From a virus, in IMG/VR virus record IMGVR_UViG_3300023109_000073, positions 1-32,799 of that record: a stretch of 32,799 bases of DNA; one strand, written 5' to 3'. The notes under the pieces are model-generated. The model worked only from the letters and a program-made list of their open reading frames with translations, did no database searches and had not been told where the DNA came from. Numbering within the stretch: position 1 is the stretch's first letter; every line of letters begins with the position of its first letter. Position numbers and translations under genes: made by a program. Below are positions 1 through 32,799 of this stretch, piece by piece.

Positions 1-29
1 TGTAAAAAGTGGTGCTCCTTATTACTATA

Positions 30-38
30 TTATATATC
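30..38 (-). promoter_or_regulatory. late promoter motif GATATATAA for the gene beyond the left edge
   Basis: The minus strand reads AGAGATATATAATATAG here, an exact copy of the nonamer found upstream of the other virion genes. It starts 2 nt after the TAG stop of the 103-aa ORF. The gene it serves lies outside the window to the left; by T4 gene order after gp26/gp51 it could be a baseplate hub gene, which is a guess. An AAGGAG-like string follows at 15-20 (minus strand), but no start codon is visible before the edge. Confidence 0.6.
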
Positions 39-39
39 T

Positions 40-351
40 CTACAACTTCGGCATCTTAATAGATGGAGACTTGAGAGATGGGGTGCTTGGCATCTTAGGC
101 GTTTTATATTGAGATTTCATTGATGACATCTGATTCGCCTGTTGTTCTTGTTGCTCCCCTTGCTGCTTATTCTTATTCTTGATGTATTCCGAAAGATTCT
201 TAACGTAGTACCAAAATTCGTAGTAATACATATTTTCAATCTCGCTCGGTTGCATCCTAAGATGAATACCCAGGTAGAACTTTGTCTTAAAGTAATTCTC
301 CAGCGAGATCTGAAATAATGAAAAGACTTTTGATGCCACCTGGGAACTCAA
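40..351 (-). CDS. 103-aa ORF overlapping the gp26-like gene; possible gp51/tail-chaperone-like partner
   Basis: The open frame overlaps the last 65 bp of the gp26-like gene in another frame. The only start at its 5' end is TTG at 351. The first ATG in frame is at 255 and would give a 71-aa protein (MQPSEIEN...). The region EIENMYYYEFWYYVKNL is rich in aromatic residues and looks like the short second ORF of tail-assembly-chaperone pairs. It is followed by a Gln-rich stretch and a Pro/Ser/Lys tail ending KMPKL. In T4, gene 51 lies next to gene 26, so a gp51-like role is possible by position, but I see no clear sequence match. The reading frame is +1 (or -2) relative to gp26, so it may be expressed as a frameshift fusion. 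Function unproven; the start is uncertain. Confidence 0.6.
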   Translation of the reverse strand: MSSQVASKVFSLFQISLENYFKTKFYLGIHLRMQPSEIENMYYYEFWYYVKNLSEYIKNKNKQQGEQQEQQANQMSSMKSQYKTPKMPSTPSLKSPSIKMPKL

Positions 352-1291
352 GAGGGGCTTTCACCAACTCTCCTTCAAAGGTAGTTTCTAGTGTAGTAGA
401 TACACCAATTTTCATTCTTTCAGCTAATCTATAGATTACCATGAACTTTTTCTCATCCCATGCTTTATAGTCAACTTCGTGTTGGAAAATCTTACTTAAA
501 CCTAAAGTTCTCCAATCTGGTTGCATATAAGGCAATACCTGAATAAATGCTCTATCAAAATCTTGATCTTTTTCTTGTCTATCTTTAAGATATGAAGTAA
601 TCTCTTGCATAACACCAATTGTAGGTGGTTTCATTCTAACTTCACCAGCAGAACGTGTTTTGATTACATAAGTTCTTTCTTTTTCAGAATAATATCTTTC
701 GATTTCTTCATCAATTTCACTTGGAACTAAATTCTTAACAGCTAATTCAACGTCAACTTGTTTTTTAGTTTTTTCAGTTTTACCTTTTAAAACTAATTTG
801 TTTTCTGGCTCAGGAAAGGTAAGATCTCTAATACTTAATAAAACAACAATTCTATCCTCTTCTAAAAGATCTTTCCAAGAAAGTCTTTTCTTATCTGCAG
901 TTATCTGCATACAAGTTTCAACAATAGAATTTAACTTTTCTTCCATATCGATGTAATTATTTTCATCCATAGTTGAAAAGTGTCTAATTTCTGCAGCCTT
1001 TGCAGATCTAATTTTAATTACAGCATTAGCAGGATAAAATTTACCCTGAGATGGTAATGTAGTTAAATCTAATATATGCCATCCTAAAGCAGAATCAGTA
1101 GATTGTGCTTTTTCTGGTGTAAAATTACCCATATTAACTTTGCCTAAACCACCTTCTGTAATCGCGTCTTCAATATTTGAAGCCTGTTCATCAGTAGATT
1201 CAACCTTAGGATTGTTAATAGCATCTTTAGCCTCTAGTGCTTTTGCCATCTTTTGCTCTTCCGGAGTCAATTTGTTTGTGTCTTCGCTCAT
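287..1291 (-). CDS. gp26: gp26-like baseplate hub / T4_baseplate family protein
   Basis: A 334-aa protein, compared with 208 aa in T4 gp26. After a charged N-terminal extension of about 70 residues there is a stretch starting DLTTLPSQGKFYP, then IRSAKAAEIRHFSTMDEN, a predicted helix with VETCMQITAD, and LLEEDRIVVLLSIRDLTFPE. This resembles the layout of the T4 gp26 baseplate family: a 'LPS.G' strand, a 'k.aEe..l' helix, then 'D...LL..iR'. The C-terminal half contains YLKDRQEKDQDFDRAFIQVLPYM and is extra relative to T4. The ATG follows the stop of the 72-aa gene by 1 nt, suggesting translational coupling. Its 3' end overlaps the 103-aa ORF. The role is inferred from pattern and context (downstream of tail tube and sheath genes); distant homology should be tested by profile search. 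Confidence 0.6.
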   Translation of the reverse strand: MSEDTNKLTPEEQKMAKALEAKDAINNPKVESTDEQASNIEDAITEGGLGKVNMGNFTPEKAQSTDSALGWHILDLTTLPSQGKFYPANAVIKIRSAKAAEIRHFSTMDENNYIDMEEKLNSIVETCMQITADKKRLSWKDLLEEDRIVVLLSIRDLTFPEPENKLVLKGKTEKTKKQVDVELAVKNLVPSEIDEEIERYYSEKERTYVIKTRSAGEVRMKPPTIGVMQEITSYLKDRQEKDQDFDRAFIQVLPYMQPDWRTLGLSKIFQHEVDYKAWDEKKFMVIYRLAERMKIGVSTTLETTFEGELVKAPLEFPGGIKSLFIISDLAGELL

Positions 1292-1292
1292 T

Positions 1293-1511
1293 TTATTTAC
1301 TTTTTAAGTTTTTAAGATTTTGTTTAATGTAGGATCTCTGCTCTACAGTTCTCCTATCAAGTTCTAATTGTATAAGGGATCTGATAAATGCACTCACAGA
1401 TACAGGACGTCTTTCCTGATCCAGGGCGTCATTCAAAATAACCCTATTAACTTCTCGGACCTCGTCCTCGGTCAATAGAACCTGTAGTTTTTTTGTTAGT
1501 TTATCACTCAT
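1293..1511 (-). CDS. small ribbon-helix-helix-like protein
   Basis: A 72-aa protein of which the middle has the layout of a ribbon-helix-helix (Arc/CopG) DNA-binding domain: a short strand KKLQVLLTEDE, helix A (REVNRVILNDALDQ) and helix B (VSAFIRSLIQLELDRR) with the usual S-x-F-I-R helix cap. A basic tail (KQNLKNLKSK) follows. It lies just after the gp19 terminator and 1 nt before the gp26-like gene, so the two are probably co-transcribed and translationally coupled. No GATATATAA motif precedes it; the leader contains ATAATATAATATCC instead. A role as a phage transcriptional regulator is an inference. It could also be a small structural or chaperone protein with a similar helical pattern. Confidence 0.6.
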   Translation of the reverse strand: MSDKLTKKLQVLLTEDEVREVNRVILNDALDQERRPVSVSAFIRSLIQLELDRRTVEQRSYIKQNLKNLKSK

Positions 1512-1557
1512 AATCTCTTATTATTAGGATATTATATTATGTTTTTCAAAGTTAAAA

Positions 1558-1586
1558 AAAGAACGTGTTGTTTAGACACGTTCTTT
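1558..1586 (-). terminator. intrinsic terminator after gp19
   Basis: Perfect 11-bp inverted repeat (AAAGAACGTGT / ACACGTTCTTT) with a 7-nt loop. On the minus strand the stem is followed by a run of seven T (1560-1554). It lies 20 bp past the stop of the tail tube gene and ends the tail sheath/tube transcription unit. Confidence 0.9.
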
Positions 1587-1605
1587 ATGATTTAATTCTA
1601 TTAAA

Positions 1606-2163
1606 TTATGCTAATTCTTCTGAATAAGTATCACATCTCCAAACAACATCCATTGCTACTGCATCTTGTGTTTCGTAATTTAGATCTGCGTTTAAGTTTA
1701 CACCTGATGTAATGAAACAGTCATCTAAAGTTACTTTTCTGTAAATGTCACCTTCTCTATTGAATTGTACAACAACAATAGTACCTACATAGTTCTTTTT
1801 AAGACCCATTTCGCCAGTTTCAGGATTGTAAGCTGCTCTGTACCATTGTCTTAATGTTTTATATATGTATGCTTGGTTTGAATCGTTCAAGTTTAGAGAG
1901 AAATTGATTGTTACATCAACTACTGTCGATCCCGGCATTCCGGCAAACGATCTTTGAGCAAACTTATACTTTTGTTCAACTGCAGCTAATTCAACACTAA
2001 GTCCATCTAAACCAGAGATTGAATTAACTTGTTGTAAGAGTAACTCTGCACCAGTTACACCTGCTGGAGGTAATAATGTTACCTCAAATAGGTTACCTTG
2101 TACTGGTTCGAAATTCCTACCTTTCTTTTGAGTTTGGTCCTCTGAATAATGTGGTAAAGCCAT
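1606..2163 (-). CDS. gp19: tail tube protein gp19
   Basis: A 185-aa protein (T4 gp19 is 163 aa) that polymerises into the inner tail tube inside the contractile sheath. The N-terminus has GNLFEVTLLPP, typical of the tube-protein beta strand. Further segments fit the T4 gp19 family: QVNSISGLDGLSVELA, KYKFAQRSFAGMP, INFSLNLNDSNQAYIYKTL with RQWYRAAYNP after it, and a C-terminal strand MDVVWRCDTYSEELA. It sits directly after the sheath gene, as in T4 (18-19), has its own late promoter 22 nt upstream of the ATG and is followed by a strong terminator. That allows high, independent expression, as expected for a protein needed in many copies. Confidence 0.92.
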   Translation of the reverse strand: MALPHYSEDQTQKKGRNFEPVQGNLFEVTLLPPAGVTGAELLLQQVNSISGLDGLSVELAAVEQKYKFAQRSFAGMPGSTVVDVTINFSLNLNDSNQAYIYKTLRQWYRAAYNPETGEMGLKKNYVGTIVVVQFNREGDIYRKVTLDDCFITSGVNLNADLNYETQDAVAMDVVWRCDTYSEELA

Positions 2164-2184
2164 ATCTTTTATTTCTTATTTTAT

Positions 2185-2193
2185 TTATATATC
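2185..2193 (-). promoter_or_regulatory. late promoter GATATATAA for gp19
   Basis: Exact motif in the context CGATATATAAATAAAATAAG, between the sheath gene stop and the gp19 start. The spacing from motif end to ATG is 21 nt. Confidence 0.75.
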
Positions 2194-2202
2194 GTTATTT
2201 TA

Positions 2203-5055
2203 TTATGCAAAGTTACCTGTTGCGATCTCTCCTGTATTTAATACAGTTACCCTAGATACTAGAATCTCAAGACCTTTAACTGGTTCAACGAATGTATCAA
2301 GAATACCCATGTTGTTATCGATCACCTCAGTTGTGTTGTTTGAAGTGTCCATAAGGTTCTTGTAGTCGTATACACCACCATCTTTCTTAACTGATTCCAT
2401 AAAGTTATCAGCTAAAGTTTTGATTTCTAATCTAGTTTGAGCTGTATTAAACTCGAACAGATAGTTTTTAAGAATTTCAGCTAAACCATCTTCAATATAG
2501 ATAAGAACTTCTCTTACGTGTGCTGAAGATAAGGCTGATTGAATTCCTTGCTGTGCAGTTTTATTACCTTTGATTGTTAAACCAACGCCTCTTTCAAATA
2601 CGATTGGGTTGTAACCAAATGGTTCAAGTACATCTCTATCATTCTTATCGAATGAGAATTCTAAAGATTGAACACCTGTTCCACCTACAACACCTCTTCT
2701 TGGGCCTGCGATGATTGACCATGGTAATGCATCTAAATATTTGTCAATATAGTTATTTGATACGTAAGCTGCTGGTGGAATAACTTTAGTTCTACCGTTC
2801 TCAATTACGTTAAGACCAGGACCGTAGTAGAATGCATAGTTTGCACCTTCATTGATCGATGGTAATGTGTAAAGAGCTGTTGGGTTTAACTCTAAGTTAC
2901 CTCCTGTTGCAACGTTATTCACGTCAAATGCACCAGTGATAGCATTTAAGAATGATGGGTTTGTAGAAGCTTTTAATTCTTTCACCATTGGTGCGTTAAG
3001 AATTGCAGAAGCGTTCTGTCTTTCTTTACATAAGAATGATAATTCTTCTTTGTTTAAGATTCCACCGTTCTCTAATGAACCGAATGTATCAACTACATAT
3101 CTAAATGTAATATTATCTTTATCTACTAAAGCGTTACCTAAACCAGTACCTGGCTTAATTGCTGATAGTAATTCTGCAATACTTTTTGCAGTTTGAGTTG
3201 CTCCTTCTAATGGGAATGTCTTATAGAATCCACCTGCATCCTCATATCTCTTAAGAGAGTATGATGGTCTTGAAGAAACTGCTCTATGTGTTTCAAATCT
3301 GTAGTAAGTAGTTCCGTTAACAACAGTTTTAACGATCTTTTTAATTCTAGATAGTTTACCACCGTCACCTGGTACATACATACCTACTTTAATATCTGAA
3401 TTCCAAGTTGCATCATTTGAACCTGATAATGTGAAGATACCTGCACCGTTATCAGTAAATGTCCATCCTTCTGATAATGTTGGGAACATTTCTGCTCTTG
3501 CATTTGGAGTTAACGTCCATACATCAAATGATGTATTAATACCCGCAAAGAAAGCTGTTAATGAATTACCAACACCGCCGTATTGAGTACTAAATGAAAG
3601 TCCACCTGCACATGAGATTGTTAATGCACCATCTTCTACAGAAACATTTGAGATAGCAACATACTCACCAGCGTTAACTGATTCTAAGAAGTTACCAACT
3701 ACAATTGATTCGTAAGATGTTGGTGTTGCATCAACTACAATATTACCATCTTCATTAACAATAAAGTTAGCGTTAGATGCCCATGGAGCTGGAGTACCTG
3801 GATTAAATTTTTCATAAGATTTTGAAATAGCACCAGAAGCAACGATTGTTACTTGACCTTCACCATTTGCACCCGAACCAGTATTAGTGATACTTTCGAT
3901 CTTAACATATTCACCTCCAACATAAGCTTCTAAGTATTTAGAATCTGTAATACCATGTAAAGAGGATAAGTTAGCTGCACTTAAAGCAGGATCGTTACCT
4001 TGGATGGTTAATGTTGAACCAGCAACTGATACGATACCAGCTTGTGCTGTTAAATCTACGATAGATTCTGCAGCTACTTGCTTCACTTTATGAGAAAGAA
4101 TCTCATAATCTTGGTAGATGTCAAAGTTGTTACCTACTAGATCAATTTGTGGAAGTGCATCTTCTTGTACTGCACAGAATAAACCAGTTCTTCTAGCCTC
4201 CATATTAATTAGAGTCTCGATATACATTTGGTTACCTTCTGCATCAATAAATTCAGGAATTAATGATACACCATTATATTGTGCTAACAGAGTTACTTCT
4301 CTTAAACCAGCAAACTTAGCGAATTCTGATTTTAATAACCCGTCTTGAGTAAAGTAGTTTCCGTAGTTTGGATCGTTATTTAATTCAGCAGCGTCAAACT
4401 TGCCTTTAAATACAAATACATCTACTAGGTAATCTGATACGTACTCATCTGCATCAATACCTTCTGGAATATTTGATTCACCATACCATTCTCTTGCTGT
4501 TAATTCAAAACCTCTAACATCTCCAGCTTGTCTAATGATAACTGTGATTGGATCTTGTTTGATATTAACAAATGAGATTGCGTGGTTTGTGTCTTCTGCA
4601 GCAGCAGATAAAAGTTTTTCATCTGAAGGATTCCAAAACTTGTCTGTATCAAATACAGCATTAAATTGCTTTGAAGCAGCATTTGATGCTTGTAATGAAT
4701 TAGCTGATAAACCTTCTTGTGATGAGTTAGTTGCTGGAGAGAAAATTGATACTCTATCAGCAGCATCTGCACCAGTTAGGTTTAATGCTAGAATAGGACC
4801 TCTAGATAAAGCCTCGATAGCTGATCTGTGGAAGAACATTCCTTTCTTTTCTAACGACTTGTCTACACCACCGAAAACTTGCTTGAATTGTTCTACATCT
4901 TCTACTAATACTGGAGTATTGTAAGGACCCTTTTTAGATCTACCTACAACTAGTCTAATAGTTTCTGCAGGGATGTTAACAGTCTGTGATTTGTCAAACT
5001 CTAAGCGATATACGCCCGAGCTTTTGAACTGTAATAATTGAGGACTTAATGCCAT
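2203..5055 (-). CDS. gp18: contractile tail sheath protein gp18, enlarged
   Basis: A 950-aa protein that surrounds the tail tube and contracts on infection. T4 gp18 has 659 aa. The N-terminus (GVYRLEFDKSQ, RLVVGRSKKGPYNTPVLVED, FFHRSAIEALSRGPILALNL) and the C-terminal block (AQTRLEIKTLADNFMESV, GGVYDYKNLMD, ILDTFVEPVKGLEILVSRV) are typical of T4-type sheath proteins. The C-terminal half also has the conserved GRTKVIPPAAYVSNNY and INEGANYAFYYGPGLNV segments. The extra length lies roughly between residues 330 and 600, where beta-rich modules recur, each with a 'G.yl....gEYV.I..I' pattern, followed by Gly/Ser-rich strands. These probably decorate the outside of the sheath. It is preceded by a late promoter, and gp19 follows. 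Confidence 0.93.
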   Translation of the reverse strand: MALSPQLLQFKSSGVYRLEFDKSQTVNIPAETIRLVVGRSKKGPYNTPVLVEDVEQFKQVFGGVDKSLEKKGMFFHRSAIEALSRGPILALNLTGADAADRVSIFSPATNSSQEGLSANSLQASNAASKQFNAVFDTDKFWNPSDEKLLSAAAEDTNHAISFVNIKQDPITVIIRQAGDVRGFELTAREWYGESNIPEGIDADEYVSDYLVDVFVFKGKFDAAELNNDPNYGNYFTQDGLLKSEFAKFAGLREVTLLAQYNGVSLIPEFIDAEGNQMYIETLINMEARRTGLFCAVQEDALPQIDLVGNNFDIYQDYEILSHKVKQVAAESIVDLTAQAGIVSVAGSTLTIQGNDPALSAANLSSLHGITDSKYLEAYVGGEYVKIESITNTGSGANGEGQVTIVASGAISKSYEKFNPGTPAPWASNANFIVNEDGNIVVDATPTSYESIVVGNFLESVNAGEYVAISNVSVEDGALTISCAGGLSFSTQYGGVGNSLTAFFAGINTSFDVWTLTPNARAEMFPTLSEGWTFTDNGAGIFTLSGSNDATWNSDIKVGMYVPGDGGKLSRIKKIVKTVVNGTTYYRFETHRAVSSRPSYSLKRYEDAGGFYKTFPLEGATQTAKSIAELLSAIKPGTGLGNALVDKDNITFRYVVDTFGSLENGGILNKEELSFLCKERQNASAILNAPMVKELKASTNPSFLNAITGAFDVNNVATGGNLELNPTALYTLPSINEGANYAFYYGPGLNVIENGRTKVIPPAAYVSNNYIDKYLDALPWSIIAGPRRGVVGGTGVQSLEFSFDKNDRDVLEPFGYNPIVFERGVGLTIKGNKTAQQGIQSALSSAHVREVLIYIEDGLAEILKNYLFEFNTAQTRLEIKTLADNFMESVKKDGGVYDYKNLMDTSNNTTEVIDNNMGILDTFVEPVKGLEILVSRVTVLNTGEIATGNFA

Positions 5056-5086
5056 AATCTTTTAGTTATTATTTTTTATTCTTTTA

Positions 5087-5095
5087 TTATATATC
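5087..5095 (-). promoter_or_regulatory. late promoter GATATATAA for gp18
   Basis: Exact motif in the context AAGGATATATAATAAAAG, 31 nt before the gp18 ATG and after the gp17 stop. Confidence 0.75.
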
Positions 5096-5112
5096 CTTGT
5101 CTTTCTGCAAAT

Positions 5113-6945
5113 TTATTTCAATAGGTCATAAATATCATATTGTAAATCACCCTGCTGATCACTATCTTTAAATAGTATCGCTTCCATCTCGTCATGGAGT
5201 TCAGGGTCTATGAAATCTAAGATCTCTTCCACAAAGTCTGCATAGTCTGTTGTATTAAAAAATTCGGTTGCAGTGATGCAAGTCATTATCACGTCATCAT
5301 TGCCCATTTGGGCTCCATAACTTCCATTTGGTAAAGTACCAAAAAGACTAGCTTCCGTCACTGTAACTTCATCAGTTAAATCTAATCTATTTATCTTATA
5401 CAATTTTGCGAAATTCTGGCAGAAGATAGCTTTATTGTCAGATTTTAGTTTGATTCCTGGTTTTAATGCCCTTCCATCATGTCGGTGTTTAAATTTAACT
5501 ACCATCTCATCATCAAAGTCATTTCTTTGTGGAAATATACTTCTTAGATATTGGAATAGAACTGTACCATAAGTATTATACTCCACGATCATCTTTACGT
5601 TTTCTGGATAAAATACATCTACTGCTAAAGTATATAGTACTTTTGCAAAATCTTCAATCACATGTTCGTTTGATCTAAATCTAGCTACTTGTGTAAATTT
5701 AAAAAAGTCATACATCGCACCAGGATTAATAACGTTCTTAATTTCTTCTGTGTTCATTGGATTAACCTGAAAGACATTAATTACCGATGAGTCACCACCA
5801 TTGCCTTCTGCAATATCTACAGAGAATACCCAAAAGTTTTCTGGGTCTTTACATGTATCAATATCAAAGTCTGGATCCCATTCTAAGAAACCGTTTGTAT
5901 CAATACTAATATAATCAAATTGATCAAATTCATGATAAACATAAGGCTTCATTCTCTTTCTCATCTTCTTCATATCGACTGGGTCTAATAGGAGGTTAGA
6001 TGAGCTGACGAACTCATTTCCATATTGTTTATTAAATGCTTCAATTGAACCTAAGTTCGCTAATTCTCTTTCATACCATGCCTCGTCTCTATCAGGGTGT
6101 TGCCACCAATCAATTCTTGTCGCTAGATATTCATTATCACCTCGATCTGCCGCAGCATAGATTTGATAGAACTTATTAAATCCGTTTGGCGTAGATGTAA
6201 TTGTTATTCTTGAGACTTTCGATGAGGATAATGTAGGATATACATTCTCGTAAAAAGAATCAGCAATCGATGGATGGACGTGGGCAAACTCATCTAGGTA
6301 TAAGTTATGGATTGTAAAACCAATACCGGATTTTGCTGTGGTTGACTGTCCTATTAGTCGACAACCATTATCACATCTTACATTCATGACATCATATTTG
6401 ATAATACCTGGTTTCATAAAGAACGGTAAGTTCTCGATTACTGTTTTGGCTTTATCAATAATTTCTTTTGTTGAATCAGATTTGTTGGCAAGTAGCAGAG
6501 TATTCTTATCCATATTAAAGGTAACATACCATGCATTAAATATAGATGCGGTTACGGTTTTACCCATTTGTCGAGCAGCAAGAACAATATTAAATCTATC
6601 ATTCTGGAAATTCCTCAACATTTCTTTTTGATAATCTCTCAGCTTTACTTGTTGAATACCTTCATCGGTCATTACTACTGCATACTTCTCTGCAAAGTAG
6701 ACGATGTCTTTGGCACATCTGGCTAACTCGGTAATTTCCTCATCAGTATATTCAAATACAATATTACCCTTCTTTAGAAATTGTCTACCCTCGTAGAATG
6801 GTAACTTAATCTTAGGACGATAACCCTGATCCATAGCAACCAACAAGTCGTTGATTTGCCTAGTCGACCAGACAATTCTATCAGCAGAGGTTGCGTCACC
6901 TTCTGCTTTGGGAATCCATTTATTATCTCCTACTCCGTCTGACAT
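5113..6945 (-). CDS. gp17: terminase large subunit gp17 (packaging ATPase-nuclease)
   Basis: 610 aa, the same length as T4 gp17. It powers DNA translocation into the prohead through the portal and cuts concatemeric DNA. N-terminal ATPase: an adenine-binding region near KLRDYQKEM (101-109), Walker A ARQMGKT (124-130), Walker B LYLDEFAHV (215-223, catalytic E219) and coupling motif ITSTPNG (249-255). C-terminal RNase H-like nuclease: acidic residues at VDIAEG (D377), VEYN (E455) and GNDDVIM (D550/D551), so the nuclease appears intact. The ATG follows the gp16 stop directly (TAAATG), indicating coupling to the small subunit. Gene order 16-17-18-19 matches T4. Confidence 0.97.
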   Translation of the reverse strand: MSDGVGDNKWIPKAEGDATSADRIVWSTRQINDLLVAMDQGYRPKIKLPFYEGRQFLKKGNIVFEYTDEEITELARCAKDIVYFAEKYAVVMTDEGIQQVKLRDYQKEMLRNFQNDRFNIVLAARQMGKTVTASIFNAWYVTFNMDKNTLLLANKSDSTKEIIDKAKTVIENLPFFMKPGIIKYDVMNVRCDNGCRLIGQSTTAKSGIGFTIHNLYLDEFAHVHPSIADSFYENVYPTLSSSKVSRITITSTPNGFNKFYQIYAAADRGDNEYLATRIDWWQHPDRDEAWYERELANLGSIEAFNKQYGNEFVSSSNLLLDPVDMKKMRKRMKPYVYHEFDQFDYISIDTNGFLEWDPDFDIDTCKDPENFWVFSVDIAEGNGGDSSVINVFQVNPMNTEEIKNVINPGAMYDFFKFTQVARFRSNEHVIEDFAKVLYTLAVDVFYPENVKMIVEYNTYGTVLFQYLRSIFPQRNDFDDEMVVKFKHRHDGRALKPGIKLKSDNKAIFCQNFAKLYKINRLDLTDEVTVTEASLFGTLPNGSYGAQMGNDDVIMTCITATEFFNTTDYADFVEEILDFIDPELHDEMEAILFKDSDQQGDLQYDIYDLLK

Positions 6946-7602
6946 TTATTCTTCTGTTAGTTCTACGTCTTCAATATCCTCTTCATTAGCACCATGAATA
7001 CCTGCTTGAATTGCAGCCATTAGGTCTTTTGTACCTCTTTGAATATTTTTATTACTAGAGTCACCACCTGAACTTTCAATTTCTGAGTTATTTGCTCTTT
7101 GTTGATATATTTCTAAATCCCTTGCAATTCTTTTTGTACCCTCTTCTGCTGCCATTAAGTACATAGTTTGTGATTTGATAATATCTAACATTGATTTCTG
7201 TAAAGTAGCCAATACCTCAAACATCCTAGGTGCTAATTCTCCAGAGTCAATAGTTTCTAATAGAGTAGTCAGTGCTTTTTCACCGGCATTTAACTGATAA
7301 ATTAAAGATGACATTGTCATTTCATCCATCTGTTTTTTAGCAGCAATATACTCATCCTTTTCGATAATATCTGCATCGAGATAAAATTTCATTAGAGCGG
7401 TAATAGTCTTTTGTGCCTTCTTAGTTGCAGTAGACTTTAATTCAGTATAATTAACTAGTGGCGCCATGGCCGTTGGTTTAGCCTGGATAGGTAGATCTTT
7501 AGGGTCATTTTCAACATCAAGTGGAGAATCTCCAATTAATGCATCTAGCTCTAACCTAATGTCATCTGCTTGTTCTGCTATTGTTTTTTTCTTTTCGCTC
7601 AT
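6946..7602 (-). CDS. gp16: terminase small subunit gp16-like
   Basis: A 218-aa protein (T4 gp16 is 164 aa) immediately upstream of gp17, in the conserved 16-17 position. The central region (about residues 60-170) is predicted to be almost all helix, with long amphipathic stretches such as KKAQKTITALMKFYLDADII and FEVLATLQKSMLDIIKSQTM, fitting the coiled-coil core that oligomerises into rings in T4-type small terminases. A Ser/Asn/Gly linker and an acidic tail (NEEDIEDVELTEE) follow; a C-terminal acidic segment could contact gp17. It should recognise DNA and stimulate gp17 ATPase. The assignment rests mainly on position and helical pattern. Confidence 0.85.
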   Translation of the reverse strand: MSEKKKTIAEQADDIRLELDALIGDSPLDVENDPKDLPIQAKPTAMAPLVNYTELKSTATKKAQKTITALMKFYLDADIIEKDEYIAAKKQMDEMTMSSLIYQLNAGEKALTTLLETIDSGELAPRMFEVLATLQKSMLDIIKSQTMYLMAAEEGTKRIARDLEIYQQRANNSEIESSGGDSSNKNIQRGTKDLMAAIQAGIHGANEEDIEDVELTEE

Positions 7603-7618
7603 AATATAATATTATATT

Positions 7619-7627
7619 CTATATATC
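7619..7627 (-). promoter_or_regulatory. late promoter variant GATATATAG for gp16-gp17
   Basis: The minus strand reads CTAGATATATAGAATATAAT, 16 nt before the gp16 ATG. The last base is G instead of A. It lies in the 60-bp gap after the 54-aa gene and would drive gp16-gp17. Confidence 0.65.
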
Positions 7628-7662
7628 TAGAAAATTTTATAGCAAAATTTAATGATAAAAAA

Positions 7663-7827
7663 TTAACCAAGTGGTTCAATGCCGTTAGGTGGCGTAAGGT
7701 GATGTTTAGACTCTGGTTTCCAGTCTTTTAAATAATATTCTCTTAACTTTTTTCCTAGTTCGGAATCATTTGGCGTGTCTTCTACAAGTTTCATAACTTG
7801 TTTAAATCTATAATATGTGCCGTCCAT
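7663..7827 (-). CDS. 54-aa hypothetical protein between gp14 and gp16
   Basis: Short ORF starting MDGTYYRFKQVMKLVEDTPN and ending PPNGIEPLG. The ATG lies 6 nt after the stop of the gp14-like gene, and it fills an otherwise 231-bp gap. The N-terminal 35 residues can form amphipathic helices (FKQVMKLVEDT, ELGKKLREYYLKDW); the rest is His/Pro-rich. It shares the gp14 late promoter, so it is probably expressed late. No family recognised. Supported by the tight spacing, sensible composition and ATG start; no independent evidence. Confidence 0.6.
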   Translation of the reverse strand: MDGTYYRFKQVMKLVEDTPNDSELGKKLREYYLKDWKPESKHHLTPPNGIEPLG

Positions 7828-7833
7828 AATTTA

Positions 7834-9798
7834 TTATCGGTTTTGGTTATACTTTCTTAATTGAATAGAAGGAACTGCATTGTCAATAATCTCTGCTAGG
7901 TGACTATCTCTTACAATATATTGCTGTAACATATTTGTATGCTGATCCTTTCCTATTGTTTGGTTAAATAATCTAATATTCGTAACAGCTAAATTACCAG
8001 GCATTAGCGAATATTGTTTTTGAGTTACCCATCCTTGCGCAGCTGTAATTTCAAAATTGTGATCCATCACATTTTCTAATGTATCTGAAACTGGCATAGA
8101 TGTTAATTTATTACTATTTGGATTTAGCTTGTATACATTGGCTGAAGTATTTAAGTACTTATTATTTAGATTATACACTAAGCCGTACCAATTACCATTA
8201 ACTGGTGGTGTAGCAAATCCATATTCTAGAATTAAATCATTAATATATGCTTTAATAAAAGTTTGATTTACTGTTATTTTTATACCTTTATCTCCTTGCC
8301 ATCCATCAAATATAGTTTGCTCTTGGGTAGCAGAAGTCATATTAGGTTTGAACCATGTGGTTATTGCTAAATTATTAGTATTCGGTAGTTGTGAAAATTT
8401 CTTGTATAATAAACATTCAATACCTCGATCTTTTACAGATTCTAAATCATAATGGTTTTTTGCAACAATCGTCCACTTGTTTCTAAGTTCTTTATCTGAT
8501 ATAACTAAACCGCTATGAATTCTATCTCTAACTCCATCTCCTACCTCAGAGAATACAGTTTGATATTGTGTAGATTTAGTAGTTTTTTCAAATTCATCTT
8601 TTTGCTCAGCACCAAATACTTCTTCAACACCAGTATAAAGATCATCTAATTGTTGTTCCATTGCTTGACCCTCAGCAGTATCTGTATCTATAATACTTGA
8701 CGTACGTTCTTCATATTTAGATAACATTAATCTCCAGTAAGTCATGGTTTGATTAAACTCATCAGCAAAACTTACAGAAGATACTTCATACATTCTATTC
8801 ATAATTGGAATGTACATATAGTCTCTAGGCCTTGGATGAATACCTGGTCCAAATGCTGCTTCCATTTGACCTTTTGTAATATGGATTTCAAAATCCTCGA
8901 AGCCCATTCCAAAAATATCATATTGGAATTCTCTAGTAGGCATCGCATTATCAGGAACCATAATCTTTAGGTTCCCTTGTTCTTTTACATTATATAGAGA
9001 ATATTCTTTTAAGATTACATCTCTAGATCTTTGATCAGGTTCAACTCTAAAATACTGAGTATCGTGTCCCCACATATTAGCAGATAATTCACTAATCTCT
9101 GAATATATCGCAGTAGGTTTACTTAAATTATATGGATCGTAAATAGGGTCTGAACAATCAATTACTACATTTGTACAACCTGCTAGATATGGGTCATCAC
9201 AATCTGTACAAAGTTGTGGACAAGATTGTATTGTACCGTCTGCTGTTTCTAATTCGAAAGTAACTGAAAGTAAACTTAAACTATGTAAAGATGAAAGTCT
9301 ATGAACTTCTGTTTTTACATCAATCCAAAGTGGTTTTGTTGGATCAAAAGTCATACCTAGTAAATCTCTTGGGCCAATACTATTATTCAAAGGCCTTAAC
9401 TCCGACATCTGTCCACCATCACTAGAAACGCTATCTTGTGACCATCTGAAATCATAGTTAAAATAATTATCTGCGTCTGTATATTCATAAAATTTTACAG
9501 CACTTGCAGAAAAACCAGCAGATTCTACAGTAGTAATAACATTTCCGTCAACACTATTAACCTGAAATATTTGAGACCCTGCAATAAACAAATTACCGGG
9601 ACTTAAATTAAAATTAGTACCAGTACCAATAATTGTCGTACTACCTTGAGTTATTGCTAAAGTACCTACTGAATTAGGTGAGTTTACACCCACTAAAATA
9701 TTCCAAGAAATAATACGATTAACATTCGTATATGGTTCCTGTAATTTAGCGAAGAAGTAATCCCCGATAGCATTCGCTGTAAAATTTGTTACTGCCAT
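7834..9798 (-). CDS. gp14: gp14-like neck protein with added N-terminal, Cys-rich and lectin-like domains
   Basis: A 654-aa virion protein (T4 gp14 is 256 aa). Residues about 230-380 match the gp14 layout: MWGHDTQYFRVEPDQ (gp14: 'm.G....Y.pr'), RDVILKEYSLYNVKEQGNLK, FGMGFEDFEIHITKGQMEAA, PRPRDYMYIPIMNRMYEV and FNQTMTYWRLMLSKYEE. In T4, gp14 with gp13 and gp15 connects head and tail. The N-terminal ~200 residues hold a beta-rich segment (GTLAITQGSTTIIGTGTNF) and a Cys cluster (CPQLCTDCDDPYLAGC). The C-terminal ~220 residues (ITTWFKPNMTS, FDGWQGDKGIKITVNQTFIK, NGNWYGLVYNLNNKYLN) resemble a concanavalin/LamG-like fold. It has its own late promoter and lies upstream of gp16-gp17. The gp14 core is likely; the added domains are inferred. 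Confidence 0.7.
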   Translation of the reverse strand: MAVTNFTANAIGDYFFAKLQEPYTNVNRIISWNILVGVNSPNSVGTLAITQGSTTIIGTGTNFNLSPGNLFIAGSQIFQVNSVDGNVITTVESAGFSASAVKFYEYTDADNYFNYDFRWSQDSVSSDGGQMSELRPLNNSIGPRDLLGMTFDPTKPLWIDVKTEVHRLSSLHSLSLLSVTFELETADGTIQSCPQLCTDCDDPYLAGCTNVVIDCSDPIYDPYNLSKPTAIYSEISELSANMWGHDTQYFRVEPDQRSRDVILKEYSLYNVKEQGNLKIMVPDNAMPTREFQYDIFGMGFEDFEIHITKGQMEAAFGPGIHPRPRDYMYIPIMNRMYEVSSVSFADEFNQTMTYWRLMLSKYEERTSSIIDTDTAEGQAMEQQLDDLYTGVEEVFGAEQKDEFEKTTKSTQYQTVFSEVGDGVRDRIHSGLVISDKELRNKWTIVAKNHYDLESVKDRGIECLLYKKFSQLPNTNNLAITTWFKPNMTSATQEQTIFDGWQGDKGIKITVNQTFIKAYINDLILEYGFATPPVNGNWYGLVYNLNNKYLNTSANVYKLNPNSNKLTSMPVSDTLENVMDHNFEITAAQGWVTQKQYSLMPGNLAVTNIRLFNQTIGKDQHTNMLQQYIVRDSHLAEIIDNAVPSIQLRKYNQNR

Positions 9799-9828
9799 AT
9801 TAAAAGAGTCTTAACTCTACTATTTTTA

Positions 9829-9837
9829 TTATATATC
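9829..9837 (-). promoter_or_regulatory. late promoter GATATATAA embedded in the 222-aa gene stop
   Basis: The nonamer is exactly GAT ATA TAA, the last two codons (Asp-Ile) and stop of the upstream gene. The leader to the gp14-like ATG is 30 nt and contains a small dyad, AGAGT-TAAG-ACTCT (9806-9819). Confidence 0.75.
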
Positions 9838-10497
9838 TGACTCCCAATCGGTGATTAAAAGCATTTCAGGATTATCTTGTTCGTGGTGTTCTAATGCGTG
9901 AATAAATGCATTAGTTACACCCAAAGTTTCAACTGTATTATTCTCAGCTTGAAATAAATCTAAAGACTCTAAAAAGTCTTTTACTCTAAATATACTAAAC
10001 TTATCTCCTTCTTTTAAAAGACCAGCTCTTACTAATATAGAATTAGATAAATGTAATTCGTGCATATTAAATAGATCAAACATACGAATACTCCCTCGTA
10101 GTGTTTTAATATCGTATTTAATAGTCTTAGCTTGATCTACTGTTACAATTCTATTATAGCTAGAATTTTTATTTAGATTAACTTTAATATATTTTAGGTT
10201 TGGCATAGTATCAAAAATCTGCCAAATAAAATAAATTGATGTAGCCTCTTTATGTATGTTTATACCACTAACAGATTTAAATCTATTAACATCTTTCTTA
10301 AAACCATATTCTAAATATTGAAGCATACGGTCTTTACTAACTAATACTACGTCATCGCTAGTTCTTTTTGCCTCGCTATCTCTATTTAATATACCCCATA
10401 ATTTAAGATCTATTGAGTTATATTTGTAAAGAGTAATGTCTATGATCTCTGTAAAATAGTCTTCAACTTTTTGCATAAACTTGTATCTGTTCTTCAA
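9829..10497 (-). CDS. hypothetical 222-aa protein of the gp44 operon
   Basis: Unrecognised soluble protein with mixed helix/strand composition, basic N-terminus (MKNRYKFMQKVEDYF) and acidic C-terminus (LLITDWESDI). Segments such as VVLVSKDRMLQYLEYGFKKD, YFIWQIFDTMPNLKYIKVNL and IRMFDLFNMHELHLSNSILV look like an ordinary globular fold. It overlaps the preceding 143-aa gene by 35 bp in another frame; using the next Met (MQKVED) would still leave 14 bp of overlap. It is the last gene of the gp44-RNase H unit and has no late promoter of its own, suggesting early or middle expression with replication functions. Its stop codon is part of the gp14 promoter. It does not look like gp13, RegA or DNA polymerase. 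Confidence 0.8.
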   Translation of the reverse strand: MKNRYKFMQKVEDYFTEIIDITLYKYNSIDLKLWGILNRDSEAKRTSDDVVLVSKDRMLQYLEYGFKKDVNRFKSVSGINIHKEATSIYFIWQIFDTMPNLKYIKVNLNKNSSYNRIVTVDQAKTIKYDIKTLRGSIRMFDLFNMHELHLSNSILVRAGLLKEGDKFSIFRVKDFLESLDLFQAENNTVETLGVTNAFIHALEHHEQDNPEMLLITDWESDI

Positions 10498-10894
10498 TTT
10501 TTTTCAAATCAGCGAAAAGATGGTCTTTAGCAAAAAGTTTTAATTCATTAAATTCTCTGCTTCCAATCTCGTTCCTGTCCATATATATGGTAACAGCCCT
10601 TTCACTTGGAATATATTTATCTGCTTTATTTTTAGCAGCCTTTTTGGTTTTAGTATAGAACCAACCTGGAACAGATTTGAATCGAGAAGCAACAGTTGCC
10701 CAGCATTCTACTACATTACCACCATTAATACCATTAATATTAAATAGTTGAGCATTACTAGGATATTTAATAGACATAAAACGATTAATCATAAAATGAT
10801 GCCGCTTCTTTGTACTATTCTTTAATGTATTATATTGGGCTCTTTTCGTGAACATTATCTTCACGAAGTCAAATAGTTTAGTTTCGTCTAACAT
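10463..10894 (-). CDS. possible clamp-loader small subunit (gp62-like)
   Basis: A 143-aa protein (T4 gp62 is 187 aa). The segment KKRHHFMINRFMSIKYPSNA followed by LFNINGINGGNVVECWATVA and SRFKSVPGWFYTKTKK resembles the core of gp62-like proteins in distant T4 relatives ('yMiNr.lS...d....n', then a small-aliphatic helix and 'krf.kwikk'). The rest is basic and helical and ends KKIEEQIQVYAKS. It is in the same operon as gp44, the large clamp-loader subunit, which needs a gp62 partner; in T4 the order is 44-62. I rate the match as suggestive only. A RegA or unrelated function cannot be excluded. It starts 29 bp after the 52-aa gene. Confidence 0.45.
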   Translation of the reverse strand: MLDETKLFDFVKIMFTKRAQYNTLKNSTKKRHHFMINRFMSIKYPSNAQLFNINGINGGNVVECWATVASRFKSVPGWFYTKTKKAAKNKADKYIPSERAVTIYMDRNEIGSREFNELKLFAKDHLFADLKKIEEQIQVYAKS

Positions 10895-10923
10895 GTTTGT
10901 TATATGTTAATAAGTGGTAAAGT

Positions 10924-11082
10924 TTACTTACACCACTCGAGGAATGCCATATTATATGATTCCTCATAAGAATATCCTTCTTTTAAAAGTTTATTAGCCC
11001 ATTTGGTAACTTCAGCTTTTAAACCATAAGCATTAGCTTCAGCTAGAATTTCTTCAATTAATAAATGTTCATCTAAAGTCAT
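10924..11082 (-). CDS. 52-aa hypothetical acidic helical protein
   Basis: Short ORF starting MTLDEHLLIEEILAEANAYG and ending YNMAFLEWCK. Its ATG overlaps the RNase H stop by 1 nt (TAATG), a typical translational coupling arrangement in this genome. The sequence is mostly helical: an acidic first helix (DEHLLIEEILAEANAYG) and a second with KAEVTKWANKLLKEG, then SYEESYNMAFLEW. The 'G.s.eea...Af.ew' ending is common in small phage proteins that may form helical hairpins. Function unknown. It belongs to the replication operon between RNase H and the gp62-like gene. Confidence 0.7.
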   Translation of the reverse strand: MTLDEHLLIEEILAEANAYGLKAEVTKWANKLLKEGYSYEESYNMAFLEWCK

Positions 11083-12347
11083 TAGAATAACTTTTTAGTT
11101 GGATCTTTTTTTGATGTATTCTTAGTCTTTTTACCTACTAACTTCATAGGAGACTTTGGATCTTCTTTTGGAATATCCATACCTGCGAAAGGGTCTGGTG
11201 CAAAGTTAGCTTTCTTAGCTCCTTCTAACCAATCAGTACCTTCTAGTATTTTATCCATCTCCATAATAGAATCTTTTGATTCAATTGCTCCTTCCCAATC
11301 TCTTTCAATAGCTTCATAGATAGCTTTTTGAATTGGATCTGGGATAGTTTTATTATGCAATAACATTAAAGCAATATTGGTAGTAAGATTAGTCTTAATT
11401 AAAGTAGTATTAGTATGTCCTATTACTCTATAGATAATATCTGATAGAATATCTTTTGCTTCTGATGAAAACAAGAAGTCAATTGTAAAGTCGTCATACT
11501 CTTTAATGTATTGTTTCCAGATAGTCTCTGCAGTTTTATCTGTGATAGAATAGTTTCTAAGTTTACCATTCTTCATTTCTTTTTGCCATGTAACAACTGA
11601 CTGGATATTATCTGATTTATCACCTACAAGTATTTTCTTAAAGATAAACTCATCACAGTCAATCTCTTCTGTTTTAATCTTGTTAGCTTTTATCCAGTCC
11701 ATAATATCGTTTTGATAATTATCACGCAACATAGACTGACCGCCCATATTGAATAACATATCATCATTTGAAATTTCTGCAGTAGCTGAAGTAGTCATAT
11801 CCATTTCGAAACCTTTATATGCATAAAGTGTTTTCTTAGTATTGTAATACCACAATGTATGTGCATCGTTAGTTTGTGAATAGTTAACTAATTGAATTAG
11901 ATCGCGATCACCTGACCATACAATACATGATTTACCTCTAGCATTTAGAGCGGCTGACCATCCGAAGATAACATCATCTGCTTCTGCGCCTTGGATCTGG
12001 TGTACAGTAACACCCTTGCTTGCTACAATCTTTTGAAATTCTTCATAGACTGCATATACCGATGGCCAGTCTACAGTTTGGTTTTGCTTTCTTGTACCTT
12101 TATAGTCTGATGCTGGAAATAGATCTTTACGCCAAGACTTTGAGTCTACAGCTAATACTACATCATCTACAAACATCTTAAGCTTACGCATCTCTGATGC
12201 AAAGTCAATAGATAATTTGCGCATAAACTGCGCTCGTTGTTTATCATCAGCAAGTAATTTGCCGTGCTTTGGTTTCGGTAATACGAATAGTCTACTGAAG
12301 ACAAAGTAGTTACCGTCAATTAATAGTGTATGTTTTCCCACTTTCAT
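11082..12347 (-). CDS. rnh: RNase H / 5'-3' FEN-like exonuclease
   Basis: A 421-aa protein of the phage RNase H/flap-nuclease family, which removes RNA primers and flaps from lagging-strand fragments. T4 RNase H has 305 aa. Visible active-site motifs: LLIDGNYFVFSR (D11), AVDSKSWRKDLFPASDYKG (D68; basic arch region), GAEADDVI (E122, D124, D125), WSGDRDLIQLV (D147, D149) and the helix-three-turn-helix motif VGDKSDNI (241-248). All expected metal ligands are present. The C-terminal ~100 residues are extra and end in a Lys-rich tail, SKKDPTKKLF, which could bind the sliding clamp (inference). It follows gp44 after 75 bp, with a TAATG overlap to the next small gene. Confidence 0.92.
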   Translation of the reverse strand: MKVGKHTLLIDGNYFVFSRLFVLPKPKHGKLLADDKQRAQFMRKLSIDFASEMRKLKMFVDDVVLAVDSKSWRKDLFPASDYKGTRKQNQTVDWPSVYAVYEEFQKIVASKGVTVHQIQGAEADDVIFGWSAALNARGKSCIVWSGDRDLIQLVNYSQTNDAHTLWYYNTKKTLYAYKGFEMDMTTSATAEISNDDMLFNMGGQSMLRDNYQNDIMDWIKANKIKTEEIDCDEFIFKKILVGDKSDNIQSVVTWQKEMKNGKLRNYSITDKTAETIWKQYIKEYDDFTIDFLFSSEAKDILSDIIYRVIGHTNTTLIKTNLTTNIALMLLHNKTIPDPIQKAIYEAIERDWEGAIESKDSIMEMDKILEGTDWLEGAKKANFAPDPFAGMDIPKEDPKSPMKLVGKKTKNTSKKDPTKKLF

Positions 12348-12422
12348 ATCTTATGTTTGTTATGCTTTTCTAGTACTAATATACGAAAAATATCTGACAT
12401 AGAAAAATTATTTAACACTTTT

Positions 12423-13379
12423 TTAGCCTTTAATTATTCCTTGTATCTCATAAACGCAACTTAACATTGTGATTACGGGATCTATTACATGAACTCTCTG
12501 CTGTTGGTGTTTAGCTACAGAAATAATGATCTGTGGGATATGCTTAACCGATTGCAATTGTTCTTGTTGTATATATTCTACAAACTCTTCACCTAACGAT
12601 TGTAGAATATCATCGACTCTATTAGAATAATTACTAACTAGTAGTTGATAGTTTTTAGCTGGATCAGTCTCGTTAAAGACTAATTCAAATACGTCTTTAT
12701 AGACTGAGTTAAATCTCTTTACATCTCCAACTGTAATATTATTTGTACCTTGAGTTTTAAACCCTTGTAATTTGTTAAGCGTAGATCTAAGATCTGGGAA
12801 GTTACGCCTAACAAATTCTACTAGAGCTTCTTTCTCAATTGTCATTTCTTCCTGTTTACAAATATCATATACTCTACGAATATACTTCTTTGTTAACTCG
12901 GTCTCCTCTTCTTTATCAAAGTCAAAGTTAATAACTTCAAATCTAGATAGGATTGGGTCTGGCAACTTATTGATATAGTTACAAGTTGCGATAAATCTTG
13001 AATTGGATGCAAATTGCTCCATAGTAGCACGAAGTGCTTTAAAGAACTGATCTGATACACCATCGACCTCATCTAGGATAACTACCTTGAACATCCCAGG
13101 CCCATCCATAATTGAGACTGTAGAACAGAAATCTGTAATTCTAGTTCTAATTACATCTACAGAGGTATCTGTGGACGCGTTGATGTACAAATAAGGCAAT
13201 CCAAACTGATTGACAATGGCTTTTGCAGTAGAGGTCTTACCTGTTCCTGGTGAGCCTGCAAATAGCATATTCTGGACTAGTCCGTCTTTGAACTTATTCA
13301 TTACTGCATCAGGCAGTATTAGTTCTTCTAAATTTTTTGGCCGATACTTCTCGGTAAAAAGTTGGTTTATTGATTGCAT
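12423..13379 (-). CDS. gp44: sliding-clamp loader large subunit gp44
   Basis: 318 aa, almost the same as T4 gp44 (319). AAA+ ATPase that loads the gp45 clamp together with gp62. N-terminal FTEKYRPKNLEELILPD is the usual RFC-type box. Walker A GSPGTGKT (42-49), Walker B VVILDEVD (99-106), sensor 1 ATCN (131-134) and the SRF arginine-finger motif (145-147) are all intact. The C-terminal ~100 residues form the collar region. First gene of the leftward replication unit, divergent from the plus-strand 164-aa gene. A 7-bp dyad lies within 26 nt of its start; in T4 the gp44 leader is a RegA target, but no RegA is visible here. Confidence 0.96.
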   Translation of the reverse strand: MQSINQLFTEKYRPKNLEELILPDAVMNKFKDGLVQNMLFAGSPGTGKTSTAKAIVNQFGLPYLYINASTDTSVDVIRTRITDFCSTVSIMDGPGMFKVVILDEVDGVSDQFFKALRATMEQFASNSRFIATCNYINKLPDPILSRFEVINFDFDKEEETELTKKYIRRVYDICKQEEMTIEKEALVEFVRRNFPDLRSTLNKLQGFKTQGTNNITVGDVKRFNSVYKDVFELVFNETDPAKNYQLLVSNYSNRVDDILQSLGEEFVEYIQQEQLQSVKHIPQIIISVAKHQQQRVHVIDPVITMLSCVYEIQGIIKG

Positions 13380-13382
13380 ACA

Positions 13383-13405
13383 ACTATAAGTTTAATTGTT
13401 ATAGT
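13383..13405. promoter_or_regulatory. dyad ACTATAA-N9-TTATAGT in the divergent gp44 / 164-aa intergenic region
   Basis: Perfect 7-bp inverted repeat with a 9-bp spacer, placed 4-26 nt upstream of the gp44 ATG and 39-61 nt upstream of the divergent plus-strand gene. It could be a repressor operator or an AU-rich hairpin over the gp44 ribosome-binding region. AT-rich dyads of this size can arise by chance, so confidence is low. Confidence 0.3.
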
Positions 13406-13443
13406 ATCAGATGGCTAAAATGTTTCATAGATAAATATACTAT

Positions 13444-13938
13444 ATGAGTATACGAATTGAGAAGACAGGAGGCCCATGGCCAGCAAACCGATACGGTATT
13501 GTTCTAAAGTACTTACCAAGATTCTTAAGAAAGTTTCTAATAACTCACAGGAATCTTGCTAAATGGTCTGATGATGACCAATTCATGGAATGTGTTTTAA
13601 AGATACAGCGACCGAATTCTAGAACTAATACTAAGATTTATTGGGATGTGATAAATGATAGAGCAATAGATGAAAAAGGTCTAGAGCGTTCATATAATAC
13701 TATTGATTGGTATTGTGCCATCTCACTTAAACCTATTAGGGCTAAGTTTATGAATTTCGATTTAAAGAATTTCATACACCCTGAATATTACGATGTCTTA
13801 GAAGCGCCAATGGTGGATAGTCGTATACTTAAATCATCAGTTGACTTTCGCAAGAAATGCAAAAAACTCCTGCTCGCAGAACGAGAGGAGTTTCTTAAAC
13901 TTGCTAAAAAGAACGCTAAGTCTAATTTATCTACTTAG
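13444..13938 (+). CDS. hypothetical 164-aa protein, only plus-strand gene
   Basis: Unrecognised basic protein (MSIRIEKTGGPWPANRYGIV...). Sensible composition with Trp/Tyr-containing segments (NTKIYWDVINDRAID, SYNTIDWYCAISLK) and a Lys-rich C-terminal helix (KKCKKLLLAEREEFLKLAKK). It is transcribed away from gp44, sharing a 64-bp divergent region, and its 3' end overlaps the end of the 642-aa gene by 12 bp, tail to tail. No GATATATAA motif precedes it, so it is probably an early or middle gene. The coding sequence contains a hairpin that looks like a terminator for the opposite strand. Taken as real because nothing else occupies this strand or interval and the protein looks globular. Confidence 0.8.
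   Translation: MSIRIEKTGGPWPANRYGIVLKYLPRFLRKFLITHRNLAKWSDDDQFMECVLKIQRPNSRTNTKIYWDVINDRAIDEKGLERSYNTIDWYCAISLKPIRAKFMNFDLKNFIHPEYYDVLEAPMVDSRILKSSVDFRKKCKKLLLAEREEFLKLAKKNAKSNLST
13861..13893 (-). terminator. minus-strand intrinsic terminator inside the plus-strand gene
   Basis: Stem AAACTCCT / AGGAGTTT (13864-13871 with 13886-13893), extended by CTCG/CGAG after a 1-nt bulge, with loop CAGAA. On the minus strand the stem runs into six T (13866-13861). It lies 34 bp past the stop of the 642-aa gene and so would end that transcript, although it is coding sequence on the other strand. Confidence 0.75.
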
Positions 13939-15855
13939 AATTATTTTCATTTTATCAGCAATTGACATTGACTCATGCAATTCAATTTTCTGATTTATAC
14001 CTAAGTCTTCTTTTAAAGACTCCCAAGTTAATTCTTTAGATTCGTTCTTGGCTTTTTGTTTTTTCTTAATTTCATCGAAGTCTCCATTCTTAACTGCTTT
14101 TAAATCTTTTGCAGCCTGGTCTACATCCTTTTGATCTTGAGGAATCTCTTTATCTTTTAATTCCTTCTCTCTATCTTTAAGATCTTCTTTTTTCTTTTTC
14201 AGATCTTCAATTTCATCTTTTGCAACTTGTACTGCAGCTTCTTGGTCAGAAGATTTAGCCTCTTCGACTTCTTCTTGTGAACCCACAGCCTCTTGATAAT
14301 TTGATTTTGCAGATCCAACATCGGCCTTTGCATCTTCAATCTCAGTAACATCTCCGCCAAGCTCAGCTTTAGTTAATTTAGCTTGTGCAATTTCTAGTTT
14401 TTTTGACATAACATCTGGGTGGTTTCTTGAATTTAATTTATCCATTAAACCCGGTAGTTCATCTTCTAACTTCTTAATTTGATCGTCCACTTTCTCAATA
14501 TCTTCTGCACTAGGTGGATTGGAAGCCGCTACGGTTTCTTTTGCTTTTGTAATATCACCGTCAACCTTTTTAATTGCATCAGGTATTTCTGCTAATTCTT
14601 TCTCATCATCTTGTAATGACTTTTGAGCAGAAGCTAATTTATCTTGAGCTTTTTTAATTTCAGGATTTTTAGGTTCTTCTTCTTTTCCATCATCTTTCAT
14701 TAAAGGATTACCACTATCTTCTGTATCGTCTTTAGTACTACCAGCTTTAGAATCTTTCTTTTCGTAATCTTCGCCCTTTAATGCAGCTCTTTGAGCTTTT
14801 AACTCTTCTAGGTAATCTTCTAAGTAGTAAATACCTTCTTGTGTTTTATCTTCTTGTTGTTTCGCTGCCGCTAGCTCTGCCTCTAATTTACTTTTTTGTT
14901 CCGGATCTGCGTCTGCTAGATCTTTCTTAATATCAGCAATTTTAGATTGTACAGGTGCAAGATCCTCATCCTTTTCTCTATCAATTTCAATTTGAATTTT
15001 CTTAATATCCTCTTCTAACTTAGGATCGACATCTTTTGAAAGCTCTTTAATAGCTTCATCTGCCTCTTTAGACTTGGCTCCCATTTTCTTAAGCTCATCA
15101 GCAGCCTCTTTTGCAGCATCTGATTTACCCTTTTCTTTTGCAATTCTACCCTTTTCTCTTAGGCCTTCTAGCTTTGTTTCGTTAACAATTTTCTTTTTAG
15201 TATTAGCATAAAGATCTCCTTCGCTACCACTTGGCATATTCTCCTCATACTTCTTTAGGTCTTCATTAGCATCTTCTAAAGCTTGTTTTGCCTGCTCTTT
15301 TACTTCTTCGAATTTTTCACTAAGATCTGACTTCTTATCTTTAAGTGCTTTAATTGTGGCAATTGCTTTTTGTTTGATTGCATCCTTTTTAGGACCAGCA
15401 GCTTCATCCCTAGCACGCTTCATTTTATCAATAGAAGCTTCTATTTTTTTTATTGCATCATATTCTTTAGCAGCAATAATATCTGCATTAGCATTAGAAA
15501 GTAAATCTTTATATTTACCTTTTAATAGAGCTATACCCTTTACGAAGTTGGCCTGTTTCTTAACCCATCCTAAGATTGCGTCTAGACTTTCGTTTAGTGG
15601 TCTATTTTCTTGAAAAAAAAAATCTTTATTTACAGTCTCTGTTATTTGCTTTGATAGTGTTTCTAAATTAGTTAGAATTTTATCCACATCTGCAATAATT
15701 TCTGCTCGAACCTTATCTCCTGTAGATTTAACAGTTTTATCAACTGGTATAGAAGATGTGCTAGCATTACCTAAGGGTGCGACATTTTGGCCTGGGTTTG
15801 AAACCTCACCTGCAGCAAACTCTTCAAATAATTTTACTTTATTGGTTTTAATCAT
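13927..15855 (-). CDS. 642-aa coiled-coil protein, likely internal head/core protein
   Basis: Lys/Glu/Asp-rich protein, nearly all helical with long coiled coils (for example EELKAQRAALKGEDYEKKD and KDEIEDLKKKKEDLKDREKE). The N-terminus, MIKTNKVKLFEEFAAGEVSN, resembles the T4 capsid-targeting sequence of internal proteins (MKTYQEFIAEA in IPI), and also the start of the 117-aa core-type protein in this window. A low-complexity linker (NPGQNVAPLGNASTSSIP) follows. It sits directly after the capsid gene, with its own late promoter and flanking terminators, so it is a separate late unit. Probable role: prohead core or packaged internal protein. A tape-measure role seems less likely because hydrophobic segments are lacking. 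Family not recognised. Confidence 0.85.
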   Translation of the reverse strand: MIKTNKVKLFEEFAAGEVSNPGQNVAPLGNASTSSIPVDKTVKSTGDKVRAEIIADVDKILTNLETLSKQITETVNKDFFFQENRPLNESLDAILGWVKKQANFVKGIALLKGKYKDLLSNANADIIAAKEYDAIKKIEASIDKMKRARDEAAGPKKDAIKQKAIATIKALKDKKSDLSEKFEEVKEQAKQALEDANEDLKKYEENMPSGSEGDLYANTKKKIVNETKLEGLREKGRIAKEKGKSDAAKEAADELKKMGAKSKEADEAIKELSKDVDPKLEEDIKKIQIEIDREKDEDLAPVQSKIADIKKDLADADPEQKSKLEAELAAAKQQEDKTQEGIYYLEDYLEELKAQRAALKGEDYEKKDSKAGSTKDDTEDSGNPLMKDDGKEEEPKNPEIKKAQDKLASAQKSLQDDEKELAEIPDAIKKVDGDITKAKETVAASNPPSAEDIEKVDDQIKKLEDELPGLMDKLNSRNHPDVMSKKLEIAQAKLTKAELGGDVTEIEDAKADVGSAKSNYQEAVGSQEEVEEAKSSDQEAAVQVAKDEIEDLKKKKEDLKDREKELKDKEIPQDQKDVDQAAKDLKAVKNGDFDEIKKKQKAKNESKELTWESLKEDLGINQKIELHESMSIADKMKIILSR

Positions 15856-15882
15856 TTTTCGATATATGTGTTTGTCTATGTT

Positions 15883-15891
15883 TTATATATC
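15883..15891 (-). promoter_or_regulatory. late promoter GATATATAA for the 642-aa coiled-coil gene
   Basis: Exact motif in the context CTAGATATATAAAACATAG, 27 nt before the ATG and just after the gp23 terminator. Confidence 0.75.
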
Positions 15892-15918
15892 TAGATATTT
15901 TTGCTTAATTTTTTATAT

Positions 15919-15947
15919 AAAAAAAGGCCCTCAAAAAGAGGGCCTTT
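15919..15947 (-). terminator. strong intrinsic terminator after gp23
   Basis: 10-bp stem AAAGGCCCTC / GAGGGCCTTT with an AAAAA loop (15923-15947). On the minus strand it is followed by seven T in total (15925-15919). It is GC-rich in an AT-rich genome and lies 29 bp after the capsid stop codon. Confidence 0.93.
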
Positions 15948-15975
15948 AATATAAAGTTACTAATTGTTATTTAGA

Positions 15976-17349
15976 TTATAGTCTAAAAGCGCCAACAGTA
16001 AATTTCTCGTATTGAGTTTGTGGGTGGAATCCAGCTTCAACTAATGCGTATCTAGATTTTACAGCTACTTTCGGAGCCATAGTACCTTCAACGATAGCTT
16101 GTACTGATTCAGCCATTAAGTAAGGCATGAATACAAGACCTGGACCGTTACCGTCACCTTTTCTACCAACTAATACTTCACCAGAGTCAAATGCAACTGA
16201 AGGGTCAGTATAGATGTTAATACCTGCTACAGAACCTAAAGGATAGATTGAACCTGCAACTTGGTTAACAGTGTTAGCCATTGGGTAAGCAACGAAACCT
16301 GCTACAGATTGTAAAGCAGATGCCATTTTACCAGCTACAACAGCGAAGTTACCTGCACCTCTTCTACCGTTTTGCGCGATTAAGTTCGCAGCAGCAAGGA
16401 TTGAAGTTAAGATAGCTCTGTGTTGGTCAGCGATAGTTTCACCACCAGATAAAGCACCAGCAGCAGGAATAGTAAATCCTAAACCGTTAGTAGAACCAGC
16501 GATTGATCTCATCTTAGTTAAGATGTGGTTGTTGATAGACTGAGTTAATTCGTTAGTTAAAACTGCTTCTACTTGAGCAACAGCGTCAACACCGAATTGT
16601 TTTAGATCTTGAACTTGCTCTCTAGTTACAGCAGCAGCTACTTGGAAAGTCTCTGCAGAAACTGATTTAGAGAATAAGCTTAAGCCCATTACTTTGTCTT
16701 CAGTTTGTTCCCCAGTACCTCTATCAAAAGGAGAACCAGCGTCATCAGCACCAGAGAAACCAGGAATATGGTCTTCTAAAGCTTTTACTAATTCAGCACC
16801 AGCATATCTATCAGCAATGGTTGCTTCATCACCAGCTAACTCATCAACGATTCTGATGATTGCTTTACCGTCGATTCTTGAGAAACCAACTCTTACGTCA
16901 GTTCCTACTTTATCTGAATTTTTGTCACCATACTTGATGTAAGTTGGAGTTGTTGAACCAGCTACTTTACCACCTTCGTATACGAAGTCTAGGTAAGATA
17001 AAAGACCCATTGGTCCAGCCATAGGTACAACAGGTACTAGGTCTAAACCGATTGTTTGAGCAGCAACTTGCATTGCTAAAGGTAATAACGTTGGTGATTT
17101 GTCACCTGAACCGTTAGCACCTGCACCACCTTGTGCAGTATTGTTACCTCCTGGGAAGCTTGTTGCTCCCATACCAAAGATGTTACCAGCAGTGCCTAAG
17201 GCCATGATGTTTGCATCTTCATAAAGCTTGTGATTGTGGCAGTATTCTGACATCCAAGCTAGTTTTGCGCTTTCGTTAATTCCAGTTGCTTCCGAGATAA
17301 TCGGAGACCAAGTGTTTCTAACTTCAGCTTCATTAATTAAATTTGCCAT
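15976..17349 (-). CDS. gp23: major capsid protein gp23
   Basis: A 457-aa HK97-fold capsid precursor (T4 gp23 is 521 aa). The N-terminus (EAEVRNTWSPIISEATGINE) is the typical gp23 start; the conserved LMPLAMQ-type region appears as LLPLAMQVAAQTIGLDLVPV, then GPMGLLSYLDFVYEGG. The C-terminal part has VGRKGDGNGPGLVFMPYLMA and SRYALVEAGFHPQTQYEKF, characteristic of this family. Possible prohead-protease sites matching (I/L)xE|A are INE|A (residues 5-8) and ISE|A (18-21); both would remove far less than the ~65-residue T4 propeptide, so the real site is unclear. It has a late promoter, an unusually long structured leader of about 98 nt and a strong terminator. It is downstream of the protease-scaffold gene, as in T4 (20-67-68-21-22-23). 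Confidence 0.96.
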   Translation of the reverse strand: MANLINEAEVRNTWSPIISEATGINESAKLAWMSEYCHNHKLYEDANIMALGTAGNIFGMGATSFPGGNNTAQGGAGANGSGDKSPTLLPLAMQVAAQTIGLDLVPVVPMAGPMGLLSYLDFVYEGGKVAGSTTPTYIKYGDKNSDKVGTDVRVGFSRIDGKAIIRIVDELAGDEATIADRYAGAELVKALEDHIPGFSGADDAGSPFDRGTGEQTEDKVMGLSLFSKSVSAETFQVAAAVTREQVQDLKQFGVDAVAQVEAVLTNELTQSINNHILTKMRSIAGSTNGLGFTIPAAGALSGGETIADQHRAILTSILAAANLIAQNGRRGAGNFAVVAGKMASALQSVAGFVAYPMANTVNQVAGSIYPLGSVAGINIYTDPSVAFDSGEVLVGRKGDGNGPGLVFMPYLMAESVQAIVEGTMAPKVAVKSRYALVEAGFHPQTQYEKFTVGAFRL

Positions 17350-17386
17350 TTTGTTAAATTGTTTTTTTTAATGGTTTTGTTTAAGC

Positions 17387-17443
17387 GTTCATTTCTGAAC
17401 TCGACTTGCTTGGAGTTTCTGCTTCTTACTCCTTTATCGTCGA
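17387..17443 (-). promoter_or_regulatory. structured 5' leader of the gp23 mRNA
   Basis: The leader can fold into two hairpins. The first has an outer stem TCGAC/GTCGA (17401-17405 with 17439-17443) enclosing GGAGT/ACTCC (17412-17416 with 17428-17432). The second is GTTCA/TGAAC with loop of 4 (17387-17391 with 17396-17400). If transcription starts 6-7 nt after the promoter motif, the outer stem would be at or near the 5' end of the mRNA. Other late leaders here are 3-40 nt. Stems are short, so this is a proposal. Confidence 0.4.
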
Positions 17444-17447
17444 TTAA

Positions 17448-17456
17448 TTATATATC
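17448..17456 (-). promoter_or_regulatory. late promoter GATATATAA for gp23
   Basis: Exact motif in the context TAAAGATATATAATTAATCG, directly after the stop of the protease-scaffold gene and 98 nt upstream of the capsid ATG. Confidence 0.78.
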
Positions 17457-17457
17457 T

Positions 17458-18987
17458 TTACTTTTTAAATCTTTTCTTTAAGCTTTCAGCGTAGCTAGAC
17501 ACATCGTAAAGTGGCTCGTTCTTCTTCTCAGCAACTGCTGATTCGTTAACGGGAGCTAACTTTTCTAGGTCAACTTTTACCTCTCTTAGATCTCTAGTTT
17601 CCCAGAAGTTTCTAACTTGATACTCAGTTTTTAGAGTATGGTATTTTGATTGAGCTTTGATTTGATTTTGTTTAGACTCAGAAAGAGCTTCGAACTTTTC
17701 TTTGTACTCTGCAGGAGCTGCAGTGATAAAGAATGGTTCAGCTGTTTTAGCTTCTACAACTGCTTCAGCAGATTCAACGATTGCGTTGATTTCGCCCTCA
17801 GTCATAAAACCTCTTTTAGCAACTCTTTGTCTAACTTCAGTTTTAGCATCTTCGTTTAGAGCGTTATATTTATCTTGAGTTGTGCTAGATACAACTTTAA
17901 AGAATGATGGATTTTCATTTTCTTTAACTTGTGCAGCCTCAACTAGAGCGTCTAACTTAGATGAAATTTCTTTTTTGTAAGTATCTAAAGCAGATTCTTC
18001 AACTTCTTCAGTTTCTTCAACTTCTTCAGTCTCTTCAACCTCTTCAGTTTCTTCAACTTCTTCAGTCTCTTCAACTTCTTCAGTTTCTTCAACTTCTTCA
18101 GATTCTTCAACTTCTTCAGTTTCTTCAACTTCTTCAGTCTCTTCAACTTCTTCAGCTTCTTCTTCAGTAACTTCGTCTTCAACTACTTCTTCAGCACCTT
18201 CGCCAGCTTCGTCTTCTTCTTCAACTTCTTCAGTCTCTTCAACTTCACCTTCTTCGTGATGTGCTTCTTCAGTTTCTTCAACTTCTTCAGTTTCTTCAAC
18301 TTCCTCAGTTTCTTCAACTTCCTCAGTTTCTTCAACTTCTTCAGTTTCTTCAACTTCTTCGCCTTCTTCTTCGACTACTTCTTCAGCACCTTCACCAGCT
18401 TCGTCTTCTTCAGCAACTTCTTTAGTTTCTTCAACTTCAGTAGCTTCTGTTTCTTCAACTTCTTCTTCAGCAACCTCTTCAGTTTCTTCAACTTCTTCTT
18501 CAGTTACTAAGTTTTCGTTAATTTGAGTAGCAATATATTCTGCATACTCAGAAACGTTCTGTAGATTTTCTTTCAAATACTCTACATAAGATAATAAGTT
18601 CTCAGAAGTTTCAGTACCTTCATTATATTGTTCAGCCAAATAGTTAGAAAAATCTTTAACTTTGCCAACAGCTTCAGCTAAATGCTCAGAGTATTGAATA
18701 CCTTGATCTAATTTTTCTGCTACATTTTCTGTATATGAAATACCTTGATCGGCTTTTTCAGCTACATGCTCTGTATATTGGATTGACTCGTCTAATTTGC
18801 CAGCTAAATACTCTACGTATTCTGAGAGAGTATTAACGCGCTCGACGATGTGGTCGTTATGAGACTTTACGCTCTCTAACGTGTTATCTTCGCTATTCGC
18901 TCCGATAGACTCTTTAATGCCTTTAATTTCGTTAGCTAAGTACTCAGAATACTTGTGGAAATCTTCAGCCTTTACAAATTCTGCCAT
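17458..18987 (-). other. possible nested scaffold ORF from an internal start (Met209)
   Basis: An in-frame ATG at 18987 falls exactly at the boundary between protease linker and scaffold-like helices (MAEFVKAEDFHKYSEY). It is preceded by AAATAATAATAAAAAC, the same A/T-rich leader type used before the true genes here, and would give a 509-aa scaffold protein without the protease. This parallels lambda C/Nu3, where the scaffold is translated from within the protease gene. Evidence is positional only. Confidence 0.4.
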
Positions 18988-19611
18988 GTTTTTATTATTA
19001 TTTGTTTCTATATTGGTTTCTGTAATTTCTTGTGCTACTTCAGGAGCTTCTACGCGACCGCCGTTCATTTCGTAGATCCATAGGCCTGAGTTATCATCAA
19101 AGCCATAAGATTCATTTACTCTCTTTAACTCAGCATTAGCGAATCCAGGATCTGCTACTAAGTCATAAGTAAATAATTGCTTGATTTTAACTTTACCGTT
19201 AGATTCAACGGCACCAGCTGCTCTAGAAGAGATTTGTAAAGGTACTCCAGCATCAACAAGAGCTTTAGCTTGTCTACCAGCATCAGTATCTAAAAGTCTA
19301 ATTTTACCTTTAACTTGTTTGTTATCTTTGTCGTAATAAAGTTCTTCAATAATGTGTGAAACATTCTTAAGAGAAACATCAAACTGTTGTGGGTGATCTA
19401 ATTCACCTAATAGTTTAGAAGATTTAATCTTATCTTGTAATTGCTGAATTTGAGGAACATACTCATCTTCAGTGTAGATACGATTATTTTTATTCTTGGA
19501 GTCAATTTCTCCGAAGATACCTTCTAGAATGTACTCTTTGTTTTCACCTTCAGCTACTTTTAACTGAGATGAAGACATTTCTACGATCAATAAGTCGTTT
19601 TTGTTTGCCAT
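17458..19611 (-). CDS. gp21: prohead core protease (gp21-like) fused to an acidic scaffold-like domain
   Basis: 717 aa. Residues 1 to about 190 form a T4 gp21-type prohead protease (212 aa in T4): EYILEGIFGEIDSKNKNNR, LLGELDHPQQ with catalytic His73, and LQISSRAAGAVE with the catalytic Ser at 128/129. After a short Asn/Glu linker comes a helical region (209-360) with a repeating 'Y.E..AeK.DqgI' pattern of about 14 residues, then an acidic repeat block (about 369-539, EEVEET units), and a C-terminal region with two related ~57-residue copies. In T4 the scaffold is a separate gene, 22, just after 21; here no other gp22 candidate lies between protease and capsid, so the fusion probably supplies the scaffold. 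A nested start at Met209 is plausible. Own late promoter. Confidence 0.9.
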   Translation of the reverse strand: MANKNDLLIVEMSSSQLKVAEGENKEYILEGIFGEIDSKNKNNRIYTEDEYVPQIQQLQDKIKSSKLLGELDHPQQFDVSLKNVSHIIEELYYDKDNKQVKGKIRLLDTDAGRQAKALVDAGVPLQISSRAAGAVESNGKVKIKQLFTYDLVADPGFANAELKRVNESYGFDDNSGLWIYEMNGGRVEAPEVAQEITETNIETNNNKNMAEFVKAEDFHKYSEYLANEIKGIKESIGANSEDNTLESVKSHNDHIVERVNTLSEYVEYLAGKLDESIQYTEHVAEKADQGISYTENVAEKLDQGIQYSEHLAEAVGKVKDFSNYLAEQYNEGTETSENLLSYVEYLKENLQNVSEYAEYIATQINENLVTEEEVEETEEVAEEEVEETEATEVEETKEVAEEDEAGEGAEEVVEEEGEEVEETEEVEETEEVEETEEVEETEEVEETEEAHHEEGEVEETEEVEEEDEAGEGAEEVVEDEVTEEEAEEVEETEEVEETEEVEESEEVEETEEVEETEEVEETEEVEETEEVEETEEVEESALDTYKKEISSKLDALVEAAQVKENENPSFFKVVSSTTQDKYNALNEDAKTEVRQRVAKRGFMTEGEINAIVESAEAVVEAKTAEPFFITAAPAEYKEKFEALSESKQNQIKAQSKYHTLKTEYQVRNFWETRDLREVKVDLEKLAPVNESAVAEKKNEPLYDVSSYAESLKKRFKK
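17995..18505 (-). repeat. 18-bp coding repeat array (EEVEET units)
   Basis: Tandem, slightly varied copies of an 18-bp unit (minus strand GAAGAAGTTGAAGAAACT) encode Glu-Glu-Val-Glu-Glu-Thr repeats, residues about 369-539 of the protease-scaffold protein. The block is interrupted twice by a second repeated cassette with EEDEAGEGAEEVVE, and once by AHHEEGE, which suggests a larger internal duplication. Such arrays are prone to copy-number change and to assembly error. Confidence 0.85.
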
Positions 19612-19633
19612 ATCTATGGTTTATCTATTTTTA

Positions 19634-19642
19634 TTATATATC
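19634..19642 (-). promoter_or_regulatory. late promoter GATATATAA for the protease-scaffold gene
   Basis: Exact motif in the context CAAGATATATAATAAAAATAG, 22 nt before the ATG. Confidence 0.75.
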
Positions 19643-19673
19643 TTGTTGTATTATACAAATATCTTAATATCTT

Positions 19674-20027
19674 TTAGACGCCTGCTAATGGGTCTTCTTC
19701 TCCGCCACCAGCATCTGCTTCGGCTTCTTTCTCTTCTTCCTTCTCTTGCTCAGCGTCCTCTGCCGATTTATCTAAATAATATGCTACTAGAACATCCATC
19801 TCACCTTCTGCGAAAGCATCTACTCCATACTCTGCATAGAAGTACTCTTTAAATTCGCCCTCTGTTTTAGAAGAAGTAATAACTCCTAATATTTCAGCGG
19901 ATTTGATTGTAGGGCCAGAATCTAATTTTAAGTCTTCGACATAAATTTTAGAGTCTTCACCTGCCTTCATAGCATCCTCTGCTATAAAATCTTCAAAGGT
20001 TTTAATTATTTTAAAATCGTTTTTCAT
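19674..20027 (-). CDS. 117-aa acidic prohead core protein (gp67/gp68 position) with capsid-targeting-like N-terminus
   Basis: Small acidic protein between portal and protease, the place of T4 genes 67 and 68, which encode prohead core proteins. The N-terminus contains KTFEDFIAEDAM, very close to the T4 capsid-targeting sequence of internal proteins (KTYQEFIAEA, cut by gp21 after FIAE). The C-terminal third is strongly acidic with Glu/Ala/Gly repeats (EQEKEEEKEAEADAGGGEED), as in gp67 (PIP). Expected to enter the prohead core and to be processed or degraded by the protease. Its late promoter is only 3 nt from the ATG, so its own transcript would be leaderless or nearly so. Exact orthology to gp67 or gp68 cannot be decided. 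Confidence 0.82.
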   Translation of the reverse strand: MKNDFKIIKTFEDFIAEDAMKAGEDSKIYVEDLKLDSGPTIKSAEILGVITSSKTEGEFKEYFYAEYGVDAFAEGEMDVLVAYYLDKSAEDAEQEKEEEKEAEADAGGGEEDPLAGV

Positions 20028-20030
20028 AAT

Positions 20031-20039
20031 TTATATATC
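20031..20039 (-). promoter_or_regulatory. late promoter GATATATAA 3 nt from the 117-aa gene ATG
   Basis: The minus strand reads GAGATATATAAATTATG: the motif is followed by ATT and then the start codon. T4-type late transcription starts several nt downstream of the TATA element, so the start site should fall at or within the first codon. Confidence 0.7.
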
Positions 20040-20060
20040 TCTTTTTCTGGCGAATCTAGG

Positions 20061-21656
20061 TTAAAGTGCATTCGGGTCCTCTTTCTCAGGCTCCTCTGCA
20101 TTATCTTTAGCCTCCTTTGCCTTATAGGCTTTGTTAGCTCTAATCTCGTCGTCAGTTAATTTTAAGTATTTAGTTACTAGATATTCTTGGTCGAAATAGT
20201 ATTCTTCTTCCATAGTTTCTGGATTAGTTGTCATTAGAGAGTCTCTCATACTTGCGATAAAGTCTAATCTCAATTGCATGATTTCTTGCTCTTTTAATTC
20301 TGCAAATACATTCTCTTCATTATATCTTAAGGCTACTTGAGTTTTAAACTGTGGATCGTCTACAAACTCTGGGTACTTAAGACACATTTGAATATAAAGT
20401 GGTTTTACTAGTATCTCTTGGAAGACTGATCTTAGACGTTTGATAAATTTACCAAACTTAATCTCATCTCTTACCATACCGTCACCAGCTAGTGCGTAGT
20501 CACCACCATCATCTTCATATAAGAATCTATTGTAAGGAATTTTTGAAACCTCTTTTAATTTATCTGAGAAGTATTTAAGTGCGTCAGTGTCTGATAGATC
20601 TGGGCCATCACCACCAAGGGTTTCAATTTCTGGCGTTTCACCGTCTTTAGAAGGTAACCAGTATTCTTTAGAGAATTGTAACATTGGCTTACCATCAGTT
20701 TGTAATGTTCCTGATTCAAAGTCAAAGTCTACAACTTCTTTATAGTTATTCATTAGCTGTGCCAATGATTGTTTTGCTCTTGTTTTAGATTTACCACCAA
20801 CAGGTATAATAAACTTCATTCTAAATGAAGCGTTAGTTACTGCCCATACCACTCTGGTATGTTCCATTATTCTCATTAAGTTAAATGATCTTACTAATCT
20901 CTCAACGTAACTTACTCTTGAAGCAGTTGAAAGGGAAGAATATGAAATGTAAATAATTTGAGAATCATAAAGTACTCTCTCCTTTACAGGATCGTCTTTA
21001 TATTGAATCCATACTTTCTTACCATCTTCTTTATTGTAACCTGGCATTAGAGTAATAGGATCAATTTCTTTAAATCCAATAATTTCAGTTTGGTCTGGGG
21101 AATAAATTATCTCAAACGATAAGTAACCATCAACTAGGAACTTTCTAAAGAAGTACCATGCTGATTGTTCACCATTAAATCCAAAGTAGTGATAGATTTG
21201 TCTAAAGTATTTGTTCAGGTCTTTATTAACCTGGTCTGAGACATCAAGTCCCATAATCTCTGGTTGTGCAAAGAAGTTCTTTTCATCATATACCACTGCC
21301 TCATCACAAAGAATATCTAGAATATCTTCAACCTCATCATTCATTGAGAATCTTCTCAACTCATCTCTCTTACCTGGATAATCAATGTCAAAGAAAGGTA
21401 CATTCTTTTTCATGTTGATGTCACCCATTGATAGTGCTGCAAACGCACCATAGATGTCATCATTATCTAAACCAAATGGATTCATTTCCTTATAGCCAAA
21501 TTGGTCTTCCATTGGACCAATAGCTTGGGATTGACGTAGAACCATATCATCATAGCGCATACCAAAAGAACTTAGCGTCTTCAGTGCACCTGAGAGGCTA
21601 AATGGTCTTGTGTTAGAACTAAGTGGTCCGTTTCTTTTATCTGCAAATCCTGCCAT
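20061..21656 (-). CDS. gp20: portal protein gp20
   Basis: 531 aa (T4 gp20 is 524). Dodecameric head vertex through which DNA is packaged by gp17, and the initiator of prohead assembly. Typical portal segments: NDEVEDILDILCDEAVVYDE, WYFFRKFLVDGYLSFEIIYS, FKEIDPITLMPGY, RMEHTRVVWAV-like helix (RIMEHTRVVWAVTNASFRMK), YFSDKLKEVSKIPYNRFLYE and FGKFIKRLRSVFQEILVKPL. It has its own late promoter and lies upstream of the core protein, protease and capsid genes, as in T4. The C-terminus is acidic (AEEPEKEDPNAL). Confidence 0.96.
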   Translation of the reverse strand: MAGFADKRNGPLSSNTRPFSLSGALKTLSSFGMRYDDMVLRQSQAIGPMEDQFGYKEMNPFGLDNDDIYGAFAALSMGDINMKKNVPFFDIDYPGKRDELRRFSMNDEVEDILDILCDEAVVYDEKNFFAQPEIMGLDVSDQVNKDLNKYFRQIYHYFGFNGEQSAWYFFRKFLVDGYLSFEIIYSPDQTEIIGFKEIDPITLMPGYNKEDGKKVWIQYKDDPVKERVLYDSQIIYISYSSLSTASRVSYVERLVRSFNLMRIMEHTRVVWAVTNASFRMKFIIPVGGKSKTRAKQSLAQLMNNYKEVVDFDFESGTLQTDGKPMLQFSKEYWLPSKDGETPEIETLGGDGPDLSDTDALKYFSDKLKEVSKIPYNRFLYEDDGGDYALAGDGMVRDEIKFGKFIKRLRSVFQEILVKPLYIQMCLKYPEFVDDPQFKTQVALRYNEENVFAELKEQEIMQLRLDFIASMRDSLMTTNPETMEEEYYFDQEYLVTKYLKLTDDEIRANKAYKAKEAKDNAEEPEKEDPNAL

Positions 21657-21676
21657 AATATAGTATTATTTCTGTT

Positions 21677-21685
21677 TTATATATC
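21677..21685 (-). promoter_or_regulatory. late promoter GATATATAA for gp20
   Basis: Exact motif immediately after the TGA stop of the gp2-like gene (TGAGATATATAAAACAG), 20 nt upstream of the portal ATG. Confidence 0.78.
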
Positions 21686-22282
21686 TCATTTATTTAGGTG
21701 GTTTCTGAAGGCTGCTCTAATCTTACCAACTGATGAGTTGTTTAACTCTAAAAAGTCGCATAAGGCTATTTTTGCCCAATGCTCATAAGATACCACCTGT
21801 TGTTGTGATTTACGACTAGCTTTATATTGTCTAATCGCAAAATCAAAACCATAACGTTGTAAAAACGATTTTGCACCTCTATAACTTAATGATAGTGGTG
21901 CTTGAGCTCTAGCGTTCTCTGCCTTAGCGCCACTAGTCTGCCCATTAATATATTGTTTGTATTGTTCGTATACAAAATCTAAAAGCTGTTCTTTGATAGG
22001 TACCGGTAACATGTTTAAATTAATACCCATATCATTACCTGAATCTGATGGGTCTAAAGCTAATACTACTGGATTACTATCCCACCAAAATGCTGAAACT
22101 GGATTTTCATATCTAAAAACATATATTTTTCCAGGTTCAAATCTTCGCATCGATCTAGCAACCGATTTTACTCTTATAGATTTAGATGTGCTTTGGAACC
22201 ATTCTTCTGCATCGGATGCAGCCCTTCTCTTTCCGCCAGCTTCTTTACTTAATGCCCTTATGTCTTTTAGTACCTGTCCCAT
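21686..22282 (-). CDS. possible DNA end protector, gp2-like
   Basis: A 198-aa basic protein immediately downstream of gp4 with a TAATG overlap. Its middle, FEPGKIYVFRYENPVSAFWW, then NPVVLALDPSDSGNDMGINL and NMLPVPIKEQLLDFVYEQY, follows the pattern I associate with T4-family gp2 proteins ('pG.iy.f.Yd....lp.yD..Plvl.......fyGiNlhyLp...r..ll'). T4 gp2 (274 aa) binds the packaged DNA end and blocks host RecBCD; genes 2 and 4 are neighbours in T4 too. The N-terminus is basic (EAGGKRRAASDAEEWFQSTS), consistent with DNA binding. Assignment from remembered pattern and synteny; moderate confidence. Confidence 0.55.
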   Translation of the reverse strand: MGQVLKDIRALSKEAGGKRRAASDAEEWFQSTSKSIRVKSVARSMRRFEPGKIYVFRYENPVSAFWWDSNPVVLALDPSDSGNDMGINLNMLPVPIKEQLLDFVYEQYKQYINGQTSGAKAENARAQAPLSLSYRGAKSFLQRYGFDFAIRQYKASRKSQQQVVSYEHWAKIALCDFLELNNSSVGKIRAAFRNHLNK

Positions 22283-22761
22283 TACTTAAGAGTTTTTTCT
22301 GTTAGGACAATAAACCTCCAACCCCTATTTTCACACCATGCATTTGCATAGGCGTATTTGTCTCTGTTCTTAATATACTGTTCAGCTAAAAATTTATATG
22401 AATTAAGTGCCTTTTTAGATTTAGTTTTTGGGGGAAGTGGTTTCTTAATCTGGGCTTCTGGTTTTATTTCAACCAACCACTCTACAGGGCCTTCATCGCC
22501 CTGGCCCTTTGTCTTCATATAGAAGTCTGGGTAGTACTTATGTTCTTTCTTGTCCATTGTAGACATGTACTTAATCGTAACAGGCTCGCTGGACCACTTT
22601 AATACGTTATCTTTCGTATCACACATAATCATAAACTTTCTTTCCCAAGAGGAACGATAAATGATCGGAGTTGGTCCGATATATCTGTCAGGTTTTTCTG
22701 GGTTAAAATAGCCTTGTACAAATCCTGAGTTACTGCTTGGTTTTAAGTTCTTTATTGACAT
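22282..22761 (-). CDS. gp4: head completion nuclease-like protein gp4
   Basis: 159 aa (T4 gp4 is about 150). Contains IYRSSWERKFMIMCDTKDNV, LKWSSEPVTIKYMS, HKYYPDFYMK and EWLVEIKPEAQIKKP, closely matching the T4 head-completion protein pattern. These residues form a PD-(D/E)xK nuclease-type active site of the TnsA kind: E40, D79 (YPDF), E98-x-K100 (VEIK), all present. In T4, gp4 acts on filled heads before tail joining. Its ATG directly follows the gp55 stop (TAAATG), and its stop overlaps the next start, so gp55, gp4 and the gp2-like gene form one translationally coupled unit. Confidence 0.92.
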   Translation of the reverse strand: MSIKNLKPSSNSGFVQGYFNPEKPDRYIGPTPIIYRSSWERKFMIMCDTKDNVLKWSSEPVTIKYMSTMDKKEHKYYPDFYMKTKGQGDEGPVEWLVEIKPEAQIKKPLPPKTKSKKALNSYKFLAEQYIKNRDKYAYANAWCENRGWRFIVLTEKTLK

Positions 22762-23139
22762 TTATATGTTAAACATTCCGCCTTCCGAGCTACCGCTATT
22801 GGTGTTAATCTTATCCATAGAAAGTGTATTTTTATATTTCTGTGGATGTAGTTTATTCCAACCCTTAGCGTAACCACGCTTTGCTATTTCTGTAAAATAT
22901 GCAAATGCATTAGTATATTTAGGATTGAAGTTTCTCCAATACTTTAATAGGTCTAAAATAGCAAATTGTAGACAATCATTTTTATCATCTGAATTTAGAT
23001 ATACTAATCTATTTATTGCTCTTTCAGCCAGAAGTATTAACATTTTCTCTGCGTCGGGCGTTAACTTATCCGCCTCTTTTGAGAGAACAATTTGATCATA
23101 TAGATCTCTATTGTTTAAGTAATTCTTTTTTCTTGGCAC
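22762..23139 (-). CDS. gp55: late sigma factor gp55-like
   Basis: 125 aa (T4 gp55 is 185), GTG start at 23139; an in-frame stop 12 nt upstream excludes longer versions. The pattern NNRDLYDQIVLSKEADK, then KMLILLAERAINRLVYLNSD, DCLQFAILDLLKYWRNFNP and NAFAYFTEIAKRGYAKGWNK parallels T4 gp55 ('NNkeL..aI..wK', 'i.lmIl.IaegLskrfnF..Y', 'Dgi...lk.lhnFd..KyknphAYit'). It also fits sigma region 2, which contacts RNA polymerase and the -10 element. Its expected target is the GATATATAA motif in this window. T4 gp55 binds the clamp through a C-terminal SLDFLYE peptide; here the C-terminus is shorter and ends GGMFNI. Clustered with gp4 and gp2-like, after a terminator. Confidence 0.82.
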   Translation of the reverse strand: MPRKKNYLNNRDLYDQIVLSKEADKLTPDAEKMLILLAERAINRLVYLNSDDKNDCLQFAILDLLKYWRNFNPKYTNAFAYFTEIAKRGYAKGWNKLHPQKYKNTLSMDKINTNSGSSEGGMFNI

Positions 23140-23172
23140 GTTTCGTTCTAATTATTTACTAATTATATGAAA

Positions 23173-23202
23173 AAAAGCCCATTTGTTTCGAAATGGGCTT
23201 TT
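23173..23202 (-). terminator. intrinsic terminator between the 395-aa gene and gp55
   Basis: 12-bp perfect stem AAAAGCCCATTT / AAATGGGCTTTT with loop GTTTCG. On the minus strand it runs into seven or more T. It separates the 395-aa late gene from the gp55-gp4 unit, implying gp55 has a separate promoter in the short 23140-23172 gap or relies on read-through. Confidence 0.9.
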
Positions 23203-23230
23203 CTAAATTTAAAATTAAAATTTAAAACAA

Positions 23231-24418
23231 TTATACGTTGTCTTCTTGTGAAATATTAATCTTGTACTTTTCTACTCTGAATGGTTTGTTCTCTACGAAT
23301 ACAGTTAAAATATCATTCTTACCTGCTTGATTAAATTCAACAGCATCAACTTTAACCTGCGCGTCTTCTGGTAAACCGCCAACCTCACCTTTTAAAGATG
23401 CATTTACATAACCATCCTCAATACCTAATTGTTCTTCTTCTAAAACCTTTAAATCTGATTGGATTTTTTTAATTTCAGTTTCGATTAAATTATCTGCAGC
23501 TTTAATATCTGGTAATGTTCTATCAACTTCTGCTAATCTACCTCTTTGGTCGAATAGGAAGGATAACATTTCTTTATATAGGTTAATCTTATCATCTTTT
23601 ACTCTACTAACACTAGCAGCAGCCTCTAATAAATCAGAAAACTGTTCAGTTATATCTGCACCTGTTTCGGTTGCAACATACTCAACAGCAGCATCTGCTA
23701 ATAGTTGTTGGAATTTATCTAATTTAGTATCTTCGTTTACTCTATAAGTATACACTCTATTTTCTGCTCTCATTGCTAAAACTGTAACTTGACCAGACTT
23801 AGATTCTGTTAAGAAATCTAAAACCTTAAAAGTATCAAAGTTTTCTGAAGCTAATTGAAACATCTCTAAGACTGCTTTATCCTGGTATTTAATATAACCA
23901 ACATTAAAGAATCTTTCTGATAATCTCTCTTCACTACCCATTGTCACTTCAATATTACCTGCAAAGAATTTACCTGATTCTTTGTTATATCTAAAGTTAA
24001 TTGCAATTGAAGAAGATTTAGTCTCTTCTATTTTAGCTTGAGTAGCATCTAGTTCTTTGGTAACTTCTGTTAGAGCGTCACCCTTTTTACCAGCTAGTTT
24101 TAATTCTTTTGCTTTACCTTCTAAAAAGGAAGCAGTTTCATTTAATTCAGATAAAGTATCGAATGCTTCTACAGCACCCTCTTCTACTTTATTTAGAATT
24201 TGTTTTCTATTATAGTCATATAAAAAAGAGATGCCTTCGTTAGTAATTTCGAAAGACTTATTAGCAGCAACTAGGCTATTAAATAAATCATTATTCTCAT
24301 CAACCTTCTCAATATGATTGCCTGTAATTTTAAAGTTAGCACCTGCAGCATGAAATAGGAAACCTTGTCCTTGTTCTAAAATAGGCGATGTTAATTCTTT
24401 GTTTATTGAATTTGTCAT
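23231..24418 (-). CDS. hypothetical 395-aa late protein with coiled coils
   Basis: Unrecognised acidic protein. Two helical segments are likely coiled coils: about residues 80-135 (EAFDTLSELNETASFLEGKA, then ATQAKIEETKSSS) and about 300-340 (LIETEIKKIQSDLKVLEEEQ). Between them are segments of mixed strands (FNVGYIKYQDKAVLEMFQLA, VTVLAMRAENRVYTYRVNED). The C-terminus is beta-like (ILTVFVENKPFRVEKYKINI). It has its own late-promoter variant and terminator, so it is a single-gene late unit and probably a virion or assembly protein. Start ATG at 24418, 25 nt downstream of the promoter motif. Confidence 0.85.
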   Translation of the reverse strand: MTNSINKELTSPILEQGQGFLFHAAGANFKITGNHIEKVDENNDLFNSLVAANKSFEITNEGISFLYDYNRKQILNKVEEGAVEAFDTLSELNETASFLEGKAKELKLAGKKGDALTEVTKELDATQAKIEETKSSSIAINFRYNKESGKFFAGNIEVTMGSEERLSERFFNVGYIKYQDKAVLEMFQLASENFDTFKVLDFLTESKSGQVTVLAMRAENRVYTYRVNEDTKLDKFQQLLADAAVEYVATETGADITEQFSDLLEAAASVSRVKDDKINLYKEMLSFLFDQRGRLAEVDRTLPDIKAADNLIETEIKKIQSDLKVLEEEQLGIEDGYVNASLKGEVGGLPEDAQVKVDAVEFNQAGKNDILTVFVENKPFRVEKYKINISQEDNV

Positions 24419-24443
24419 TTCAAATTATTTATGTTTTCTTATA

Positions 24444-24452
24444 CTATATATC
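24444..24452 (-). promoter_or_regulatory. late promoter variant GATATATAG embedded in the gp15-like stop
   Basis: The motif is GAT ATA TAG, the Asp-Ile-stop end of the gp15-like gene. It precedes the 395-aa gene by 25 nt. The final base is G where most copies have A. Confidence 0.65.
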
Positions 24453-25502
24453 ATCCAAATTTCCTTTCACAGAGAAGTTATCACCGAAGAGCGCTGAATT
24501 AGGCTCATCCTTAGGTGGGACGACTATATTACTATTTCCAATTGTAAACATTCTATTCGATTGTTTCTTACGTCTAGATACTCTCTTAATCTGAGTTTCT
24601 GTATTCTGTAGATTACCTAAAGTGGCTGCTACTGCTGGATCTGAGCAACTTAAACCATCTTCAACTTTTATCCATTCAATACCGTTTGATTCCCATTTAG
24701 CAGGATAATAACTATCATAATAAACATTAGGTGTAAAACCTGGATCGATAAACCCATTTGGATTTTCATAATCACCACATACAGCATTTGCATAATTAGT
24801 TCTTGTATACTTTCTATAAGTATCTTCTTCAAAATCAAATGAAGGTATAAACGAATTAATTTCTAAACTAAATGTTATTTTATGGTTTGCTTTATCATCA
24901 AATGAATATTCAATTGGACGTTCTTGTGTATAATCTTCTGGCATCATATACTCAGATGAGATTCTATAAGTACCCTCTTCTAAATGTCCAGCATCTACAT
25001 GATAAAAATTAGCCTTATACATTTTTTTAACAATAGCCTCTGTAACTTTAAATAGATCTAACTGACTTGATACTAAAATCTCAATATCGACTCCTAATAC
25101 TACTGGAATCATCTCAAACTCAGCGACAAAGCCTTCCATTAGACCCTGCTCATTCATCATCGAGTATTGACCCATATTTCTTTTATTAACTAGCTTAGCA
25201 GGGTCTACATTAAATGATGTTAGATTTACAATACCTCTTGGGATTTTATCATAATTACCATCTGCGAATTCACCATCAGGGTCACAGCCTAGCCCATTGA
25301 CATTAGAGAATAAGAAATTATCTTTCATAAAATTCTCATCACCAGAAACTGCGTAAAAGAAGGGTACATCTACCTCGGCTCTCTCATCATTACTAATCTG
25401 TCTCCAAAAGCTTAATTTGCTATTGAGGTCTGCTAATAGTCCGACAACAACATGTCTAATAACTGAGTCGTCTTTATTAAATTTTAAATTATATGTAGCC
25501 AT
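24444..25502 (-). CDS. gp15: gp15-like tail completion / sheath stabiliser protein
   Basis: 352 aa (T4 gp15 is 272). The order of features follows T4 gp15: an N-terminal helix (SVIRHVVVGLLADLNSKLSF) like FRRYATLMGDLFSNI, then EVDVPFFYAVSGDENFMKD like 'irVPITYasKEHFM', IPRGIVNLTSFNVDPAKLVN like 'LPRInLhLvdfsYn', and FEMIPVVLGVDIEILVSSQL with DLFKVTEAIVKKM like 'iyELsIfTRYEDDMFQIVEQI'. The ending KITFSLEINSFIPS matches 'eWsLtFEvNGWmyP'. T4 gp15 caps the tail and joins it to the neck. A ~100-residue C-terminal extension is rich in Tyr/Asn, then basic (KRVSRRKKQSNR). The late promoter lies 3 nt from the ATG. It is distant from gp14 and gp16, unlike in T4. Confidence 0.75.
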   Translation of the reverse strand: MATYNLKFNKDDSVIRHVVVGLLADLNSKLSFWRQISNDERAEVDVPFFYAVSGDENFMKDNFLFSNVNGLGCDPDGEFADGNYDKIPRGIVNLTSFNVDPAKLVNKRNMGQYSMMNEQGLMEGFVAEFEMIPVVLGVDIEILVSSQLDLFKVTEAIVKKMYKANFYHVDAGHLEEGTYRISSEYMMPEDYTQERPIEYSFDDKANHKITFSLEINSFIPSFDFEEDTYRKYTRTNYANAVCGDYENPNGFIDPGFTPNVYYDSYYPAKWESNGIEWIKVEDGLSCSDPAVAATLGNLQNTETQIKRVSRRKKQSNRMFTIGNSNIVVPPKDEPNSALFGDNFSVKGNLDDI

Positions 25503-25505
25503 AGA

Positions 25506-25514
25506 TTATATATC
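25506..25514 (-). promoter_or_regulatory. late promoter GATATATAA 3 nt from the gp15-like ATG
   Basis: The minus strand reads GTTGATATATAATCTATG. As with the 117-aa core gene, only three bases separate the motif from the start codon. A terminator lies just upstream, so read-through supply of a longer leader is limited. Confidence 0.72.
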
Positions 25515-25530
25515 AACATTTACTGGTAAC

Positions 25531-25562
25531 AAAAATGGCCAATATTTCTATTGGCCATTTTT
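25531..25562 (-). terminator. intrinsic terminator after the 268-aa gene
   Basis: 14-bp stem AAAAATGGCCAATA / TATTGGCCATTTTT with a 4-nt loop. On the minus strand the stem's own 3' end supplies five T, followed by GTT. It lies 22 bp past the stop of the 268-aa gene. Confidence 0.9.
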
Positions 25563-25583
25563 AATTATTTTGGTTAAGTTCTA

Positions 25584-26390
25584 TTAATAACTAGTGTCGT
25601 TACCATTACATTCATTACCGGTTGGATCTGCATTCCATTCCGGAACTGCATCACCGATTGGAGAAGGTGTTACGTCAGCTAATCCAGCGGCAGATTGAGA
25701 TAAAGAACATATTTGTCTTGCTTGTCCAACACCAAGTGGTGAAGAAGCTGTCGCTGCTGTTGGATTTTCAATATCAGCTTGCTGTAGTGGATAATATTTA
25801 TACATTACAGGATTTCCACTTTCGTTAAGTAGTGACCAAATTTCACCAGCGTAACTTGTAAGTGTAGTTGTAGTTGTAGTTGCCTCAGCTACAAAGTTAG
25901 TATAATAATCTAGGTTACTATCTGCCCAAGTTTTCCATGTTGCTGCAGGAGCCTTATCTTGGGGCATTGACCCGTTATTAAGTACATTTCCGGCGTCTTC
26001 ATTTAACTGCTTAATATGTTTAATTGCTGCAACAAAAGCATCATTACCAGTTCCAGCTTTAAATCTAATATACGCATTGCTTTCTTCTAACTGAGGATTG
26101 TCCGCATTATCAGGCGGAGGTGTAGGTTGTGTACCTGTTGTTGTAGATAGTTGAGGTTGTCCCTCATTGTTACAAATTAAATATGCTATGTGCCATGTAA
26201 ATCCTGCTCTAGCTTCATTTATCCCGTTAATCCAATAAGAATCAGTTAATCCTGAATAGACATTAGATTCTGCTTGTTGATTAGCACGAATTAATCTAGT
26301 ATTAGGCCCAAAGGCTGTATAATTTGAAGGTGCTGAATGAACGGTACCTGTGAAAACAGACCATATTCTTGAATTGGTGTTGGTAGCCAT
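25584..26390 (-). CDS. hypothetical 268-aa late protein
   Basis: Unrecognised protein rich in Asn, Thr, Ala and Gln, typical of exposed virion proteins. Features: N-terminal NSRIWSVFTGTVHSAPSNYT, a Thr/Pro-rich linker (STTTGTQPTPPPDNADNPQ), a Thr run (EATTTTTTLTSYAG) and a C-terminus ending GNECNGNDTSY. No signal peptide or membrane helix. It is a single-gene late unit with its own promoter and terminator. The position between gp46 and gp15-like suggests a structural role, possibly neck or tail related. Low Lys content contrasts with neighbours. Confidence 0.85.
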   Translation of the reverse strand: MATNTNSRIWSVFTGTVHSAPSNYTAFGPNTRLIRANQQAESNVYSGLTDSYWINGINEARAGFTWHIAYLICNNEGQPQLSTTTGTQPTPPPDNADNPQLEESNAYIRFKAGTGNDAFVAAIKHIKQLNEDAGNVLNNGSMPQDKAPAATWKTWADSNLDYYTNFVAEATTTTTTLTSYAGEIWSLLNESGNPVMYKYYPLQQADIENPTAATASSPLGVGQARQICSLSQSAAGLADVTPSPIGDAVPEWNADPTGNECNGNDTSY

Positions 26391-26417
26391 AATTAGTTTT
26401 TAATCTTTTTTGTTTTA

Positions 26418-26426
26418 TTATATATC
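26418..26426 (-). promoter_or_regulatory. late promoter GATATATAA for the 268-aa gene
   Basis: Exact motif in the context CGGGGATATATAATAAAAC, starting 4 nt after the gp46 stop and 27 nt before the ATG. Confidence 0.75.
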
Positions 26427-26430
26427 CCCG

Positions 26431-28101
26431 TTAATCTATACTTTCGATAGTAAACTTAGAGAAGCCATTCTCTCTATATATTTGAATCTTCTTATCAAAT
26501 ATCTCATGGGGTAACACAGAGTGGTTGATTACAAAAGTATTTATCTTATGTTCTTTGATAACTTGATTAAGTATCTTAAGAATATTATAGACTCCATCAT
26601 GGTCTACAGAAGATAATAACTCATCTAAGAAAAGAAGGTTTAGTTGCGGGAACCTTAGTTTTAGTATTTTAATAATAGCAACAATAACAATAAAGTCTGC
26701 CTTCTTACGCTCACCTGTTGAAAGTGTCATTGGATTAATATCTTCACCAAGGTGATTAATAATACAATTAAACTTTTCATCAAATCTAATATGGAATTGT
26801 AGGTGCATGGTTTGAGCCATGGCTGCAATATTAGTATTAAGTCCTGGTAGAATAGTTTTAACTGCTAAGTTCTTGACACCATCTTCTCCTAAGACTTGTT
26901 CAACGATTTCCATAAAGTTGTAGTCTACATTTAACTGATCTTTACTTACAGATTTCTCAGCCTCTTTCTCTTCAAACTCTGTAATAAGTCCTCTTAAGTG
27001 ATCGAAGTCAGCTCCTTCTGGAGTATCTTTTAACTTCATTAATTCCGCCTTAAGACCACGCATCGTTACTTTATTATCTGAGATCTGACCTTCTAAATCT
27101 AGTTTAGCAGTTCTAGCCTTTAAAACTTTATCTTGTAGAGCATCCATCTCTGTTTTAATAGACTTAATATCATTTGTACTGGCATCAATCTTTTCAGTAA
27201 AAGAATCTTTTTGTTTTACGTGCCAATCAGAAGTTAACTTAGTTTCACATGTTGGGCAATGTCCACTTTCATATAACTTTAATTTCTTATTTAGATAATC
27301 AATTTCTCTTTTAATATCTCCAGCCTCAGTTCTCTTTTCATTGTAGTCTTTATTGAACTTATTCATCGCATCTTCTTCCTTCGTACGATTAGCTTCAATA
27401 TCTAATACAGTCTCATGTAGAGTAACTAATTGGTCTTTTAATTCTTGGATCTTAGATTTATTTGCAGTTTTAGATTCTGCAAGTAGAGTATTTAATTTAC
27501 CTTTAACTGATCCAATTGAATTCATTATCTCATTTAACTCAGCATCATAAGCATCAATATCAAATTTAATATCTCTACGTTCGTCTTTGATTTGCCTTTG
27601 CATATCATTAAGAATAGAGAAACCAAACATTCTATCAATAATCTGCTTCTTGTCTTGATTTGACATAGTTAAAAATGATTTGAAATCATTTACTGATAGA
27701 ATAATTATATTCTTAAATACGTGATATGGAATACCGAATACTTCGTCTTCTAAATACTCTTGTACAGATTTCTTACCTGCTTTATCAAACTCAACTCCAT
27801 TAATTAAGACGCTAAATCTATTTGGTGCAATACCACGCTCTATTTCTATAGCCATAGTACCACATTGTAAACCAATCTTTACATGAAGTTCTTTGTTAAT
27901 ACGATTAGGTAGGTCTGCTAATTTAACACCTTCTACTTTTCCATATAGAGCATAGATAATAGCATTAGCAATAGTAGTTTTACCATCACCATTTTTACCT
28001 AGAGTTAAAAATAACTCAGATGTATCTTGTTTAAAATCTATTCTTTGTCTTTGGTTTCCGTATGAAGCAAAGTTCTTAAACTCAATATAGTCTATTCTCA
28101 T
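26431..28101 (-). CDS. gp46: recombination endonuclease ATPase subunit gp46 (SbcC/Rad50-like)
   Basis: 556 aa (T4 gp46 is 560). ATPase partner of the gp47 nuclease in DNA end resection, recombination-dependent replication and host DNA breakdown. Walker A GKNGDGKT (35-42), long coiled coil (about 165-390) broken by a zinc hook CPTC (282-285), ABC signature LSTGERKKAD (460-469), Walker B LLFLDELLSSVD (489-500) and H-loop NHSV (H527). All key motifs are intact. The ATG overlaps the gp47 stop (TAATG). Last gene of the replication operon, followed at once by a late promoter. Confidence 0.97.
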   Translation of the reverse strand: MRIDYIEFKNFASYGNQRQRIDFKQDTSELFLTLGKNGDGKTTIANAIIYALYGKVEGVKLADLPNRINKELHVKIGLQCGTMAIEIERGIAPNRFSVLINGVEFDKAGKKSVQEYLEDEVFGIPYHVFKNIIILSVNDFKSFLTMSNQDKKQIIDRMFGFSILNDMQRQIKDERRDIKFDIDAYDAELNEIMNSIGSVKGKLNTLLAESKTANKSKIQELKDQLVTLHETVLDIEANRTKEEDAMNKFNKDYNEKRTEAGDIKREIDYLNKKLKLYESGHCPTCETKLTSDWHVKQKDSFTEKIDASTNDIKSIKTEMDALQDKVLKARTAKLDLEGQISDNKVTMRGLKAELMKLKDTPEGADFDHLRGLITEFEEKEAEKSVSKDQLNVDYNFMEIVEQVLGEDGVKNLAVKTILPGLNTNIAAMAQTMHLQFHIRFDEKFNCIINHLGEDINPMTLSTGERKKADFIVIVAIIKILKLRFPQLNLLFLDELLSSVDHDGVYNILKILNQVIKEHKINTFVINHSVLPHEIFDKKIQIYRENGFSKFTIESID

Positions 28102-29216
28102 TATTTGTCGGTGTCATAATTGTAAGCACATTGCGTATACAATTGTTTTAACTTGCTCTTTAGTTTTAGAGCTAAATCCTCGTCTTGTTTCATACCATCA
28201 ATATACATATTGCAAAGATTAAGAATATTGTAATTCTTGTACATCTCTTCAATTTCATTAATGTCATAAAAGTCTTTATCGATATATGAATCTTCTTCAT
28301 AAATATTCGGTTCTAACTTTCTAGAAATATTTTGAATTTCATTAACCAACTGGCTCAATGCATTGGTTGTAGCGATTTGCGATGGTACGAATAGATCTAC
28401 AAAGTTATTTCTTATTTGCTCCTTAAACTTGCCGAGAGGCATATCATATAGCGCTTTAATATTGTATCTTAAAAACTTAGGGGAAATATGATTCTCAAAG
28501 AAAGTCTCTTCCATTGTTTCTAGATTAACTAGGTCAAATCCTTTCGTATTATCTCTATCAGATCTTGTTAATTGATATGGTACACCGACCATTAGTAGTT
28601 TACCTCTTTCCTGTCTAAAGTGAATATGACCAGAGTAAACTCTTGTATATTTGTCATAGATGTTAGAATCTGTACCATGCTCATTTTTAACTTTAGCATT
28701 AAGGTAAATACCTCTAACTTCTGAGTGACAATATACAATATCTGCTTGTGGATAATCTGCTAGAGTTTCTGCTTCATGTTCTGCATCTCTTCTCCACGGC
28801 ATTAATAATATATTCTTACCAGACCAATTTAAAAGTTCTGGCTCTTTGTAAACCTGTACATTAGGAATCCATTTTAAACTATCGATTGATGAAATATCAT
28901 TTGAATTCTTAGCCCAAATATCATGGTTACCACAGATTACATAACATGGTAGAATTTGACCTAGTCTTTCAAATAGATCCACGGCATAGCTTAATACCTT
29001 AATATTAATAGACTGTCTATTATCAAAGGTATCTCCTACTTGTACTAATACATCACCTGGTTGTACATGCTTCTTCAATGTTGGGATAAACATATTCTCG
29101 AAGAAGTCTTTTTGGATATTTAGCCACTCGACCGAGTTTGCTCTTACACCAAAGTGTAAGTCTCCAAGGACCCATACTCTTTTAGCTCCCTGTTTAATTA
29201 CCTTGGGTTCAATCAT
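28101..29216 (-). CDS. gp47: recombination endonuclease nuclease subunit gp47 (SbcD/Mre11-like)
   Basis: 371 aa (T4 gp47 is 339). Calcineurin-like phosphoesterase; forms the Mre11-Rad50-like complex with gp46. Motifs: GDLHFG (D19, H21), VGDTFDNR (D62), CGNHDIW (N97, H98, D99), YCHSEVRG (H164) and SGHIHFRQ (H197, H199). All metal ligands are present. The C-terminal region (residues about 250-371) is helical and probably binds gp46. The ATG follows the stop of the 144-aa gene directly (TAAATG), and its own stop overlaps the gp46 start. Confidence 0.96.
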   Translation of the reverse strand: MIEPKVIKQGAKRVWVLGDLHFGVRANSVEWLNIQKDFFENMFIPTLKKHVQPGDVLVQVGDTFDNRQSINIKVLSYAVDLFERLGQILPCYVICGNHDIWAKNSNDISSIDSLKWIPNVQVYKEPELLNWSGKNILLMPWRRDAEHEAETLADYPQADIVYCHSEVRGIYLNAKVKNEHGTDSNIYDKYTRVYSGHIHFRQERGKLLMVGVPYQLTRSDRDNTKGFDLVNLETMEETFFENHISPKFLRYNIKALYDMPLGKFKEQIRNNFVDLFVPSQIATTNALSQLVNEIQNISRKLEPNIYEEDSYIDKDFYDINEIEEMYKNYNILNLCNMYIDGMKQDEDLALKLKSKLKQLYTQCAYNYDTDK

Positions 29217-29651
29217 TTAAAATAACTTTTTAATGTTCTTCTTTTCTAAAATACCTGTTTTTCTATCTAGCTCTTGAATAAGATCTTCCTTATATACATT
29301 TGAAAGTGAACTATAGAATTTTACAGGTCTAATATCAAAGTAAATACACATTTCACTAAAAATATCGATGCGACTCCATTTAGCCTGCATATCACCTATA
29401 ATATAGCCGTAAACTTCATTAATATCCGTCTTTCTTAGTTTATTACATTTACCTAGTTCGTCTACCTCATTAAAAATTTTAAACCTAGAAACTGTAATTA
29501 GATCATGTATCGTACGAGCTATCATCTCGTAATGAATCTTTTCCTCTTCGTCTAGTTCTTCTCTTAATGATGGATCCAACTCAAAACTAATATTACTTAG
29601 TTCAAATTCTGGTGTGTCAAAACTGTTATTAAAAATTTTATCATTTGCCAT
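29217..29651 (-). CDS. hypothetical 144-aa protein between gp41 helicase and gp47
   Basis: Not recognised. The acidic N-terminal ~45 residues (FDTPEFELSNISFELDPSLR) look partly disordered; the rest is helical (YEMIARTIHDLITVSRFKIF, YGYIIGDMQAKWSRIDIFSE, then MCIYFDIRPVKFYSSLSNVY). The C-terminus, EKKNIKKLF, ends like RNase H in this window (PTKKLF), which may be a shared interaction tail. It is in an operon with uvsX, gp41, gp47 and gp46, so a replication or recombination accessory role (helicase loader, mediator) is reasonable, but I see no match to T4 gp59 or UvsY. It starts 17 bp after the gp41 stop. Confidence 0.85.
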   Translation of the reverse strand: MANDKIFNNSFDTPEFELSNISFELDPSLREELDEEEKIHYEMIARTIHDLITVSRFKIFNEVDELGKCNKLRKTDINEVYGYIIGDMQAKWSRIDIFSEMCIYFDIRPVKFYSSLSNVYKEDLIQELDRKTGILEKKNIKKLF

Positions 29652-29668
29652 ATTTAATTTTGTTTATT

Positions 29669-30985
29669 TTAAATGCTATGAATGCTAGAAGTACTAATAT
29701 CTTCTGTTTCTATTAATCGCATAAAGTTATAGTCAACATTCAACTTACATTTATTTCCTTTACCCTCACCATCTCTAATCTTAAGTACCTTTAACCAATA
29801 CTCTTGGTTAGCACGCATTAAGTCGTCTTGAATAATACCAAGCATTACGTCAGCTGTATGTGAAAGACCTGCAGATTCTGCAACGTCTGACATGGAAATA
29901 TCTGAAGAATTATAGCCGTTTCTGTTTATTTGAGTTGCAGTGACGATCAACCAATTGTTACGCATACCCATAGCACGAAGGTCCTCTGCAATTTGCTTGA
30001 TCTTCATATATGTATTCTCCGTATTTTGGTTACGATAATTGGCTAAGATGTTAATATAGTCAATTACAACTGCGCCTACTTTAATCTGTAACTCCTCTTC
30101 TATTTGTGCAACGTAAGCTTCAATATCTAAGACTGTAGCTTGTGATGTTGGAAATTGTTTTACATAAAGATTTCCAGGTGGAGTAAATCCATCTCCAACC
30201 GTTTCTAATCTTCTTTTAATGTGATCTCTATTTTTTGCCTTCTCAGCATAATCATTAATACTAATATTAAGAAGGTTCGAACCAATTCTTTTTACAAATT
30301 TATGGGCTGCCATTTCCGCAGTAATTACTACAGTATTAGTTCCCATCTTAACAAAGTTAGCTGCGTCGTTTGCTAAGTAAATAGATTTACCAATATTCTG
30401 TTCACCAGCATAAACTACAAGGTTACCGCCTTTGTCATAACCACCGCCTAACATTCTATCTAAGAAATTGTAACCTGTACTAACTTTCTCAGATTCTTTC
30501 TGGTCGTGGGCATCAAAATCAAAGAAGTTAAGACCAAGATCAGAATTAAATGTTAGGTTATTTCTATCGTTAATTAAACCCTTTACTTTGGTTACGATAG
30601 CTTCTACGTTTTCTGGATTAACATCAGTGGTTTTAATATACTCAATTGTATCTGTCAATGAGTTATTAAACGTTCTCCACTTAATCCAAGCTTCTGCAGT
30701 ATTAGTTAGCCACTCTTCATCGTATTTGTCTAGGTCTACATCAAAGATCATATCTAAGATACCTTCTGAAACTCTCTCCTTAGACTTAGGATGATTTTGA
30801 ACTAATAGCTTTAAATTCTCTCTAGTTGGAGTCTCATTAAATTTAGCATAGAACTTATTAGCTAAAAAACTTAAGGCATCAATTTCTTCTGAAGCATAGA
30901 AGTTAAATTTAATTGCCTGTAGGTATTTTGGCTTCTCTAATGAGATTCTAAAGAATATTTTTTCAAAGTCTTGTCCGAACTGCAT
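29669..30985 (-). CDS. gp41: replicative DNA helicase gp41 (DnaB family)
   Basis: 438 aa (T4 gp41 is 475). Hexameric 5'-3' helicase that unwinds the replication fork. The RecA-like domain has STGYNFLDRMLGGGYDKGGN, Walker A GEQNIGKS (194-201), TAEMAAHKFVKRIGSNLLNI (222-241), Walker B VGAVVIDYIN (303-312), the H4-type ATQINRNG (350-357), ESAGLSHTADVMLGI and the KIRDGEGKG loop (402-410). The N-terminal ~140 residues are helical, as in gp41 relatives. In T4 the order is uvsX-40-41; here two different genes lie between uvsX and gp41. It starts 14 bp after the oxygenase gene. Confidence 0.96.
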   Translation of the reverse strand: MQFGQDFEKIFFRISLEKPKYLQAIKFNFYASEEIDALSFLANKFYAKFNETPTRENLKLLVQNHPKSKERVSEGILDMIFDVDLDKYDEEWLTNTAEAWIKWRTFNNSLTDTIEYIKTTDVNPENVEAIVTKVKGLINDRNNLTFNSDLGLNFFDFDAHDQKESEKVSTGYNFLDRMLGGGYDKGGNLVVYAGEQNIGKSIYLANDAANFVKMGTNTVVITAEMAAHKFVKRIGSNLLNISINDYAEKAKNRDHIKRRLETVGDGFTPPGNLYVKQFPTSQATVLDIEAYVAQIEEELQIKVGAVVIDYINILANYRNQNTENTYMKIKQIAEDLRAMGMRNNWLIVTATQINRNGYNSSDISMSDVAESAGLSHTADVMLGIIQDDLMRANQEYWLKVLKIRDGEGKGNKCKLNVDYNFMRLIETEDISTSSIHSI

Positions 30986-30999
30986 ATTATTGTTTTTAC

Positions 31000-31578
31000 T
31001 TATTCTATGATTAATTCACCGATTTGTTTAGAATATGGTTCCTTTTCCCATAGATTAATTGCTATTGCCTTTCTAGTACCGCGTGTAACTTGCTGTACTG
31101 TATGTGGATCTTGTCCAGCTTGAAATATGATAAATCTATTAGGTCTTGCTTTGATGATCTCTGGGGTTGATTCTCGGCCATCTGCATATATAGCTAATTC
31201 ACCGCCATCAAAATCTTGTCCTGGTGGATAATATACACTACCTATTAATGGACTTACAACTTCTTTTGTTTTTTGCCACCACGCTTCATCTTTATCAAAA
31301 TGGATTGGTAGATTATTAATATAACCGTCATTTAGATTATCTGCAGACTGATGTCCAGTCCAATATTCAAAACCATCTATATTAAATTGCTCGCTAATAG
31401 GACAGTGGTCTCCCCAGACATATTGAATTATACGTTGAGTTGTATTTTTAGCCGGAGTATTCCACCAGCCGCTATACCATTTGTATGCGCCAGGCTCTTT
31501 AAAGATCTGACTATAATTCTGTTCTATTTCTTTTAATAGATTTTCATCTTTAATAAAATTATCAAATACTGCTATCAT
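31000..31578 (-). CDS. 2-oxoglutarate/Fe(II)-dependent oxygenase
   Basis: 192 aa. Has the iron-binding facial triad: H93 and D95 in LPIHFDKDE, and H159 in GQDPHTVQQV, with R169 (RGTRKAI) placed to bind 2-oxoglutarate. The core strands SVYYPPGQDFDGGELAIYAD, PNRFIIFQAGQDPH and KAIAINLWEKEP are typical of the prolyl-hydroxylase-like branch. Such oxygenases are common in T4-like marine phages, but their substrates are mostly unknown; nucleic acid or protein hydroxylation are both possible. Overlaps the 99-aa gene by 4 bp (ATGA), so it is firmly in the uvsX-gp41 operon. It could modify a replication protein or DNA; this is inference. Confidence 0.85.
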   Translation of the reverse strand: MIAVFDNFIKDENLLKEIEQNYSQIFKEPGAYKWYSGWWNTPAKNTTQRIIQYVWGDHCPISEQFNIDGFEYWTGHQSADNLNDGYINNLPIHFDKDEAWWQKTKEVVSPLIGSVYYPPGQDFDGGELAIYADGRESTPEIIKARPNRFIIFQAGQDPHTVQQVTRGTRKAIAINLWEKEPYSKQIGELIIE

Positions 31579-31874
31579 TCAAATGGGTTAATTAAGATTT
31601 TAAAAGACTCTTTACCAGGCTCTTCATTTGTTTGTTCACATAAACCTAATATTACCAATTCTTTTGCAGATTCTAAAATTTTATCTGGATCTGATTCTGG
31701 GAATCTATAAGTTTTTAATGCATGGTAGGTAAAGCTACCTTTATATCTGTCAGGATTTCTATTGCAGAGTTTTACTTCAGCTTGTAAAACGTCTAGCGCC
31801 GTAGGATAATCTGGTAGATCTTTTTCTATCCCTAGGATATACTTGATCGGCAGTTTATCTTTATTCAACTTCAT
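31575..31874 (-). CDS. hypothetical 99-aa protein between uvsX and the oxygenase
   Basis: Small protein MKLNKDKLPIKYILGIEKDL..., no family recognised. Helical segments (YPTALDVLQAEVKLCNRNPD; KILESAKELVILGLCEQTN) and a C-terminal strand (KESFKILINPFE) suggest a compact alpha/beta or winged-helix-like fold, which is only an impression. Its ATG overlaps the uvsX end by 14 bp and its stop overlaps the oxygenase start by 4 bp, so expression is coupled to both. In T4 this place holds gene 40 (head assembly chaperone), but there is no visible resemblance. Confidence 0.8.
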   Translation of the reverse strand: MKLNKDKLPIKYILGIEKDLPDYPTALDVLQAEVKLCNRNPDRYKGSFTYHALKTYRFPESDPDKILESAKELVILGLCEQTNEEPGKESFKILINPFE

Positions 31875-32799
31875 TTTCTGCTGCTAGTAACTCGTCTACG
31901 TTTAGCTCTCTATGTTCAGTGCTATAATTGAATATTGGCTGAATTCTCTTTTCAATCTTTTGTAGAATCTCTTCTGTAAATACTTTGCTAGTAAAGAATT
32001 CTGCATTAGGAACTGCTTCGTCTAGGTGTTTACAAATCCAGCCTCTTGCACTGGCCTTAGGTGTTTTAACTCCCTTTTCAATACTACCTTTTGCAATACC
32101 TATTTCTTCCCAATCAATATATTGTTCTAGGCCAACATATCTGTTCATACCTTCTGTAAAATGTAAGTGGAACTTAATTGGATGTGGTTTTGCAAATCTG
32201 TTTTTATTTGGTTTTGCAGTTACAATAATACCAGTCTTTTCACCACCCTCTTTAAGTTGTGCTTTACCTAAGAATAAAACTATTGAAGCTGCATATTCTG
32301 GTCCAGTACCACCACCTGCTACCGTTTGCGAAATAAACGATTGTGTTTGGTATGTGTGATTAGTAAAGATAAATGGTATTTTAAGATCTGCTAAAGGCGT
32401 CATAATAATTCTAAAGATAGACTTTAAGATTTTAGATCTAGTCATATCTGATTTTTCAGAACCTGATTTAGCATCTTCAATTTCTTTTGCAGTTGCTAAG
32501 TTACCAGCTGAATCTAAGATAATCATTACTTTAGGAGTTTCACCACCAGCTCTTTTTACCTCTTGCATTTTAGAAGTAATCGTAGTTACTGATTGGCGAA
32601 AATCTTGTACTGTATTACATGGTTGGTAATTGACTTTATTAGTATCAATACCAAATTTCTTCATTAGCTCTCTATCAACTGCTGCTTCTGAATCATAAAA
32701 GATAACACTATAACCCATATCAATTGCTCTTGCAATCGAGTTTAAGATTAAGTATGTTTTACCAGTTCCTGAAGGACCTGCAATCGAACATGATCTATT
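31861..32799 (-). CDS. uvsX: UvsX recombinase (RecA family), N-terminus beyond the right edge
   Basis: The frame is open to the window end, so the 5' part is missing; 312 codons plus stop are visible (T4 UvsX is about 391 aa). The Walker A motif GPSGTGKT lies just inside the edge, upstream of the first visible Met (32718). Then come YSVIFYDSEAAVDRE, Walker B VMIILDSAGNL, the L2-type FTNHTYQTQSFISQTVAGGG with TGPEYAASIVLFLGK after it, and VTAKPNKNRFAKPHPIKFHL. These match T4 UvsX, including NHTY...GGTG. Catalyses strand exchange for recombination-dependent replication and repair. The C-terminus is acidic (VDELLAAENEVE). Most upstream visible gene of the replication operon. Confidence 0.95.
   Translation of the reverse strand, partial: NRSCSIAGPSGTGKTYLILNSIARAIDMGYSVIFYDSEAAVDRELMKKFGIDTNKVNYQPCNTVQDFRQSVTTITSKMQEVKRAGGETPKVMIILDSAGNLATAKEIEDAKSGSEKSDMTRSKILKSIFRIIMTPLADLKIPFIFTNHTYQTQSFISQTVAGGGTGPEYAASIVLFLGKAQLKEGGEKTGIIVTAKPNKNRFAKPHPIKFHLHFTEGMNRYVGLEQYIDWEEIGIAKGSIEKGVKTPKASARGWICKHLDEAVPNAEFFTSKVFTEEILQKIEKRIQPIFNYSTEHRELNVDELLAAENEVE

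What the first reader, a model, noticed from the sequence alone, without database searches (positions are those of the whole stretch)
7834..9798. Neck protein gp14 fused to Cys-rich and lectin-like domains
Only the middle ~150 residues correspond to gp14. The N-terminal part includes CPQLCTDCDDPYLAGC, a possible metal site or disulfide-rich knot, unusual for a T4-type neck protein. The C-terminal ~220 residues have the strand pattern of LamG/concanavalin folds, which often bind glycans. The neck may therefore carry a built-in decoration that binds host or environmental sugars, a job done by separate fibritin whiskers in T4.
Basis: partly seen in the sequence, partly recalled or inferred. Interest (0 to 1): 0.6.

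Follow-up and report, generated by a model that had tools for sequence, protein, structure and literature searches.

The report
Phage neck protein with lectin-like domain
In a large family of giant aquatic phages, the ring protein that plugs the head and joins it to the tail (gp14) carries an extra domain at each end, the last with a sugar-binding-protein fold; the fusion is real and widespread, but nothing yet shows that it binds sugar, and its conservation looks more like a built-in structural collar.

Summary
The fusion is confirmed. The 654-aa ORF at 7834-9798 (-) has a gp14 / head-closure Hc2 core (residues ~222-410). Its family profile finds only T4 gp14 in the PDB (E 1e-5), and the AlphaFold model's best PDB match is T4 gp14. 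Residues ~424-640 form a concanavalin/LamG jelly-roll (pLDDT ~90; Foldseek: laminin LG, pentraxins, legume lectins; weak Laminin_G_3 matches, one relative above Pfam's cut-off). Residues 1-189 are a separate beta domain without a clear relative. Five cysteines (193, 197, 200, 208, 215) are invariant in 36 of 36 close relatives but absent from PAU and PTm1.

This is not a one-off. More than 100 loci have the architecture, including Sphingomonas PAU gp88, Tenacibaculum PTm1, probably Lak phages, and 460-735 kb megaphages. It is the only full-length gp14 in the 16 phage records searched.

T4 fibritin binds gp13, not gp14. The lectin-fold domain is under purifying selection, co-inherited with the gp14 core, and ends in the protein's most conserved stretch. 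I favour an integral six-fold structural collar at the head-tail junction. Novelty: new variant of a known kind.

The parts
7834..9798 (-). 654-aa gp14-type neck (head closure Hc2) protein with N- and C-terminal extensions
   Evidence: ORF; phrog_679; AF2 model md37d26162ec7; more than 100 homologous loci
9232..9798 (-). Residues 1-189: N-terminal all-beta domain; no significant relative in the PDB as a whole
   Evidence: AF2 of this part pLDDT 82, pTM 0.74; best Foldseek E 3e-3, unconvincing
9487..9672 (-). Residues 43-104: insert (GTL..GS..I.GTGTNF..PG..F..G...F.V) predicted as a small beta-barrel; absent from LR756500; fastest-evolving of the segments compared in clade A
   Evidence: alignment gap; p-distance ratio 2.14 to gp14; 94-column local match to KP34p57 depolymerase, prob 1.00 but E 6e-3, and to F1-ATPase beta-barrels. 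The assignment of these short matches to the insert is inferred.
9133..9231 (-). Residues 190-222: Cys cluster C193, C197, C200, C208, C215, candidate Zn site (or disulfide knot)
   Evidence: 36/36 invariant in clade A, absent in PAU/PTm1, partly replaced in megaphages; dN/dS 0.086
8677..9132 (-). Residues 223-374: gp14 core (N-terminal helix 226-243 plus beta-barrel to ~361)
   Evidence: A7 profile finds T4 gp14 9lu4/9mkb E 1e-5 as the only PDB hits; Foldseek 9lu5_M E 9.8e-6, prob 1.00, TM(target) 0.58
8530..8676 (-). Residues 375-423: long helix (375-406) and flexible linker, in the position of the T4 gp14 C-terminal arm
   Evidence: AF2 secondary structure; T4 anatomy from PMC12270204
7879..8529 (-). 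Residues 424-640: concanavalin A-like / LamG jelly-roll domain
   Evidence: pLDDT ~90; Foldseek to laminin LG, pentraxin and legume lectin domains, E 1e-5 to 7e-4; PF13385 in 10/25 domain members, 31.0 bits in pT24 against cut-off 27.6
7837..7923 (-). Residues 626-654: nearly invariant C-terminal segment (QYIVRDxxLxxIIDNAxPSIQLRxYNQNR); last 10 residues disordered in the model; probable docking peptide (inferred)
   Evidence: entropy ~0.3 bits, dN/dS 0.065, lowest of the protein; pLDDT < 50 for 645-654

Best explanation
This is the gp14 (head-closure / stopper, Hc2) protein of a T4-type jumbo phage, enlarged by an N-terminal beta domain with a Cys-rich knot and a C-terminal LamG-type jelly-roll. 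Shown by computation: gp14 identity, domain order, fold of the C-terminal domain, its presence in nearly all relatives examined and its co-inheritance with the core. Inferred: as in T4, six copies form a ring below gp13 that gates the DNA and then receives the tail (gp15). The N-terminal domain precedes the helix that contacts gp13 in T4, so it should lie on the head/collar side. The jelly-roll follows the C-terminal arm that contacts gp15 in T4, so it should lie on the outside of the neck, at the top of the tail. The nearly invariant C-terminal tail would dock on a neighbouring virion protein. The result would be a built-in six-lobed collar that braces the head-tail junction of an unusually large virion, with its variable loops facing outward. 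Any sugar binding would be secondary.
For: gp14: the family profile finds only T4 gp14 convincingly in the PDB (E 7e-4; core alone, E 1e-5); Foldseek best hit 9lu5_M; phrog_679 in 15/27 core members; PF11649 and PF13385 on one protein in PTm1. Order gp14 - small-terminase-like gene - TerL - sheath as in T4. LamG fold. Structural role: the C-terminal domain is single-copy and inside the gp14 ORF in 15/16 phage records searched, which hold no other full-length gp14. Distances of the domain track those of the gp14 core (r 0.84 and 0.87). Purifying selection, dN/dS 0.155, and 0.065 in the last 29 residues. Tandem N-terminal units in megaphages show that the ends tolerate growth.
Against: No structure of any such neck exists in what I could search, and hexamer and placement are carried over from T4. 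The jelly-roll evolves 1.75 times faster than the gp14 core, and its loops have dN/dS ~0.3, which also fits contact with a variable environment. Full-length pTM is only 0.48, so domain placement in the model means nothing. Distance correlation also reflects shared ancestry and is not a proof against swapping.
Confidence: 0.6

Rival explanations
1. One reading: the LamG domains are working lectins, six per neck, that bind host capsule or environmental polysaccharide and hold the phage near its prey.
For: Fold class shared with sugar-binding proteins. Variable loops 484-503, 524-533, 544-553 and 564-593. Several relatives infect Bacteroidota, whose phylum is rich in polysaccharide-degrading bacteria (own knowledge). 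Lactococcus phage neck passage proteins carry carbohydrate-binding domains (PMC10684548).
Against: No domain swapping seen and no extra copies elsewhere in the genome. The highest conservation lies at the C-terminal tail rather than in a pocket. The reported neck-fibre carbohydrate-binding module of A-1(L) did not bind its host. Binding residues could not be assessed.
Confidence: 0.22
2. The extensions are an attachment platform: the jelly-roll or the N-terminal domain anchors separate neck or long tail fibres, doing on gp14 what gp13 domain III does for fibritin in T4.
For: Jelly-roll and small beta-barrel domains often serve as docking modules in phage tails (own knowledge); the insert gave a local match to a depolymerase segment; the C-terminal tail is strongly conserved. 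PTm1 has a sub-threshold Fibritin_C-like stretch in a 1317-aa ORF.
Against: No gene recognisable as a fibre was seen next to this gene in the window. The fibritin search was weak everywhere.
Confidence: 0.17

Closest known systems
T4 gp14 neck protein (PDB 9lu4-9lu7, 9mkb; Pfam PF11649; PHROG 679 'head closure Hc2')
   Same: N-terminal helix, beta-barrel and C-terminal arm order; sequence profile and fold match; gene order towards terminase and sheath
   Different: T4 gp14 is 256 aa with no N-terminal beta domain, no Cys knot and no jelly-roll
Neck proteins of Tenacibaculum phage PTm1 (619 aa), Sphingomonas PAU gp88 (566 aa), Chryseobacterium MA9V-2 (584 aa), pT24, Flavobacterium MaF61; Lak phages (516 aa)
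   Same: Same gp14 core. C-terminal domain confirmed by profile in PAU, PTm1, pT24 and (weakly) MaF61; the Lak proteins show a similar C-terminal region in alignment only
   Different: No Cys cluster in PTm1 and PAU; shorter N-terminal domain; Lak lacks it; profile A6 gave no C-terminal match in MA9V-2
Laminin_G_3 / concanavalin A-like lectins (PF13385), pentraxins, laminin LG domains
   Same: Jelly-roll fold; profile matches in part of the family
   Different: 8-16% identity; sugar or Ca2+ site not shown
T4 fibritin (wac) whiskers
   Same: Both would decorate the neck
   Different: Fibritin is a separate trimer bound to gp13 domain III (PMC12270204); no homology to this protein found

Membership tests
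gp14 / head closure Hc2 (phrog_679, PF11649) | Sequence profile match to the family | tested here: met
   phrog_679 E 2.4e-4 for the window core, best member 2.4e-10; T4 gp14 E 1e-5 from profile A7. PF11649 itself did not match the window protein, only PTm1 and one other member, best score below cut-off
gp14 / head closure Hc2 (phrog_679, PF11649) | Helix plus beta-barrel fold of gp14 | tested here: met
   Foldseek 9lu5_M prob 1.00, TM(target) 0.58
gp14 / head closure Hc2 (phrog_679, PF11649) | Single copy beside terminase and sheath genes in a T4-type genome | tested here: met
gp14 / head closure Hc2 (phrog_679, PF11649) | Hexameric ring between gp13 and gp15 | not testable with these tools
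   needs cryo-EM or in vitro assembly; the immediate upstream gene (9829-10497) did not match gp13
Concanavalin A-like / LamG domain | Jelly-roll fold | tested here: met
   pLDDT ~90; laminin LG, pentraxin and legume lectin hits
Concanavalin A-like / LamG domain | Pfam Laminin_G_3 score over the curated cut-off | tested here: inconclusive
   window 16.3 bits against 27.6; pT24 relative 31.0 bits, above it
Concanavalin A-like / LamG domain | Carbohydrate or Ca2+ binding site | not tested
   model coordinates not available for site comparison; no assay
Fibritin (wac) | Coiled-coil trimer with foldon (Fibritin_C) | tested here: not met
   no match of this ORF to Fibritin_C in the Pfam scan

The most novel reading that the evidence does not exclude
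A whole lineage of Bacteroidota-infecting jumbo and megaphages has turned the head-closure ring into a permanent six-lectin collar with a metal-bound knot, so that virion assembly and adhesion to environmental or host polysaccharide are encoded in one obligatory protein.
Probability: 0.2. Interest if true: 0.65.

Novelty: new variant of a known kind. Interest (0 to 1): 0.4.

Why it matters
gp14 is a central gate of the T4-type head-tail junction and is small in T4. A stable, lineage-wide fusion of this gate with a lectin-fold domain shows that the neck ring can be built up into a larger protein, and it gives a concrete, testable target (PAU or PTm1 virions, both cultured) for how giant myoviruses reinforce or decorate their necks. 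It also annotates a group of proteins mostly listed as hypothetical.

Tried and rejected
phmmer of the single protein against the PDB: no hit; only profiles worked. PF11649 against the window: no match. Pfam on the single full-length protein: nothing. Search with the 15-member alignment for loci: no conserved stretch, solved with subgroup alignments. Cyanophage 'Gp14 neck protein' with LamG (H8ZN75) as precedent: rejected; it is a 2409-aa apparently misannotated structural protein, and the phage has a separate 308-aa gene annotated head closure Hc2. Clostridial neurotoxin binding-domain hits reflect the shared jelly-roll fold only and say nothing about toxicity. N-terminal domain: no significant structural relative. 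Upstream gene 9829-10497 as gp13: no support. Fibritin in relatives: one sub-threshold match; the controls rang in none, so absence is not shown. A literature search for LamG with phage neck gave a single paper, a Vibrio siphophage isolation, judged unrelated from its abstract.

Full report
Observation. The ORF at 7834-9798 on the minus strand is 654 aa. PHROGs gave only a weak head-closure match for the single protein (phrog_679, E 0.0018, residues 241-385), Pfam nothing, and phmmer against the PDB nothing. The window is a 32.8 kb virus record with a T4-type gene set, nearly all read on the minus strand: UvsX, DnaB, SbcCD, late sigma, gp4, gp2, portal, protease, gp23 capsid, clamp loader, exonuclease, this gene, a small-terminase-like gene (E 0.03), TerL, sheath, tube.

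Relatives. tblastn against phages found 31 records: megaphages of 462-735 kb, Sphingomonas PAU gp88, Tenacibaculum PTm1 ('neck protein') and pT24, Chryseobacterium MA9V, Flavobacterium MaF61 and Prevotella Lak phages. IMG/VR scans gave 128 locus entries in which the ORF was recovered, some of them from contigs already seen. The proteins are mostly 516-930 aa, against 256 aa for T4 gp14.

gp14 core. A profile of 15 diverse members finds only T4 gp14 convincingly in the PDB (E 7e-4). A profile of the core alone gives E 1e-5, with gp14 the only hits. phrog_679 matches 15 of 27 cores. The AlphaFold2 model (71 sequences, mean pLDDT 75.7, pTM 0.48) has T4 gp14 as its best PDB match (9lu5_M, E 9.8e-6, TM by target 0.58). 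The order helix 226-243, beta-barrel, then a long C-terminal helix 375-406 mirrors T4: helix 38-54, barrel to 177, C-terminal arm 178-256, which engages gp15 (PMC12270204).

C-terminal domain. Residues 424-640 are predicted with pLDDT ~90. Foldseek matches laminin LG, pentraxin and legume lectin domains at E 1e-5 to 7e-4 with 8-16% identity. Laminin_G_3 (PF13385) matches 10 of 25 family domains, is above Pfam's cut-off in pT24 (31.0 bits), and sits on the same protein as PF11649 in PTm1. In the window it is the only such match (residues 470-546, below cut-off). A sequence profile of this domain finds nothing significant in the PDB, so the assignment rests on fold prediction plus Pfam.

N-terminal part. 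Residues 1-189 form a confident all-beta domain (pLDDT 82, pTM 0.74) without a significant PDB relative. A segment around 43-104 is an insert absent from LR756500 and is probably the source of short matches to small beta-barrels, among them a phage depolymerase (94 columns, prob 1.00, E 6e-3). In the megaphages the conserved 'YRxSxDxxxWSxW' unit occurs twice, which suggests tandem growth.

Cysteines. C193, C197, C200, C208 and C215 are invariant in 36/36 clade members, and no other Cys occurs in residues 1-404. The background is 0.48%. PAU and PTm1 lack them; the megaphages have a different cluster, often RECC. A zinc knot is the likelier reading because the protein folds in the cytoplasm (inference); a disulfide knot in the released virion cannot be excluded. 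The model gives the loop pLDDT below 50.

Function. Six points bear on it. (1) In 16 phage records each has one full-length gp14 (two records also have short partial matches), and in 15 of 16 the C-terminal domain was found, always in that same ORF and nowhere else. (2) Pairwise distances of the C-terminal domain follow those of the gp14 core (r 0.84 in clade A, 0.87 in clade B), although shared ancestry contributes to this. (3) The domain evolves 1.75 times faster than the core in clade A, with dN/dS 0.155, and ~0.3 in its loops: relaxed, not diversifying. (4) The last 29 residues are the most constrained of the protein (dN/dS 0.065), although residues 645-654 are disordered in the monomer model, as expected of a docking peptide. 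(5) T4 fibritin binds gp13, not gp14. (6) A neck-fibre carbohydrate-binding module in A-1(L) did not bind the host (PMC10966104), whereas Lactococcus neck passage proteins can carry carbohydrate-binding domains (PMC10684548). I therefore prefer an integral structural collar, with sugar binding possible but unproven.

Novelty. The parts are known and members are in databases; two are annotated 'head closure knob' and several 'neck protein'. I found no description of the gp14-LamG fusion in the open papers searched, a limited library. The lineage appears related to Bacteroidota jumbo phages such as Lak; the recently described 'moraphages' (PMC12619734) may be kin, which was not tested.

Noticed in passing
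window ~7668-7824 (-): A small ORF of about 50 aa (MDGTYYRFKQVMKLVEDTPNDSELGKKLREYYLKDWKP...) directly follows the gp14-fusion gene and precedes the small-terminase-like gene.
   Followed up: no
L148:10957-18186 (NC_019443 80956-88185): Cyanophage metaG-MbCM1 'gp14 neck protein' (2409 aa) appears misannotated; the same phage has a separate 308-aa head closure Hc2 next to gp13 and gp15 genes.
   Followed up: partly
W02 (AP019524.1) 6193-6315: Tenacibaculum PTm1 has a sub-threshold Fibritin_C-like stretch (E 2.2e-4, 19.2 bits, cut-off 21) inside a 1317-aa ORF, a possible foldon-ended fibre.
   Followed up: no
window 9829-10497 and 10463-10894 (-): Two genes immediately upstream of the gp14 fusion are conserved in most close relatives (80 and 76 loci); the 222-aa one has no recognisable family, the 143-aa one matches only phrog_35599 of unknown function.
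   Followed up: partly
window 17458-19611 (-): The prohead protease gene is 717 aa with the phrog_207 match spread over residues 4-501, longer than the 519-position profile, suggesting insertions or a fusion.
   Followed up: no
window 2203-5055 (-): The tail sheath is 950 aa; the typical sheath profile (phrog_23) has its best match only in residues 735-941, so much of the rest may be lineage-specific.
   Followed up: no
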